A DNA stretch of 64,000 bases, taken from NCBI GenBank assembly GCA_903847585.1, contig CAINEC010000162.1, positions 1-64,000 of the forward strand, given 5' to 3'. A program made the translations under genes and the position numbers. Positions 1-64,000 of this stretch are shown piece after piece (the first letter of the stretch is position 1; every line of letters begins with the position of its first letter). The stretch is from an uncultured Bacteroidota bacterium. Its GTDB lineage: Bacteria > Bacteroidota > Bacteroidia > AKYH767-A > OLB10. Under the pieces are notes generated by a model, which was given only the letters and a program-made list of their open reading frames with translations, searched no databases and had not been told where the DNA came from.

Positions 1-313
1 ATCCCAAGTACAAGTAGTTGTATTGAATGTTGCAGTTTCATAACAAGCTAAACTTGGTTGTGAAGGTTGTGAACCCGTTACATCCCAAGAACAAGTTGTT
101 GTATTAAAGTTCGCCGACTCATAACAAGCAAGTGTTGGTTGCGTAGGTTGACTTCCTGTTACATCCCAAGTACAAGTAGTTGTATTGAACGATGCTGTTT
201 CATAACATGCAAGTGTTGGTTGAGATGGTTGCGTACCTGTTACATCCCAAGTACAAGTTGTTGTATTGAACGATGCTGTTTCATAACAAGCTAATGCTGG
301 TTGTGCCGGTTGT
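1..313 (-). repeat. 81-bp coding tandem repeat in adhesin
   Basis: The string ATCCCAAG (plus strand) recurs at 1, 82, 163 and 244, an exact 81-bp period. It encodes a 27-residue unit containing CTWDVTG, QPxQP and LACYETA. At least four copies are visible and the array continues past the window edge. Each unit has two Cys residues. Confidence 0.9.
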
Positions 314-1728
314 GGAGTGATTGTCAAATTCAACGTTACCACCGAATCACAACCTGCTGCATTCGTACCTGTCCAAGTATATGTTCCGGATGCCGTATAG
401 GATGTTCCATTCCATGCATAACTGTTACATGCAGTAATTGTTTCAGTTGATGATGTTGGAATGCAATTGCTTAAAATAGTTAAATTGAGCGTAGCTACAG
501 AATCACATCCAACTGAATTAGTGCCTGTCCATGTATAAGTTCCACTTGTTGTATAAGTATTTCCATTCCAAGTGTAACTACCAATAGCACTTTCTGTAGT
601 GGTTGAAGTGCTTGATGGTTTTATAGTTAGGTTGAGCGTAAGTGTATCTCCACATGTATTCACATGCGTGTAGCTACCTGATTGCGTATACGTTTGTCCG
701 TTGAAGTTCCAATTGTATGCTCCACAAGATGACGCACTAACACTAATAGGTATATAAGCGGTGCGAAGTATTGGTGCAAAAGCTGAAATTGTTCCGGTCA
801 ATGCTGTTGTGCTTCCTGGTGAACGAACTGTATTACACTTGTGCGATGCAGCATTGAAGCCACAGTCAATAGTTGTAGCTGATAATGGGGAAGGTGCAGA
901 AAGGAGCACAATTTCAACTAATAAGTCTCCTAGATTTGGGTTATATGTGAAAGGAACCGTCAATGGTATTTGAACCAAAAAAGCCCCGGAGTCACCTGCA
1001 TTTACAGTTAAAGATCCAGAATAATTAGGAGTGCCTAATGCTGATGTACGGTTATTGGCAAATGTAGTGCTTGGAGTAAGATAATCCACATTTGCTTGTT
1101 GAAGATGGATTTCTACACTCGAATAAGTACGGCTTTGCGCAACTGCAGTTAAAGCTCTCAAATCAAGTTTTGTGATTTTTATTGGACCTGTTACCCCTTG
1201 CCCCGTCCAATTGGATGCATCATATAAACATTGCACACGACGTATACTTGAACCGATGACGTTGCCCGATGATCCGCCACCAGGGAAGACCGCAGGGTTA
1301 GGAATTTGCCCACTGAGAGGATAGGCATTTTGAATGGTAAGGTTGAGGACATTGGTTATTGCACCAACCGTGCTCGTGTAAAATCCACTTTGCGTGTACG
1401 TGTTACCGTCAAAGGCCCACGTATACGAATTGCAACTAGTTGCCACTGTAGTGTCTGTGCCTACATTGTTTATTATAGGATTCTGAATTTTTGCAGTACC
1501 AAGAGGTTGATTTTTACTCAATTTTAGGACTGAAGCATTTGCAAGGGTAGATGCGCCAAGTGAAATAGCCATCGCTACTGCACCCATGATCATGCGCTTT
1601 GCCAGTTTGTTTTTAAAGGACGTTTTTTCATCAGCAAACAGAGTAGTAGCTGAATCAGTATTTGAACGCATTTCTTGTGCGAACAAATTCCTGAATTTCT
1701 GTCCAAGACTTGTAGATTGTTTTTTCAT
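1..1728 (-). CDS. Large repeat-rich secreted adhesin-like protein (C-terminus beyond window)
   Basis: An open frame of 576 codons starts at ATG 1728 and runs off the window start without a stop, so the ORF track misses it; the plus-strand ORFs inside it are shadows. The N-terminus is basic and long, followed by a hydrophobic segment around residues 45-65 (MIMGAVAMAISLGASTLANA), which reads as an export signal preceded by an extended N-region. Next come a Trp/Tyr repeat (like YTWNGNTYTTSGTYT), a beta-sandwich-like insert, further copies of that repeat ending in CDSVATLNLTI, and then a perfect-period 27-residue repeat (CTWDVTG...LACYETA). Such repeats are common in Bacteroidota surface adhesins secreted by type IX secretion; the sorting domain would be outside the window. 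Secretion route and adhesion are inferred. Confidence 0.85.
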   Translation of the reverse strand, partial: MKKQSTSLGQKFRNLFAQEMRSNTDSATTLFADEKTSFKNKLAKRMIMGAVAMAISLGASTLANASVLKLSKNQPLGTAKIQNPIINNVGTDTTVATSCNSYTWAFDGNTYTQSGFYTSTVGAITNVLNLTIQNAYPLSGQIPNPAVFPGGGSSGNVIGSSIRRVQCLYDASNWTGQGVTGPIKITKLDLRALTAVAQSRTYSSVEIHLQQANVDYLTPSTTFANNRTSALGTPNYSGSLTVNAGDSGAFLVQIPLTVPFTYNPNLGDLLVEIVLLSAPSPLSATTIDCGFNAASHKCNTVRSPGSTTALTGTISAFAPILRTAYIPISVSASSCGAYNWNFNGQTYTQSGSYTHVNTCGDTLTLNLTIKPSSTSTTTESAIGSYTWNGNTYTTSGTYTWTGTNSVGCDSVATLNLTILSNCIPTSSTETITACNSYAWNGTSYTASGTYTWTGTNAAGCDSVVTLNLTITPQPAQPALACYETASFNTTTCTWDVTGTQPSQPTLACYETASFNTTTCTWDVTGSQPTQPTLACYESANFNTTTCSWDVTGSQPSQPSLACYETATFNTTTCTWD

Positions 1729-2196
1729 TTTATTTATTTAGGTTTGGTTATAACAAGTTTGATTAGTTACAATAAGATCTTAGTCAAATTGAAAACAATT
1801 GTCGATTTAAAATATACTATATAGTAAGTGATTTAAGGGTTAGAATCCTAAATCCAACGTAATTACCGAAAAAAATAAAAGCGAAGCAAGTTTTTTATTA
1901 TTATATTTAAGTTAACTGAATTATCAATAAAAAATGAGTGCATACACTCATTCGGCTTATGTAAATTGTTAATTGTAAAATTTCAGAAATTGATGATTTA
2001 AAGCAATTTTACCACTAAAGAAATTCTTTGCCGATTAATTCTTCTCCTTCAAATTAACAGATCCTTCGTCCCCTCCAAAAGCCCCAGCACTTCGGGAAGT
2101 GAAGCACATTAGCATATTAGACTATTATCAAATTTTCAAATTATCAAATTAGCAAATTAGCACATTAGCACATTAACAAATTAGCAAATTAGCAAA
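1729..2196. other. Intergenic region without a gene
   Basis: This AT-rich stretch between the adhesin start and the end of the RluA-type gene has no credible coding frame. It holds the presumed adhesin promoter (no clear TAnnTTTG box recognised), a minus-strand terminator at 1928-1952 and most of an 8-bp tandem repeat array at 2105-2208. Confidence 0.7.
1928..1952 (-). terminator. Intrinsic terminator of the panB-rluA side operon
   Basis: AATGAGTG and CACTCATT form a perfect 8-bp stem with a 4-nt loop (1933-1952). On the minus strand it is followed by a T-rich tail (TTTTATTG). It would stop minus-strand transcripts from the panB/RluA genes before the adhesin. Confidence 0.7.
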
Positions 2197-2208
2197 TTAG
2201 CACATTAA
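2105..2208. repeat. 8-bp tandem repeat, consensus CAAATTAG
   Basis: Thirteen consecutive 8-bp units, mostly CAAATTAG or CACATTAG with some diverged units, fill 2105-2208 in register. The last units encode the C-terminal residues and the stop codon of the RluA-type gene. The same unit, in reverse complement, forms the array at 26806-26885. Confidence 0.85.
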
Positions 2209-2901
2209 CCCATCGCGAAGCCTCGCGAGCACATTATCAAAATAATCCCATACCGCATCCTTCGGTGGATTGGCCGTTATAAAAACAGGTTCTTTTGTTA
2301 CTGGATGTTCAAACTTCACAGCTCTAGCATGTAAGTGAATAGAACCATCGGGATTACTACGATTAAATCCATATTTCAAATCGCCTTTAATTGGACAACC
2401 AATATCGGCTAACATAGTTCTGATTTGATGATGTCGCCCCGTATGTGGATTGATCTCTAACAAATGATAATTATCGGATGAAGCGAGTAGGGTGTAAGTC
2501 AGTTCACTTTTTAAAGTTCCCTCTTTGGCTACCTTACTGCAATAACTTTTGTTCTGCTTTTCATTCTTAGTCAAATAGCGAACAACCAACTCCTGCGTAT
2601 GCATTGGCTTATTCTTAACTACTGCCCAATACGTTTTTTGAATTTCCTTACTTTGAAACATCGCATTCATACGTGCAAGCGCCTTGCTTGTCCGTGCAAA
2701 AATTACAACCCCACTAACGGGACGGTCTATACGATGAACAACACCTAAAAAAACTTCGCCTGGCTTATTATACTTTTCTTTGATATAGGCTTTCACCTTG
2801 TCGCTTAAAGGAACATCTCCAGTCTTATCGCCTTGAACAATATCACCTGATTTCTTATTGACTACAATCAGATGATTATCCTCGTAAATAACTTCAATCA
2901 T
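2197..2901 (-). CDS. RluA-family RNA pseudouridine synthase
   Basis: This 234-residue protein is the compact catalytic form of the RluA/RluD family without an S4 domain. The catalytic Asp is D59 in HRIDRPVSG, and HTGRHHQIR and the GDLKYG region complete the active-site signature. It would isomerise uridine in rRNA or tRNA; the exact target cannot be told from sequence. It starts directly after the panB stop codon with no gap, so the two are probably co-transcribed. Its last residues (LMC) and stop lie inside an 8-bp tandem repeat, so the C-terminus may vary between strains. Confidence 0.85.
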   Translation of the reverse strand: MIEVIYEDNHLIVVNKKSGDIVQGDKTGDVPLSDKVKAYIKEKYNKPGEVFLGVVHRIDRPVSGVVIFARTSKALARMNAMFQSKEIQKTYWAVVKNKPMHTQELVVRYLTKNEKQNKSYCSKVAKEGTLKSELTYTLLASSDNYHLLEINPHTGRHHQIRTMLADIGCPIKGDLKYGFNRSNPDGSIHLHARAVKFEHPVTKEPVFITANPPKDAVWDYFDNVLARLRDGLMC

Positions 2902-3717
2902 TTAGTATTGCTCCTTTTCATTAGGAAAATCCTTTGCCTTCACATCAGTAATATACTGTTCCGTGGCACCCTTAATTTCATCAAAAAGATTCAAGTAGCG
3001 ACGTAAAAATCGTGGATTAAATCCTTGGTTTAATCCAAGCATATCGTGTAGTACTAGTACCTGTCCATCGGTACCGTTACCTGCACCAATACCAATCGTA
3101 GGGATTTTAAGTGAAGACGAAACTTCTGTTGCCAACTGAGCAGGAATTTTTTCAAGCACAAGGGAAAAACATCCAATATCTTCCAACATCTTCGCATCTT
3201 CTCTCAATCGTTGCGCTTCTTGTTCTTCCTTTGCACGCACTACATAAGTTCCGAATTTATAAATAGACTGAGGAGTTAATCCTAAATGTCCCATTACGGG
3301 TATCCCTGCCGTTAGAATACGTTCAATTGCTTCTTTAATTTCTCTTCCACCTTCTAACTTCACTGCATGAGCACCTGTTTCTTTCATAATGCGAATAGCA
3401 GAATTCAGCGCTTCTTTCGAATTACCCTGATAAGAACCGAAAGGTAAATCAACAATTACCAACGCACGATTAACAGCTCTCACCACACTTGCCGCATGAT
3501 AAATCATCTGATCTAATGTAATAGGTAGCGTAGTTTCATGTCCTGCCATTACATTACTCGCTGAATCACCTACTAAAATTACATCAATACCAGAGGCATC
3601 AACTATTTTTGCCATACTATAATCGTAGGCTGTAAGCATCGCTATTTTCTCGCCCTTTCGCTTTAATTCAGTTAGCGTATGCGTAGTTACTTTTTTTATT
3701 TCCTGATGTACTGACAT
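2902..3717 (-). CDS. panB: 3-methyl-2-oxobutanoate hydroxymethyltransferase
   Basis: PanB transfers a hydroxymethyl group from methylene-THF to 2-oxoisovalerate, the first committed step of pantothenate (CoA) synthesis, in the cytosol. The 271-residue length is normal. Recognisable blocks are [17 protein letters not shown] (metal/ketoacid site), [21 protein letters not shown] and [15 protein letters not shown]. It sits at the distal end of the kup-to-rluA minus-strand run, 3 bp after the preceding reading frame and directly abutting the RluA-type gene. No panC is visible nearby. Confidence 0.95.
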
Positions 3718-3720
3718 ATT

Positions 3721-4821
3721 TTATTTATTTGAAGAACCGGCCGATAATTTTCTTACTTTTCTACTAAGAACAGCATTTTCTTTTTCCAGCTCTTGATTTT
3801 TTTGTTTTAAATCATCTAATTCTAACATTAAAGAATCAATTTCAAGATCTGCAGGTGGAGGTATAGACTGAACACTTTTCAACGAATCATATTTACCATA
3901 GACAAACAAATACTCATTGACTAACGAATCATACTTTAGCTTTAATGAATTATTGGCAGCTACTGATGAAACATATTTCGACTCAAAATCATCTGGTGAT
4001 GTATAGCCCTTCGCCTTCATTGTTTCAACTACCAATGCTAATTCATCATTATCATTTTGCAATTTTTCTATAGTGGCTTTCAATTTTGCTATTTCAACAT
4101 TGACCGCAGCACTAGTCTCAGTAATAATACTATTATTATTGATAACTGCTTGATTACTTTTTTCTGTTTGTGTAACAACTATATTATCAATCGATAATTT
4201 CGTTTCAGGCCCAATTAAAATTCCGAAACTACCTTCCTTATATTCAATATCATTAAATGATAATAATCGCTTAGAATTAATCATTAGATCATAACTTCTA
4301 TCTTGACAAGCTATCGTGATGATGTTGTTTTGATTATAATTTACTAATCCTTCAGAAGTCACCCATCCATTTGACTTGCTATCTCCAGTTATATTCACAT
4401 ACAATCCATTTTTCACCTGACGTAATCTGTATTTTGATAAAGGACCAATTTCAAAAATGTATCCACCAACACTTGATTCCTGAAGCATAAATAAAACACC
4501 TACATATCCATCAATAGCTATTTCAATTGGGTTTATTCTAACGTTTAACTGAAATGCTGAAGCATTAATCTTCTTTGAACTCAAAATTGCATATGGTTCG
4601 CCTTTCACTTTTCTATTCATGTAATAAGTTCCATTCTGAACCATAAATAGATTATTAAAATTAGATAGGGTAGGCCAGTCCGTTGAAGCAGTATCAAAAT
4701 CTTCTCTGAAAATAGGAGTATTAAATTCAGCATTTACCAATGCGTTATTACTCATCTGTATCTGTGCTTGAGCAACAACTCCAGAAAATAGCATTAGTAA
4801 AATGACAATCGTTTTTTGCAT
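3721..4821 (-). CDS. Secreted protein with LamG-like domain and C-terminal coiled coil
   Basis: The 366-residue protein begins with a cleavable signal peptide (residues 1-20, ending VVAQAQ). Residues about 35-215 have the strand-rich pattern of a concanavalin/LamG-like jelly roll (FREDFDTAS near the start, SIDNIVVTQ at the end), of the kind seen in DUF1080-type domains. The C-terminal third is a heptad-rich coiled coil (LQNDNDELALVVETMKAKG and LDDLKQKNQELEKENAVLS). No catalytic motif is evident. It lies between dapA and panB with short spacing, suggesting co-transcription. It may be a periplasmic or surface structural protein, but the function is not known. Confidence 0.6.
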   Translation of the reverse strand: MQKTIVILLMLFSGVVAQAQIQMSNNALVNAEFNTPIFREDFDTASTDWPTLSNFNNLFMVQNGTYYMNRKVKGEPYAILSSKKINASAFQLNVRINPIEIAIDGYVGVLFMLQESSVGGYIFEIGPLSKYRLRQVKNGLYVNITGDSKSNGWVTSEGLVNYNQNNIITIACQDRSYDLMINSKRLLSFNDIEYKEGSFGILIGPETKLSIDNIVVTQTEKSNQAVINNNSIITETSAAVNVEIAKLKATIEKLQNDNDELALVVETMKAKGYTSPDDFESKYVSSVAANNSLKLKYDSLVNEYLFVYGKYDSLKSVQSIPPPADLEIDSLMLELDDLKQKNQELEKENAVLSRKVRKLSAGSSNK

Positions 4822-4830
4822 AACAGTTAT

Positions 4831-5715
4831 TTATAAACCTTTTATTGCAGACTTTAATTTTGATTTCAATGCAGCACTCACTTTTACCAATGGTAAGCGC
4901 ACTTGATCTTCCATAATGTTCAATTCAGCCAAAACTGCTTTTACTCCTGCAGGATTACCTTCTTGAAATAATAAAGGAATAAAACTATGGAATGGATAGT
5001 AAAGCTTTTGTGCAGTTTTATTATCGCCCTTAAGCGCAGCATTCACCATTTGAGAAAACTTCTTCGGATAGGCATTAGCCACAACAGAAATAACTCCAAC
5101 AGCACCTGCAGCGACTAACGGTAAGGTAATGCCGTCATCGCCTGATATCACTAAAAAGTCCTTGGACTTATGCTCAATAATCGACATTGCTTGTTCTACA
5201 TTTCCACTCGCTTCTTTAATTCCAATAACCGATTTACACTGCTTTGCAATTTCAAGTACAGTTAATGGAAGCATATTTGATCCTGTTCGAGATGGAACAT
5301 TGTATAATATCACTGGCACCTGACAAACCTTGTCTATTGACTTATAATGCTCAATAATTCCAGCTTGCGATGGCTTGTTATAAGCAGGAGATACTGATAA
5401 AATCGCATCGACACCTTTGAAATTAGTGCTTTTAATTTCTTCAACTAATTGCTGCGTATTATTTCCACCCATCCCTAAAACAACAGGCAAACGACCTTTA
5501 TTTGTTTTGATAACAGTTTGAATGACTAGTTGCTTTTCTTCATGATTTAATGTTACTCCTTCACCTGTCGTACCCAGCACAACTAAATAATCGCAACCAC
5601 CTTTCACAATATGCTGCACCAACTTTTCTAAGGCCTTTACATCAACAGCACCATTATTTTTAAAAGGCGTGACTAATGCAACACCTGTCCCAATAAACTT
5701 ATTTCGATTTTTCAT
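4831..5715 (-). CDS. dapA: 4-hydroxy-tetrahydrodipicolinate synthase
   Basis: DapA condenses pyruvate with aspartate semialdehyde in the lysine/diaminopimelate pathway. The 294-residue TIM barrel shows GTTGEGVTL (pyruvate-binding Thr-Thr), the catalytic Tyr in YNVPSRTG and the Schiff-base Lys in GIKEASGN. The start overlaps the end of the DUF6913 gene by 17 bp. The order ligA, DUF6913, dapA is a familiar Bacteroidota arrangement, and translational coupling is likely. Confidence 0.95.
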   Translation of the reverse strand: MKNRNKFIGTGVALVTPFKNNGAVDVKALEKLVQHIVKGGCDYLVVLGTTGEGVTLNHEEKQLVIQTVIKTNKGRLPVVLGMGGNNTQQLVEEIKSTNFKGVDAILSVSPAYNKPSQAGIIEHYKSIDKVCQVPVILYNVPSRTGSNMLPLTVLEIAKQCKSVIGIKEASGNVEQAMSIIEHKSKDFLVISGDDGITLPLVAAGAVGVISVVANAYPKKFSQMVNAALKGDNKTAQKLYYPFHSFIPLLFQEGNPAGVKAVLAELNIMEDQVRLPLVKVSAALKSKLKSAIKGL

Positions 5716-6253
5716 TTTTAATTTGCTTTAAATAATGATTTACCTGTTCGATAAAAGCAGGTAATTGCGTTTGCTCATTCACACTTATCATAAAGTTGTA
5801 ATATCGCTCTGCATTCTTAGCGTATTTTCCGATTTTGAATTTTGCCTTAGAAGAGGCTACCACATACTTAACAGGAATGTGATGTCCAATGTGTAAGTCG
5901 ATTAGTATATCAAACTCACGATCAACAAAACGTTTAACAATAGGAGAGATAGGCTTATAAAACCAGTTTAAATCTTTACGTGTAAAAAAGTCAAGACCTA
6001 ATTTTGAAAATCGCAGTGTAGGTAATTCTTTCTGATCATAATATCCCAACGCCAATACATCTTTATGAAATACTTCTCTTAAGTCTTTCACATATTTACG
6101 CACCATTTCGTAATGGGCTTCATTTGTTGAATCGTATATAATTCCAATACTTTCAGCCTGATCAAAAGGAATAAGATTGCTTTTAAGTGTTTTATTTCTG
6201 AATTCATTCAAAAACACTACATGTGCAATTTTATGTCGTAAGTTTTTTTTCAT
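5699..6253 (-). CDS. DUF6913 family protein
   Basis: This 184-residue protein belongs to the Bacteroidota family I recognise as DUF6913. It has a basic N-terminus and conserved-looking blocks (IGIIYDSTN, DILIDLH, FKIGKY). There is no signal peptide or membrane segment, so it is probably cytosolic. It overlaps dapA by 17 bp and follows ligA closely. Its biochemical role is unknown. Confidence 0.75.
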   Translation of the reverse strand: MKKNLRHKIAHVVFLNEFRNKTLKSNLIPFDQAESIGIIYDSTNEAHYEMVRKYVKDLREVFHKDVLALGYYDQKELPTLRFSKLGLDFFTRKDLNWFYKPISPIVKRFVDREFDILIDLHIGHHIPVKYVVASSKAKFKIGKYAKNAERYYNFMISVNEQTQLPAFIEQVNHYLKQIKNEKSK

Positions 6254-6280
6254 CTTAATACTATCAAGTAAATTTAGAAT

Positions 6281-8308
<2,028 letters not shown>

Positions 8309-10252
8309 TTAATCAATACGAGTAAACTTATAATTATTGGGAGGTGATACAATCAACGGCACTTTTTCAATGGTCACATTGCTTGTATCTAATCCGAATG
8401 CTTTTTCTTCTGAAATCGTAAGTTTTTTCATGAAGAAATACATATTTAAAATCACTTTGGTATAAACATCCAACGTGTTTTCATACGATAAAAACTTTTC
8501 CATTACAACGAATTTAAAGTCGCCAATAAGATGTTGTTTATTCAACGATGAATAACGACTTGTCAAATCCACCTCTTTGTTTTTCACCAATTCTTCAACC
8601 ACCTGACGGAACATTAAATTAATTCGTGGTGCCACACGGAATCCTAATTTAAATCGGATATGAATAATTTTATCATTTACTAATTCACGCACTTTATATT
8701 CCATGCGATAAGGTTCATCACAAACATCCAAGTGAACAAACCAATAAATATCTGCGCGCTTTGGTTGCTTCTGAAGAATACTGTAAACGACTTTATTTTC
8801 TACTTCATCATCATGCGAAGCACTTGTCAGATACACTAAGTGAGTCGAATATTTAGGAATAGATTCATCCTTACTAACATCATTAATAATATCAAAATAA
8901 TCAGGAAGCTTAACGAATTCAATTAACGATGTATTGATTTTTCTTGCCTCTCTCCATACATACATCACGGCTACAATAGCAGCTGCAATAAATACTGTTA
9001 CATAACCGCCATGAGAGAATTTATCAAGATTAGCAATTAAAAAAGCTAATTCGATTGTTGTAAATAAAACTACCACTAACCAAATCAAAATACGAGAATA
9101 CTTTTTCAGATAAAGATAATAGACCAATAGGGTAGTAGTACTAAGCATCGTAAGTACAATTGCTAATCCATATGCGGCTTCCATCTTACCTGACTCCTGG
9201 AAGTAAAGTACAATGCCAATGCATCCGAAACACATTAACCAATTTACGGTAGGGATATACAATTGACCTCTGATGTCCGTTGGATATTCAATTCGTCCTT
9301 TAGGAAGAAAATCCATTCGCATACCTTCGTTAATCAACGTAAAAGTACCACTGATTAAAGCCTGACTTGCAACGATAGCTGCTGATGTTGCAATACCAAT
9401 TCCGAAAGGTAAGAACCAACGAGGCATCAACACATAAAATGGTTTTAACTCTCCCAAGGCAGTTCCTGCATGTTGCATTAACCACGCTGCTTGTCCGAAG
9501 TAATTGACCAATAGCGCCACCTTCACAAAAATCCAACTCACACGAATATTTTGTCGACCGCAGTGACCCAAATCAGAATAAAGCGCTTCAGCACCAGTTG
9601 TACATAAAAAGACAGCACCTAACAACCAAAAACCTTCCGGATAACGAACGAGTAAATCGAACGCATACATTGGGTTAATCGCTTTTAAAACGCTAGGGAA
9701 TTGAGCCAGCTGATTAAAGCCAAGAATGAATAACATTAAAAACCAGATAAACATTACTGGTCCAAAAAACCTTCCCACGAATTTTGTCCCGAACTGCTGA
9801 ATAAAAAACAAAAAGAAAATGATGGATATAACAATTGGGATGATCTCAATATTCGGATTAATAACCTCTAATCCTTCAATGGCAGATGCGACGGATATGG
9901 GTGGCGTTATAATACCATCTGCGAGTAAAGCCGCACCGCCAATCATCGCTGGGATAAACAGCCATTTCACATGCATTTTGCGTACGAGCGCATACAAAGA
10001 AAAAATTCCTCCTTCCCCTTTGTTATCAGCACGAAGTGTTAGAATAATATACTTGAATGTGGTCTGTAATGTTAAGGTCCAGAAGATACACGATAGTCCA
10101 CCAAGGACTAATTGTTCGGTGATCGTTCTGCTACCTACAATTGCATTCATTACGTAAAGTGGAGATGTTCCAATATCACCGAAGATGATTCCGAGTGTAA
10201 CGAGCAAGCCCGCTGCCGTTACTTTATTATGATCAATATGTCCTGCTGCCAT
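8309..10252 (-). CDS. kup: Kup-type low-affinity potassium transporter
   Basis: The 647-residue inner-membrane protein has about twelve hydrophobic segments and a hydrophilic C-terminal cytosolic domain. Family signatures are GDIGTSPLYVMNAI near the N-terminus and NKGEGGIFSLYALV. It would import K+ together with protons. A -7 box (TATATTTG, minus strand, 10260-10267) sits so close to the ATG that the leader would be only a few nucleotides. Confidence 0.93.
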   Translation of the reverse strand: MAAGHIDHNKVTAAGLLVTLGIIFGDIGTSPLYVMNAIVGSRTITEQLVLGGLSCIFWTLTLQTTFKYIILTLRADNKGEGGIFSLYALVRKMHVKWLFIPAMIGGAALLADGIITPPISVASAIEGLEVINPNIEIIPIVISIIFFLFFIQQFGTKFVGRFFGPVMFIWFLMLFILGFNQLAQFPSVLKAINPMYAFDLLVRYPEGFWLLGAVFLCTTGAEALYSDLGHCGRQNIRVSWIFVKVALLVNYFGQAAWLMQHAGTALGELKPFYVLMPRWFLPFGIGIATSAAIVASQALISGTFTLINEGMRMDFLPKGRIEYPTDIRGQLYIPTVNWLMCFGCIGIVLYFQESGKMEAAYGLAIVLTMLSTTTLLVYYLYLKKYSRILIWLVVVLFTTIELAFLIANLDKFSHGGYVTVFIAAAIVAVMYVWREARKINTSLIEFVKLPDYFDIINDVSKDESIPKYSTHLVYLTSASHDDEVENKVVYSILQKQPKRADIYWFVHLDVCDEPYRMEYKVRELVNDKIIHIRFKLGFRVAPRINLMFRQVVEELVKNKEVDLTSRYSSLNKQHLIGDFKFVVMEKFLSYENTLDVYTKVILNMYFFMKKLTISEEKAFGLDTSNVTIEKVPLIVSPPNNYKFTRID

Positions 10253-10259
10253 AGCGTTG

Positions 10260-10267
10260 CAAATATA
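10260..10267 (-). promoter_or_regulatory. Bacteroidota -7 box for kup
   Basis: TATATTTG on the minus strand matches the TAnnTTTG consensus exactly. Its centre is about 11 bp before the kup ATG, predicting a near-leaderless transcript. No convincing -33 element was seen. Confidence 0.5.
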
Positions 10268-10336
10268 CTTTGAAAGCCTTTAAATTATTACGATTTATCG
10301 CCTTATTTTTAAGCCTCTTTTTAGCAATATTTTTAA

Positions 10337-10344
10337 TATATTTG
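10337..10344 (+). promoter_or_regulatory. Bacteroidota -7 box for the 10362 operon
   Basis: TATATTTG matches TAnnTTTG and lies 17 bp before the ATG at 10362. It is divergent from the kup promoter. Confidence 0.5.
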
Positions 10345-10361
10345 AAATCTACTTTTATACT

Positions 10362-10751
10362 ATGAATTCGAAAAACGTAAGGCTTTTACATGTGTTAGGC
10401 AGCATTTTGATTATTTGTGGCTTTTTAGCCTATTTCTATGCCGGGCAGAAGGCTATTAATCTGCTAAGTGCATCTATTGGTTTCGGAGCCTTAGCATGGA
10501 TCATTGCCTACCTTCAAAAAATCAATAAAGTAACGGCGTGGTATGGGTTCGCATTTACATTTTTATCGTCGATCATTTTCGGACAACGCTGTCTTGCTAA
10601 CCTAATGGCATTGATAGGTATTATTCAAAATCGTTTAGCATCAAATGCTTATCACAAAAGTATTTATGTGGTATTACTAAGTATTATCTGCGTTAGTTCC
10701 ATTTGCTCGATGATAGTTTACTACGTAAATCTGGAAGAGCCAAAAAAATAA
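10362..10751 (+). CDS. Small four-helix membrane protein of unknown function
   Basis: The 129-residue protein has four hydrophobic segments (about residues 8-26, 33-50, 58-75 and 98-122) separated by short basic loops, ending in EEPKK. I do not recognise the family. The gene stands 3 bp before the CDGSH gene and they probably form a two-gene operon. Confidence 0.6.
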   Translation: MNSKNVRLLHVLGSILIICGFLAYFYAGQKAINLLSASIGFGALAWIIAYLQKINKVTAWYGFAFTFLSSIIFGQRCLANLMALIGIIQNRLASNAYHKSIYVVLLSIICVSSICSMIVYYVNLEEPKK

Positions 10752-10754
10752 TCT

Positions 10755-10976
10755 ATGAAAACAAGAATCAAAATAAATTCAAACGGATCGATTAGAGTGG
10801 AGGGAGACTTCGAAATTGTTGACCACGAAGGCAATGTTTTTAATCTAAATGGCAGAACCTCAGTAGCACTTTGCAGATGTAATTTATCTGAAAATCGTCC
10901 TTTTTGCGATGGCGCTCATAAAGGAAAATTTGATTGCTCATCAGTAGCTTTTGAACTACCTGCTCCTAAAGCTTAA
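10755..10976 (+). CDS. CDGSH iron-sulfur domain protein
   Basis: A 73-residue protein with the complete CDGSH cluster signature CRCNLSENRPFCDGAH, where three Cys and one His bind a redox-active [2Fe-2S] cluster. There is no membrane anchor, so it is a soluble bacterial mitoNEET-like protein, probably in electron or cluster transfer. Its stop overlaps the stop of the convergent lipoprotein gene. Confidence 0.88.
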   Translation: MKTRIKINSNGSIRVEGDFEIVDHEGNVFNLNGRTSVALCRCNLSENRPFCDGAHKGKFDCSSVAFELPAPKA

Positions 10977-12382
10977 TTAGGTAATTTATTTACCACATCC
11001 TGAAACATAGGATCTCCAAGTAAGGAATTGAATTCTGTGGTTTGATTAACTCTTGCACGTTGATTAAACCCTTTGTTTCCTGCTGTTCTTAAATAATCAA
11101 TGGCCTTAGCATTTGCTCCAAATCGAGCTTCCATAATTGCAGCTAAAAACCATGACTCTGTATTATCTGGATCAATATAGCGGTATAAAACAGAAAGGTA
11201 GTGCGCATCTTGATTGGAATTAGCCTTCATGGTTTTATCCAGATTCATATAACACATCAGACTTAATCCGTTGCGAACACGCATTAATTGCGCTTGTTTT
11301 AAATTATTCTTCTCTGTCTGAATACTACTATTTAACCGTTGCATTTCATTACACCACCATGTTGTATCTTTTACTCCCATCGCAGCATAGTAATTATTCT
11401 TGATTCCCAACTCTTCTTTTATCAGATTTTGTTCAGCATTTTTCTCAGCTAAGTAATCCGCTGATTGAATCATAGCACCGTAAGCTTTACCGTATTTATC
11501 GACATCCTTTTGATAAACTAGCGTCTTTAGAATTCTTTCGTAAAACAAGGACTTATAAATTTTAGAGGCTGCACAGTAATCGGATTTATCGAGTGAGTCG
11601 AAGAATGATAATACAACGTCTAATTTCTTTTTATCTTTTTCAATACTATCGCGAACAGCATAAGCTGTAAAGATCGCTAATGATTCTTGCATTTTCTTTA
11701 ACGCTGGCCATTCGTGAATGCCTTTATCGCGCATGATTAAAAGTCTGCTTCGTTGACCTTTATCCTTGATTGCATCTAAAGCAAGAATCTCAGGTAGGTT
11801 CATGTCGCCATCGTTGGCTGCTGCTATAATTACAGAAGGACTTAAATTCTTCCAGTTTTCAATGGGGAAACCAGCACCAGCAATCATTAATCCTTGAATG
11901 CCTGATCCACTCATTGCTAATAATGCAGCATATCGTGCACCGCCAGAAAATCCACCAACATACACGCGATTGGGAATGACAGGCAACTGACTTGATATAC
12001 TTCCAAGTAATGTCTGCATTACATGACCTGCGGTCTCACCATCTAAGCCGTTCTTAATTGCGCTCGTCGACATTAAAATATACTCGAATTGATCAGCTGC
12101 ATCTGTGTATTTACTAATTGCAAAATGTCCATCACCTTGCGGATCAAAAAGTAACAAGATGGGATACTTCTTCCCTTCTTCAAAAGACTTCGGCAAGTAA
12201 TAAGAGAATTTTATATTAGGGTCTAATGAGCAAGCTTGATCAATGATTCCCGATGTTGCACCATCCGTATTTTCAGTTGTTTCAGTAGATGATGTCTTTT
12301 CGTTATTTGAATTTGAAGAGCAAGATAAAATCAAGCCTGAAAGGATTACTAAAATAAAAGTAAATAATCTATAATATTTCAT
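10973..12382 (-). CDS. Lipoprotein with alpha/beta-hydrolase domain and C-terminal helical repeats
   Basis: I place the start at the ATG at 12382 rather than the upstream TTG at 12421 of the ORF track. The shorter form begins directly with a lipoprotein signal peptide whose lipobox is LILSC, and the longer one would overlap the preceding gene. The first half is an alpha/beta hydrolase: PILLLFDPQGDG and the nucleophile elbow GGFSGGARYA fit a Ser hydrolase of the esterase/PHB-depolymerase kind, with HEW as a possible catalytic His. The second half is helical and resembles TPR-like repeats. It is probably membrane-anchored and faces the periplasm or surface. The substrate is unknown. Confidence 0.7.
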   Translation of the reverse strand: MKYYRLFTFILVILSGLILSCSSNSNNEKTSSTETTENTDGATSGIIDQACSLDPNIKFSYYLPKSFEEGKKYPILLLFDPQGDGHFAISKYTDAADQFEYILMSTSAIKNGLDGETAGHVMQTLLGSISSQLPVIPNRVYVGGFSGGARYAALLAMSGSGIQGLMIAGAGFPIENWKNLSPSVIIAAANDGDMNLPEILALDAIKDKGQRSRLLIMRDKGIHEWPALKKMQESLAIFTAYAVRDSIEKDKKKLDVVLSFFDSLDKSDYCAASKIYKSLFYERILKTLVYQKDVDKYGKAYGAMIQSADYLAEKNAEQNLIKEELGIKNNYYAAMGVKDTTWWCNEMQRLNSSIQTEKNNLKQAQLMRVRNGLSLMCYMNLDKTMKANSNQDAHYLSVLYRYIDPDNTESWFLAAIMEARFGANAKAIDYLRTAGNKGFNQRARVNQTTEFNSLLGDPMFQDVVNKLPN

Positions 12383-12392
12383 TGTATAAATA

Positions 12393-13259
12393 TTAAATTT
12401 TACGATAATTCTTGTATTCAAAAAAGCGATGACCAGTTACTTTCTCCAGAAAATTCAGTATGCGATATTTCAACTTAGTTTTAACTTTTGAAACATCAAA
12501 CTGAAAATCCCAGTCCATCTTTGCAATTCTATTTTTCATCACCGGAGGATGAACGCCATCAAACAATGCCAAGGAATCAATTGCATTATAATCGTACTCA
12601 TCAGCCTGAACCATACTTTTCACGGTTTCATCGCTATGCCAAAGCTTATGGAAATTCTTTTGCTTTTCGGTTTGCTGATTCGGATTTTTAACCCAGCCAT
12701 AATGATATATAAAAGCATTAATCGACTTTACATTTAACTTTCTGTTATCAATTCGAAATCCTTGAGCATCTTTATAAGAATAGACACCGATATTATTTCG
12801 AACGATACGAATCTCATGACGATACCATTTGCGTGAATTACCTACATACTGATAACTTCCATAAAAATGTCGGTAGTTGAATAGCAAGCCTTCTACTTTC
12901 AAATCATCTTTATAGCGAAGCATTCCATTACGAATAGCATCATAATCTACTTCATGAAGCACTTCATCTCCTTGCAAATAAAAACACCAATCAGCATCGT
13001 TAGCAACGGCAGCAAGTGCTTTATTTGTCTCGACAGCTAGTATTTTTCCGCCTTCCCGAAGGGAATCATCCCAAACAGAATGAATGATTTTAATTTTAGG
13101 AGATCCAATATTTTCAATTAGTCCGAGCGTATCATCCGAAGAATCACCGACACAAACAATCAGTTCATCAACGAGGGGCAGGAGGGATGTGATGGATTCT
13201 ACAACAGGATAATCGTAACGGACTGCATTACGAATAAAAGTAAATCCTGCAACTTTCAT
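12393..13259 (-). CDS. Family 2 glycosyltransferase
   Basis: The 288-residue protein has a GT-A fold start (FTFIRNAVRYDYPVVESI), a nucleotide-binding region (LIVCVGDSSDDT) and an acidic loop (CFYLQGDEVLHEVD) in place of the DxD motif. It would transfer a sugar from a nucleotide donor in the cytosol. It lies 6 bp from the GH3-like gene and 10 bp from the lipoprotein gene. Acceptor and donor cannot be deduced. Confidence 0.8.
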   Translation of the reverse strand: MKVAGFTFIRNAVRYDYPVVESITSLLPLVDELIVCVGDSSDDTLGLIENIGSPKIKIIHSVWDDSLREGGKILAVETNKALAAVANDADWCFYLQGDEVLHEVDYDAIRNGMLRYKDDLKVEGLLFNYRHFYGSYQYVGNSRKWYRHEIRIVRNNIGVYSYKDAQGFRIDNRKLNVKSINAFIYHYGWVKNPNQQTEKQKNFHKLWHSDETVKSMVQADEYDYNAIDSLALFDGVHPPVMKNRIAKMDWDFQFDVSKVKTKLKYRILNFLEKVTGHRFFEYKNYRKI

Positions 13260-13265
13260 TTTCGA

Positions 13266-14807
13266 TTAGTTACTTCTTTGCATTTGAGAACTCACAAATT
13301 TTTCCCACTCTTCTAACTGATGATTTTTCATCACACGAGGGAATTTATTTTGATTGCCAATCTTACCCTTGCTTTCCATCCAATTTAAAAATACCTCATG
13401 AGGTAATACATCAATGACAATATCTTTTAAAGCAGAAGTTCGCTCAACACGATAATCATCGTTAAGCATCTTTAGCTTCGTATCAATTAAAAATTTTAAT
13501 TCAACAACATCCACCTTATCATCCGTTCCGATAAACCATTTATGCGCAAACATAGTTCCATGCTTAATACCAGCAACGGTAAACTCATTAATGCGAATAT
13601 CTAATTCATCAGAAACCATCTCAATGGCTTTGTTCATATTATCAACTGACAAATGTTCTCCACATAAACTAAGGTAATGTTTTGTACGTCCAGAAATAAT
13701 AATTTCTGCTTTCTCTACATTGGTAAACTTAACAACATCGCCAATCAAATAACGCCATGCACCTGAACAGGTCGAAAGGAGTAAAGCATATTCTTCATCC
13801 AATTTTACTTCGTCAATCAACAACGTTTTTGGCTTTCTTACTAATTCTCCATCGCCATTAAAATTCTCTTCGTTGAAAGGAACAAACTCGAAAAACAATC
13901 CGTTATTCGTCACCAACTTCATTGAACGATTATCCTGCTCATCCTGATAAGCGATAAATCCTTCAGACGCTAAATAAGTCTCAATACACGTTAATGGTTT
14001 AGCAACTAAGGAATCAAAACTTTTGCGATAAGGCTCAAATGAAACACCACCATGCACGTAAATGGTGAGGTTGGGCCATAACTCATGAATATTTTTTAAC
14101 TGATAACGCTCGATGATTTTCTCAAGTAACAACTGACACCAGGCAGGGACACCAACTAAAATTCCTATATCCCATGTAGGAGCCGTTTCAACGATCTCTT
14201 CAAGCTTCGTTGACCAATCTGTTTCACTTGCTATTTTCTTTCCTGGCTTGTAAAAATGCTGAAACCAAAAAGGAATTTTACTCGCTGTAATTCCACTTAA
14301 ATCACCTTCAAAATAAGAGCCTTTTTGATTCAAGTGCGTACTACCACCTAACATCAAAATACCCTTCGAAAAAATATCATCTGGTAAGCCCTGATAACCA
14401 CCTAAAGAAATTATCTGACGCAAACTCGTACGCTGTATGGCCTTTACCATTTCACGCGTAACAGGTATATGCTTACTCGAACTTTCACTCGTACCGCTGC
14501 TCAACGCAAAGTACTTTACTTGTCCTGGCCAACATACATTCTCTTGATGATGCAAGGCTTTATTCCACCACTGTGCGTAGATGGAATTATAATCGTGAAC
14601 AGGAACTGTAGCTCTGAATTTATTGACAAAATTGCGAGAGTTTACCATATTGGAGAAGTTGTAGTTCTGACCGAACATGGTAAACTCCGATTTACGCAAT
14701 AGTTTTTTTAATTCTTTTTTCTGGTAGAATAAAGGAGTCTTTTCTGAACGACGAATTTTATGACGTAGTTCGATTCCTTTTTTGATAATGCTTGCCAGAA
14801 TAGCCAT
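13266..14807 (-). CDS. GH3 auxin-responsive promoter family protein (acyl-adenylate/amide synthetase fold)
   Basis: The 513-residue protein resembles bacterial members of the plant GH3 family, which belong to the adenylating superfamily. SSGTSESSSKHIPVT is the ATP/AMP-binding loop, and YLASEGFIAYQ, YLIGDVVKF and ISGRTKHYLSLCGEHLS are the later adenylation motifs. Plant homologues conjugate amino acids to acyl hormones; the bacterial substrate is unknown. It is cytosolic and sits between icd and a glycosyltransferase on the same strand. Confidence 0.85.
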   Translation of the reverse strand: MAILASIIKKGIELRHKIRRSEKTPLFYQKKELKKLLRKSEFTMFGQNYNFSNMVNSRNFVNKFRATVPVHDYNSIYAQWWNKALHHQENVCWPGQVKYFALSSGTSESSSKHIPVTREMVKAIQRTSLRQIISLGGYQGLPDDIFSKGILMLGGSTHLNQKGSYFEGDLSGITASKIPFWFQHFYKPGKKIASETDWSTKLEEIVETAPTWDIGILVGVPAWCQLLLEKIIERYQLKNIHELWPNLTIYVHGGVSFEPYRKSFDSLVAKPLTCIETYLASEGFIAYQDEQDNRSMKLVTNNGLFFEFVPFNEENFNGDGELVRKPKTLLIDEVKLDEEYALLLSTCSGAWRYLIGDVVKFTNVEKAEIIISGRTKHYLSLCGEHLSVDNMNKAIEMVSDELDIRINEFTVAGIKHGTMFAHKWFIGTDDKVDVVELKFLIDTKLKMLNDDYRVERTSALKDIVIDVLPHEVFLNWMESKGKIGNQNKFPRVMKNHQLEEWEKFVSSQMQRSN

Positions 14808-14836
14808 TGTTTCTGTTAAAGATTTAACATTTACAA

Positions 14837-16174
14837 TTACATGTTTTTGATAATCTCGTCGCCGAACTCAGAGCACTTTAACATTGTTGCTCCTTCCATC
14901 AAACGATGAAAATCGTAAGTCACACGCTTAGCTGCGATGCTCTTTTCGATACCGCTGTACATTAGCTGAGCAGCTTCTAACCAACCTAAATGTTCCATCA
15001 TCATTGCCCCAGATAAAATTACAGATCCTGGATTTACTTTATCTTGATTAGCATACTTAGGAGCAGTACCGTGAGTCGCTTCGAAAATAGCATGACCTGT
15101 TACGTAGTTGATATTTGCACCCGGTGCAATACCGATTCCACCAACTTGCGCTGCTAATGCATCTGATAAATAATCACCATTCAAGTTCAATGTAGCAATT
15201 ACATCAAAATCTTCAGGACGCGTTAATACTTGTTGTAATGCGATATCAGCAATTGCATCTTTCACTAAAATTTTTCCTGATGCTAATGCTGCTTTTTGCT
15301 CATCGTTAGCAGCTGCTTCACCTTTTTCTTTCTTCGTTTTTTCCCACTGCATCCAAGTGTAGCACTTATCACCATACTTACTTTCTGCTAAAGCATAACC
15401 CCAATCGCGGAAGCCACCTTCAGTAAACTTCATGATGTTTCCTTTGTGAACGATGGTTACTGATTTTCTTCCGTGACGAATAGCAAATTCAATTGCAGCT
15501 CCAACTAAACGCTCAGTACCAACTTTACTTACCGGCTTAATTCCGATACCAACATTTACTGATGTAGCATCAGCACTTGTATCAGCACCTGCAGTTTTTA
15601 AATAAGCTTCTGCTTTCTCTGCAGTACCAAAACGGATTTTATTAAACTCTTTCGGGAATTCTTTTGCAATGAACTCTAATACTTTTGCATTCTCAGGTGT
15701 GCCTGCAGCAAATTCAATTCCTGCATAAATATCTTCTGTGTTCTCACGGAAGATAGTCATATCAACTGCACCTGGATTTTTCACTGGAGAAGGTGTTCCT
15801 TCAAACCAACGTACAGGACGTAAGCAAACATATAAATCAAGAATCTGACGTAATGCCACATTCAATGAACGAATACCACCACCAACTGGCGTAGTAAGTG
15901 GTCCTTTAATTCCAACTAAATATTCTTTAAATGCATCTAATGTTTCATCTGGTAACCAGTTTCCTGTTGCATTAAATGCTTTTTCACCTGCTAAAACTTC
16001 TTTCCAGATGATTTTTTTCTTTCCGCCATAAGCCTTTTCTACTGCTGCATCCATTACACGCACTGATGCTGCCCAGATATCTGGACCTGTACCGTCACCT
16101 TCGATAAAAGGGATGATAGGTTGATCAGGTACTACTAACTTTCCATTTTGAATTGAGATTTTTCCGCCTTCCAT
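14837..16174 (-). CDS. icd: NADP-dependent isocitrate dehydrogenase
   Basis: Icd oxidatively decarboxylates isocitrate to 2-oxoglutarate in the TCA cycle. The 445-residue protein is the homodimeric type I form. Recognisable blocks are [12 protein letters not shown], the substrate loop [43 protein letters not shown], the metal site [13 protein letters not shown] and [18 protein letters not shown]. The gene has its own spacing on both sides. Confidence 0.96.
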
Positions 16175-16237
16175 TTCTAATTTTTATTTTGTTTGATGTT
16201 ATTTTTTTCAGTTTGCAAATTTACACTTTATTCGTTC

Positions 16238-18088
16238 TTAATAATCGATTTCTAATCCCAGTCTAATTCTTAATTCATCAATATCAGGATTGGTCTGCAT
16301 CATTACCCGGTATTTTTCCTTCGGACTAGTAATTAACTCCTTCGATCCGCTTAAGTCAACGATACGAGTTTGTAGGTTGATATGATCATTTTTTAACTCC
16401 TGACGAAGGAACTCCAATATGCCTTGTTTCTCTTCTTGAACTACTAATTCCTGCGACCTGTTATGAATAACCAACTCAAGATCTTGCTGATTCAACAAAG
16501 TAGGCTTGTTCATCACTAACGTGGTGTATATCTGATGTCCACCGGGAATATTAAATCGCTCAGCAAATGCCAACCAAAGTTCCTGCATTTTAGCTTCGTC
16601 GATTTGTTCATTCTGTTTGTTCACCGTCACTGTTTCTACAGCTGCGTCATTCACTTCTTCTTGCTTTGGTTTACCAATAGCCGAAAGTGAAATTCCTCGC
16701 AAACCACCAACACCTTTCACAAGCTTGGGAGCCGCTTTTTCTTCTTGCGGTTTATTTTCTACAGGAGAATTTTCCTTGATTGGAGCAGGAGTAGGAGCTG
16801 CAACAATTGGAGCAGCAGGTGTTTCTACAACAGGAGCAGCAGCTACAGGTGCAGGTGCCGAAGCAACTGGTGCAGGCGTACTTACAGGAGCCACAGGTGC
16901 AGCCGTTACAACTGGTCCTGCTGGAGCAGATTGTTCCTGACTAATTGGTGGAACAGAAGTGACTAACTCAGGATTTTTTTTTTCGCCTGATAATGAATTA
17001 CCGGCGGAACACATCCTAATCAAGGCTAACTCCACATGGAGTCGTTGGTTTTTGGATGCTTTATAATCTAAATCACAACGATTACAGATATCCAGTAAAT
17101 TCAATAGTAAAAGTACGGGAGTCTTTTTCGACTGCTCATTATATCTTGCTTTGGTGCTATTGCTTACTTCCAATAATTGAATGGTAGAAGCATCCTGACA
17201 AACCAATAAATCACGGAAGTGAGCCGCTAATCCGTTGATGAACGTATGCCCATCAAAACCACTCGATAAAATCTCATTGAATAATAAAAGAGAAGCCGGA
17301 ATATTTCCTTCCAGAATATGATCCGTCACTCGGAAATAATAATCGTAATCTAAAATATTCAGATTATCGATTACATCTTTATAGGTTAATTTATTCCCAG
17401 CAAAGCTGACAATCTGATCGAAGATAGAAAGCGAATCACGCAATGCACCATCAGCCTTTTGAGCAATCATGTGTAGCGCATCCATTTCTGCTTCCACACC
17501 TTCTTTACCAGCTACGTAAGCAAGGTGATTAGCGATATCTTCTACTTGAATTCTATTGAAATCAAATATCTGACAACGTGAAAGAATAGTAGGAATAATT
17601 TTATGCTTTTCCGTAGTAGCCAAGATGAAAATAGCATACGATGGTGGTTCTTCTAACGTCTTTAAAAAAGCGTTAAAAGCCGCTGATGAAAGCATGTGAA
17701 CCTCATCAATAATATAAATCTTGTATTTGCCAGAAGCGGGAGCGAATCGAACTTGCTCTACGAGATTTCGAATATCATCCACCGAGTTATTCGACGCCGC
17801 ATCTAATTCGAAAATATTTAGTGATTGTCCGTTGTTAAACGACACACACGACTCACATTGGTTGCAAGCCTCGTTGGCATCGGTGATAAACTGACAATTG
17901 ATGGTCTTTGCTAAAATCCTTGCACAGGTAGTCTTTCCAACTCCACGTGGCCCACAGAATAAAAACGACTGCGCCAAATGATTATTACGAATAGCATTTT
18001 TTAAGGTATTCGTGATTTGCGCCTGCCCAACAACGGTATCAAAGGTTGCTGGCCTGTATTTTCTTGCCGATACTACAAACTGATTCAT
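16238..18088 (-). CDS. dnaX: DNA polymerase III subunit gamma/tau
   Basis: DnaX is the ATPase of the clamp loader. The 616-residue product has Walker A GPRGVGKTT, a four-Cys zinc module (CQFITDANEACNQCESC), Walker B IYIIDEVHML, sensor 1 ATTEKHKI and the domain III helical collar to about residue 365. After that comes a Pro/Ala-rich linker (about 390-450) and a tau-specific C-terminal domain. A run of ten A residues spans codons 369-372, exactly between the collar and the linker, with stops close by in both other frames. A short gamma form by slippage is therefore plausible. Confidence 0.96.
   Translation of the reverse strand: MNQFVVSARKYRPATFDTVVGQAQITNTLKNAIRNNHLAQSFLFCGPRGVGKTTCARILAKTINCQFITDANEACNQCESCVSFNNGQSLNIFELDAASNNSVDDIRNLVEQVRFAPASGKYKIYIIDEVHMLSSAAFNAFLKTLEEPPSYAIFILATTEKHKIIPTILSRCQIFDFNRIQVEDIANHLAYVAGKEGVEAEMDALHMIAQKADGALRDSLSIFDQIVSFAGNKLTYKDVIDNLNILDYDYYFRVTDHILEGNIPASLLLFNEILSSGFDGHTFINGLAAHFRDLLVCQDASTIQLLEVSNSTKARYNEQSKKTPVLLLLNLLDICNRCDLDYKASKNQRLHVELALIRMCSAGNSLSGEKKNPELVTSVPPISQEQSAPAGPVVTAAPVAPVSTPAPVASAPAPVAAAPVVETPAAPIVAAPTPAPIKENSPVENKPQEEKAAPKLVKGVGGLRGISLSAIGKPKQEEVNDAAVETVTVNKQNEQIDEAKMQELWLAFAERFNIPGGHQIYTTLVMNKPTLLNQQDLELVIHNRSQELVVQEEKQGILEFLRQELKNDHINLQTRIVDLSGSKELITSPKEKYRVMMQTNPDIDELRIRLGLEIDY
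16974..16983 (-). other. A10 slippery run in dnaX, possible gamma-form frameshift site
   Basis: The minus strand reads GGCG, then ten A, then TCCTGAG. In frame it encodes E369-K-K-N372. One extra A (or a -1 shift) gives AAA TCC TGA and stops at once; one A fewer gives ATC CTG AGT TAG. Both slips would make a product of about 370 residues ending after clamp-loader domain III. Confidence 0.6.
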
Positions 18089-18220
18089 ACATCACAAATG
18101 TATCGAAAAAGTCAATGGAAAATTATAGTTTTTAGCCTTTGTGAATATTTTTAAATCCCTAAAATTCAATGCTTCGGAAAAATCTAATTTGGCTGTCCCA
18201 ATAATTTGGTATTTTTCAGC

Positions 18221-19771
18221 ATGATTAAAAACGACAACCTGCCGGCTATTGAAAAATGGGGCTTCCGAATTATTCTGTTTTTACATCTTTTGCCCGTTTT
18301 ATTATTGACTCCCTTTGTTACGCTCGATGGACCTGCTCACTTGTATAATGCGGTTTTAATTCGTGAATTATTCGACACTCAATCGTATGATATCATTACT
18401 AATCCTCATTTTTTTCTGCAATTCAATGCTTTTCCAGAGCCTAACTGGACGGGCCATTTTTTAATGTCGATATTGACTTTCTTTTTACCCGTTTTGATGG
18501 TAGAGAAAGTAATGTTGTTAGTTGTTCTACTATTAACGGCCTTCGGATATCGTAAACTCATTCGCTCGTTTCAGTCGGATAGTTTATTGAACTCCTGGAT
18601 GCTTTTTCCATTCTTGTTCAACTTTGTTTTTTGCCTCGGATTTATTAATTATTCCCTCGCATTTGCACTTTTCCCTTTTGCACTTTCGTGGTGGATCAAC
18701 AATAGAAACAACTTCAATTTCAAAAATATTTTAATCGGCTTTTGTTGGTTGGCACTGATTTATTTTTCTCACCTCGTGATCTTTTTATTTACGGTTATCG
18801 CAATGGGCTTATACACGTTAAGTCATTGGAAAAAATTGAATGGCGACTTCTGGAAAGAAATTAAGTTCTTATCTGTTTTTTCACTTCCGTGGATTTTATT
18901 CTCCGGATTGTTTGTGTGGCTAAGTGGAGCCAATGGATACAGAGGAGAAGTATCGTATTTACCATTCACCGATTTATTGCAACAGATTATTGAATCAAGG
19001 ATTTTTATCGTTTATAATTATGATGATGAAAATGGTCTGACTCTGATTTATTCGTTCTTTATTCTCTTAGCTTTAATTTGGACATTTATCGAGCGGAAGA
19101 ATATCAAGTTTCAGTTGTTTCCTATCTTATTAATGATTGTTTCGCTGCTGATGATTTTTATTTTACCGGATAGTTTAGCCTCTGGTGGAATATTATCCAT
19201 TCGTATCATCCAACTCTTTTTTATCTGTTTGATTTTTTGGTTGGCCTCCGTTGAATCATCCAAAATAAAAAGTATTGCAATGGCTATTTTTTCTGTTGGA
19301 TTTAGTGCCATGATGTTGTTTCATCATTATCCAACGCAAAAAGGATTAAGTAATGATGCACATTCATTCATCAAGGCAGGAAAAAAACTTCAATCGTCTA
19401 ATTTGGTAATGCCTCTAAATTATAGTCCGAATTGGATGCACGCCAATATGTGCTCGTATATGGGTGCCGTTAGCAAGGCTATGGTATTGGATAATTACGA
19501 GCCAACGCAAGGACATTTCCCACTCGTATGGAAAGAATCGAAAAACCCTGAAAAAGTATTAGGCAATTACACCTCATCCAATCACCCTTGTGTTCATCTC
19601 AATGATTTTGAAAAAACGTTCCAACGAAAAATCACCACCGTTTCCGTCTGGAAAAAAGAAAATAGTTCCGAAAGTGATTCCTGCGATCAAAGCGTTCAGC
19701 AATTACTCAATAAGCAATTTCAAATTATCTATCAGGAAAATAATATCCAGCTCCTAAAAAGAAAAGATTAA
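18221..19771 (+). CDS. Polytopic membrane protein, glycosyltransferase-C-like architecture
   Basis: I choose the ATG at 18221; the ORF-track start is a TTG five codons upstream. The 516-residue product has about ten to twelve hydrophobic segments, a loop after the first helix with LDGPAHLYNAVLIRE, and a soluble C-terminal part of about 130 residues. The acidic residues in the first loop and the topology recall GT-C or ArnT/PMT-type glycosyltransferases, but I cannot assign a family. It is divergent from dnaX and followed by paaZ. Confidence 0.55.
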   Translation: MIKNDNLPAIEKWGFRIILFLHLLPVLLLTPFVTLDGPAHLYNAVLIRELFDTQSYDIITNPHFFLQFNAFPEPNWTGHFLMSILTFFLPVLMVEKVMLLVVLLLTAFGYRKLIRSFQSDSLLNSWMLFPFLFNFVFCLGFINYSLAFALFPFALSWWINNRNNFNFKNILIGFCWLALIYFSHLVIFLFTVIAMGLYTLSHWKKLNGDFWKEIKFLSVFSLPWILFSGLFVWLSGANGYRGEVSYLPFTDLLQQIIESRIFIVYNYDDENGLTLIYSFFILLALIWTFIERKNIKFQLFPILLMIVSLLMIFILPDSLASGGILSIRIIQLFFICLIFWLASVESSKIKSIAMAIFSVGFSAMMLFHHYPTQKGLSNDAHSFIKAGKKLQSSNLVMPLNYSPNWMHANMCSYMGAVSKAMVLDNYEPTQGHFPLVWKESKNPEKVLGNYTSSNHPCVHLNDFEKTFQRKITTVSVWKKENSSESDSCDQSVQQLLNKQFQIIYQENNIQLLKRKD

Positions 19772-19810
19772 AATACATAAGTCAATCAGAAATAAAAACA
19801 AATCAAATTG

Positions 19811-19818
19811 TATTTTTG
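19811..19818 (+). promoter_or_regulatory. Bacteroidota -7 box for paaZ
   Basis: TATTTTTG matches TAnnTTTG and sits 18 bp before the ATG at 19837. It also shows that the TTG start at 19816 in the ORF track would lie within the promoter. Confidence 0.55.
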
Positions 19819-19836
19819 CACTCAAATAAAAAAACT

Positions 19837-21882
19837 ATGAATAAGTTAATGAATTATGCCCTCGGAAAATGGGTAGCAGGTGAAGGCGACGGGCAAGTTT
19901 TATATAATGCTGTTAACGGAAGCGAATACGCAACAGCTTCTTCGAAAGGACTTGATTTTGCCTTGATGACCAACTACGCAAGAACAGTTGGTGGTCCTGC
20001 CTTGCGCAAATTAACTTTTCACGAGCGTGGAAGAATGCTAAAAGCATTAGCAATGCATCTTACTGCTAAGAAAGAAGATTTCTATAAAATCAGTTGGGCT
20101 ACGGGCGCAACACGTGTAGATAGCTGGATTGATATTGAAGGAGGAATTGGAAACTTATTCGCGTATGCAAGCCTTCGTCGTCAGTTTCCAGATATGCCGT
20201 ATTGCATTGACGGAGATCCTGTGATGTTATCGAAAGGCGGTTCATTCATTGGTCACCATTTATGCGTTCCGAAAGAAGGAGTAGCTATTCATATCAACGC
20301 ATTTAACTTTCCGGTTTGGGGAATGTTGGAGAAAATTGCAGTGAACTTTTTAGCGGGCGTTCCTGCGATTGTTAAGCCTGCAACAGTAACCTCTTTCCTA
20401 ACAGAAGCTGTCGTGAAAGAAATTGTTGCTTCGGGAATTTTACCAGAAGGAAGTTTGCAATTAATATGTGGTTCAGCTAACGGAATTTTAGATCATGTAA
20501 CGAGTCAAGATGTAGTCACATTTACTGGTTCTGCTTCAACAGGAAAAATGTTGAAGTCGCACCCGCGAATTTTAGAAGAGGCAGTTCCGTTTAACATGGA
20601 AGCGGATTCATTGAACTCTTGTATCCTCGGACCAGATGCAATTCCTGGCACTCCTGAATTTGATATTTTCATTAAAGAAGTTCAACGTGAAATGACTGTG
20701 AAAGCAGGACAAAAATGTACTGCTGTGCGTCGTATTATGGTGCCTGAAAATTTAGTAGAAGATGTTCAATTAGCATTGAGCAAACGATTATCAACTACCA
20801 GCATTGGTGACCCCAATGTAGAAGGTGTTCGCATGGGACCATTAGCTTCTGCGAGTCAGGTGCAAGAAGTAAAAGAGAAAATTCAACTCTTAGCTAAGAC
20901 ACAAGAAATTGTTTTTGGAAATGCTGATATGTCTCCAATTGGTGATGGCACTGATAAAGGAGCCTTTTTATCGCCAGTATTATTTATCAATAGCGATCCA
21001 TTTAAAAATATCGACTGCCATAACATCGAACCATTCGGACCAGTTTCTACCATTATGCCTTACAAAAATATTGGAGAGGCGATTGAATTAGCAAAAATGG
21101 GAAAGGGTTCGTTAGTATGCAGTATTGTTACAGCTGATAATGCCACGGCGCGTGATTTTGTAGTAGGAGCAGCATCAATGCATGGAAGGGTTTTAGTTTT
21201 AAATAACGATTGTGCGAAAGAATCTACCGGTCACGGATCACCGATGCCAATGTTAGTGCACGGCGGACCAGGACGAGCAGGTGGTGGAGAAGAAATGGGA
21301 GGTAAGCGAGGAGTATTCCACTATTTACAGCGCACCGCTATTCAAGGATCACCAACTACGTTATCGTATATAACAGAAGTATATCAACGAGGTGGAAAAC
21401 AAATTGAGAAAGATATTCATCCTTTTAAAAAGTATTTCGAAGAATTAGAAATTGGTGAAACATTAATTACAGCTAAGCATACCGTTAGTGAAGCGGACAT
21501 TACCAATTTTGCGAACGTGAGCGGCGATAATTTTTATGCACACATGGATGCAACTTCCTTAGAGGGCACCATCTTTACACAGCGAGTAGCACACGGGTAT
21601 TTTGTATTATCAAAAGCAGCAGGATTATTTGTTGATGCGAAGAAAGGTCCGGTGTTATTAAACTACGGATTAGATGAATGTCGTTTTACAAAACCTGTTT
21701 ATCCAGGAATGACCATCGGAGTAAAACTAACAGTAAAAGAAAAAGTAGATACCGAAAAGAAAACCGAAGAAGATATTGCAAAAGGAATTGTAAAATGGTT
21801 AGTTGATGTGTATGATGAAACAGGTGAAACAGTTGCCATCGCAACCATTTTAACTATGGTAAAAAAATTAAATCAAGATTAA
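19837..21882 (+). CDS. paaZ: PaaZ-type bifunctional aldehyde dehydrogenase / oxepin-CoA hydrolase
   Basis: The first ~520 residues are an aldehyde dehydrogenase: FTGSASTGKM is the NAD(P)-binding loop, EADSLNS the general-base region and KAGQKCTAVRR the catalytic Cys. The last ~140 residues are a MaoC-like hotdog hydratase (FANVSGDNFYAHMD, with the catalytic Asp/His pair, and RVAHGYFVLS). This fusion is the ring-opening enzyme of the phenylacetyl-CoA pathway. I start it at ATG 19837, after the -7 box. It is followed 9 bp later by an enoyl-CoA hydratase. No other paa genes are in the window. Confidence 0.9.
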   Translation: MNKLMNYALGKWVAGEGDGQVLYNAVNGSEYATASSKGLDFALMTNYARTVGGPALRKLTFHERGRMLKALAMHLTAKKEDFYKISWATGATRVDSWIDIEGGIGNLFAYASLRRQFPDMPYCIDGDPVMLSKGGSFIGHHLCVPKEGVAIHINAFNFPVWGMLEKIAVNFLAGVPAIVKPATVTSFLTEAVVKEIVASGILPEGSLQLICGSANGILDHVTSQDVVTFTGSASTGKMLKSHPRILEEAVPFNMEADSLNSCILGPDAIPGTPEFDIFIKEVQREMTVKAGQKCTAVRRIMVPENLVEDVQLALSKRLSTTSIGDPNVEGVRMGPLASASQVQEVKEKIQLLAKTQEIVFGNADMSPIGDGTDKGAFLSPVLFINSDPFKNIDCHNIEPFGPVSTIMPYKNIGEAIELAKMGKGSLVCSIVTADNATARDFVVGAASMHGRVLVLNNDCAKESTGHGSPMPMLVHGGPGRAGGGEEMGGKRGVFHYLQRTAIQGSPTTLSYITEVYQRGGKQIEKDIHPFKKYFEELEIGETLITAKHTVSEADITNFANVSGDNFYAHMDATSLEGTIFTQRVAHGYFVLSKAAGLFVDAKKGPVLLNYGLDECRFTKPVYPGMTIGVKLTVKEKVDTEKKTEEDIAKGIVKWLVDVYDETGETVAIATILTMVKKLNQD

Positions 21883-21891
21883 AATAAATTT

Positions 21892-22662
21892 ATGTCGCAA
21901 GAAACAGGACGTGTGCATTCACACATTGAAAACAATATAGGATACGTTACCTTTTTTCATCCGCAGAGTAACTCATTACCCGGACAAGTATTACGCGATT
22001 TAGCTGCGGCTATTGAAGCGATGGGAACGAATGATGAAGCTCGTGTAATTATTTTACAAAGTGAAGGAGAAAAAGCATTTTGTGCTGGTGCCTCTTTCGA
22101 TGAATTAATTGCTATTGATGACCATGCAACGGGAACTTATTTCTTTTCAGGATTTGCAGGTGTAATTAACGCTATGCGCAAGGCGCCTAAATTTGTTATT
22201 GCTCGTGTGCAAGGCAAAGCAGTTGGTGGTGGTGTTGGATTAGCCTCTGCTGCTGATTATACCTTTGCAGTAAGCGGCGCTGCTGTTAAGTTAAGTGAGT
22301 TAGCTGTTGGCATTGGTCCTTTTGTAGTAGGACCCGCAGTAGAGCGCAAAGTAGGTAAATCAGCGTTTACACAAATGACCATTGATGCTACCACATTTCA
22401 TTCGGCAGAATGGGCAAAAGAAAAAGGATTGTATGCACACTTATACAATACCGTTGAAGAAATGGATGCTGCTATTAATACGCTTGCAACCAAATTATCA
22501 TCTAGCAATCCAGAAGCGATGAGCATGCTTAAAAAAATTATGTGGGAAGGAACAGAAAACTGGGACGAACTATTAATTGAAAGAGCAGGGATGAGTGGTA
22601 AATTAGTTTTATCTGACTTTACAAGAAACGCGATTCAGAAGTTTAAGTCGGCTGCGAAGTGA
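21892..22662 (+). CDS. Enoyl-CoA hydratase/isomerase family protein
   Basis: This 256-residue crotonase-fold protein has the oxyanion-hole segment EKAFCAGASFDEL and VQGKAVGGGVGLASAADYTFA. It would hydrate or isomerise an acyl-CoA. Its position directly after paaZ suggests a step of aromatic-CoA degradation, possibly the PaaG-type isomerase, but the sequence alone does not fix that. Transcription ends at the hairpin at 22727-22754. Confidence 0.85.
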   Translation: MSQETGRVHSHIENNIGYVTFFHPQSNSLPGQVLRDLAAAIEAMGTNDEARVIILQSEGEKAFCAGASFDELIAIDDHATGTYFFSGFAGVINAMRKAPKFVIARVQGKAVGGGVGLASAADYTFAVSGAAVKLSELAVGIGPFVVGPAVERKVGKSAFTQMTIDATTFHSAEWAKEKGLYAHLYNTVEEMDAAINTLATKLSSSNPEAMSMLKKIMWEGTENWDELLIERAGMSGKLVLSDFTRNAIQKFKSAAK

Positions 22663-22726
22663 TTTTTATTAATTAAAATAGAACAATCATTAAAGTAGAT
22701 TTAAATAAATGATTATGATAAATAAA

Positions 22727-22760
22727 AAAGTCCCGAGTTTTCACTCGGGACTTTCCATAT
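22727..22760. terminator. Bidirectional intrinsic terminator
   Basis: AAAGTCCCGAG and CTCGGGACTTT form a perfect 11-bp stem around a 6-nt loop between two convergent genes. On the minus strand it continues as TTTTTTATTT, a strong signal for the gene ending at 22775. On the plus strand the T-tract is short, so it is weaker for the paaZ operon. Confidence 0.85.
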
Positions 22761-22774
22761 AACTAAATTTTTAT

Positions 22775-23989
22775 TTAAAAATTCATATTATCTTCTTCGC
22801 CTAAAATTTTGCGGCCAAGTAAAATCTGACTTTTAGCAAGATCGCTTAACGTAAATGTATATTCTTCGCGCTTTTTATCAATCACACTTTGAGGGAAGTT
22901 AATTCCATTTTCTAAACGGAAAATATATTCCTGATGAACAGAAGGTAATGCATCAGCAACCTGGCTTAATTCATATTGTCGAGCAGCATCAATAACGGCT
23001 TCTTTCCAATCAACATTAGCACGAATAGTTACTTTGTTTCCTGCAAGGCGCAATGTTTCTAAGGCATCATCTAATTCGATATTATCATCCATTTGCGATT
23101 GAAATTCTTCAACAGCTTTGCAATATTTTAAGGTGCGCTTATCTTCAAATTGCTTCACAAAAGATTCTACAAGAGTAGTATCGAAGATGCTTAAAAACGG
23201 ACGATTATCTGTCGATTTTTTTGCCTCTGTATTTTTAATTTCTTTTAACTGTTGCTTGCGCGCTGCAGTACGGTATTTCTGCTCTTTATCACCTCTCGTA
23301 TCAGGTAATCCTAATAAATATCCTGTTCCCATATGTTCATCAAAGAACTTATACCAAGATGGTATGCGCGACTCAAGAGGACCATCGATACCAGGGAAAT
23401 AGCAATCATCAGCTTCTGCTTTAAAAGCATCGTAATCCTGCCAGTTATCAAATCCGAAAACCTGATTTGCCTGACCTGATTTTAGAAACTTTATGTACAA
23501 CTCCAATTCAGCTTTGCTAACAGGAGAGATATAAGGACAATGTTGAATGTTGGTTCCGAGCGTTAAAAATTGTGTTGAGTGTTCTACACCTTTCAATCGT
23601 ACTTGCTCAGCACGCCACTGGCATTGTAGATTAAATAATTTCTTTTGCTGAATAGCCCACAGCGCTTCTTCTGCAAGCATTTTATATTTCAGATCTTTCT
23701 GTTCTTGAAGATTCATGTAATCTTGTCCACGAGTAAGATATAAGGCCTTACGACGAGCATAGTTCTTAATGAATGATTCCACAGAATGTGGATTGAACTG
23801 CTTGAAGAATTCCTGATAAATAGTTTGAGAGCGAAGCTCTTCTTCCGTCTGTTGACGAATGATTTCTACTCTTAATTCTTCTTCGAATTTATCCTGCAAG
23901 TGAGCAGGCACCTTTAAATCCTGTATTTGTTTATTCATGGCATTAAAAATTACAGGTCCTTCAACGGCAATAATTCTTAAGAGTTCCAT
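22775..23989 (-). CDS. Conserved-looking protein of unknown function
   Basis: I choose ATG 23989 (MELLRIIAVEG); the ORF track extends 12 codons to a GTG at 24025. The 404-residue protein is mostly helical and charged, with long amphipathic stretches (FEEELRVEIIRQQTEEELRS) and an acidic C-terminus. It has no signal peptide, membrane helix or motif that I recognise. The central part is Trp/Tyr-rich (FGFDNWQDYDAF, IPSWYKFFDEHMGTGYLLG). It stands alone, with a strong terminator after it. Cytosolic location is inferred. Confidence 0.6.
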   Translation of the reverse strand: MELLRIIAVEGPVIFNAMNKQIQDLKVPAHLQDKFEEELRVEIIRQQTEEELRSQTIYQEFFKQFNPHSVESFIKNYARRKALYLTRGQDYMNLQEQKDLKYKMLAEEALWAIQQKKLFNLQCQWRAEQVRLKGVEHSTQFLTLGTNIQHCPYISPVSKAELELYIKFLKSGQANQVFGFDNWQDYDAFKAEADDCYFPGIDGPLESRIPSWYKFFDEHMGTGYLLGLPDTRGDKEQKYRTAARKQQLKEIKNTEAKKSTDNRPFLSIFDTTLVESFVKQFEDKRTLKYCKAVEEFQSQMDDNIELDDALETLRLAGNKVTIRANVDWKEAVIDAARQYELSQVADALPSVHQEYIFRLENGINFPQSVIDKKREEYTFTLSDLAKSQILLGRKILGEEDNMNF

Positions 23990-24121
23990 GTTATTTGAAA
24001 AAAAACGAATATTAGGTGCTTTCACCTAAATAAAGAGTGGTTCTTAATCTAACAATATACCGTTGAAAATTATCAAAATCAGGTATTGCAAGGCTTCTGT
24101 AAAAGCCATAAAATTGTATTT

Positions 24122-24997
24122 ATGAATACACCCATCAACGACAACGAAGTAAAGGCACTGATTAGTCTTTTAGATGATTCAGATAAGGAAGTTTATTCTC
24201 ATATAGAAGAAAAATTAATCAGCCTTGGCAGAGAGGTCATTCCTTTTTTGGAAGATGCCTGGTCGCATGCATTTGATGCGGTATTGCAACAGCGCATTGA
24301 AGCCATCGTGCATCGTATTCAATTTGAAAATTTATTAGAAGACTTAAAACTGTGGATTCATACCAACGATGATAATCTGTTAAACGGAGCCTTATTAATT
24401 GCAAGGTATCAATATCCGGATATGGATACTTCACGCATTTTTGAGCAATTACAGCAGATTAAAAAAGAGATCTGGTTAGAGTTGAATGAAAACCTCACTG
24501 CGTTAGAGATCATCAATATTATCAATCATATTCTATTTACGAATCATAATTTCAGTGGTAATACTGCTAATTACCATGCTCCTCAAAATTCGTTTATCAA
24601 TATCGTATTAGAGAGCAAGAAAGGAAATCCGTTAACGTTAGGGATTGTATATTTAACGATTGCGGAAATGTTAGGCTTACCAATTTATGGTGTTAATCTT
24701 CCAGAGCATTTTGTATTGGCGTATTGTGGTAACGACGAACATTTTCAACTAGACAAGAAAAATGTGCTTTGTTATATTAATCCGTTTAGCAAAGGAACCG
24801 TATTTGGCAAAAGTGATATTGATGTATTTGTGAATCGACTAAAGCTTACTCCACAAGACAGTCATTATTATCCTTGCTCTAACCGTGATATGATTTTAAG
24901 AATGGTTAGAAACTTATCGCATTCCTATCAAAAATTAGGTGATACCGATAAGGTGGAAGAGTTGGCGCAGATGATTGCCTTGTTTAATGTGAAATAA
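24122..24997 (+). CDS. Transglutaminase-like (SirB1-type) family protein
   Basis: I choose ATG 24122 over the TTG at 24086. The 291-residue protein begins with a HEAT-like helical section (LISLLDDSDKEVYSHIEEKLISLG) and continues into a SirB1/transglutaminase-like core with NIVLESKKGNPLTLGIVYLTIAEMLGLPIYGVNLPEHFVLAY, a typical family block. The catalytic Cys of true transglutaminases is not evident, as in other SirB1 proteins. The C-terminus looks TPR-like. It converges with the sugar transferase gene, overlapping by 14 bp. Confidence 0.75.
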   Translation: MNTPINDNEVKALISLLDDSDKEVYSHIEEKLISLGREVIPFLEDAWSHAFDAVLQQRIEAIVHRIQFENLLEDLKLWIHTNDDNLLNGALLIARYQYPDMDTSRIFEQLQQIKKEIWLELNENLTALEIINIINHILFTNHNFSGNTANYHAPQNSFINIVLESKKGNPLTLGIVYLTIAEMLGLPIYGVNLPEHFVLAYCGNDEHFQLDKKNVLCYINPFSKGTVFGKSDIDVFVNRLKLTPQDSHYYPCSNRDMILRMVRNLSHSYQKLGDTDKVEELAQMIALFNVK

Positions 24998-25577
24998 TTT
25001 TTTTGAAAGTCAACCAGATAATTTTAATATCGGTTGTTAAACTTTTTTCAGCAATATACTTCTGATTTAAAAGCAGCTTTGCTGGCATTATTTCATCGAT
25101 GTAGGTGCGTTCAGGATCGTTTGATTTAGCAAGCAACTCATTTTCTTCGGAATACTCAATAGAAGCGTAATCAGTAATACCAGGCTTCACCGATAACACC
25201 TTTTGTTGTTCTACATTATAAAGATCAACATACTTTCTTACCTCCGGCCGCGGACCCACCAAACTCATGGAGCCAAACAATACATTTAATAATTGAGGTA
25301 GCTCATCTAATTTATACTTGCGTAAAAAATATCCGATAGGCGTTACGCGTGGATCACGACCACCAACTGTTAAGAGTCCTCCTTTATCCGCATTCATCTG
25401 CATAGTGCGGAATTTAAAAATTTTGAAATCACGACTGTTTAGTCCTACACGCGTTTGCATATAAAACACGGGACCCTTACTTCCTAATTTAATCAGGAGC
25501 GCAATTATCAGAAAAAAAGGTGATACCAATAAAAGCATTGGAATGGTAATCATCAAATCAAATAATCGCTTTACCAT
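24984..25577 (-). CDS. Initiating sugar transferase (undecaprenyl-phosphate type)
   Basis: The 197-residue protein is the short form of bacterial polyprenyl-phosphate sugar-1-phosphate transferases. It has one N-terminal membrane helix (MITIPMLLLVSPFFLIIALLI) and the catalytic domain with FKFRTMQMNAD, KLDELPQLLNVL and SLVGPRPE. It would load the first sugar onto the lipid carrier for polysaccharide assembly. It lies at the downstream end of the polysaccharide locus, 5 bp after the aminotransferase gene. Confidence 0.92.
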   Translation of the reverse strand: MVKRLFDLMITIPMLLLVSPFFLIIALLIKLGSKGPVFYMQTRVGLNSRDFKIFKFRTMQMNADKGGLLTVGGRDPRVTPIGYFLRKYKLDELPQLLNVLFGSMSLVGPRPEVRKYVDLYNVEQQKVLSVKPGITDYASIEYSEENELLAKSNDPERTYIDEIMPAKLLLNQKYIAEKSLTTDIKIIWLTFKKIISH

Positions 25578-25582
25578 AATAC

Positions 25583-26803
25583 TTACGATAAGGTAGAAGC
25601 AACTGCATTTGTTACTGCATCAACAATACGTTTCAGCATTTCATCTGATAAATCATAAAATACCGGTAAGGAAATTTCACGACTGTAATTATCATACGTC
25701 ACAGGATAATTAGCAATATCATATCCACGGTTTTTGTAGAATGATAACATTGCCAACGGAATGAAATGCACGTTCACACTTACATCCGCATCAAATATTT
25801 TTTGAATGATGGCATCGCGCTGCGCCTCAGAAATTCCTTTTATACGAATAGGATAGAGGTGATAAGAAGTTTCAGCAGTATCGTTTTTTAGCGGAGGTAA
25901 TTGCGCCCACTCGAAATTTTTAAAATGATTTGCATAGTACTCACAAACCGCTTTACGTTTTAACAACGTATCATTTTCATAGCGCTTCAACTCAATTAAT
26001 CCGATGGCCGCCATCAAATCCGTCATGTTGCATTTGTAACCAGCTTCGATAATATCATAGCGCCAGTTTCCTTTTTGCATCTTCGCCAATGCATCTTTAT
26101 TCTGACCATGTAAGGTGAAAATGCAGAGGTATTTGTAAATGTCTTCGTTATTAAATGGAGCAGGGAAGTTCAATGCAATGGCACCACCTTCAGCAGTGGT
26201 TAAGTTCTTCACTGCGTGGAAAGAATAAACCGTTGCATCCGCCCATACACCTGTATGCTTGCCTTTGTAGTACGCACCTAACGAGTGAGCCGCATCCGAA
26301 AGCACCATTATTCGTCCTAATGTAGTTTGATTTTCTCCCTCAGCCACAAAATGTGATTTTATAGCCGGATCATTCACAAGATCCATGATAGCCGAATAAT
26401 CACAAGGATAACCAGCAATATCAACAGGCATAATCACTTTCGTTTTTGAAGTAATTGCTTTGCGGATATTCGCAACGTTTATATTGAAGTCATCAGCATT
26501 CACATCCACCAACACCGGTGTTGCTCCGCAATGCACCACCACATTTGCAGTAGCAGAGTAGGTGTAAGCAGGCAGAATAACTTCATCGCCTTCTTTAACT
26601 CCGTACCATTTCAACATCACCTCTAATCCAGCCGTTGCAGAGTTCAAACAAAGCGTTGCCGCATTACCGTTATAAGCAGATAGTTCCTTTTCGAACTGCT
26701 TGGTTCGCGGACCAGTGGTAATCCATCCAGAACGTAAAGTGGCTACAACTTCATTAATAATTTCATCGTCGATACGAGGCGGGGCGAAGGGGATGAGGGA
26801 CAT
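25583..26803 (-). CDS. DegT/DnrJ/EryC1/StrS-family sugar aminotransferase
   Basis: This 406-residue PLP enzyme has the family blocks GWITTGPRTKQFE, LNSATAGLEVML, DAAHSLGA and the PLP-binding Lys in YSFHAVKNLTTAEGGAI. It would aminate a nucleotide keto-sugar for polysaccharide synthesis, probably feeding the adjacent transferase. The gene start is next to an 8-bp tandem repeat that fills the upstream spacer. Confidence 0.93.
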   Translation of the reverse strand: MSLIPFAPPRIDDEIINEVVATLRSGWITTGPRTKQFEKELSAYNGNAATLCLNSATAGLEVMLKWYGVKEGDEVILPAYTYSATANVVVHCGATPVLVDVNADDFNINVANIRKAITSKTKVIMPVDIAGYPCDYSAIMDLVNDPAIKSHFVAEGENQTTLGRIMVLSDAAHSLGAYYKGKHTGVWADATVYSFHAVKNLTTAEGGAIALNFPAPFNNEDIYKYLCIFTLHGQNKDALAKMQKGNWRYDIIEAGYKCNMTDLMAAIGLIELKRYENDTLLKRKAVCEYYANHFKNFEWAQLPPLKNDTAETSYHLYPIRIKGISEAQRDAIIQKIFDADVSVNVHFIPLAMLSFYKNRGYDIANYPVTYDNYSREISLPVFYDLSDEMLKRIVDAVTNAVASTLS

Positions 26804-26805
26804 AA

Positions 26806-26885
26806 TTAATTTGATAATTTGCTAATTTGAAAATGTGCTAATGGGGTAATTTACTAATGTGCTAATGGGTTAATTTGCTAATGAG
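26806..26885. repeat. 8-bp tandem repeat, consensus CTAATTTG
   Basis: Ten 8-bp units in register (CTAATTTG, CTAATGTG, CTAATGGG and variants) fill the whole spacer between the aminotransferase start and the O-antigen ligase stop. They also encode the end of the ligase (SLAN and stop). The unit is the reverse complement of that at 2105-2208. Confidence 0.85.
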
Positions 26886-28087
26886 TTTATTTTTCGACCG
26901 AAGAGGCTAATGATTAATGCAAAGAAGATGGCGCCGCGTTGTGCTTCTAACATAGATTCTGTTAAACAATTCAATGCAAAAATAAATAACATCATCAATA
27001 GTAATGGATGATAACTGTTACGCATGATCCAAGGAATTTTAATCGTCAGTACAAACAAGAGTAATCCGATTATTCCAAGTGCTAAGAACGATTGTAAATA
27101 TTGATTATGTGCATTCAGCGATTTTTCATAGCCGTATGCGAAATCATGTTTATGATATTCCTGATTCAATACATCTTTCACATCGCCAGTGCCTGTCCCC
27201 AATAACCAATACTCCGGCAACAACGAAATCGCTTCTTTCCATATTTCAACTCTACCCGTAGTGCTATTGTATGACGCAGTGGTTGGGGCTTCATTATTTT
27301 GTACCGCCACTTCTACCTGCGTAAAACGATTGCTGTATTTAAGCATTAATACTTGTAAACTTGCCGACACAGCAAATACAAACAATAGGGGATAGATAAA
27401 TCGATAACTTCCTTTTTTCTTCCAATACAAAACAATCATTACTAAAATCGAAATAAAGGCAGTTGCTTCGGCTGTTCGTGCTGACAATAAAATAATCATC
27501 GAGAAAAATAAAATCATAAATGCGGCACCCATCCAGATGGTTCTTCGGTGGTTGGATAAAATCATTTCATGAAATACAAATATCAACGCAGCATTTAAGT
27601 ACAAACTAAAGTAAGTAGGATGCATCAGGTGGCTCGATAATTCAGAATAAAAGAACACCGACAATTGTCTCGAATGAAAATAGCTGTTGAACGCAATTGC
27701 CAATAAATAAATGCAGGATACTAAAACACCTCCGATGAAATACCTTCTGATTTTATTTATAAACGCATCGTCAATTTGAAAGGAGGAAAGTATAATCGGT
27801 AACAATAAAAAAGTAAGTTTAATCTGTAAGTCTAAACCAGCCTGCGAATAATTGCTCGTCCACAATACGCCCAACAAATGCATCACATACAAGGCAGGTA
27901 ACAACCATAAATAATTTTCGCTTTTAAACTGATTGATCATTAATGAGCGATGATCTTTCAGAAATAAAGAAATCAATCCTATCAAAACCCAACAAACAAT
28001 CGACACCAACAAATTAAAAGAAAAGCAAAACACTGAAATCAGCAGTAGCCATTTCTTAAGTGATGTTGATGGTAATTGTGTTATCAT
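26870..28087 (-). CDS. O-antigen ligase-like membrane protein
   Basis: The 405-residue protein has about ten to twelve membrane segments and a large loop with ATTASYNSTTGRVEIWKEAISL and LLGTGTGDVKDVLNQEYHKH, the pattern of the Wzy_C/O-antigen ligase family. It would ligate or polymerise lipid-linked polysaccharide on the periplasmic side. Ligase and polymerase cannot be separated by sequence. Its last codons lie in the 8-bp repeat. Confidence 0.8.
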   Translation of the reverse strand: MITQLPSTSLKKWLLLISVFCFSFNLLVSIVCWVLIGLISLFLKDHRSLMINQFKSENYLWLLPALYVMHLLGVLWTSNYSQAGLDLQIKLTFLLLPIILSSFQIDDAFINKIRRYFIGGVLVSCIYLLAIAFNSYFHSRQLSVFFYSELSSHLMHPTYFSLYLNAALIFVFHEMILSNHRRTIWMGAAFMILFFSMIILLSARTAEATAFISILVMIVLYWKKKGSYRFIYPLLFVFAVSASLQVLMLKYSNRFTQVEVAVQNNEAPTTASYNSTTGRVEIWKEAISLLPEYWLLGTGTGDVKDVLNQEYHKHDFAYGYEKSLNAHNQYLQSFLALGIIGLLLFVLTIKIPWIMRNSYHPLLLMMLFIFALNCLTESMLEAQRGAIFFALIISLFGRKINSLAN

Positions 28088-28111
28088 TTGCAGTATAAAA
28101 ATACGCTTCTT

Positions 28112-29323
28112 TTAATTAAGTGTGCTTACCCAATCAGCTGTTATTTTCTTACGCATGAAGAACTTTTGAACATACGATTGACCATTGGCACCCATTGTTT
28201 TTACGACATCCGGATTAGCTTCGAGATAGAGCGACTTTTCAGCCAGCATCTGACTGTTTTCGGGCTCAATAAATAATCCGGCATTGCCTTCATCAATAAA
28301 CAATCGTCTTGCTTCGCCATCTACTGAAAGCAATAATGGTTTTGCCAAGGCTAAGTTTTCAAATATCTTCGATGGAATAGCACCGAGAAATAAATCCATT
28401 TTCTTCAAAGGAATAACCGCCACATCAACGGCATCAACATAAGAGGGAACCACCTCTCTGCTCACCAACTCTAAAAACTTTACTCGGGTAATGTTTTCAT
28501 CATTCACGCGCTGCATTAAACGGCTCTTCTCAGGACCATCACCTAATAATAAATAAACGATTTTACTTTCAGCAGGAAGTAATATAGCAGCATCCAAAAT
28601 CACATCAAGTCCTTGCGCTAGTCCGATAATTCCAGCATACATAATCAGAAAATCATCTTGCGCTAATTGTAATTGCTGACGAACGTTATCCTGTTTCTTA
28701 AAACTAAAAATCGATTCATCCACTCCGTTAGGAAGCCAATGAACTTTTTTATCAGGAAAACGACTTTTAATATTTTGTACAATTCCTTGCGTCTGACCCG
28801 TCACCATAAACGACTTTTTATAAAGCCATTCTTCGAGGATAGTAGCCAGTTTAAGAAATAGTTTATTCGTTATCACTCCTAATTTCTCTGCTGATTCAGG
28901 CCATAAATCGCTCACGTTAAAAACCATCTTGGCTTTCTTGCGTTTGCTAATCCACCATGCACTAATACCAAGAAATAGAGGAGGGGACTCCACCATTAAA
29001 TAATCGAAATTCCCTTTAATTTTTGAAGCGTAATACATCGATGAAAATGTAAACGAAAAGTAATTCATCAACCTTGAAACAACCGAACGATTTTTACTTA
29101 CATAAATCCACGCACGATGAACAGGAATATTTTCAAACTCATCACAGACATATTTCTTACCGATATAATCAGCATGAATTTGCATTGCGGGATAATTGGG
29201 CATGGCGGTTAACACAACCACCTCATGTCCCATTTGTTTTAACTCTCTTGCCAAACCACTCAATCGGTTTTGAGGCGCTCCTGTTTCAGGAGGATAGTAC
29301 TGAGTTAAAATCAAAAAACGCAT
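28112..29323 (-). CDS. Family 4 glycosyltransferase, WcaI-like
   Basis: The 403-residue GT-B protein begins with FLILTQYYPPETGAPQNRLSGLARELKQMGHEV, the hallmark of WcaI-like transferases. It has donor-site motifs IMYAGIIGLAQGLDVILDA, LLGDGPEKSRL and PSKIFENLALAKPLLLSVDGEA. It belongs to the polysaccharide locus; the sugar transferred is unknown. It begins 2 bp after the wecB frame end region, consistent with one operon. Confidence 0.88.
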   Translation of the reverse strand: MRFLILTQYYPPETGAPQNRLSGLARELKQMGHEVVVLTAMPNYPAMQIHADYIGKKYVCDEFENIPVHRAWIYVSKNRSVVSRLMNYFSFTFSSMYYASKIKGNFDYLMVESPPLFLGISAWWISKRKKAKMVFNVSDLWPESAEKLGVITNKLFLKLATILEEWLYKKSFMVTGQTQGIVQNIKSRFPDKKVHWLPNGVDESIFSFKKQDNVRQQLQLAQDDFLIMYAGIIGLAQGLDVILDAAILLPAESKIVYLLLGDGPEKSRLMQRVNDENITRVKFLELVSREVVPSYVDAVDVAVIPLKKMDLFLGAIPSKIFENLALAKPLLLSVDGEARRLFIDEGNAGLFIEPENSQMLAEKSLYLEANPDVVKTMGANGQSYVQKFFMRKKITADWVSTLN

Positions 29324-29325
29324 GA

Positions 29326-30393
29326 CTATAATATTAATTCATTAACGATGCGCGTTGCTGCTTTTCCACCACCGTATAAATCAACATTGAAATCACAGTT
29401 AGCCGATAATGCCGACGTATACGCACTTAGAATTTTCTCTTCATCAGCACCTGCCAATAGATTATATCCTCCTTTCACTAACTCTACCCATTCTGTTTCA
29501 TCACGAAGGGTAATACAAAACTTCTGAAAGAAAAAGGCTTCCTTCTGCAATCCACCGCTATCTGTCATGACCAACTTGCAATGCTTTAACAATTCAAGCA
29601 TATCGAAATAGCCAACAGGATCAATAATCGTAAGCGAAGTATTCATTCCTGCATCTTTCATGATTTTTTGCGTTCGCGGATGCAAAGGCAAAACCACTTG
29701 ACGTTCGGTATTTATTTTTTCGAGTGCATTAATAATCGATTGCAAACGATGAAGATCATTTGTGTTTTCTGCTCTATGTAATGTGCAAAGCACAAAGTCC
29801 TGTAAGTTTAATGATTTGAAAACGGTCGATTTCTCCTCTGAATATTCAGCATAATACATCGCTGCATCCTGCATCACATCGCCAGAAAGAATTAATTTAT
29901 TATTCGCAAATGGATATCCTTCCTTTGTTAAATTATCAATAGCCGTTTGCGTAGGGCAGAAGAGCATGGATGAAAGTCGATCGGTAAGAATACGATTTTG
30001 TTCTTCAGGCATTGCCATATTAAACGAACGAAGTCCTGCTTCAACATGCGCTACTTGAATCAATAATTTAGAAGCTGCCAACGCACCCGCTAAAGTGCTA
30101 TTGGTATCTCCATAAACTAAAACTAAATCGGGCTTTTCATCAACCAAAATGCGCTCAATTCCTTCTAACATTTGTCCTGTCATCGCTCCATGACCTAAAC
30201 CATGAATACCTAAATGAAAGGCCGGTTTAGGAATATCCATCTCATCGAAAAACACATCCGACATATTCGCATCGTGATGCTGACCAGTATGAATGATAAG
30301 CTCAGTAACCGCTGCATGTTTTTTTAACTCACGACTAACTACCGCCGCTTTCACAAACTGAGGACGAGCTCCAACAACGGTAATGATTTTCAT
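29326..30393 (-). CDS. wecB: UDP-N-acetylglucosamine 2-epimerase (non-hydrolysing)
   Basis: WecB interconverts UDP-GlcNAc and UDP-ManNAc for surface polysaccharide. I use ATG 30393; the track begins at an upstream TTG. The 355-residue protein has VVGARPQFVKAAVVSRELK, VLVYGDTNSTLAGALAASK, VEAGLRSFNMAMPEEQNR and TDSGGLQKEAFFFQK, all typical. It lies between two glycosyltransferase genes. Confidence 0.94.
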   Translation of the reverse strand: MKIITVVGARPQFVKAAVVSRELKKHAAVTELIIHTGQHHDANMSDVFFDEMDIPKPAFHLGIHGLGHGAMTGQMLEGIERILVDEKPDLVLVYGDTNSTLAGALAASKLLIQVAHVEAGLRSFNMAMPEEQNRILTDRLSSMLFCPTQTAIDNLTKEGYPFANNKLILSGDVMQDAAMYYAEYSEEKSTVFKSLNLQDFVLCTLHRAENTNDLHRLQSIINALEKINTERQVVLPLHPRTQKIMKDAGMNTSLTIIDPVGYFDMLELLKHCKLVMTDSGGLQKEAFFFQKFCITLRDETEWVELVKGGYNLLAGADEEKILSAYTSALSANCDFNVDLYGGGKAATRIVNELIL

Positions 30394-30404
30394 TTTCTTC
30401 AAAA

Positions 30405-31508
30405 TTATTCTTTTTCAAACCTTTTATAAAGGCTTATTAGTTTCAATGATTCAATATCCCAATTATATTTTGATTTAATTAATGTTTGTCCATTTAAAGA
30501 CATTGTTTTAACCAAATCAGGATTTTCGGATAAATATACAATCGCTTCTTTAATTTTATTCGAATCAGTAGGATCAACACAAATTCCACAATTAAAATCC
30601 TCAATGATAGATTTATATAAAGGAAAATCTGACGCAATAATTGCTAAACCAGCAGCCATATACTCAAACATTTTAACAGGATAAGCATCTATATAGTTAG
30701 GTGCAGGGAGCAAAGTTACAATTCCTACATTGCATTTTTTATACATTTCTAAAATCTCTTTCCTATTTAAGAAGCCATATTCAATTACATTAGACCATGA
30801 AGGTTTTGAAACCAGCTCCGATCTCAATGACAATGGAGAATAATTACCAGCAAGATGTAATTTACATGGTGAGCCATTCATCGCATCCAAAAGCTGAAAT
30901 ATTCCCCTAGACTCCATTATACCTCCCGCATAACAAATTGAAAACTCATCACTTTTATTGTCTTTAAAATCAATGTATAACTCATTTATAATAGGAAAAT
31001 TAAAAAGCACAATCGAATTAGCCCCTTGTTTAGTAAAATAATCATAAATACTCGGAGTGGCCGCAACAACTGCATTGCAATTTTTTGATAAAACTTTAAG
31101 AACTAATTCAGTAATATAGGAAATTGTAGATCTAAAAATTTTTGGAATATAATGCTTTGATTTTACTTGTAAATGCAAGTCTTCATGAGCGTCATAAAAA
31201 ACAATTTTCCCGCTTTTGAAAAACTTTATTGCAACAGGAATTAACTCAGGGTCATGTATATGATAGATATCTGCATTTAAACTCTTTGCTTTGAGGTAAA
31301 CATCATAAACTGTTTTAGTCATTCTATAAAATCGACCAGATTTTCGAGAAGTAACAGAATAAACATTTACACCTTTGACTTTACCTTCGTGACCATTAAC
31401 TGATACTAATGAAACAACATAACCCTCTTTGGCTAAAGAAACACATTCCTTTTCAAAAATGCGAACATCATTCCATTTATGGACCGAAGTGATATGACAA
31501 ACCTTCAT
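30405..31508 (-). CDS. Family 4 glycosyltransferase
   Basis: The 367-residue GT-B protein has an N-terminal acceptor domain (CHITSVHKWNDVRIFEKECVSLAKEGY), DIYHIHDPELIPVA, and a donor domain with FSICYAGGIMESRGIFQLLDAM and PVKMFEYMAAGLAIIASDFP. It overlaps the preceding glycosyltransferase by 4 bp (ATGA), so they are translationally coupled. From here upstream in the operon the DNA is visibly AT-richer than the wecB side. Confidence 0.87.
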   Translation of the reverse strand: MKVCHITSVHKWNDVRIFEKECVSLAKEGYVVSLVSVNGHEGKVKGVNVYSVTSRKSGRFYRMTKTVYDVYLKAKSLNADIYHIHDPELIPVAIKFFKSGKIVFYDAHEDLHLQVKSKHYIPKIFRSTISYITELVLKVLSKNCNAVVAATPSIYDYFTKQGANSIVLFNFPIINELYIDFKDNKSDEFSICYAGGIMESRGIFQLLDAMNGSPCKLHLAGNYSPLSLRSELVSKPSWSNVIEYGFLNRKEILEMYKKCNVGIVTLLPAPNYIDAYPVKMFEYMAAGLAIIASDFPLYKSIIEDFNCGICVDPTDSNKIKEAIVYLSENPDLVKTMSLNGQTLIKSKYNWDIESLKLISLYKRFEKE

Positions 31509-32548
31509 TTTATTTTATCTAAAAGTTGATCGTACAATTGAATAAACTTCTCTTTATTAACTTTTTTCGTTCCTTTATCATCTATGATTTTTTTATTAAT
31601 CATAGATGCCTCATCTAAATTCAAGGTTAATGCACGCTCAAAAATATTTTCCGTTAATGAATTTATAATTACACCATTTTCACCATCTTTAATCCATTCG
31701 CGATTGGCAGGTAAATCAGATAAAACAGGTATACAGCCATAAGCCATTGCTTCGAGTAAACTAATGGCCGTTGCATCACTTTCAGGAATTGAAACAAAAA
31801 TTTTTGCCTTAGCATAATATTCCGCATTTTTTTCTTTGTTCACCCAGCCAACAAATTCTACGTAATCATTCAATCCTAAACGATCCACCATTGTTTTTAA
31901 GTTGTCTGTTTCCTCTCCAGTAGCTGCAATAACCAGCCTCCAATTTTTATCTTTTGAATTAGTTATAAATAAATTAAATGCATCAATAACTTTTTCAACT
32001 CTATAGAGTTTTTTATGAAGTCGGTTGGAGTATATAATATTCTCTTTCGGCCAATTTAAATCAATTGTTTCTATACCAAAATTAGCAATAAGGATATCCA
32101 GTTTTATTTTGGGAACAATTCTTTGCATTTCGGAAGCTAAAAATTCAGCATCAGAAGTAAAAGCATCAGCATGTCGGAGATTATATTGCACCATTTTTTT
32201 TAACCAAAAACTTTTTTTCGGCGCAACCAAAATATCACTTCCCCAAACTGTAAGCACTTTGGGAATGCGACTAGACAGAGCTGCTTTTAAAGTATAATAA
32301 GCGTATGAATTTGCCTGATGAATATGAATTAAAGAAGGTTTAAAATCAGCTATTGCTTTTTTAATCTCCTTTACAGTTTTGAAACGCGATGAAATTGTTA
32401 AATGAAAATCAAGTTCTATTGTCCTAATTGTACTGCCTTCCCTTTTCTTATCGCTTATCAATAAAATTTCATCAAAATAGTCTTTAATTAATTCGATGTA
32501 ATTATAAACATGAATACTATTGGAACCTATAATTAACAATTTATTCAT
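31505..32548 (-). CDS. Family 4 glycosyltransferase
   Basis: I use ATG 32548 (MNKLLIIGSNSIHVYNYIE); the track adds three codons from a TTG. The 347-residue GT-B protein has SLIHIHQANSYAYYTLKAAL, KVLTVWGSDILVAPKK and the donor-site block SIPESDATAISLLEAMAYGCIPVLSDLPANREWI. The substrate is unknown. Confidence 0.86.
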   Translation of the reverse strand: MNKLLIIGSNSIHVYNYIELIKDYFDEILLISDKKREGSTIRTIELDFHLTISSRFKTVKEIKKAIADFKPSLIHIHQANSYAYYTLKAALSSRIPKVLTVWGSDILVAPKKSFWLKKMVQYNLRHADAFTSDAEFLASEMQRIVPKIKLDILIANFGIETIDLNWPKENIIYSNRLHKKLYRVEKVIDAFNLFITNSKDKNWRLVIAATGEETDNLKTMVDRLGLNDYVEFVGWVNKEKNAEYYAKAKIFVSIPESDATAISLLEAMAYGCIPVLSDLPANREWIKDGENGVIINSLTENIFERALTLNLDEASMINKKIIDDKGTKKVNKEKFIQLYDQLLDKIK

Positions 32549-32621
32549 TCTAATCAATAATTTATCTTTTGTTTAATTCAAGCTTTAATTTTTGCAAATA
32601 ACTTATCAAATAATAAAAAAA

Positions 32622-33182
32622 CTATCGATTTAATTTTCTAATTATTTTTGCTGGACTACCTCCAACAATTGTATTTTCAGGCACGTCACTTAACACCAAA
32701 CTATTGGCGCCAATTACAGCTCCGTTACCGATAATAACACCTGGACCTATAACAACATTTGAAAAACAAATAACATTATCTCCAATTACAACATCTTCAA
32801 ATATATGAGGATTCAAAGCAGGATATTCTATTTTCAACTCATAAGCAGTTCTTGAAGCAAATATTTTAACACCTGGTGCACAATCGAAATTTTTTCCAAT
32901 TTTAATATTTGCACCACAACCCCAAAATACGCAATTTGAAGAAATTACAGACTGACAACCTATTGAAATAGAACCTGAATAATTACACCAACTTGATCCG
33001 CCACAATGTAAAATAACATTATTTTGAATTGAGACTTTTTTGCCCAGTTGCAACTTTTTATAATTATATATCTCAATATTTTTACCTAAAATAGCAGTTG
33101 GGAAATTAGATTGCACATAAATATTTGCTTTTATGGATGCAATAAATAATTTAAATTGTCTTATAAAATACTTAATCATCAT
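32622..33182 (-). CDS. Left-handed beta-helix acyltransferase
   Basis: The 186-residue protein has hexapeptide repeats (ILGKNIEIYNY, KKVSIQNNVILH, SISIGCQSVISSNCVF, KIGKNFDCAPGVKI, VIGDNVICFSNVVIGPGVIIGNGAVIGANSLV) and the typical C-terminus VGGSPAKIIRKL. It probably acetylates a sugar of the polysaccharide. Two ATG codons are adjacent at the start. Confidence 0.88.
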   Translation of the reverse strand: MMIKYFIRQFKLFIASIKANIYVQSNFPTAILGKNIEIYNYKKLQLGKKVSIQNNVILHCGGSSWCNYSGSISIGCQSVISSNCVFWGCGANIKIGKNFDCAPGVKIFASRTAYELKIEYPALNPHIFEDVVIGDNVICFSNVVIGPGVIIGNGAVIGANSLVLSDVPENTIVGGSPAKIIRKLNR

Positions 33183-33183
33183 T

Positions 33184-34098
33184 TTATTTGATTTTTAATA
33201 TTAAATTGCGAACTCCTTTTAATACTGAATATAAAAAAGACTGTTTATATAGAGTAAAAGTTGGAACTAAATTGGCTCCCCACGAATCTTTATAATTACT
33301 TACTCCATGTAATCCTTCACTAGCCCCCATATTTACGTAAAGATATCCCAATTCTTGTGCTTGTTTAATTACCTCATATTGAACTGCAACGGCAGCATAA
33401 TTATTTTTGGCATCTTTATCAATATAAGAAGCAGCTAGCCAATCAAAAATACTATCATTATGATAAAAACAAATCATACCTGAAACCATTTCTCCATTCA
33501 ATTCAGCAACCCACATATAAACTCCATTAATAGTCCATAAATCAGCTATCATTTCTTTAGAATAAACAGTTTTACTTCCCCATCTTCTGGCTGAATCTTC
33601 ATATAACTTATAATATTCCTTAAAATAAAATGAATCTTTCGTGCGGAATACATTTAATTTCCCATATTTTAAATAGCGTTTAATATGCTTTCTTCGCGTT
33701 TCGTTAAATTTACCTAATAGTCCTTCTAAATTTGTATCGCACTTGAATATATGACAATACCTTTCTATTAATTTATAATTATTTTTTTTAGCTATAATAC
33801 TCAAATCTTCTTTACTAAAATTACTCTCTGGTCCGATGTTAATAATTCCAAGACTTAATCCTTTTTTTGTAAATTCAATCAAAACCTTTTCTAATTGACC
33901 TAAAGAAATTACAGGGCAATACAAACCGAAAGGGGAAGAAAAAGTATATAAAAATCCATTTTTTTGAGTCTTAATGTAGGGTACTGAAAATCCATCACAG
34001 AGGACACTTTCAAATTCATATCCCGATACAAACTTAGAGACATAAATAATAAACTCTTCATAATTAAAAACCTCTGTAAAACTAATCTCTTTCACCAT
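33184..34098 (-). CDS. GNAT/FemAB-like acyltransferase
   Basis: The 304-residue protein resembles the FemAB-like subgroup of GNAT proteins: KFNETRRKHIKRYLKYG, RRWGSKTVYSKEMI, MVSGMICFYHNDSIFDWLAASY and the final block YVNMGASEGLHGVSNYKDSWGA. Such enzymes add amino acids or acyl groups to cell-envelope or polysaccharide precursors. The next gene downstream abuts after one base. Substrate unknown. Confidence 0.75.
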   Translation of the reverse strand: MVKEISFTEVFNYEEFIIYVSKFVSGYEFESVLCDGFSVPYIKTQKNGFLYTFSSPFGLYCPVISLGQLEKVLIEFTKKGLSLGIINIGPESNFSKEDLSIIAKKNNYKLIERYCHIFKCDTNLEGLLGKFNETRRKHIKRYLKYGKLNVFRTKDSFYFKEYYKLYEDSARRWGSKTVYSKEMIADLWTINGVYMWVAELNGEMVSGMICFYHNDSIFDWLAASYIDKDAKNNYAAVAVQYEVIKQAQELGYLYVNMGASEGLHGVSNYKDSWGANLVPTFTLYKQSFLYSVLKGVRNLILKIK

Positions 34099-34178
34099 AT
34101 GAGCTGTCTTTCATTGATATACTAATTAAGTTAATCATCTGTATTATTTTTTAATTTTAAATAGCATATTAACTAAGA

Positions 34179-34970
34179 TTATTTAAAAAAATTAAATTTG
34201 ATCCCTTCCTTTATCCTTATAATATTATCAATTGTATTTTCTATAGGTGAAGCACTCCAATGACGAGGATGGCTTAACAAATATATTACTTTATATCTTT
34301 CTTCAATTGCATTGAATGGATTCGAAGGACGATAAAATAATGGATAATGAGTATCAGATAGAATCACACTAAAACTCTGCAACAAACGATCATCATAACA
34401 TTCAAATTTTATATTGCATTTCTTCATCAACTCACGAGTCATAAATTCATGATTGGGCATTCCTAATTTCCTATTTACAAAATCACCATGAGATGCAACA
34501 GATTTAATTTTAAATCCACATTTATTTTCAATGCGAGAATAATTATCAAAAAAAATATTTTCTATTTCCTGAATACGACTTTTAATTAAAGAAGGATTAG
34601 AAATATTATTGTCCTTACAAAATTGCGATAGCTCTTCATAATGATAGCCCACATCACTACCATAATCATTAATTTCCCTCATCAAATCAAAATCAAGCGT
34701 ATTGAGTCGGAAATAATAACTTGACTTAACACCTAACTTCTTTTCGATTTCAAACATTTTTCTAGCTGTGCGAACGTCAGTATCAATATCATGACGGTGC
34801 AAAAAACAATATCCCAAATCAACACCAGCTAATAACTTCTCAAAATAATCAGAAAGCGTAATATGTAAATATCCTTTATCAATAGCCATTTTTAATAGGC
34901 GTTCATATTCAAATAATCTTGAAGGCATTAAATAGTCTGCATAAAAACGATTAGTTATCTGTTTTATCAT
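34179..34970 (-). CDS. Polysaccharide deacetylase-like protein
   Basis: The start is probably ATG 34970, overlapping the previous stop as ATGA; ATG 34979 is also possible. The track start at 35006 is a TTG deep inside the neighbour. The ~263-residue protein has the NodB-type motif CFLHRHDIDTDV (metal-binding Asp), GYHYEE with a second-motif His, and a late SHGDFVN segment. It would deacetylate an N-acetyl sugar in the polysaccharide, although the fold assignment is by motif only. Confidence 0.65.
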   Translation of the reverse strand: MIKQITNRFYADYLMPSRLFEYERLLKMAIDKGYLHITLSDYFEKLLAGVDLGYCFLHRHDIDTDVRTARKMFEIEKKLGVKSSYYFRLNTLDFDLMREINDYGSDVGYHYEELSQFCKDNNISNPSLIKSRIQEIENIFFDNYSRIENKCGFKIKSVASHGDFVNRKLGMPNHEFMTRELMKKCNIKFECYDDRLLQSFSVILSDTHYPLFYRPSNPFNAIEERYKVIYLLSHPRHWSASPIENTIDNIIRIKEGIKFNFFK

Positions 34971-35647
34971 AGCATCCATTTTACGCGGTAAGGTTTGAAA
35001 CCACAACGGGTTTTAAACATTTTTAATCCATCACTTGCACCAAAAAATGTATCGTACATCACAAAATGAGTTTTACTTTTAGCACTTAACTCATATTCAA
35101 TATACGATAAAATCATAAAATACATTATACCATCTTTCAAAAAATCATGATGACCAAGCAATCTATTTAAAATAGCTAACTCACCAGATTTAACTACCCA
35201 TAAATAGGAAACAAGAATATCCTCTTTGTAAACACCGAAATACAAATTATTCTCGTTAACAGGATAAATACTAAGATTCTTATATGACTTATCCATTTCT
35301 TTTCCTTGTCGAAATGCTACCGAATTGTTTATCTCAAAAACCTCGTTAGTTAATTTATTAATATCAATAGATTTAAAAACATATCCAGCTTTAACAGCTT
35401 TCCTTGAAAAATATGCAGCAGAATTTTTTCCGTTAACGGACTTAATGTAATCTTCAGCATGATTAAAATCCTTCAATTTTATTAATGCAATACCAATAGA
35501 TTTTTGTTTAATAAATAAATATCGAGAATGAATTTTATTAAAAGAACTGTGTATTCGACGCCCCTCCATGGAATTATCCAATGTTATCTTTAACAAAGGT
35601 AACTTAACGATTTTGTAAATTAATTTGAAATATTTGTTAATTTCCAT
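34967..35647 (-). CDS. GNAT-like protein of the polysaccharide locus
   Basis: I use ATG 35647 (MEINKYFKLIYKIVK); the track begins nine codons earlier. The 226-residue protein ends with FGVYKEDILVSYLWVVKSGELAILNRLLGHHDFL and MYDTFFGASDGLKMFKTRCGFKPYRVKWML, a GNAT-like fold with the late 'G...FK...GF' signature of acyltransferases. It is very basic and AT-rich. Its start overlaps the flippase stop by 11 bp. Substrate unknown. Confidence 0.6.
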   Translation of the reverse strand: MEINKYFKLIYKIVKLPLLKITLDNSMEGRRIHSSFNKIHSRYLFIKQKSIGIALIKLKDFNHAEDYIKSVNGKNSAAYFSRKAVKAGYVFKSIDINKLTNEVFEINNSVAFRQGKEMDKSYKNLSIYPVNENNLYFGVYKEDILVSYLWVVKSGELAILNRLLGHHDFLKDGIMYFMILSYIEYELSAKSKTHFVMYDTFFGASDGLKMFKTRCGFKPYRVKWML

Positions 35648-36923
35648 AATCAATATTTGAATTACTAACAGCAATTGAATAATACCAAAAAATAGCTGTT
35701 ATCATCAATGAACTGCACGAAAAAGAAATAATTTTAAATGACAACAAATAATCATTCTTCAAACCACCTAGTATAAGTGCAAATAATCGTACAGATGAAT
35801 CTAAAATAGTAAATATAAAACCCTGAAACTGCTTATTACAAACTAAGGTAATTGACGAAACTGGCGATACGATAAAATTTAAAAAAAGCCATGGAGTCAA
35901 AATACTCGCAATAACACCTGCTTCATACCACTTAGCACCAAAAAGCAATGAAAACAATTCTGGACTATAAAAATACAAAATCGCAAATCCTGGTAATCCA
36001 AGAATAAACATTCTTAAAAACATGTTTTTTACTAATGGTCTTAAATCACTTCCTTCATTTTTGGCATGCGACAATTTTTGATAAAATACTTGGTAAAAAG
36101 CGGATCCTATCAAACCTACGGGAGCCTTTAAAATTCTAAATGCAAATGAATACCACCCTGTAACAGCAGGTATAAAATAATAGCTCATTAAATAAACAAC
36201 ACCATTGTCTTGTAATGAATCTAGTAAAGCATGAGGACTATTAATTTTAATAAATGAAATATGCTTTTTAAATTGTTCTTTAATGCCTTTGAAATTTACA
36301 TCTTGAAAAAGATTTTTATTTCCCCTCCAGTAAGGCGAAGAAATCACAATAGTTGCTACAATTTGACCAATAAAAAAACCCAAGATTAATCCTTTGGGGC
36401 CGAAATGATAATATCCGAACGTAACACTTGTAATAGAGGTAAAAACTGCTAATGCAATTCTTCCGTATGAATTTAATTTATACGTTTTCATACGAGTAGA
36501 CCAAAAATTAAATGCATTATAAACCCCTGTAGAAAAAACAATAAGTGGAATTAAATAATACCAAACAATGTATTGTCCAATGTTATTCCTGATTGCGTAG
36601 ATATGATATAAAAACACAAAAATCAGAGCGCATACCGAAACGATAAAACTTATTAAAATTGAAAGGGCTAAAACAGATTTAGCATCATCATCCTTTTTTT
36701 CTAAAGGAATAGCTAATTCATATCGTGCAGTTGCAATTACAGAAATTATCGCTACTGTAGAGGTAAATAATGCAAAAACAGAGAAGTCTGTTGGATCATA
36801 AAATCGAGATAATGCAGGAGCAGCTAATATTGAAATTAACTGCGCTATAGTTGTACCAGTTACTAATGTTAGTACATTTTTTGCAAATTCTGTTTTAAAA
36901 TGCCTCTTGATCAAAATTATCAT
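35637..36923 (-). CDS. Oligosaccharide flippase (Wzx/MATE-like)
   Basis: The 428-residue protein has about twelve membrane segments and opens with FAKNVLTLVTGTTIAQLISILAAPALSRFYDPTDFSVFALFTS, the typical N-terminus of lipid-linked polysaccharide exporters. It would flip lipid-linked repeat units across the inner membrane. As the first gene of the AT-rich part of the locus it probably leads the operon; no clear -7 box was identified. Confidence 0.9.
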   Translation of the reverse strand: MIILIKRHFKTEFAKNVLTLVTGTTIAQLISILAAPALSRFYDPTDFSVFALFTSTVAIISVIATARYELAIPLEKKDDDAKSVLALSILISFIVSVCALIFVFLYHIYAIRNNIGQYIVWYYLIPLIVFSTGVYNAFNFWSTRMKTYKLNSYGRIALAVFTSITSVTFGYYHFGPKGLILGFFIGQIVATIVISSPYWRGNKNLFQDVNFKGIKEQFKKHISFIKINSPHALLDSLQDNGVVYLMSYYFIPAVTGWYSFAFRILKAPVGLIGSAFYQVFYQKLSHAKNEGSDLRPLVKNMFLRMFILGLPGFAILYFYSPELFSLLFGAKWYEAGVIASILTPWLFLNFIVSPVSSITLVCNKQFQGFIFTILDSSVRLFALILGGLKNDYLLSFKIISFSCSSLMITAIFWYYSIAVSNSNIDYGN

Positions 36924-36989
36924 TCATTAAATTAAATACCGAAATCAATACCAATTACGATATAGTTAATTAATAATTGATTTATGAAA

Positions 36990-38549
36990 TTACTTAGCAT
37001 AATTCACTGCTCTCGTCTCACGAATAACAGTCACCTTTACCTGACCAGGATACGTCATTTCCGTTTGAATGCGGTTAGCGATATCAAATGATAATTGCTC
37101 TGTTGCTTTATCATCTAACTTCTCACTTTCTACAATCACACGTAACTCACGACCAGCTTGAATAGCAAATGCTTTTTCAACTCCTTTATATCCTTGAGCA
37201 AGATTTTCCATTTCTTTTAATCGCTTCATGTATTGCTCAACGATTTCACGACGAGCACCTGGACGAGCACCACTGATAGCATCACAAACCTGAACGATAG
37301 GAGAGATCATACTTGTCATTTCGATCTCATCATGATGGGCTCCAATCGCATTGATAACTTCCGCGTTTTCCTTGCTGCGTTCAGCCATCTTCATACCTGC
37401 AATAGCATGTGGAAGCTCTGTATCTTCTTCAGCAACTTTACCAATATCGTGTAATAAACCTGCTCGCTTAGCTAACTTCACATTCAAGCCTAATTCAGCA
37501 GCCATTAATGCACAAAGGTTCGCTACTTCGCGAGAGTGTTGTAATAAATTTTGTCCGTAAGATGAACGATATTTCATTCTACCTACCATACGAATTAACT
37601 CTGGTGCTAATCCGTGAATTCCTAAATCGATAGCAGTACGCTTACCGATCTCAATAATTTCTTCGTCTAACTGACGACGAACTTTCGCCACTACCTCTTC
37701 AATTCTCGCAGGGTGAATACGTCCGTCAGATACTAACTGATGCAACGCTAAACGCGCTAACTCTCTTCTTACCGGATCAAAACCAGAAAGGATAATTGCT
37801 TCTGGAGTATCATCCACAATAATTTCAATTCCTGTTGCTGCTTCTAATGCACGAATATTTCTTCCTTCACGTCCGATTACACGGCCTTTTACTTCATCAT
37901 TATCAATATGGAAAACAGTCACCGCGTTTTCAATTGCATGCTCTGTAGCCACACGTTGAATCGTTTGAATAACGATGCGCTTCGCTTCTTTATTAGCAGT
38001 TAATTTAGCTTCGTCGATAGAGTCCTTAATAAACGACATTGCTTCTGTTTTAGCTTCAGCTTTTAAGGCTTCTACTAATTGTGCTTTTGCATCTTCTGCT
38101 GATAGTCCTGCAATTTTCTCTAATGCATGAACCTGCTTTTGATGTGCTTTCTCTAACTCTTCCTTACGGCGATTGATGACTTCTAACTGAGCATTTAAGT
38201 TTGTTTGAATCGTTTCAACTTCCGTTTGCTTTCTCTTGTTTTGCTCTAATTGCTGATTAAGCGTTGTTTCTTTTTGTTTGATTCTGTTTTCAGCAGCTAA
38301 GATGGCTTTATCTTTTTCCGTGATATGCTTCTCATGCTCTGTCTTCATTTGATAAAAGCGATCTTTCGCTTCCATCGTTTTATCTTTCAGATACAATTCG
38401 CCTTTCGCCTGTGCTTCTTTAATAATTGCTTGTGCTTTTTCTTCTGCAGCAGCAACAATTCCGTTGTTGTTTTTTCTGGTAACTATAAATGTTAATACTC
38501 CGCCTACTGCAAGTCCCGCAAGTGCGAGTATGATAGAAATTGGTTCCAT
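36990..38549 (-). CDS. rny: Ribonuclease Y
   Basis: RNase Y is a membrane-anchored endoribonuclease that starts mRNA decay. The 519-residue protein has an N-terminal membrane helix ([18 protein letters not shown]), a long coiled coil (about 30-200), a KH domain with [15 protein letters not shown], and an HD domain with the metal-binding motif [13 protein letters not shown] and AIGAHHDE. The length is standard. Confidence 0.96.
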
Positions 38550-38604
38550 AATTTAATTTTTGTTTGTTTATATAGTGATTTGTCATGCGACAATAATTGC
38601 TTTT

Positions 38605-38775
38605 TTATCGAAGCTCCGCATCCACCCTGGGAGAATTAAAACCCATTAGATAGGGTCGGAGTACACCCCATTGATTCATGCTTTCCTTGCGGACATGCAA
38701 TCGGCAACGCAAAATGCCTCCTAAGTGTTTGAATGTTGATTTTAATCTGCGACCAGAATGGTATGCGGATCTTCT
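38605..38775 (-). ncRNA. ssrS: Probable 6S RNA between zapA and rny
   Basis: The 271-bp gap holds no ORF but folds as one long rod. On the minus strand TCCGCAT-A-CCATTCTGG near 38769 pairs with CCAGGGTGGATGCGGA near 38615 (16 pairs, two G-U, one bulge). ATTAAAA then pairs with TTTTAAT. Next comes an internal bubble of about 18 nt on the 5' side facing a small ACCC/GGGT hairpin on the 3' side. A GGAG/CTCC pair leads into the terminal hairpins. Length about 170 nt, closing stem, central bubble with a 3'-side hairpin and the zapA neighbourhood all fit 6S RNA, which sequesters RNA polymerase. The strand is less sure because a rod is nearly symmetric; a T6 tract exists on the plus side at 38781. 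Confidence 0.55.
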
Positions 38776-38820
38776 TACTATTTTTTATCCCTTTTCGGGT
38801 GATGATCAAAGAACGAAGAA

Positions 38821-39120
38821 CTATTGATTATCAGGCCCGAAAGCAGTCACCAATTCAGAAAGCTTGGTCAGCTCACTCGCCAACTCTTGTTCTTTCTTAT
38901 CTCTATTGTTGTTGGCAGTAATAATATCTGCTGCCTGTTGTAACGCACACATCGCCAAAATATCCTGAGGCTCCTTTAAATTGAAAGACGATTGATAGGT
39001 TTTAAGTTGCTCAGCAACCTTCGCAGCTGCTTTTTGCAAGATTTCAACCTGATCCTCTTTCACCTTGAGAGGGTAGGACTTATTGGCAATTTGTACCTGT
39101 ATAGAGACGGTTTTGCTCAC
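38821..39120 (-). CDS. zapA: Cell division protein ZapA
   Basis: ZapA binds FtsZ and stabilises the division ring. The 99-residue protein has the N-terminal beta-hairpin (VSIQVQIANKSYPLKVKEDQVEILQKAAAKVAEQL) and a C-terminal coiled coil (QQAADIITANNNRDKKEQELASELTKLSEL). It follows the zapB-like gene by 3 bp and precedes the probable 6S RNA, the same linkage as zapA-ssrS in enterobacteria. Confidence 0.88.
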   Translation of the reverse strand: MSKTVSIQVQIANKSYPLKVKEDQVEILQKAAAKVAEQLKTYQSSFNLKEPQDILAMCALQQAADIITANNNRDKKEQELASELTKLSELVTAFGPDNQ

Positions 39121-39123
39121 CTT

Positions 39124-39420
39124 TTAATCTTTGTTCAACAACGACAAACAACGGTCGATTTCGCGTAAGTAGTTGTTAATTTGAATTTTAAGCTCTCGGG
39201 TTTCCGTTTTCTCCGGTACCGCTAAAGCCTGTGCTAATTTAATTGTTTTCAACTGTTCTTTTAGTGCCTCACACTCATTAATTGCAACTTCTTTTTCAAC
39301 CTGCAACTGTTCATTTTGTGATGCCAGTTTTGAATTCTCTTTCTGTAATTTATGATGCTGCTCCACCGCCAATTTTATTTGCGATTTCAACTTTTGTATT
39401 TGATCCATTACAGAATTCAT
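39124..39420 (-). CDS. ZapB-like coiled-coil protein
   Basis: The 98-residue protein is almost entirely coiled coil (MDQIQKLKSQIKLAVEQHHKLQKENSKLASQNEQLQ), then a short linker and a conserved-looking end (ELKIQINNYLREIDRCLSLLN). It sits directly before zapA in one operon, which supports a division-ring role. The family name is by context and shape only. Confidence 0.65.
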   Translation of the reverse strand: MNSVMDQIQKLKSQIKLAVEQHHKLQKENSKLASQNEQLQVEKEVAINECEALKEQLKTIKLAQALAVPEKTETRELKIQINNYLREIDRCLSLLNKD

Positions 39421-39530
39421 AAATCAGTGATTTTGAACAATGAAACAAATGTAATTGAATATATGGTTTTAACCAAAAAATTGCGTTTATTTATAGGAAG
39501 TGGAAATATTATTCTATTTTCATAGCCCGT

Positions 39531-41192
39531 ATGATGCTTCGAAATAACTTCTTTTATTCATTGGTCTGCCTCTTTTTAGGGATTACTTTTTCTTCATTAG
39601 GACAAAATAACAAGCCCGATTTTAGATCGCCGGTGGATATTCCGATTTCACTGGCAGGCAATTTTTGTGAAATCAGACCCAATCATTTTCATTCGGGTAT
39701 CGATATCCGAACAAACGGAAAGGAAGGCTTGCCCATCTTCGCAATTGGTGATGGATATGTTTCAAGAATCAAGGTGAGTCCAACAGGATTTGGAAGAGTC
39801 GTTTATATCAACCATCCCGAAGGATATACCTCCGTTTATGCCCATTTATCTTCTTTCAATTCTCCGTTGGATGCTTTTGTTGACTCCATTCAAAAGGCCA
39901 ACGAATCATACGATATGGAAGAATTTCCCGATGCTAAAAGATTCAAAGTCAAAAAAGGGGATTGCATAGGATTCAGCGGTAACTCTGGTTCGAGTTCATC
40001 GCCACATCTACATTTCGAAATTCGTGATTTGAATTCGGAAGAGCCATTGAATCCGCTGGCATTTTTAAATTATGAAGATTCTATTGCACCAGTTATTGAA
40101 CGGATTAGAATAGTCCATATCAATTTAGATAAAGTTTATCAACCAATAACTGATATCTCAACTTCAGATTATTTAATAACTGTAATCACTGGCATTGATT
40201 ATGGGGATTATTATTTTGAATTAAAAGGAAGTGACAATAGTGGAGATTCGTATATGAACTTTTATTCCATTAACGTAATGACAAATAAAGGCGATACACT
40301 ATTTGATTGTAAGTTCGACCGATTTAATTTCGACGAAACAAGAATGGTAAATTCATTTATTAATTACTCTTCATTAGTAAACGATAAAGAAGAATGGCAA
40401 AGACTTTACAAGCTACCCTCCAACACAGCTACACTATTTAAAAACTGTATTTCGAAACCACTTACCATTTCGGATGATAATGATACAATATATTTTAAAG
40501 TTACTGACTATAGTGGCAATTCAACAGTTGAACAAGTCATACTATACGGATTTAAACAAGAAGAAATAATAGGAGATTATAAAGAATCAATTTGCAGATA
40601 TTACAATGAAAGTTTTACCATTCCTTTTAAATATGGATTCATGAATATCCCTGCTAGTGGAATAGATCAATCACTTTGTTACGAGTTAACCGATTACGAT
40701 ACGCTTCCGGATTCAACAACCTTTTTAATTGGTGATCCGTCTGTCCCTTTAATCAAGAATGCAACGGTGGTGATTCAAAAAAAACTGGGCACTAACTTTT
40801 GGCTTTGCGAACGAAATTGGAAGAATGAATTGACCGGAACCTCCTTCAAGTTAGACAGTGCGAAATACGGTTATCAAACAAGCATTAAAAAAATGGGATG
40901 GTACTCGGTAGAATGCGATAGTGTAGCACCACAACTCATAAAAGTAATATCAGAAAAAGACCCTATCATCAAGGAACAGAAAAACATATTATTAAAAATC
41001 AGCGATGATATTTCAGGAGTTAAAAAAGCCAATGTATTCATTAATGGAAATTTCCTTCCATGCGAATTTGATTTGAAACGTAGCAGCGTTGTGATTAAAG
41101 GAAGTCAACTCAAAAAAGGTGATATCATCCAATTAAAATTAATCGACTATCAAGGAAATACTAATTTAATAGAAAATGTCGATTGGAATTGA
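39531..41192 (+). CDS. Secreted M23-family metallopeptidase (LytM-like)
   Basis: The 553-residue protein has a signal peptide (residues 1-24), then an M23 domain with the zinc ligands in NHFHSGIDI and SPHLHFE and the linking block GRVVYINHPEGYTSVYAHLSSF. The remaining ~350 residues are beta-rich domains, including an Ig-like end with DDISGVKKANVFINGNFLPCEFD. It would cut peptidoglycan cross-links or regulate such enzymes in the periplasm. Two ATG codons are adjacent at the start. Confidence 0.88.
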   Translation: MMLRNNFFYSLVCLFLGITFSSLGQNNKPDFRSPVDIPISLAGNFCEIRPNHFHSGIDIRTNGKEGLPIFAIGDGYVSRIKVSPTGFGRVVYINHPEGYTSVYAHLSSFNSPLDAFVDSIQKANESYDMEEFPDAKRFKVKKGDCIGFSGNSGSSSSPHLHFEIRDLNSEEPLNPLAFLNYEDSIAPVIERIRIVHINLDKVYQPITDISTSDYLITVITGIDYGDYYFELKGSDNSGDSYMNFYSINVMTNKGDTLFDCKFDRFNFDETRMVNSFINYSSLVNDKEEWQRLYKLPSNTATLFKNCISKPLTISDDNDTIYFKVTDYSGNSTVEQVILYGFKQEEIIGDYKESICRYYNESFTIPFKYGFMNIPASGIDQSLCYELTDYDTLPDSTTFLIGDPSVPLIKNATVVIQKKLGTNFWLCERNWKNELTGTSFKLDSAKYGYQTSIKKMGWYSVECDSVAPQLIKVISEKDPIIKEQKNILLKISDDISGVKKANVFINGNFLPCEFDLKRSSVVIKGSQLKKGDIIQLKLIDYQGNTNLIENVDWN

Positions 41193-41212
41193 TAAGGGTC
41201 ATTCGCTTACTA

Positions 41213-41255
41213 TGATGTAAGTCATTTTAAAATGTTATTCGTCGCTGTACTTTTG
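41213..41255 (+). promoter_or_regulatory. REC-Crp type operator and promoter of the candidate sRNA
   Basis: TGATGTAAGTCA (41213-41224, inside ATGAY-N4-GTCA) is followed by the exact -7 box TACTTTTG (41248-41255). Centre-to-centre distance is 33 bp, equivalent to a class II site near -41. The predicted start of transcription is about 41259. Confidence 0.65.
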
Positions 41256-41258
41256 ATT

Positions 41259-41347
41259 TCGAGATGGAGACATCCCAACGTACTAGAATAATAGTACCAT
41301 AGTTTACTGGTTTGGTTAGAGCTGTCGAAGGACAGCTCTACTTTTTT
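41259..41347 (+). ncRNA. Candidate small regulatory RNA under FNR-like control
   Basis: Between an FNR-like promoter and a strong terminator lies an ~89-nt unit with no ORF. It has three hairpins: GATG-GAGA-CATC with a GNRA loop (41263-41274), GTACTA-GAATAA-TAGTAC (41280-41297) and the terminator stem TAGAGCTGTC-GAAG-GACAGCTCTA (41317-41340) followed by T6. A single-stranded, U/G-rich linker (CATAGTTTACTGGTTTGGT) lies between hairpins two and three and could be a pairing region. I do not recognise an Rfam family. The alternative is a long leader or the terminator of the M23 gene. Confidence 0.6.
41317..41347 (+). terminator. Strong intrinsic terminator
   Basis: A perfect 10-bp stem TAGAGCTGTC/GACAGCTCTA with a GAAG tetraloop is followed by CTTTTTT. 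It lies before, not inside, the TSUP gene once that gene is started at ATG 41369. Confidence 0.85.
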
Positions 41348-41368
41348 CCGTACATTCGCAATAGAATT

Positions 41369-42091
41369 ATGCTTGTTTTATTTTACTTTTTAGCGTTAGT
41401 GGCAGAGGTTGTTGGAACGATAGGTGGGTTTGGCTCCTCGATTTTTTTCGTACCTATTGCTTCTTTCTTTTTTGAACCGAAACTAGTATTAGGCATCACT
41501 GCATTTTTTCATGTGTTTAGTAATATTTCAAAACTCATTTTGTTTGGCAAGCATATCAAAATGAAAATCGCCATCAAGTTTATTATTCCGAGTGTGATTG
41601 GAGTTATCATTGGAGCATTATTAATCGCTAATCAGTCGGGAGAACTATTTTCATTAGCCATCGGAATCTTCCTCATTCTATTTGCGCTATACTTTTTGAT
41701 ATTCCCTTCTCAAGCAATTGAAGCCTCTAATAAAAACATAATAATAGGAGGGAGCAGCGCAGGATTTTTAGCCGGATTTCTTGGAACAGGCGGAGTCATT
41801 CGTGGAGCAGCAATGGCAGCTTTTAATCTCGAAAAGAATTGCTTTGTTGCTACCTCTGCATTTATCGATTTATTCGTTGATATTAGTCGTTCTGCAATCT
41901 ACTATCAAAATGAATTTATCGCTCGTGATAAATTGTATTATATCCTTCCGTTGATTTTAATATCATTTGCTGGAAGCTATATTGGGAAATTAATTCTTGA
42001 AAAATTAAACCAAGATAAGTTCAGAAGAATAGTTTTAATTTTAATTTCGATAATGGGAACGGTATCGGTAATTCGATTTATATGCCAGTAA
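41369..42091 (+). CDS. TSUP (TauE/SafE) family membrane permease
   Basis: I use ATG 41369; the track's TTG start at 41312 would run through the terminator. The 240-residue protein has about eight membrane segments and the two family repeats (VAEVVGTIGGFGSSIFFVPIASFFF and GGSSAGFLAGFLGTGGVIRGAAMAAF). Such permeases export or import sulfur oxyanions or organic anions; the substrate here is unknown. It overlaps the CDF gene by 10 bp and the two are probably co-transcribed. Confidence 0.85.
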   Translation: MLVLFYFLALVAEVVGTIGGFGSSIFFVPIASFFFEPKLVLGITAFFHVFSNISKLILFGKHIKMKIAIKFIIPSVIGVIIGALLIANQSGELFSLAIGIFLILFALYFLIFPSQAIEASNKNIIIGGSSAGFLAGFLGTGGVIRGAAMAAFNLEKNCFVATSAFIDLFVDISRSAIYYQNEFIARDKLYYILPLILISFAGSYIGKLILEKLNQDKFRRIVLILISIMGTVSVIRFICQ

Positions 42092-43080
42092 AGGATAAAA
42101 ATTTCAGGACAAAAGTAAATGCCATTTCTGTGGTGCTGGCACTTTCTGTTTTGATCATGCTCATCAAATTCGTTGCATATTACGTTACGAAATCGAATGC
42201 ATTATTATCAGATGCCCTTGAATCGTTTATCAATATTGCCACCAGCTCTTTTACGCTTTACAGTATTTATTATTCTGCAAAATTAAAAGACCATGATCAT
42301 CCTTACGGACATGGAAAAATTGAATACCTCGCTGTAGGATTTGAAGGTGCCTTGATTTTAGGAACGGGCGTTTACATTTTATATGAAGCCTTTAATCATT
42401 TCATCCATCCAGAGCCTTTGCAAAATGTAGATCTAGGAATTATGATTACTGCATCCACTGGACTATTCATGTATTTCATTGGATCGTTTCTTAAAAAGAA
42501 AGGGCGCGAGCTTGATTCCATTACACTCGTTGCAGATGGAGAACATTTTCACTTGGATACGATAACCAGCATCGCACTAATTGTTGGATTAGTTTTATAT
42601 CACTTAACTAAGTTACCATGGATTGATCCATTGCTGGCTGCTTTATTAGCTGTACATATTATGATGAGTGGTTACAAGCTAACAAAAGAATCCATTGATC
42701 GTTTATTGGATAAAGCCGATTTCGATACGATACAAAATGTAGTAAACTCGTTAAATAAAAATCGTAAAGCAACTTGGATAGACATTCATAATTTACGAAT
42801 GCAGCGATTCGGGAATATTATTCATATCGATTGTCATCTGACGCTTCCATTTTATTACGCACTCGATCAAGTGCACAATGAAATTAAAAATTTAGAAGCT
42901 GATATCAATAAAGACTTCAATCAAGAAGTTGAATTTTTTGTTCATACAGATCCTTGTAATGAAGAATTCCCTTGCAAGCTATGTAATGTAGAAGAATGTG
43001 CTTTTCGAAAGTTCGAACACCTTCAAACAGTTGATTGGGATATTAAAAATCTAATGGCTAATAAAAAGCATCAGCTGTAA
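42082..43080 (+). CDS. Cation diffusion facilitator transporter
   Basis: The 332-residue protein has about six membrane helices and the CDF signature: SDALESFINIATSSFTLYSI in TM2, DHDHPYGHGKIEYLAVGFEG and HFHLDTITSIALIVG in TM5, with an HxxxD metal site. It would export divalent metals in exchange for protons. The C-terminal cytosolic domain carries an additional Cys-rich motif (CNEEFPCKLCNVEEC), which may bind metal. It overlaps the TSUP gene. Confidence 0.9.
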   Translation: MPVKDKNFRTKVNAISVVLALSVLIMLIKFVAYYVTKSNALLSDALESFINIATSSFTLYSIYYSAKLKDHDHPYGHGKIEYLAVGFEGALILGTGVYILYEAFNHFIHPEPLQNVDLGIMITASTGLFMYFIGSFLKKKGRELDSITLVADGEHFHLDTITSIALIVGLVLYHLTKLPWIDPLLAALLAVHIMMSGYKLTKESIDRLLDKADFDTIQNVVNSLNKNRKATWIDIHNLRMQRFGNIIHIDCHLTLPFYYALDQVHNEIKNLEADINKDFNQEVEFFVHTDPCNEEFPCKLCNVEECAFRKFEHLQTVDWDIKNLMANKKHQL

Positions 43081-43122
43081 AATTTTTATTTGTATTAATA
43101 TAAAATTAATTATTTTAGTCGA

Positions 43123-46100
43123 ATGGCATTATTTCAAGAGGCGATTATAAAAAAGCATTTGAGCTTAATTGATGAAAAAATCATTGATGCAGCTTTTAGT
43201 GAATATAAGCGCGTTTACTCGCCCGACAAAATAAAAAATATCAGAGTTGCCAAGGAAGAGCAATACCAGGAAGGATTTATTAAAGATGTATTTGGATCTG
43301 TGTTGGGATACTCTGTTTATCCAGAGCATCCGTATAATATCGAAACAGAGAAGAAGAATGAATCAGATGCTAAAAAAGCCGATGGTGCTATATTAAAGGA
43401 TGAAAAAGTAGTTGGGGTTATTGAGTTAAAAGATAATAAAACTAAAAATCTTGATGCCGTAAAGGATCAGGCCTTTGGGTATAAGCACAATCATAAAGAA
43501 TGTAGTTATGTCATCTCTTCTAATTTTCATAAGCTGCGTTTTTATATTGATGATGCCACCGATTACGAAGAGTTTGATTTATACAATTTAGACAAAGAAA
43601 CCTTTAAGCGTTTTTACCTCTATCTGCGCAAAGAAGGTTTATTAGATAAGAACTTACCTAAGCTTCTTCGACAAGAAACGAAGTTTCACGAAGAAGAGAT
43701 TTCTAAAAAGCTTTATAAGGATTACTCTAATTTCAAACGAAGCTTTTACGAGAATGCGGTAAAGAATAATCCGCAGCACGATAAACTTATCTTATTTAAG
43801 AAAAGTCAGAAGTTTTTAGACCGAATTTTATTTTTATTGTTTGCAGAAGATAAAGGTTTAGTTGGAACTAATTCAATTGTGAACATAGTAGATAAATGGG
43901 CGGAAGCCGATGATGATTATTACCAACCACTCTACGAAATGGTGAACAAATATTTTGGTCACTTGTATCGAGGATATACTTATCAGAAAACAGGTGAGGT
44001 GATACCTCAGTTTGGTGGTGAATTGTTTGCGCCGGATGATGTTTTAGAAACCCTCAAAATTGATGATGAGATTTTGAAGAATGATTTATTGGTGCTTTCT
44101 AAATACGATTTTAATACAGATGTAGATGTAAATATCCTGGGACATATTTTTGAACATTCCTTGAATGAAATTGATGATGTAGAGGCGGAGCTACGTGGGG
44201 AACAGTTAGACAAAACTAAAAGTAAGCGTAAGAAAGACGGGGTGTTTTACACTCCTAAATACATCACTAAATACATTGTTGATAATACCCTTGGTAAATT
44301 ATGTGCTGAGAAAAAAGCGGAGTTACAATTAGACCAGGACATTGCCATATTTGAATATCAGAAAGCAGATGGCAAGCTGAATGAAAAAGGAAGAGAATTA
44401 TTTGAACGATTAAATAATTATAAAGACTGGTTGCTGACTATTAAAGTATGTGATCCCGCATGTGGAAGTGGAGCCTTCTTAAACCAGGCACTTTCTTTTT
44501 TTATTGAAGAACATAAGTTGGTGGATGATATTATAGCAGAACTAACCAATACGCCTTTACGTTTATTTGATACCGACTTGCAAATTTTAGAGAACAATAT
44601 TTTTGGTGTTGACATTAACGAAGAAAGTATTGAGATTGCTAAACTCTCCTTATGGTTACGCACGGCACAGCCAGGTAGAAAACTTTCTGATTTATCCAAT
44701 AACATTAAATGTGGGAACTCATTAATTGATGATCCTGCAATAGCTGGCGACAAAGCATTTAATTGGGAAAAAGAGTTTCCGATTGTTTTTAATAAAGGTG
44801 GGTTTGATGTGGTGATTGGAAATCCGCCGTATGTGAGAAAGCAAGGCTTAATGGAACATTATCCAGAAATGTGCACTTATTACGAAAAGACTTTTAAAGC
44901 AGCCACAGCTAATTATGATGTGTACGCAATTTTCATGGAAAGGAGCTTCAACTTAATTAATGAAAAAGGTGTAGTTTCTTTTATTCTTCCACATAAATTT
45001 TTAGTTACAGATTTTGGTGTTGGCATTCGTTCGTTTTTTAAAGAAAATACTTGTGTGGAATCATTAATTCATTTTGGCTCCCATTTAGTTTTTAATGATG
45101 CATCTACCTATACTTGTATTATTAATCTGACAAAAACAAATAAGCAAAAGGTGTTATTTAAAAAATTAATTCCAGAAGAATTATTGACACAATTTGATTG
45201 GGATTATATGTACTATAAAAATCTTACATCAAACAATTGGGATTTGCAAAGTGAGAAAGTTTTTGATGTCATATCAAAACTAAATACACAACCTTATAAA
45301 GTTGAAGATGTTTTTGATAAGATTTTTCAAGGAATAGCCACCAGCTTGGATGAGGTTTATGTTTTTCAAGGAAAAAAGGAGGGTAATATTATTAAAGGAT
45401 ATAACTCTAAATATGATTATCATTTTGAAATAGAGTCTGGACTTGTGAAGCCATTTATTAAAGGTAATCAACTATCCAGAAATTGTAATCCTCAAATAAC
45501 TAATTATGTTGTTTTTCCATACATTATTGAATCTGATTCACCACTTTCAATGAATGAAAGCTTTATTAAAAGTAATTTCCCTTTAGGTTATTCATATTTG
45601 AAATATTTTGAAACTCAAATAAGAGGACGTGAAAACGGCAAAATGGATAGAGAGGATGATTGGTTTCTCTATATATATCCTAAGAATTTAACCAAGTTCC
45701 AACATCCTAAAATTATGACTCAAGAAATTTCTTTGGGTTGTAATATGACTTACGATAAGGATGGGGTATATTATCATCCAACAACAATTTATTCATTTGT
45801 AAAAAATGAGAAATTTAAAATAGATGATAAATTTTATCTTGGAGTACTTAATTCCAAAGTAATGTGGTTCTTTTTGAAGAATACAGGTACTGAATTAGGG
45901 GGTGGTTATTTCAGATTCAAAACAAATTATCTCAAACCGTTTCCCTTACCAGCAATTCCCCAAAATGCTGATGAAATTATATTCAAAGTTCAATTTGCAT
46001 TAGAAATAAATAAAGAATCTCAATCAATTGAATCGCGATTTACCAACTACTTCGTAAATCAACATAATATTTCAAAACTTACAGGCAAACTCGAAAGTTG

Positions 46101-46338
46101 GTATGAACTCTCTTTCACCGAATTCATCAATGAACTCAACAAAGCCATCAAAGCAAATAAGGGCACAGCATTAACCAAGAAAGATGAATTTGAGTGGATG
46201 GAATTGTTCGAGGAGAACAAGAAAAAAGTACTAGAACTCAAAGCTCAAATAGACCAAACCGACCGAGAGATTGATCGTATGGTGTATGAGCTGTATGAAT
46301 TAACGGAAGAGGAGATACAGATTGTAGAGAATAGTTGA
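43123..46338 (+). CDS. Type IIG restriction-modification enzyme (Eco57I-like)
   Basis: This 1071-residue single chain combines three functions. The N-terminal PD-(D/E)xK nuclease is visible as ADGAIL...GVIELKDNK (about residues 86-110). A central N6-adenine methyltransferase has VCDPACGSGAFLNQAL (SAM site), GVDINEESIEIAKLSLWLR and VVIGNPPYV (catalytic NPPY). A C-terminal TaqI-like specificity domain reads YLGVLNSKVMWFFLKNTG...GGGYFRFKTNYLKPFPLP. It would both cleave and methylate, with recognition unknown. No other restriction or defence gene flanks it; it looks like a single-gene cargo insertion. Confidence 0.92.
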   Translation: MALFQEAIIKKHLSLIDEKIIDAAFSEYKRVYSPDKIKNIRVAKEEQYQEGFIKDVFGSVLGYSVYPEHPYNIETEKKNESDAKKADGAILKDEKVVGVIELKDNKTKNLDAVKDQAFGYKHNHKECSYVISSNFHKLRFYIDDATDYEEFDLYNLDKETFKRFYLYLRKEGLLDKNLPKLLRQETKFHEEEISKKLYKDYSNFKRSFYENAVKNNPQHDKLILFKKSQKFLDRILFLLFAEDKGLVGTNSIVNIVDKWAEADDDYYQPLYEMVNKYFGHLYRGYTYQKTGEVIPQFGGELFAPDDVLETLKIDDEILKNDLLVLSKYDFNTDVDVNILGHIFEHSLNEIDDVEAELRGEQLDKTKSKRKKDGVFYTPKYITKYIVDNTLGKLCAEKKAELQLDQDIAIFEYQKADGKLNEKGRELFERLNNYKDWLLTIKVCDPACGSGAFLNQALSFFIEEHKLVDDIIAELTNTPLRLFDTDLQILENNIFGVDINEESIEIAKLSLWLRTAQPGRKLSDLSNNIKCGNSLIDDPAIAGDKAFNWEKEFPIVFNKGGFDVVIGNPPYVRKQGLMEHYPEMCTYYEKTFKAATANYDVYAIFMERSFNLINEKGVVSFILPHKFLVTDFGVGIRSFFKENTCVESLIHFGSHLVFNDASTYTCIINLTKTNKQKVLFKKLIPEELLTQFDWDYMYYKNLTSNNWDLQSEKVFDVISKLNTQPYKVEDVFDKIFQGIATSLDEVYVFQGKKEGNIIKGYNSKYDYHFEIESGLVKPFIKGNQLSRNCNPQITNYVVFPYIIESDSPLSMNESFIKSNFPLGYSYLKYFETQIRGRENGKMDREDDWFLYIYPKNLTKFQHPKIMTQEISLGCNMTYDKDGVYYHPTTIYSFVKNEKFKIDDKFYLGVLNSKVMWFFLKNTGTELGGGYFRFKTNYLKPFPLPAIPQNADEIIFKVQFALEINKESQSIESRFTNYFVNQHNISKLTGKLESWYELSFTEFINELNKAIKANKGTALTKKDEFEWMELFEENKKKVLELKAQIDQTDREIDRMVYELYELTEEEIQIVENS

Positions 46339-46425
46339 TAGAATATTTGCTCTTAAAATAGTTTCTTTTTACTTACAATTATTAGAAAACATATTAGACT
46401 TAATTAATTTGAAAAATTAACTGCC

Positions 46426-46791
46426 ATGTATCATAAAGAACATTATACGAGTGGTGAATTAAAATGTGAAGGAGAATTATTAGAACTTATTGATTGTACA
46501 AGTAGAGGTAGTGGTCGTCAAATCGAAATTGATGATCACAAATTCTGTGTGGAATGTGTATTGGGTTCAAAATTTAGAAAAAAAGGAGAATGGAAGTACT
46601 ATAATAAAAATGGGCAGTTAATTGCTATTGGTGAATATGTGGTATTAGATTATTGGTTTGTCCCAAGTGAAAAAAATGGAATTTGGTCGACCTTTCGTGA
46701 AGATGGTAACTTACTCCAACAAACCGTATATGATCAAGGTAAAATAATTGAGGTTTCTATTTTTGATGATGATAATATTAAAATCGACTGA
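46426..46791 (+). CDS. Small MORN-repeat-like protein
   Basis: The 121-residue protein has repeated units of the YwqK/MORN type (HYTSGELKCEGE, GEWKYYNKNGQLIAIGEY, NGIWSTFREDGNLLQQTVY). A Cys pair sits between them (CVECV). It follows the type IIG enzyme by 87 bp on the same strand. I see no signal peptide. Related proteins are sometimes annotated as antitoxin-like, but I have no evidence for that role. Confidence 0.6.
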   Translation: MYHKEHYTSGELKCEGELLELIDCTSRGSGRQIEIDDHKFCVECVLGSKFRKKGEWKYYNKNGQLIAIGEYVVLDYWFVPSEKNGIWSTFREDGNLLQQTVYDQGKIIEVSIFDDDNIKID

Positions 46792-46801
46792 GCCAACTAA
46801 A

Positions 46802-46823
46802 AAACTCCAATAAATCGAGTTTC
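46802..46823. terminator. Weak bidirectional terminator candidate
   Basis: AAACTC and GAGTTT pair over a 9-nt loop between two convergent genes, with A-rich sequence upstream and CTTTC downstream. The stem is only 6 bp. Confidence 0.35.
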
Positions 46824-46825
46824 TT

Positions 46826-47530
46826 TCACTTACACATCTGATGTGTATTCAGTCTTTCATCCTTGCAACAATCACCATCGCCACTTTTCATGGTACTGCC
46901 TCGATGAATTAAAAACAAAGCTAAGGCTATTGCAATAAACGGAGATAGTTTGTTGATGGATAATTTTACTTTAGGACTAAAAATATTTTGAGATACTGCC
47001 ACTAGGTACATCAATGGTAGGGTGCCTAATCCAAACAATAACATATAGAGCGCGGCATTGGTTATACCTCCATAGCTGATTGCACCTGCCATGGCTAAGT
47101 AAACAAATCCACAAGGTAATATTCCGTTTGCTAGTCCTACAACATACATTGCAGTAAATGATTTCTTCTTGATGTAATTTCCGATAACTGATTTTATCTT
47201 AAAAGACATTTTTACTAAACGTCCATTGACTTTACTCAATAGTTTATCGTTTAAAAACAATACAACCAGGATGATTAATATTCCAGAGAAAATACTCAAA
47301 TCACTTTGCAATCCTTTTAATTGAAAACTAATTCCAATTAATCCTGCTATCACACCCAACAGCATATACATCGTAACACGACCGAGTTGGTACATCAAGC
47401 GACCAAGATAAAAATGTCTTGCATCACCATCAACAACAGGTAATGATAACGCAATTGGTCCGCACATACCAAGGCAATGAAAACTCCCTAAAAATCCGAG
47501 CGACAACGCGCTGATCAGATAATAATTCAT
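46826..47530 (-). CDS. Sulfite exporter TauE/SafE-like (DsbD_2/UreH-type) protein of the cbb3 cluster
   Basis: The 234-residue membrane protein has about six helices, opening with the paired-Cys motif FLGSFHCLGMCGPIALSLP, and a second block ANGILPCGFVYLAMAGAISYGG. This subgroup is regularly found after ccoG/fixH and is thought to help maturation, perhaps copper delivery to CcoN. The C-terminus ends with a Cys/His-rich tail (DGDCCKDERLNTHQMC). It lies 1 bp after fixH in the cco operon. Confidence 0.8.
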   Translation of the reverse strand: MNYYLISALSLGFLGSFHCLGMCGPIALSLPVVDGDARHFYLGRLMYQLGRVTMYMLLGVIAGLIGISFQLKGLQSDLSIFSGILIILVVLFLNDKLLSKVNGRLVKMSFKIKSVIGNYIKKKSFTAMYVVGLANGILPCGFVYLAMAGAISYGGITNAALYMLLFGLGTLPLMYLVAVSQNIFSPKVKLSINKLSPFIAIALALFLIHRGSTMKSGDGDCCKDERLNTHQMCK

Positions 47531-47531
47531 T

Positions 47532-47963
47532 TTACTGCATCATCAATTTTTCTTCTTGCAAATATTCTTTTCCATCACAACTCCATGCAATGGTCAATCG
47601 CCAGTAGCCTCCCGATAATTTATCCGACTGAACCAGCATTTTACCGTTATCGTTTTTGATGTTCATTGTAAAATCCTTTTGCTTATCATTAGGACGATAA
47701 AATGTCAATGTGCCTTTTATGGCACGATTAGCAAATTCAGAAGGAAAAGATAACTCAAGTGATTTGTCATTAACAGAATTACATACTACAGTTGCGGTAG
47801 CGGCATTCTGCATTTTATTATAACGGTCCTGATATTTTACTTCCTGATCGTAATAATTATCAGCAACTAATTCTGTGTTTTGTTGCGTGCATTTGTAAAC
47901 CAATGTCAACATACCAACAACAAACAACACATAAACAAACATTATTTTATATCCCCAATTCAT
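47532..47963 (-). CDS. FixH family protein (cbb3 assembly)
   Basis: The 143-residue protein has one N-terminal membrane anchor (IMFVYVLFVVGMLTLVYKC) and a periplasmic beta-sandwich with ADNYYDQEVKYQDRYNKMQNA, the FixH signature. It supports cbb3 oxidase assembly, acting with CcoG and CcoI. It starts 2 bp after ccoG ends. Confidence 0.88.
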   Translation of the reverse strand: MNWGYKIMFVYVLFVVGMLTLVYKCTQQNTELVADNYYDQEVKYQDRYNKMQNAATATVVCNSVNDKSLELSFPSEFANRAIKGTLTFYRPNDKQKDFTMNIKNDNGKMLVQSDKLSGGYWRLTIAWSCDGKEYLQEEKLMMQ

Positions 47964-47965
47964 AG

Positions 47966-49378
47966 CTATTTTATTTTTACAGGACCAATGAAATTAGTCT
48001 TGATCGTTTCAATTAATTTGTTGCCAGATTTTACTTCTAATACAATAGGCAGTCTTGCATCTACAATTTGATTTTGATTAATCATCACAAAGAATTCTCC
48101 ATCAGCGCTACCTTGACCGTCTAATTTTGTAATCCCATCGCCAACCCATTTCACCGAGCCTGATGGTTGCACCAATTTAATTTCAACGGGCATCTGATCG
48201 AATGTTTTGTTAATCAGATTCACGGTATATAAATTCGAATAGATGCTATCATTTTGTTGTTGGTAGATCATACCAGGAGTACGCAGTATAGTAGATTCCA
48301 CATCGGAACGCATAATTAAAAGTGACAATAGGGTAGTTAGCAAAACGAAGAGCACAAATGAATACGCTTTTATTCTTCCTGTTATTTGAAATTTCGTCCC
48401 TTCAGCAATAGAATTTTCACTTGTATAACGAATTAGACCTTGTGGCTTTTTGATTTTATCCATGATGCCATCACAAGCATCAATACAAGCAGTACAATTT
48501 ACACATTCGAGCTGCGTACCATTACGGATATCGATACCGGTAGGACAAACATTCACACATTGATGACAATCGATGCAATCACCAAATTTAGATTCAGCAG
48601 TCTTTTGCAATTTACCTCTTGGCTCTCCGCGTTTATAATCGTACGCAATAACCACCGAATTTTTATCAAGCAAAACACCTTGTAATCTTCCATAAGGACA
48701 AACAATTAAACAAGCCTGCTCGCGAAAACGCATATACACAGCAAAGAAGACGAATGTAAAAACGAGAATCGCTATTAATCCACCAACGTGATTGAATGGA
48801 TCATCCAAAACAATTTGTTTTAATTCATCGATGCCAATGATGTAAGCAAGAAATGTATTTGCAATGATAAATGAAATCAGAAAAAAGATACTTCCTTTTA
48901 AAATTCGCTTTCTGAATTTTTCGGGAGATGGAGGAGCATTCTTCAATGCCTTTTGTTGCGCTGCATCACCTTCAATCCAGTATTCAATTTTACGAAAGAC
49001 CATTTCCATAAAAATGGTTTGCGGACAAGCCCAACCACACCATAGTCGACCAAACAACGCTGTAAATACAATAATAAAAACAACGAACGTAAGCATCGCC
49101 AACACGAACAAGTAAAAGTCCTGTGGCCAAAATGCAATTCCGAATAAAATAAATTTTCGCTCAACAACATTTAATAACATGAATGGGTGTCCGTTTAATT
49201 TAATAAACGGACCCACAAACATGACTGCTAATAAGAAATAACTAAATAATGTCCTTTTATTATAAAAGCGACCTTTGGGTTTCTTCGGAAAAATCCAATT
49301 ACGGTTACCGTCTTTAGAAATAGTTGAAATACTATCTCTAAAACTATCGGCTTCGTCGTAAATAGCGGGATCCATCAT
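47966..49378 (-). CDS. ccoG: Cytochrome c oxidase accessory protein CcoG
   Basis: CcoG is a membrane ferredoxin-like copper reductase used in cbb3 assembly. The 470-residue protein has about five membrane helices, the GRLWCGWACPQTIFME block, a bacterial ferredoxin module with two 4Fe-4S sets (CIDCHQCVNVCPTG and CVNCTACIDACD) and a C-terminal Ig-like domain. It starts 8 bp after ccoP. Confidence 0.95.
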   Translation of the reverse strand: MMDPAIYDEADSFRDSISTISKDGNRNWIFPKKPKGRFYNKRTLFSYFLLAVMFVGPFIKLNGHPFMLLNVVERKFILFGIAFWPQDFYLFVLAMLTFVVFIIVFTALFGRLWCGWACPQTIFMEMVFRKIEYWIEGDAAQQKALKNAPPSPEKFRKRILKGSIFFLISFIIANTFLAYIIGIDELKQIVLDDPFNHVGGLIAILVFTFVFFAVYMRFREQACLIVCPYGRLQGVLLDKNSVVIAYDYKRGEPRGKLQKTAESKFGDCIDCHQCVNVCPTGIDIRNGTQLECVNCTACIDACDGIMDKIKKPQGLIRYTSENSIAEGTKFQITGRIKAYSFVLFVLLTTLLSLLIMRSDVESTILRTPGMIYQQQNDSIYSNLYTVNLINKTFDQMPVEIKLVQPSGSVKWVGDGITKLDGQGSADGEFFVMINQNQIVDARLPIVLEVKSGNKLIETIKTNFIGPVKIK

Positions 49379-49386
49379 TATAATTA

Positions 49387-50352
49387 TTAGTTAGCTGTAG
49401 TAGTAACTGTAGTTGCTGTTGAGTCAGTAGCAGTAGGAGCAGAGTCATCTACCCAAACATCACCTTGCGCTGGTTTTGGATTAGCAGGATTCGAATTCTG
49501 CATTGACAAAATATAACTTGAAACAGCTTGAATATTCTTAGGTGTTAATTGCGTTTTCCAGCTGATCATTCCTTTTAAAGGAACGCCATTCGTGATTGTT
49601 CTAAAAACATTTTTTATTCCACCACCATGAATCCAATTAGGGTCCGTTAAATTGGGTCCTATGTTACCTTCCAAATTTTGACCGTGACAAGAAGTACAGT
49701 TTTTATTAAAAATTTCTTTTCCTTCACTTAAAACAGTAGCATCTGCAATGAACTTAACATTTTCAGCAGTAACCATGTCCGCCATTTTTTCATTTCTAAT
49801 TCGTTGAGCTTCATCAGCAGCTTGAACAGAAGCAATGTACTCCTGATCTTGACTATAACCTGTTTTGAAAACATGGAAATGAAACACATAAATTACAGCC
49901 CATATAATGGTGAAGTAAAAACCCCATTTCCACCAAGGAGGTAAATTATTATCTAACTCACGAATGCCATCATAGTCATGATGAAGCATGATGTCCTCTT
50001 CCTTTTCAACGGGTACTGCTTGCGTTAAAACGTTACGATCAAAGCGAGACCAAAACGATTCTGTCTGAACAAGCTTTACCGTTTCTGATTTTAACTGCTG
50101 CTCTTTTTGAGGAGCCATTCCTCTTGCAATAACTAGTAACGTTCTTGCCATAACGAAAATGGCAATCAAGAGAATCAGAATAAAAATAGCCAGGTAATAA
50201 AAAGAAGGTTGGTAGAATAGTGGATCAACGGTTTTAAAGTATTGTCCACTGTTCGCTACTGTTGTACTATCTGTTATCGCTTGTGCATGCACTGTTGTAT
50301 TCATAAACATCAGGCCTGCAATAAATCCTATAGAGATGATATGTTTTTTCAT
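49387..50352 (-). CDS. ccoP: cbb3 oxidase subunit CcoP (single-haem form)
   Basis: I use ATG 50352 (MKKHIISIGFIAGLMF); the track adds three codons. The 321-residue protein has an N-terminal signal or helix, a second helix, the FixP_N block (NNLPPWWKWGFYFTIIWAVIYVFHFHVF) and one cytochrome c domain with CTSCHG and Met ligand candidate in GMISW. Proteobacterial CcoP usually carries two haem c groups; only one CxxCH is present here, as usual for Bacteroidota to my knowledge. The end is Thr/Ala-rich. Confidence 0.92.
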   Translation of the reverse strand: MKKHIISIGFIAGLMFMNTTVHAQAITDSTTVANSGQYFKTVDPLFYQPSFYYLAIFILILLIAIFVMARTLLVIARGMAPQKEQQLKSETVKLVQTESFWSRFDRNVLTQAVPVEKEEDIMLHHDYDGIRELDNNLPPWWKWGFYFTIIWAVIYVFHFHVFKTGYSQDQEYIASVQAADEAQRIRNEKMADMVTAENVKFIADATVLSEGKEIFNKNCTSCHGQNLEGNIGPNLTDPNWIHGGGIKNVFRTITNGVPLKGMISWKTQLTPKNIQAVSSYILSMQNSNPANPKPAQGDVWVDDSAPTATDSTATTVTTTAN

Positions 50353-50362
50353 GATAATCAAT

Positions 50363-50539
50363 TTATGCGTTATTGGTTTCGTCGTTGCTTAATGGCAACC
50401 TGCTTATTTCATTTAACTCTTCTTTGTTTGCCTTTACCACATAAACAATCAAGGCAGTAAAGAATACGAAGAATACCAGCAGAGAGAACATAGGATAAAT
50501 ACCTACGTCAGTAATTTGTTCTAAATATTGTTTAAACAT
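50363..50539 (-). CDS. ccoQ: cbb3 oxidase subunit CcoQ
   Basis: This 58-residue gene is below the ORF-track cutoff and was found by reading the gap between ccoP and ccoNO. The protein starts MFKQYLEQITDVGIYPMF, has one membrane helix (LLVFFVFFTALIVYVV) and a polar tail (KANKEELNEISRLPLSNDET). Size, topology and position match CcoQ, which stabilises the oxidase complex. It begins 8 bp after ccoNO and ends 10 bp before ccoP. Confidence 0.85.
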   Translation of the reverse strand: MFKQYLEQITDVGIYPMFSLLVFFVFFTALIVYVVKANKEELNEISRLPLSNDETNNA

Positions 50540-50547
50540 ATGCTTGC

Positions 50548-52680
50548 TTATTTTGTAGTTGAATTATCAGAAACTTTATTTGCTTTAATGTCGACACCTA
50601 ATCGTTGTAAGTAGGCAATCATTGCTACTAACTCTTTATTTGCATCGATAGGAGCACCACTCTTATTTAAGTCAGCAGCAATTTCATTTGCTTGCTTCAT
50701 CAAATCAGCATTGGCTTGTTGATCATACCCTTTTGTGTAAGGAACACCTAACGTAATCATTGCTCTGATTTTTGCTGGAGTAGAAGCAGTATCTAAATTA
50801 TTTTCTGCAAGAAAAGCATACGGAGGCATGATAGAACCTGGCGACATAGTTCGAGGATCAATCATATGATGATAATGCCATACGTTTTGATATTTTCCTC
50901 CTACACGTAATAAATCTGGACCTGTTCGCTTAGAACCCCATTGGAAAGGATGATCATACACAAACTCTCCAGCTTTAGCATATTCACCATAACGTTCTGT
51001 TTCGTGACGGAACGGACGCACCATTTGCGAGTGACAAGTGTAACAACCTTCACGGATATAAATATCACGACCTTGTAATTCAAGTGGAGTATAAGGCTTC
51101 ACAGATGCAATCGTTGGAATATTTTCTTTAATCATGAATGTTGGAATCATCTCCACTAATCCACCAATTAAAATCAACACCGTTGCAAACAACATCATCT
51201 GAATTGGTCTTCTTTCAATCCAACGATGCCAGTGACCACCTTCATGAACAGGAACGGCTTCTAATGCTGGAGCTTCTGCTGGTTCATTCGCTAATAAATC
51301 GCCCGTCTTCATCGTCATCACTAAATTGTAAACCATCGTTAACGCACCTGCTAAATACAATGTACCACCAACAGCACGTAACTTATACATCGGCATTAAC
51401 TTCGTTACCGTTGCTAAAAAGTTTGGATATTTTAATAATCCATCATCTGTAAATTGTTGCCACATCATGTATTGTTCAAACCCTGCCCAATACATCGGAA
51501 TGGCATAGAATAAAATTCCTAACGTTGCTAACCAGAAGTGATAGCTTGCTAATTTTTTAGAGTATAACTCGGTTTGATAAATGCGAGGGATTAACCAATA
51601 TAAAATACCAAACGTTAACATACCATTCCATCCTAGTCCACCAATGTGCACGTGAGCGATAGTCCAATCTGTAAAGTGAGAAATTGCATTCACTGATTTC
51701 AATGATAACATCGGACCTTCAAATGTTGCCATACCGTAAGCAGTGATTGCAACAACCATAAACTTCAATACAACACTTTCACGAACACGATCCCATGCAC
51801 CACGTAATGTCAACAGTCCGTTAATCATACCACCCCAGCTCGGAGCAATTAACATGATAGAGAAAACAGTTCCTAATGATTGCGCCCAATCAGGTAATGC
51901 AGTATATAATAAGTGATGAGGACCAGCCCAGATGTAAATAAAAATTAAAGCCCAAAAGTGAATGATTGATAATCGATAAGAATACACCGGACGATTAGCA
52001 GCCTTCGGAACGAAATAATACATCAAACCTAAATACGGCGTAGTTAAAAAGAAGGCTACTGCATTATGTCCGTACCACCATTGCACTAACGCATCTTGCA
52101 CACCTGCATATACAGGATAACTCTTTAAAAGACTTACTGGAATTTCAATACTATTTACAATGTGAAGTACTGCAACAGTAACCACCGTTGCAATATAAAA
52201 CCAAATGGCAACATATAGATGTCGCTCGCGACGTTTGATAATAGTACCAAACATATTCACCGCAAATACAACCCAAGTAAGTGTGATCAAGATATCAATC
52301 GGCCATTCTAATTCAGCATATTCTTTACCTGTAGTATGTCCTGTAATTAATGTTAATGCAGCAAGCACAATAATCGATTGCCACATCCAGAAATGAAGCT
52401 TGCCTAACAAGTCACTAAATAATCTCGCTTTCGTTAAACGTTGAAGGGAATAATACAATCCCATAAAAATTCCATTACCTACAAAGGCAAAAATGATTGC
52501 GTTGGTATGTATAGGTCGTACGCGACCAAATGTAACATACTCACCTGCGTTTAAACCAGGAAAAGGAATTTGAAGGGCTGCAATTAAACCCACCAACATT
52601 CCTACAATTCCCCAGATAATTGTCGCAATTGCAAAATTCCTAACAATGCGATTGTCGTAGCTATACTTCTCAATTGTCAT
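50548..52680 (-). CDS. ccoN: Fused cbb3 oxidase subunits I and II (CcoNO)
   Basis: The 710-residue protein combines CcoN and CcoO. Residues about 1-470 are the twelve-helix haem-copper core: RPIHTNAIIFAF (haem ligand), WWYGHNAVAFFLTTPYLG and AGPHHLLYT (CuB ligands), IAHVHIGGLGWNG (haem b/b3 ligands). From about 520 comes the CcoO part with a membrane anchor and one haem c site REGCYTCHSQMVRPF. The enzyme reduces O2 with high affinity and pumps protons. The fusion is usual in Bacteroidota. The start overlaps ccoS by 11 bp. Confidence 0.96.
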   Translation of the reverse strand: MTIEKYSYDNRIVRNFAIATIIWGIVGMLVGLIAALQIPFPGLNAGEYVTFGRVRPIHTNAIIFAFVGNGIFMGLYYSLQRLTKARLFSDLLGKLHFWMWQSIIVLAALTLITGHTTGKEYAELEWPIDILITLTWVVFAVNMFGTIIKRRERHLYVAIWFYIATVVTVAVLHIVNSIEIPVSLLKSYPVYAGVQDALVQWWYGHNAVAFFLTTPYLGLMYYFVPKAANRPVYSYRLSIIHFWALIFIYIWAGPHHLLYTALPDWAQSLGTVFSIMLIAPSWGGMINGLLTLRGAWDRVRESVVLKFMVVAITAYGMATFEGPMLSLKSVNAISHFTDWTIAHVHIGGLGWNGMLTFGILYWLIPRIYQTELYSKKLASYHFWLATLGILFYAIPMYWAGFEQYMMWQQFTDDGLLKYPNFLATVTKLMPMYKLRAVGGTLYLAGALTMVYNLVMTMKTGDLLANEPAEAPALEAVPVHEGGHWHRWIERRPIQMMLFATVLILIGGLVEMIPTFMIKENIPTIASVKPYTPLELQGRDIYIREGCYTCHSQMVRPFRHETERYGEYAKAGEFVYDHPFQWGSKRTGPDLLRVGGKYQNVWHYHHMIDPRTMSPGSIMPPYAFLAENNLDTASTPAKIRAMITLGVPYTKGYDQQANADLMKQANEIAADLNKSGAPIDANKELVAMIAYLQRLGVDIKANKVSDNSTTK

Positions 52681-52852
52681 AATGATTGATTTTTGATTTT
52701 TCGTTTGATGTTATTTCATTATCCATTAATATGCGAACTGCAGGGGAAGTATCATCATCAAATTGCCCTGTTTTTACAGACCAGAAAAATGCAATCAGAA
52801 ATCCGATAGCAACGGTTAAACTGGCAATGATTAAAAGGATGATTACTTTCAT
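52670..52852 (-). CDS. ccoS: cbb3 oxidase assembly protein CcoS
   Basis: The 60-residue protein has one membrane helix (VIILLIIASLTVAIGFLIAFFWSVKTGQFDD) with the CcoS signature FFWSVKTGQFDDD. It is needed for cofactor insertion into cbb3 oxidase. It is first in the cco operon; the predicted leader is only about 5 nt. Confidence 0.92.
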   Translation of the reverse strand: MKVIILLIIASLTVAIGFLIAFFWSVKTGQFDDDTSPAVRILMDNEITSNEKSKINHYDN

Positions 52853-52860
52853 AACGGGAG

Positions 52861-52925
52861 CAAATCTATTTCGAGAGTGGGATTAATTAAATGACCGCTA
52901 TTAGGGTGATTTATGATAATTGTCA
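52861..52925 (-). promoter_or_regulatory. REC-Crp type operator and promoter of the cco operon
   Basis: An operator TGATAATTGTCA (52914-52925, plus-strand reading) lies upstream of an exact -7 box TAGATTTG (minus strand, 52861-52868). The centre-to-centre distance is 55 bp, equivalent to a class I position near -62. The start codon of ccoS follows at 52852. Confidence 0.6.
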
Positions 52926-52927
52926 AC

Positions 52928-55345
52928 CTACTTCGTGAAACCTAATTGACGTGCTTTTATCGAGCTGGCCACTACCGTATATATCACTAAACTGCTCGTA
53001 CTGATAGGCATTAAAATAGCCGCAATTACAGGCGACAAAGTTCCTTGTACGGCAAACCATAATCCCAGAAAATTATACACCAGTGATATGATAAAACTGA
53101 TGATGATAATTCGGTTAGCTGACTTGGCAAGACGAATTAACTTCTCCAATTTTGATAAATTACTTCCAATAATAATAGCATCACATGCAGGAGTAAAGTT
53201 GTTGATGTCGTTTGAAATGGCAATTCCTACATGGCCATGCATTAACGCACCAGCATCATTTAATCCATCACCAACCATCATCGTTTTAAATCCATGTTGA
53301 TTAAGTTCATTGATGTAATTTAATTTATCAATGGGTTTGCAATGAAAGCGCATATGCGTTCCTTCGGGAAGAATTGTACTTAGGTTGATTCGCTCATGCT
53401 CATCATCACCGCTGATCACACCTAATTGAATATTGTGATTTGATAAGTCGGAAGTTAACTCCTTAACACCTTCGCGATATTTATTTTGAATTGCGAAATA
53501 GCCGTATATTTCATTATCAATTCCAATATATACTCGTGTTGACTTTAATGTATCGAGTTGTTTTTTTCCTGTCAGGTATTCTTCACTTCCAATTTTATAG
53601 TGATGTCCGAAAATCATGGCCGTTAATCCTTGACCAGGAAATTCTTCAATATGAATAGATGTATCTGCGAATGCTTTTAATTTCAAATATTTCGATAATA
53701 CAATACTTAATGGATGAGTAGAAGACGATACTATTGTATAGATAGCACGTAAATGAAAATCGCTCAATTCAACACCGACATAATTTATCTGATTAGATTC
53801 AGGCTCTGTTAATGTGCCTGTCTTATCAAATATAACAGTATCAATATCCGCCAACTTTTCAATCACCTGAACATTGCGTAGATAAATTCCTTTCTTACCA
53901 AGCAATCGAATGATATTTCCGAAGGTAAACGGAGCAGATAATGCTAATGCACAAGCACAAGCAATAACCAACACCGCAGTGAAAGCATTAATTGCTCTTG
54001 TAAAATCCTGATGATACCAATAAGCAAATGATGATATAGCAATAACAACAGTTACCAAGACAAACCAACGGCTAATGGTATTCACCATTTTTTGAAAATA
54101 ACTGGTCTGATTAACTTTATCACTTTGTTGATTCCAAAGTTTAGTCAAGTAACTATTAGAGGTAGCCTGATCTACCATCACGTCAATAGGACCATTCAAT
54201 AATTTAGCTCCCGCATAAATCAATTCACCTTTATTGACTTTAACTGGTGTCGATTCTCCAGAAACAAAACTATAATCAATATGAGCCGATTGATTTAAGA
54301 GTTTTACATCCGCAGGAATAATCTCATGATTACGAATCTTCAGACGATCACCTTTAACAACATCATTAACTAAAACAGTTTCTTCTTTAATGCCATTGTA
54401 TCTCGTAACAGCAATAGGGAAGTAGGAGGTATAATCCCTGTTAAAAGAAAGCCATTGATAGGTTTTATCTTGAAAATTTCTTCCAATAAGCATGAAGAAG
54501 ATAAGTCCGGTCATACTATCAAAATAGCCAGGGCCAGTACCAGAAACAATTTCGTACAAGCTTCTTAAAAACATGGCTAAAATACCAATGGCAATAGGCA
54601 CATCAATATTGACAACCTTTTGTCGGAAGCTTCTGAAAGAGTTTATAAAAAATTCACTTGCAGAATAAAAGAAAACCGGCAATGCTAAAACCACAATCAC
54701 ATATCGAAATAATTGTCGGAAGTCCTCAGCGCCAAAAACACCTCCCGATAAATATTCAGGAAAACTCAACAACATAATATTTCCAAAAGCAAATCCCGCT
54801 AAACCGATTTTATAAATCCTTGCATTCGATTTTTTAGCGAACTGATGATTGCTGACTTTATTTAAATTCAATTCTGGCTCGTAACCAATTAAAGTAAGTT
54901 GTTCAACTATATTGCGAAGGGAAGTTGCCGACGAATTAAAAACAATCAATATTTCCTTACTTACAAAATCAACTTGTGATCGTACCACGCCCTTATCGAT
55001 TCTTGAAAAATTCTCTAACAACCAAATACAACTACTACAATGCATATTCGGAATATGGAAACGAATATGAACTTCATTCTTAGATTTAAAACTGATTAAC
55101 TTCTCAATAATTTGCTCTTCCTCTAAAAAAGCAAAGCGATTACCGAGATAACTGTTCTTACGATTTATGCCAGGGTTATCGGAAATAGCGTAATAATTAC
55201 AAAGGTTGTTTTCATTCAGTACTTCATATACTAACTTACAGCCTACGCAACAAAAGTCTTTATCATCAAATTTAACTTTGTCTTCTTCACACTTTTCGTG
55301 ACAATGATAACAATTGGTAACTACTGAAGTATTTGTTAATGACAT
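52928..55345 (-). CDS. ccoI: Copper P1B-type ATPase for cbb3 assembly (CcoI/FixI)
   Basis: The 805-residue protein has an N-terminal Cys-rich metal-binding region (CYHCHEKC...CCVGC), an HMA domain with MHCSSCIWLLENF, about eight helices, the A-domain VSGESTPV, the phosphorylation motif FDKTGTLTE and the hinge VGDGLNDAGAL. It would move copper to the periplasm for the CuB site. The transmembrane metal motif reads CAC instead of the canonical CPC. It has its own operator-promoter and is separated from ccoS by 75 bp. Confidence 0.92.
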   Translation of the reverse strand: MSLTNTSVVTNCYHCHEKCEEDKVKFDDKDFCCVGCKLVYEVLNENNLCNYYAISDNPGINRKNSYLGNRFAFLEEEQIIEKLISFKSKNEVHIRFHIPNMHCSSCIWLLENFSRIDKGVVRSQVDFVSKEILIVFNSSATSLRNIVEQLTLIGYEPELNLNKVSNHQFAKKSNARIYKIGLAGFAFGNIMLLSFPEYLSGGVFGAEDFRQLFRYVIVVLALPVFFYSASEFFINSFRSFRQKVVNIDVPIAIGILAMFLRSLYEIVSGTGPGYFDSMTGLIFFMLIGRNFQDKTYQWLSFNRDYTSYFPIAVTRYNGIKEETVLVNDVVKGDRLKIRNHEIIPADVKLLNQSAHIDYSFVSGESTPVKVNKGELIYAGAKLLNGPIDVMVDQATSNSYLTKLWNQQSDKVNQTSYFQKMVNTISRWFVLVTVVIAISSFAYWYHQDFTRAINAFTAVLVIACACALALSAPFTFGNIIRLLGKKGIYLRNVQVIEKLADIDTVIFDKTGTLTEPESNQINYVGVELSDFHLRAIYTIVSSSTHPLSIVLSKYLKLKAFADTSIHIEEFPGQGLTAMIFGHHYKIGSEEYLTGKKQLDTLKSTRVYIGIDNEIYGYFAIQNKYREGVKELTSDLSNHNIQLGVISGDDEHERINLSTILPEGTHMRFHCKPIDKLNYINELNQHGFKTMMVGDGLNDAGALMHGHVGIAISNDINNFTPACDAIIIGSNLSKLEKLIRLAKSANRIIIISFIISLVYNFLGLWFAVQGTLSPVIAAILMPISTSSLVIYTVVASSIKARQLGFTK

Positions 55346-55364
55346 ATCATTTAAATCTTGAATA

Positions 55365-55407
55365 CAAGATTATTCAATGTATACACCTATACTAATGACA
55401 AATGTCA
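55365..55407 (-). promoter_or_regulatory. REC-Crp type operator and promoter of ccoI
   Basis: TGACAAATGTCA (55396-55407) is a palindrome with 5-bp arms. The minus-strand -7 box TAATCTTG (55365-55372) has one mismatch to TAnnTTTG. The distance is 33 bp, equivalent to about -41. The ATG of ccoI is about 16 nt after the predicted start site. Confidence 0.6.
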
Positions 55408-55472
55408 GTTGCTATTTTGATAGTGGTCACAAAACATTTTTTCCAAAAAGTGGTTTAAATTATATCTATGAA

Positions 55473-55515
55473 TGACGTAGGTCATTTGCAACTCATCTTG
55501 AATAAAGCAATTTTG
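55473..55515 (+). promoter_or_regulatory. REC-Crp type operator and promoter of the 55536 gene
   Basis: TGACGTAGGTCA (55473-55484, within ATGAC-N4-GTCAT) precedes CAATTTTG (55508-55515), one mismatch from TAnnTTTG. The distance is again exactly 33 bp. Confidence 0.6.
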
Positions 55516-55535
55516 CAAATACATAATTGAACAAC

Positions 55536-55937
55536 ATGTTATCCGAAACAAAAGCGTCGAGCTCGCTACACCTTTACATCGATTTAAACTCAAGACTTTC
55601 TGAAATCCAAAGAGAGTTCAATTCTTATTTCCCATTCTTAAAGATTGAATTTTTTAAAGCACCTCATAAAATCGGACAAGGATTAAAGAAAGATCTAATC
55701 ATCAATTCGAATAAATTAGTGAAGGATTGTTCAACTATCAAAAAGGGTGGTGTAATTGAATTTACCAATATCACTCCTGTAAGCGATTTAGAAACGAAAT
55801 TTTTCAAAGACTTTAAATTATCTGTGCAGGTATTTAGAAAGGCAGGTAGGGTATGGTTAGAAACAACTGCAACAGATAGCTGGACCTTAGCGCAACAAAA
55901 TGAAGAAGGCGCTGAATTCTCAACGCCATCTAAATAA
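55536..55937 (+). CDS. Unknown protein under the same control as ccoI
   Basis: I use ATG 55536; the track starts at a TTG that is too close to the -7 box. The 133-residue protein has a mixed alpha/beta pattern (LHLYIDLNSRLSEIQREFNSYFPFLKIEFFKAP, then KLSVQVFRKAGRVWLETTATDSWTLAQQNEEG). It has no signal peptide, membrane helix or Cys. I do not recognise the family. It is divergent from ccoI, with two paired operators between them, and converges with the regulator gene; this implies a cytosolic role in low-oxygen physiology. Confidence 0.65.
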   Translation: MLSETKASSSLHLYIDLNSRLSEIQREFNSYFPFLKIEFFKAPHKIGQGLKKDLIINSNKLVKDCSTIKKGGVIEFTNITPVSDLETKFFKDFKLSVQVFRKAGRVWLETTATDSWTLAQQNEEGAEFSTPSK

Positions 55938-55950
55938 TTTGATCTTCCTT

Positions 55951-57009
55951 TTAAGCTTTTAAATGACGAAGCTTTTCATCATTGATGATTTTAATTTTTC
56001 CGTCTTTAATCTCAATTAACTTTTCTTCTTTAAAATCACTAAGCGTTCTAATCAACGACTCTGTAGCTGTCCCAACAATATTGGCTAAATCTTCACGAGC
56101 GATTGCCATAGCAAAATGAGATGCATCAGTCGTCTTGTACTTATCTTGTAATAAAATCAATGCCTCGGCAGTTCTCTTTCTAACAGAACTGTAAGCCAAT
56201 TCTAATAGACGTTCTTGCTTATCGATAACACCCTTTGTTAAAAAACGAATGAAGTTCTTCGTAACGGCATGGTTGCTATAAACCAGATTGAAAAATTCTT
56301 CCTTAGGAATAAAAATCACTTCTGACTCTTCTAATGTTTCAGCACTTTCAATATAAGGCTTTTCTTCTAACAGTGATACATATCCGAAGAAATCACCTTC
56401 TTTCAACAAATCAGTGATCAACTCTTTACCATACTCATGCGTCTTAGTAATTTTTACTTTACCTGACTTCACATAATAAATTCCGTTAGGGTAGTGGTGC
56501 TCCTGATAAATCTTTTCTTTCTTTTTATAATGATTCACTTTTTTGCCATCCAGGAATTTCTTCAAGGCTGCATCACCAGCCACATCACTGATGAAATGAC
56601 TTAGTCCATCAAAGTCAGGTTGATAATCTTTCTTAAGTGCATCAGCTCTTTTCAAACGACTTTCAATAGCATTTAATAGCTCCGTCTTATCAAAAGGTTT
56701 GGTGATATAATCATCGGCACCTAAATCCATTCCTTTACGCATATCGCTACGTTCTGCTTTTGCTGTCAGGAAGATAAATGGAACTGAGTTTAAATCGGTA
56801 TCCTTGCTCAGTAAATGTAAAACTCCATAGCCATCTAAACCTGGCATCATGATATCACAGATAATCAAATCTGGTTTTTCCTTACGAGCCATTTCAACAC
56901 CATCTTTTCCATCAGGTGCTGTACAAACTGTATAATTCGCCAGCTCTAAAATCTCAGCTGTATTTTCTCTTACATCCAGATTGTCTTCAATTAATAAAAT
57001 CTTTTTCAT
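55951..57009 (-). CDS. Response regulator fused to a CRP/FNR-type DNA-binding module
   Basis: The 352-residue protein has a receiver domain at 1-125 (acidic pocket E8/D9, phospho-acceptor D52 in ICDIMMPG, FLTAKAE, TKPFD). A cNMP-binding-type beta-roll follows at about 140-260 (NGIYYVKSGKVKI, LLKEGDFFGYVSLLEE), and a Crp-type winged helix-turn-helix at 265-345 with recognition helix TATESLIRTL. There is no N-terminal Cys cluster, so it cannot carry the FNR iron-sulfur cluster. It should act downstream of the adjacent kinase and bind TGAY-N4-GTCA sites. It follows the kinase by 4 bp. Confidence 0.88.
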   Translation of the reverse strand: MKKILLIEDNLDVRENTAEILELANYTVCTAPDGKDGVEMARKEKPDLIICDIMMPGLDGYGVLHLLSKDTDLNSVPFIFLTAKAERSDMRKGMDLGADDYITKPFDKTELLNAIESRLKRADALKKDYQPDFDGLSHFISDVAGDAALKKFLDGKKVNHYKKKEKIYQEHHYPNGIYYVKSGKVKITKTHEYGKELITDLLKEGDFFGYVSLLEEKPYIESAETLEESEVIFIPKEEFFNLVYSNHAVTKNFIRFLTKGVIDKQERLLELAYSSVRKRTAEALILLQDKYKTTDASHFAMAIAREDLANIVGTATESLIRTLSDFKEEKLIEIKDGKIKIINDEKLRHLKA

Positions 57010-57013
57010 AGCA

Positions 57014-58255
57014 TTAATTTATTTGATTCGGAAAAGTGATCTCGATCCTTGTTCCTTCGTTTAGTTTACTAGTTAAATGTAAATGACCTTTCATAATGTC
57101 AACATAGTTGCCCACAATATGTAACCCTAATCCTGTACCTTGAATATTAAATGCATTTTTTCCTCTATAGAAACGTTCAAACAAATGCTTCAAATCTTCC
57201 TCGCTAATTCCAATTCCCTGATCTTGCACCACCATTTTTATTTCATTGGAATTCACATCTGCATCCAATGTTATAGACTTGCCTTCTGATGAAAATTTAA
57301 TAGCATTACTTAAAAGATTAAAAAGAATATTCTTGATTAGCTTAGCATCAAGAAACACCAAATTATCACCATGATAATTAATAACTATTTCCTGTCCTGC
57401 TTTTGTATTCTGACGCATATCACTCGCAATTTCATTCATCAGAATATTCAAATCGAACATACTCATATCTGCATGAATCTTTCCTTCTTCTAATTTACTG
57501 ATAGATAGAAAATCACTTAAGATATCATTCAGGTTATTAACTGAAGACTGAATTCGTTTGATATGCTTTTGCTTTTTCTCTTCTTGCTCGGGAGTTTTAT
57601 ATTCTGAAATCAAAACAGCAGAAGAAAGGATAGTGGTGAGTGGTGTACGAAACTCATGCGATGCCATTGAAATAAATCGCGACTTTAAATCATTCAGGTC
57701 TTTTTCTTTTTCGAGGGCCATACTTAATTCTGATCTCGACTTCTCTAATTCCAAAATTGCTTCTTGCAAAACGCTGGTACGATCAGAAACCTTACGTTCT
57801 AAATCTTCATTCGACTTTTGCAAGGTAAGTGCAATCTGCTCAAGCTCTAATTGTTTTTCCCTTACAGAAGCTTCAATCTTCTTTCTAACAGAAATATCAA
57901 TCAAAAAGGCAATGATGTATTTGCGATCATCCTTAAAAATAGGACTCAAGCTAATCTCTATTGGGAACAAGGTGCCATCTTTTCTCAATGCATGTAAATC
58001 TAAACCTAATCCCATCGGACGAGCATGTGGCTTATCGATATACGATTTACGATGATGTTCATGATGTCCTTTGATGTTCTTAGGTACTAATACATCAATC
58101 GATTCATTTAATAATTCATTCGACTCATATCCGAACATCTTACATGCTGCTGGATTCATCAATTGAATCAATCCACTTTCATTGGAAATAATAATCCCTT
58201 CAGTAGCATGATTGAACAGGGCATCGAGTAACTCGACTTTCTCAAAATTCTGCAT
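57014..58255 (-). CDS. PAS-domain sensor histidine kinase
   Basis: The 413-residue protein has a PAS domain at about 8-125 (FNHATEGIIISNESGLIQLMN, RKDGTLFPIEIS, IAFLIDISVRKK), a coiled-coil linker at about 127-190, a HisKA domain with the phospho-acceptor H200 in SMASHEFRTP, and a HATPase with NLLSNAIKFS, DQGIGI, LFERFYRGK and GTGLGLHIV. It has no membrane segment and is cytosolic, so it should sense an intracellular signal. A His-rich segment (HHEHHR, 64-69) sits where FixL-type PAS domains hold the haem-ligand His. It precedes its partner regulator. Confidence 0.92.
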   Translation of the reverse strand: MQNFEKVELLDALFNHATEGIIISNESGLIQLMNPAACKMFGYESNELLNESIDVLVPKNIKGHHEHHRKSYIDKPHARPMGLGLDLHALRKDGTLFPIEISLSPIFKDDRKYIIAFLIDISVRKKIEASVREKQLELEQIALTLQKSNEDLERKVSDRTSVLQEAILELEKSRSELSMALEKEKDLNDLKSRFISMASHEFRTPLTTILSSAVLISEYKTPEQEEKKQKHIKRIQSSVNNLNDILSDFLSISKLEEGKIHADMSMFDLNILMNEIASDMRQNTKAGQEIVINYHGDNLVFLDAKLIKNILFNLLSNAIKFSSEGKSITLDADVNSNEIKMVVQDQGIGISEEDLKHLFERFYRGKNAFNIQGTGLGLHIVGNYVDIMKGHLHLTSKLNEGTRIEITFPNQIN

Positions 58256-58304
58256 TTGACTAAAATAAGTAAGCTCTAAAAATAAACATTTTTAATGCGC
58301 TCTA

Positions 58305-58484
58305 TTATTTATTGCTGCTATATCCTGCTAAATAATACAACGGACAAAATCCAGAAGCACCTGTTACAAACGGGATTAAACCCGAAATTGCCCAAAATGA
58401 ATTATGATAGATAAAAAAAGACGCGACAGTTACTCCAGCAACTAAGCGAATAACTCGTTCATTAAAATTTTCATTGGTTACCAT
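58305..58484 (-). CDS. DUF2892 (YgaP-like) small membrane protein
   Basis: This 59-residue gene is under the ORF-track cutoff. The protein reads MVTNENFNERVIRLVAG, has two short hydrophobic segments and ends with SGFCPLYYLAGYSSNK. The N-x-x-x-R-x-I-R-L start and the GFCPLY motif are the DUF2892 signature. The gene is first in the operon with the kinase and the REC-Crp regulator, under an operator of that regulator. Its function is not known; the Cys suggests a sulfur or redox link. Confidence 0.85.
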   Translation of the reverse strand: MVTNENFNERVIRLVAGVTVASFFIYHNSFWAISGLIPFVTGASGFCPLYYLAGYSSNK

Positions 58485-58506
58485 AGTGATATTTATTTGT
58501 TGAATC

Positions 58507-58571
58507 CAAAAGTAGATGCTCCATCCAACGAAATAAATTACGCTAATCAGTACACGTTATGATAAATGTCA
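58507..58571 (-). promoter_or_regulatory. REC-Crp type operator and promoter of the DUF2892-kinase-regulator operon
   Basis: TGATAAATGTCA (58560-58571) lies 55 bp, centre to centre, from an exact minus-strand -7 box TACTTTTG (58507-58514). This is the same spacing as in the cco operon. The start codon of the DUF2892 gene follows at 58484. Confidence 0.6.
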
Positions 58572-58572
58572 C

Positions 58573-59973
58573 TTAAATCTGAAAAGAAGCCCCATCTTCA
58601 GGAATTTCAATATTCGAAAAGCCTAACTCTTCCAATCGCTCTTTGAAAGCTGTTGCCGCTTCTAATTCACCATGAACAAGGAAAACATTTTGCGTCAACT
58701 TCGGATTCTGACAAGTAATAAATTGAATTAACTCATCGGCATCCGCATGTGCAGAATAAGAATCAATCACTTCAATCTTAGCGTTCACATTATACAAATC
58801 ACCAAAAATCTTCACTTGCGTATCTCCATTTTTCAAACGGCCTCCCATACTGTTGGGCGTAACATACCCAACAATTAAAATGGTATTTTTAGCATCTTCA
58901 ATATTATTCTTGATATGATGTTTAACACGACCAGCTTCCATCATTCCAGAGGCTGAAATGATAATGCAAGGATCATCGCTTTCATTTAACATTTTTGAAT
59001 CCTCTACATCACGTATATAGCTTACATCATCATATCCGAAAGGATTGTCATCCTTTACCATATATTCTAAAATATCTCCATTAAACGACTCTGTATGTTT
59101 CTTCATAATTTCTGTCGCGTTAATCGACAATGGAGAATCAACATACACAGGCACGTGAGGCATTTTACCTTCTGTATGTGCACGGTCTAACGCATAAATA
59201 ATTTCTTGCGTTCGGCCTAAACTAAACGCTGGGATAATCACTTTTCCTTTACGATTTACGCAGGTATCAATCACAATATCTAACAAGCGATTTTCTGCAT
59301 CGTTCGTATGTTCGTGCAAACGATTACCATAGGTCGTTTCCATTAAGATAATATCCGCCTGTGGAAAATCTTCTGGAGCTCTTAATATTTTATCATTATA
59401 TCTTCCAACGTCACCACTAAAAAACACTTTTCTGATTTTATTTCCTTCGTTCACCAATACATTCACACATGCGCTTCCTAAGATATGTCCCGCCTCCGAA
59501 AAATGAAACGAAAGTTCTTTATCTATTTTAGTGAGCTCATGCAATCGAACAGGAACAAATTGTTTTAGAGCTTGATTAACATCATCAATCGTATAAATAG
59601 GCTTTAACAATTCCTGATGTTTTCTTGCTCTGCGCTTATTCAAATACTGCACATCGTATTCTTGAATATGAGCACTATCCGCCAACATAATACGACATAA
59701 ATCGATGGTAGCAGGCGTTGCGAATATCGGTCCCGTATAGCCGCTCTTAACCAGCTGAGGAATATTACCAGCATGATCAGCATGCGCATGCGAAAGGATT
59801 AGATAATCGATGGTAGTTGGATCAAATCCGAAATGACGATTAAGCGACTCCGTTTCAGAGCCACGACCTTGAAACAAACCACAATCGAGTAATAAGTTTT
59901 TTCCACCTTCGGTAGTAATTAAATGTTTACTGCCTGTAACAGTTTGCGCAGCTCCGTAAAAAGTAATTTTCAT
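58573..59973 (-). CDS. MBL-fold beta-CASP RNA-processing-like hydrolase
   Basis: The 466-residue protein is a CPSF/YSH1-like metallo-beta-lactamase with beta-CASP domain: LSHAHADHAGN (HxHxDH zinc site), GHILGSACV, FSGDVGR, the beta-CASP block IIPAFSLGRTQEIIYAL, ISASGMMEAGRVKHH and DSYSAHADADELIQF with FLVHGE. Members are RNA nucleases; the target is unknown. It starts 10 bp after the DUF2027-Smr gene. The operator of the next operon begins right after its stop. Confidence 0.92.
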   Translation of the reverse strand: MKITFYGAAQTVTGSKHLITTEGGKNLLLDCGLFQGRGSETESLNRHFGFDPTTIDYLILSHAHADHAGNIPQLVKSGYTGPIFATPATIDLCRIMLADSAHIQEYDVQYLNKRRARKHQELLKPIYTIDDVNQALKQFVPVRLHELTKIDKELSFHFSEAGHILGSACVNVLVNEGNKIRKVFFSGDVGRYNDKILRAPEDFPQADIILMETTYGNRLHEHTNDAENRLLDIVIDTCVNRKGKVIIPAFSLGRTQEIIYALDRAHTEGKMPHVPVYVDSPLSINATEIMKKHTESFNGDILEYMVKDDNPFGYDDVSYIRDVEDSKMLNESDDPCIIISASGMMEAGRVKHHIKNNIEDAKNTILIVGYVTPNSMGGRLKNGDTQVKIFGDLYNVNAKIEVIDSYSAHADADELIQFITCQNPKLTQNVFLVHGELEAATAFKERLEELGFSNIEIPEDGASFQI

Positions 59974-59983
59974 AGCAATGAAT

Positions 59984-61033
59984 TTAAAATATTAATACTT
60001 CGGTAGCACCAATTCCATACTTTGAAAAATCGGCAGGCCGGTAATTTAATTGCAACTCTTTTAATTCTGAAATAATAGCATCCTTCAACTTACCATTTCC
60101 AACACCATGTATAAACACAATAGTTTGCATTCGCGAAACCATGGCTTTATCCAATTCGCTTCTGAAATGATTTAACTGAATGCGGATTAGTTCACTATTT
60201 GAATAACCTTCGGGAAATTCGATTAGTGACTCAATATGTAAATCGACAATACTATTCACACCCGACAAACCATACTTCCTTAGCAAATTGCCTTCTTGCT
60301 TTTTTACTTTCGCTTCGTGAGGCTTGCTCACTTGATTCGATTTCGGATTAGTCGTTGGATTATATTTATCTTTCAATAAATCTAGTGGTAGATCTTCACT
60401 AGAATTAGCCGTTTTATATATTTCATGACTACATGCAAAGCAGAACGGTGCGGTTAACTTTGGGAATAGCTGAACGAGTCCTGGATATTCAATGGTTATT
60501 TCCTTACTGCCTGATGAGAACATCTCATTATCAGAGTAAACATAAGATACCACAAATGAATCAAACGACATTAACTGTTCACGAGTAAACTCAAATAATT
60601 CACTTTGCTGGTTAGTACTTAAAGAGAAAATAGCTATTCGCTTCAATTTATTCTTTTGCTTTTCAAAGCAAGCTCCTTGAATTTGTCCACCAAGCGCATT
60701 CACCAGGATAAACTTAATCTTTCCTGTTAGCACTGCAGATTGCTCGGGCACCGCTAAAAGTACTACGGAGGCATTTTCAATATGACTTGAAAAATCAGGA
60801 GTAGGGGAAAGGGCAGTTGTTTTATCGGTAGACTTATTATCAATAGGTTTTACACCCATTGCCTTTTCCTGAGAGGACTTAACAACTACAATTTCTTTAG
60901 AAAGGACATCGAGGGTAAAGCCATCTTCAATTTCCACAACAACAATATTATTGGCCTTAAAGCCTAAAACAATTCCGTTTTGTTTTTCATTAATAAATGT
61001 GACTGAATCGCCTATATTAAATACTGCTGACAT
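59984..61033 (-). CDS. DUF2027 domain and Smr domain protein
   Basis: The 349-residue protein has a Bacteroidota DUF2027 N-terminal part (FNIGDSVTFINEKQNGIVLGF, SHIENASVVLLAVPEQ) and a C-terminal Smr (MutS2-like) domain (SIVDLHIESL, IVFIHGVGNGKLKDAIISEL, a typical nuclease loop with HGxG). It is probably cytosolic and acts on nucleic acid, perhaps RNA, given the adjacent beta-CASP enzyme. Confidence 0.85.
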   Translation of the reverse strand: MSAVFNIGDSVTFINEKQNGIVLGFKANNIVVVEIEDGFTLDVLSKEIVVVKSSQEKAMGVKPIDNKSTDKTTALSPTPDFSSHIENASVVLLAVPEQSAVLTGKIKFILVNALGGQIQGACFEKQKNKLKRIAIFSLSTNQQSELFEFTREQLMSFDSFVVSYVYSDNEMFSSGSKEITIEYPGLVQLFPKLTAPFCFACSHEIYKTANSSEDLPLDLLKDKYNPTTNPKSNQVSKPHEAKVKKQEGNLLRKYGLSGVNSIVDLHIESLIEFPEGYSNSELIRIQLNHFRSELDKAMVSRMQTIVFIHGVGNGKLKDAIISELKELQLNYRPADFSKYGIGATEVLIF

Positions 61034-61134
61034 ATAACTGCAAAATAAAGCATTTAAAGTATGTCATTTTAACGAATGATCTTTTTTATCTGACAATTAA
61101 AATATGCCACGTATTCACTATTTTCGTGACTCCC

Positions 61135-61710
61135 ATGGCAAGAGAGAAAGATTATAGTAAAATTGATAAAATCTTTGAAGCGACCCTTCGATTAGTTTAT
61201 GAAAAAGGCTTTGCCGGCATCAAACTAACGGACGTTGCACGCCTTTCAGGAATTGCTATTGGAACTATCTACTTGTACTTTAAGGATAAAGATGATTTGG
61301 TTAGTCAGCTATACCAATACATCCAACGGAAAAAGAAGCAAGAGGTAAATATTGAAATTGACTTAAACAGACCAGCTATTGAATTGATAAAAGAATTGTG
61401 GATGGCTTATTATCAGGCGGTATTTGATGATTTGAAAGCAGCCGATTTTTTTTATCAGTATCAACAAAGCAATGCAGTTGTGAAAATCATCAACGAACAT
61501 GATTTGTTTGTTTTCACTAATTTAAGGCGAGTTTTATCGAAAGGAGTGATGGAAGGAAAGATTAAAAATATGGATGCGGATATTCTCTACACCATTTTAA
61601 TTGGACCTATACACGAATTGGCAAAACATGCATTAAGAAATAATTTTAAAGCAACATTCGAAGAAAAAGAAGAACTATTTAATTGTCTTATCAATAGCAT
61701 CAAAATATAA
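61135..61710 (+). CDS. TetR/AcrR family transcriptional regulator
   Basis: I use ATG 61135 (MAREKDYSKIDK); the track uses a GTG three codons earlier. The 191-residue protein has the TetR helix-turn-helix (FEATLRLVYEKGFAGIKLTDVARLSGIAIGTIYLYFKDKDDLV) and a C-terminal ligand/dimer domain. It is divergent from the DUF2027-Smr operon, which it may control. The ligand is unknown. Confidence 0.88.
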   Translation: MAREKDYSKIDKIFEATLRLVYEKGFAGIKLTDVARLSGIAIGTIYLYFKDKDDLVSQLYQYIQRKKKQEVNIEIDLNRPAIELIKELWMAYYQAVFDDLKAADFFYQYQQSNAVVKIINEHDLFVFTNLRRVLSKGVMEGKIKNMDADILYTILIGPIHELAKHALRNNFKATFEEKEELFNCLINSIKI

Positions 61711-61748
61711 GTCCAATCAACCAAAAACAATACAACCAAAATAATCCA

Positions 61749-64000
61749 ATGAAAAAATCACTTTTAACTTTTATCGTAGTAATTACCTCGATAACATTCA
61801 GCAAGGCAGATGTCTCTGACTGGTTTAAGCCTGTGAAGCAGGAGTCAATCAAAAATGAAAAATTAGCTCGTAGAAATTCAACTCCTTCTTCAGCTTATTT
61901 TTATGAAATTGATTTACAGAAATTAAAGAATGAATTAGCAACTGCTCCGCTAAGAGGAACAATCAATGCAACTCCAGTGGTCATTAATTTCCCTAATGCC
62001 TACGGAAAAATTGAGCAATTCAAAGTGTATGAGTCGCCAATTATGCATCGTGATTTAGCGAGCAAATATCCGATGATAAAAACGTATGCAGCGCAAGGCA
62101 TCACTGATCCAACCTCAACGATGCGTTTTAGTATTACGCAATTCGGGTTACATACAATGACAATTTCAGGCTTGCATGCTTCGAATTATATCGATCCATA
62201 TACGAGCAATGGAAATTTCATTATTGTATACGATAAGCATTCGTTGTCTTCTAGTAATCAAAATTTCGAATGTACTACTCCTGATGCTGCTGAATTACCT
62301 TCGTTAAGAAATGGTGGTTCGCCCATGCAGTTTGATGCGAATGATCAAATATTCAGAACGTACCGATTAGCACAATCATGTACTGCTGAGTACGGAAATA
62401 TTTTCGCTTTAACACCGGGACAAGAGGTGGCAGATATTCAAGCGCAAATGACGATCACCATGAATCGCGTGAATGGAGTTTTTGAAAGAGATTTGGCTGT
62501 TACAATGGAATTTGTTCCGGACAATGACACCTTGATTTTTTATGGAAGCACAACAGCTGACCCATGGTCGAATGAGTGGAATACAAAAACGGCTCAAACA
62601 ATTGATGCAAGAATTGGAGTAAACAACTATGACATCGGACATAATTTTAATACTACAGGTGGTGGAAATGCAGGTTGTATTGCTTGCGTTTGTTTGAGTA
62701 CATCACAATCAGGCACACATAAGGGTAGAGGTATGACAGGTTCTCCTAATCCTACAGGTGATCCATTTGATATTGACTATGTAGCGCATGAAATGGGACA
62801 TCAATTTGGAGGATATCATGTCATGAACACGTGTTCGAGAAGCGGAAGTGGTAATACGGAAGTAGAACCAGCAAGTGGAAGTTCAATTATGGGTTACGCC
62901 GGTATTTGTTCAAGTAATGTTCAATCTAATAGCGATGATGATTTCAACTATGTAAACGTTCGTGATATCACAGCGAATATTCAAACAGGCAATAGTACGT
63001 GTGCCTTTCAATCACCAATTACGAATCAACCACCAACTGCTGATGCAGGTCCAAACTATACGATTCCTAAAGGAACAGCTTTTATATTAGAAGGAATAGC
63101 TACTGATCCAGATGGTATCGCTTCGTTAACTTATAATTGGGGACAAAATGATCCAGCGCAATCACCTGGAAATGCAGCACCACAACCAACCTATAATGTT
63201 GGACCGATGTACAGAAGTATTTCTCCGCAACCATCTCCTAATCGTTATATGCCTAATTTAAGAAGTGTGGTATTGAACAACCTAACGCCAACTTGGGAAG
63301 TAACGCCATCGGTAGCTCGTACAATGAACTTTTCGTTTCTTGTTCGCGACAATGATATTCAGGGTGGACAAACAGCTTCTGATTTAATGACGGTAACAGT
63401 TGATAATGCAGGTCCGTTTGTAGTGACATCACAAAACACAACAGTTACTTGGAATGCAGGTACTAGTGAAACAATTACATGGAATGTTGCCAATACAAAT
63501 AACGCTACTGTAAATTGTCAGAATGTAAACATTTATTTATCGTTGGATAGCGGTTACACCTATCCTTATACGTTAGCGACAGGAGTTCCAAACAATGGTT
63601 CTGCACTGGTTACAATACCTGCTGGAGCAACAACTACTACAGGACGTATTATGGTGCGTGGAGAAGGAAATATTTTCTATGCTTTAAATGCAGCATTGAT
63701 AACAATTCAATCATCCGAGTTCGTAATGAATTTTAGCACTGCTAATCAAAATTTATGTTTACCGAATGATGCTCTTTACAATTTCAATTATCAAACATTC
63801 TTATCGTTCAGTGATACAACAACCTTCTCTGTTTCGGGTTTACCAAGTGGAGCTACAGCGACGTTTAACCCTGCAACGGCAGTTAACGATGGCACTCCTG
63901 TTTTGTTAACTATTTCAGGATTGACGAATTCGATGGTGGGTAATTATAACTTGACGATTACAGGAACATCTGCCTCTGTGACTAAATCAACTAATGTTGC
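61749..64000 (+). CDS. Secreted reprolysin-like zinc metallopeptidase (C-terminus beyond window)
   Basis: An open frame of 750 codons begins at ATG 61749 and runs off the window end, so the ORF track misses it. It has a signal peptide (MKKSLLTFIVVITSITFSKA), a propeptide-like region to about 200 and a metzincin catalytic domain with HEMGHQFGGYH (first His about residue 347) and a Met-turn SIMGYAG (Met about 381). Fibronectin/PKD-like beta domains follow (PPTADAGPNYTIPKGTAFILEG and ASDLMTVTVDNAGPF). A type IX sorting domain may follow beyond the edge. It is 38 bp after the TetR gene on the same strand. Confidence 0.9.
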   Translation, partial: MKKSLLTFIVVITSITFSKADVSDWFKPVKQESIKNEKLARRNSTPSSAYFYEIDLQKLKNELATAPLRGTINATPVVINFPNAYGKIEQFKVYESPIMHRDLASKYPMIKTYAAQGITDPTSTMRFSITQFGLHTMTISGLHASNYIDPYTSNGNFIIVYDKHSLSSSNQNFECTTPDAAELPSLRNGGSPMQFDANDQIFRTYRLAQSCTAEYGNIFALTPGQEVADIQAQMTITMNRVNGVFERDLAVTMEFVPDNDTLIFYGSTTADPWSNEWNTKTAQTIDARIGVNNYDIGHNFNTTGGGNAGCIACVCLSTSQSGTHKGRGMTGSPNPTGDPFDIDYVAHEMGHQFGGYHVMNTCSRSGSGNTEVEPASGSSIMGYAGICSSNVQSNSDDDFNYVNVRDITANIQTGNSTCAFQSPITNQPPTADAGPNYTIPKGTAFILEGIATDPDGIASLTYNWGQNDPAQSPGNAAPQPTYNVGPMYRSISPQPSPNRYMPNLRSVVLNNLTPTWEVTPSVARTMNFSFLVRDNDIQGGQTASDLMTVTVDNAGPFVVTSQNTTVTWNAGTSETITWNVANTNNATVNCQNVNIYLSLDSGYTYPYTLATGVPNNGSALVTIPAGATTTTGRIMVRGEGNIFYALNAALITIQSSEFVMNFSTANQNLCLPNDALYNFNYQTFLSFSDTTTFSVSGLPSGATATFNPATAVNDGTPVLLTISGLTNSMVGNYNLTITGTSASVTKSTNV

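Follow-up and report, generated by a model that had tools for sequence, protein, structure and literature searches.

In Flavobacterium psychrophilum, oxygen limitation induces the cbb3 oxidase (PMC9723704), and how low oxygen is sensed for cbb3 induction in Bacteroidota seems little described. The locus considered here, in a 64,000-nucleotide stretch of DNA from an uncultured Bacteroidota bacterium (contig CAINEC010000162.1, positions 1 to 64,000; hereafter the window), raises the question of which protein, responding to which signal, switches on the cbb3 genes. The genome that contains the window is a draft of 3.0 Mb in 203 contigs, 99% complete. The answer that we consider probable is a two-protein low-oxygen switch, in which the iron–sulfur sensor of an FNR-type activator has been replaced by a receiver domain. 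A cytosolic kinase would autophosphorylate, most likely when the heme of its PAS domain is free of oxygen, and would then phosphorylate Asp52 of a receiver–CRP (REC-CRP) protein; the phosphorylated dimer would bind pairs of MTGAY-N4-RTCAK sites centred near -41.5 and -63.5 and activate the cco operon, ccoI, a gene at 55536 and the operon that encodes it, and probably a small RNA as well. Within this scheme, phosphotransfer, direct binding, the direction of the response, and heme and oxygen as the signal are elements that we infer from sequence.

The regulator operon, on the reverse strand, is led by a gene for a small membrane protein (58305–58484), called DUF2892-like on our own reading of its sequence and with an orthologue at the same position in close relatives; it is followed by the kinase (57014–58255) and the REC-CRP regulator (55951–57009). 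Convergent with the regulator on the forward strand is a gene at 55536–55937 for a conserved 133-aa protein of unassigned function, which gave no match in Pfam or NCBIfam, nor in a fold search of the PDB with its model (pLDDT 88; best E 0.18); its homologues, found in 23 of 80 loci, are linked to the regulator. Beyond it, again on the reverse strand, come ccoI, identified by domain and family matches as the Cu-transporting P-type ATPase for cbb3 assembly (52928–55345), ccoS, the first gene of the cco operon (52670–52852; homologues precede ccoNO in 21 loci), a fused ccoNO encoding oxidase subunits I and II (50548–52680; NF011053, 1267 bits), and ccoP, ccoG, ccoH and a TSUP-like gene, the remainder of the operon (46826–50352), in an order kept in relatives. 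A preceding sequence-only reading of this DNA had described a cytosolic PAS kinase and a REC-CRP regulator adjoining the cbb3 genes and had held the regulator not to be FNR itself; Pfam domains and gene coordinates agree with the first statement, and the protein sequence with the second.

The regulator comprises Response_reg (residues 4–116), cNMP_binding (160–243) and HTH_Crp_2 (279–350) domains, with D52 as the predicted phospho-acceptor and TATESLIR as the recognition helix. The receiver active site (acidic pair E8 and D9, D52, K104) is invariant in 21 orthologues, as are E317, I320 and R321. The N-terminal Cys cluster of FNR is absent on inspection of the sequence, because the CRP module contains no cysteine at all, and Tyr210 and Glu221 stand at the positions of Glu72 and Arg82 of the CRP cAMP pocket in an alignment made by eye rather than from structures. 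An AlphaFold model (pLDDT 78) contains the receiver, a beta-roll, a long dimer helix and a winged helix, and in the PDB it matches CRP and FNR structures best. Most of 60 relatives encode the fusion at full length, as do 145 of 296 genomes of the class; in a tree of 68 rows the fusions form one clade (support 100/99), which indicates a single origin. In about 74 of 80 named GTDB Bacteroidota loci the gene immediately upstream encodes the PAS kinase, and more than 30 of the 80 have cco genes within 10 kb, so that the same fusion does stand beside cco genes in other Bacteroidota, where it had been proposed that one should look. In the open-access literature we found nothing relevant on a receiver–CRP fusion in Bacteroidota; domain censuses may list the architecture.

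What the switch responds to depends on the kinase, which has PAS, HisKA and HATPase_c domains in Pfam and no apparent membrane span. The closest structures to its PAS domain are 10jx (an entry for a multi-sensor kinase), DosP and FixL; all PDB matches with E up to 1e-6 are DosP or FixL except the best, 10jx. His65 aligns with a histidine of FixL (H200 in Bradyrhizobium FixL) and DosP that we take to be their heme ligand. Few PAS residues are as well conserved: 68 of 75 aligned kinases have a His here, and the genome's 12 other PAS domains all lack it. From this conservation and the alignment with FixL and DosP, heme binding by the PAS domain is likely, and oxygen as its ligand, in FixL-type sensing, is plausible. 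The distal Arg220 with which FixL binds oxygen corresponds to Leu85 here and to R, M, L, T or I in other orthologues; oxygen may therefore be bound in another way, or NO, CO or some other molecule may be the ligand. That variability would suit a kinase whose PAS domain serves the same regulator and sites but reads another correlate of low oxygen, such as redox state, a quinone or NO, and not oxygen through heme. The same can be said of the fusion's presence in 31 genomes without a ccoNO match, from which its role would be wider than cbb3. Given how consistently His65 is kept in these kinases and how uniformly the significant structural matches, bar the best, fall on DosP and FixL, we regard such a signal as possible but rather unlikely. 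The HisKA motif HEFRT presumably endows the kinase with both kinase and phosphatase activity.

The candidate operators are the second component of the argument. The motif ATGAY-N4-GTCA, to which the sequence-only reading drew attention, is indeed enriched in the window (six occurrences, at five places, where 1.2 would be expected; 100 shuffles never reached six). It is better written MTGAY-N4-RTCAK, and most of the sites form tandem pairs with a 22-bp offset. The sites listed at the time for cco, ccoI, the 55536 gene and the regulator operon all stand; overlooked were partners offset by 22 bp (55418–55429, perfect; 52892–52903 and 58538–58549, one mismatch each) and a further pair at 41190 and 41213. 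On the reverse strand, the cco operon has a predicted distal site, TGACAATTATCA (52914–52925), 45 bp before the -7 box TAGATTTG (52861–52868), and 22 bp from it a degenerate proximal site, TAATAGCGGTCA (52892–52903), 23 bp before the same box. The predicted proximal site of ccoI, TGACATTTGTCA (55396–55407, reverse strand), precedes its -7 box TAATCTTG (55365–55372) by 23 bp, with the distal site TGACCACTATCA (55418–55429) 22 bp away. Upstream of the 55536 gene, on the forward strand, TGACGTAGGTCA (55473–55484) lies 23 bp before CAATTTTG (55508–55515). The regulator operon, on the reverse strand, repeats the arrangement of cco, with a distal site TGACATTTATCA (58560–58571) 45 bp and a degenerate proximal site TGATTAGCGTAA (58538–58549) 23 bp before the -7 box TACTTTTG (58507–58514). 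Single class I sites at 52913 and 58559 were considered and rejected, each being part of a tandem pair with a degenerate proximal member.

Conservation of the motif at orthologous promoters, whose absence the sequence-only reading had named among its possible refutations, is what we find. The pattern TGAYNNNNRTCA, with expectations taken from shuffling, occurs upstream of ccoS in 16 of 20 loci (0.35 in shuffles), of ccoI in 13 of 17 (0.65), of the 55536 gene in 12 of 20 (0.35) and of the kinase in 29 of 54 (1.6). There is no clear excess before the REC-CRP gene itself (3 of 79 against 1.0 expected), nor over shuffles before ccoH and the TSUP gene. The base flanking the orthologous sites is A or C, with T in only 5%, and so differs from that of the FNR/FixK consensus, TTGAT-N4-ATCAA. 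Of 93 sites, 31 have a second site at exactly 22 bp when agreement at 7 or 8 of 8 positions is required (background 0.8%, z 10.9). Of 203 orthologous sites, 64 are followed after exactly 23 bp, and 85 after exactly 45 bp, by the box TAnnTTTG, which is the -7 element of Bacteroidota sigma-A (PMC9723704), with matches counted at 5 or 6 of 6 positions; the background is 0.9%, and about 2 sites would be expected. These gaps fit two dimers predicted to be centred near -41.5 and -63.5, a placement typical of an activator. The idea that the 22-bp tandem reflects contact between the receivers of neighbouring dimers was dropped, the tandem being equally common with the fusion (17 of 39) and without it (21 of 49); such operators were seen at related loci L134, L143, L144 and others, as frequently in genomes that lack the fusion.

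The placement bears on how phosphorylation would be used. The direction of a switch is not readable from sequence, and the fusion might bind its sites without phosphorylation, the receiver tuning only dimerisation or stability, or might even be released by it. We think either arrangement improbable, given receiver active-site residues that are all invariant, a kinase gene directly upstream in nearly all loci, and sites at distances where an activator would be expected.

Is the fusion, then, the protein that reads these sites? The motif is not in itself diagnostic of the fusion and was rejected as its signature, because cbb3 genomes that lack the fusion and have a Cys-cluster FNR carry the same sites: among cbb3 genomes the motif is present in 42 of the 49 that lack the fusion and in 37 of the 39 that have it. 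A standalone CRP-type protein about 236 aa long is encoded in most of the fusion-less genomes, and its gene often lies near the cco genes. Nearly all of those we read have FNR-type cysteines (an N-terminal C-x2-C and a Cys near 110), that of locus L214 lacking the CxxC, and the recognition helix GTATE[ST]xIR is common to the fusion and the standalone Bacteroidota FNR. Among 183 cbb3 genomes, 31 have both regulators, 83 the fusion only, 57 FNR only and 12 neither (odds ratio 0.08, p 1.4e-13), with FNR assigned from its score against our alignment A3 (E below 1e-69), so that single genomes may be misassigned. In nine families fusion-only genomes occur alongside FNR-only ones, and shuffling within families never gave as few doubles as observed in 20,000 trials. 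Thus the fusion and the Cys-cluster FNR tend to exclude each other in cbb3 genomes, also within families. Correctly positioned cco sites are found in 21 of 23 fusion-only genomes, 34 of 45 FNR-only genomes, 11 of 16 with both and 1 of 4 with neither. Since fusion genomes devoid of FNR keep exactly spaced sites in 21 of 23 cco promoters, the fusion is likely the reader of the sites in genomes like that of the window, as the sequence-only reading had supposed; the case for the binding protein rests on this exclusion and on the shared recognition helix.

Two other readers of the sites have to be weighed against the fusion. One is the only other CRP-type regulator in the genome above the Pfam cut-off, a 209-aa protein encoded on contig C193 that has no N-terminal Cys cluster. 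Its helix also contains E-x-x-x-R; it reads SSREVISR, however, and not the TATExxIR that accompanies the sites in FNR and fusion genomes. Its gene is far from cco, just upstream of a run of OsmC, rhodanese and thioredoxin genes, and it falls outside the FNR and REC groups of the tree, though on a long branch. We consider it very unlikely to be the reader. The other is a Cys-cluster FNR that went undetected in a missing part of this draft, the fusion then doing something else. Draft status in 203 contigs leaves room for such a gene, and 31 cbb3 genomes do have both regulators; but the draft is 99% complete, no standalone FNR appears for the six genus-mates among the matches listed, and 82 further cbb3 genomes likewise contain the fusion and no FNR, with the sites kept in cco promoters where the fusion is the only regulator of the two. 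This too seems highly improbable, and we retain the fusion as the likely reader.

The system has relatives in function elsewhere. Functionally it corresponds to FixL-FixJ-FixK of rhizobia and Caulobacterales (PMC4999443), with no transcription step in between: there, and in our reading here, a two-component system with a PAS kinase that has the heme-ligand His acts through a CRP/FNR-type activator devoid of an iron–sulfur cluster on the cbb3 genes. The sequence-only reading had pointed to this functional likeness, with the functions of FixJ and FixK apparently fused; a fusion of the two by descent is not supported, and they are analogues. One fused regulator stands in place of two; FixJ has a LuxR-type HTH output, in contrast to the cNMP_binding and HTH_Crp_2 domains found here; FixK is a standalone protein made under FixJ, whereas here the receiver is fused and the operon has its own MTGAY-N4-RTCAK pair; and the helix of the fusion is that of Bacteroidota FNR. 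Because neither the FixJ output domain nor the distal Arg of FixL, which is not conserved in this kinase, is found, we do not count the system as a member of FixLJ-K. With the standalone Bacteroidota FNR the fusion shares the CRP fold, a near-identical helix, the MTGAY-N4-RTCAK sites and the geometry of the cco promoter; FNR senses through its own Cys cluster (C-x2-C ... C), in place of which the fusion has a receiver and a partner kinase. The regulator is best described as an FNR-type activator whose iron–sulfur input has been replaced by phosphorylation. In Rhizobium leguminosarum, hFixL-FxkR-FixK (PMC7888657) likewise sets an oxygen-sensing kinase and a response regulator above FixK and fixNOQP, but FxkR induces transcription of fixK and there is no receiver–CRP fusion. 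NmpRSTU of Myxococcus xanthus (PMC11841059) also controls cbb3 from a heme kinase through phosphorylation, but with a protoglobin sensor, a phosphorelay and an NtrC-like regulator.

The existing sites of FnrN in Caulobacterales passed to FixLJ-FixK when these proteins replaced it (PMC4999443), and the present system would represent the same evolutionary step. We lean slightly towards a broader proposal, that the iron–sulfur FNR and the heme kinase with REC-CRP have been swapped repeatedly across Bacteroidota while the operators stayed fixed, with phosphorylation acting directly on a CRP-family dimer and an oxygen-responsive small RNA among the targets. If the two-protein switch works as proposed, a widespread Bacteroidota group senses low oxygen for cbb3 induction by phosphorylation of a CRP-family protein. 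Constant operators with exchangeable inputs (iron–sulfur FNR or kinase–receiver) offer a clean test of regulator replacement without rewiring.

The pair overlooked earlier marks the probable small RNA. On the forward strand, sites TGATAAGGGTCA (41190–41201) and TGATGTAAGTCA (41213–41224) form its predicted promoter, the second lying 23 bp before a perfect -7 box, again TACTTTTG (41248–41255). The transcript of about 87 nt (41260–41346) would have two hairpins, an unpaired core CATAGTTTACTGGTTTGG and a terminator before a TSUP gene; the segment has a folding z-score of -3.2 and gave no match in Rfam. A counterpart with its own site, -7 box and terminator exists in three of six genus-mates. That of G001 is 84% identical over the matched part, and its terminator stem has changed yet is still paired; those of G003 and G005 have the core CATAGTTT[AG]C[AT]GGTTTGG, a terminator and a site of their own at gap 45. 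Predicted folds for the window and G001 leave the core unpaired; in the minimum-energy fold of G003 it is partly paired. The segment may be an independent small RNA or a leader of the TSUP gene.

The 22-bp pairs, together with the exact spacing to the -7 box, provide a practical criterion for identifying members of the regulon. A genome-wide pattern search ranks three tandem sites above all others, those at the promoters of ccoI, cco and the regulator; no 22-bp pair but that of ccoI is perfect, and pairs with one mismatch occur only at the cco and regulator operons. The remaining 22-bp pairs have two mismatches each, in about the number given by the backwards control. Elsewhere in the genome (C20:42815–42857), a gene that we read as DUF983-like is preceded by TGATAATTGTCA, followed after 23 bp by a -7-like box, and is a possible further member of the regulon. 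Another site with a -7-like box lies at the end of the CRP-type gene on contig C193 (25146–25188), before the OsmC, rhodanese and thioredoxin run.
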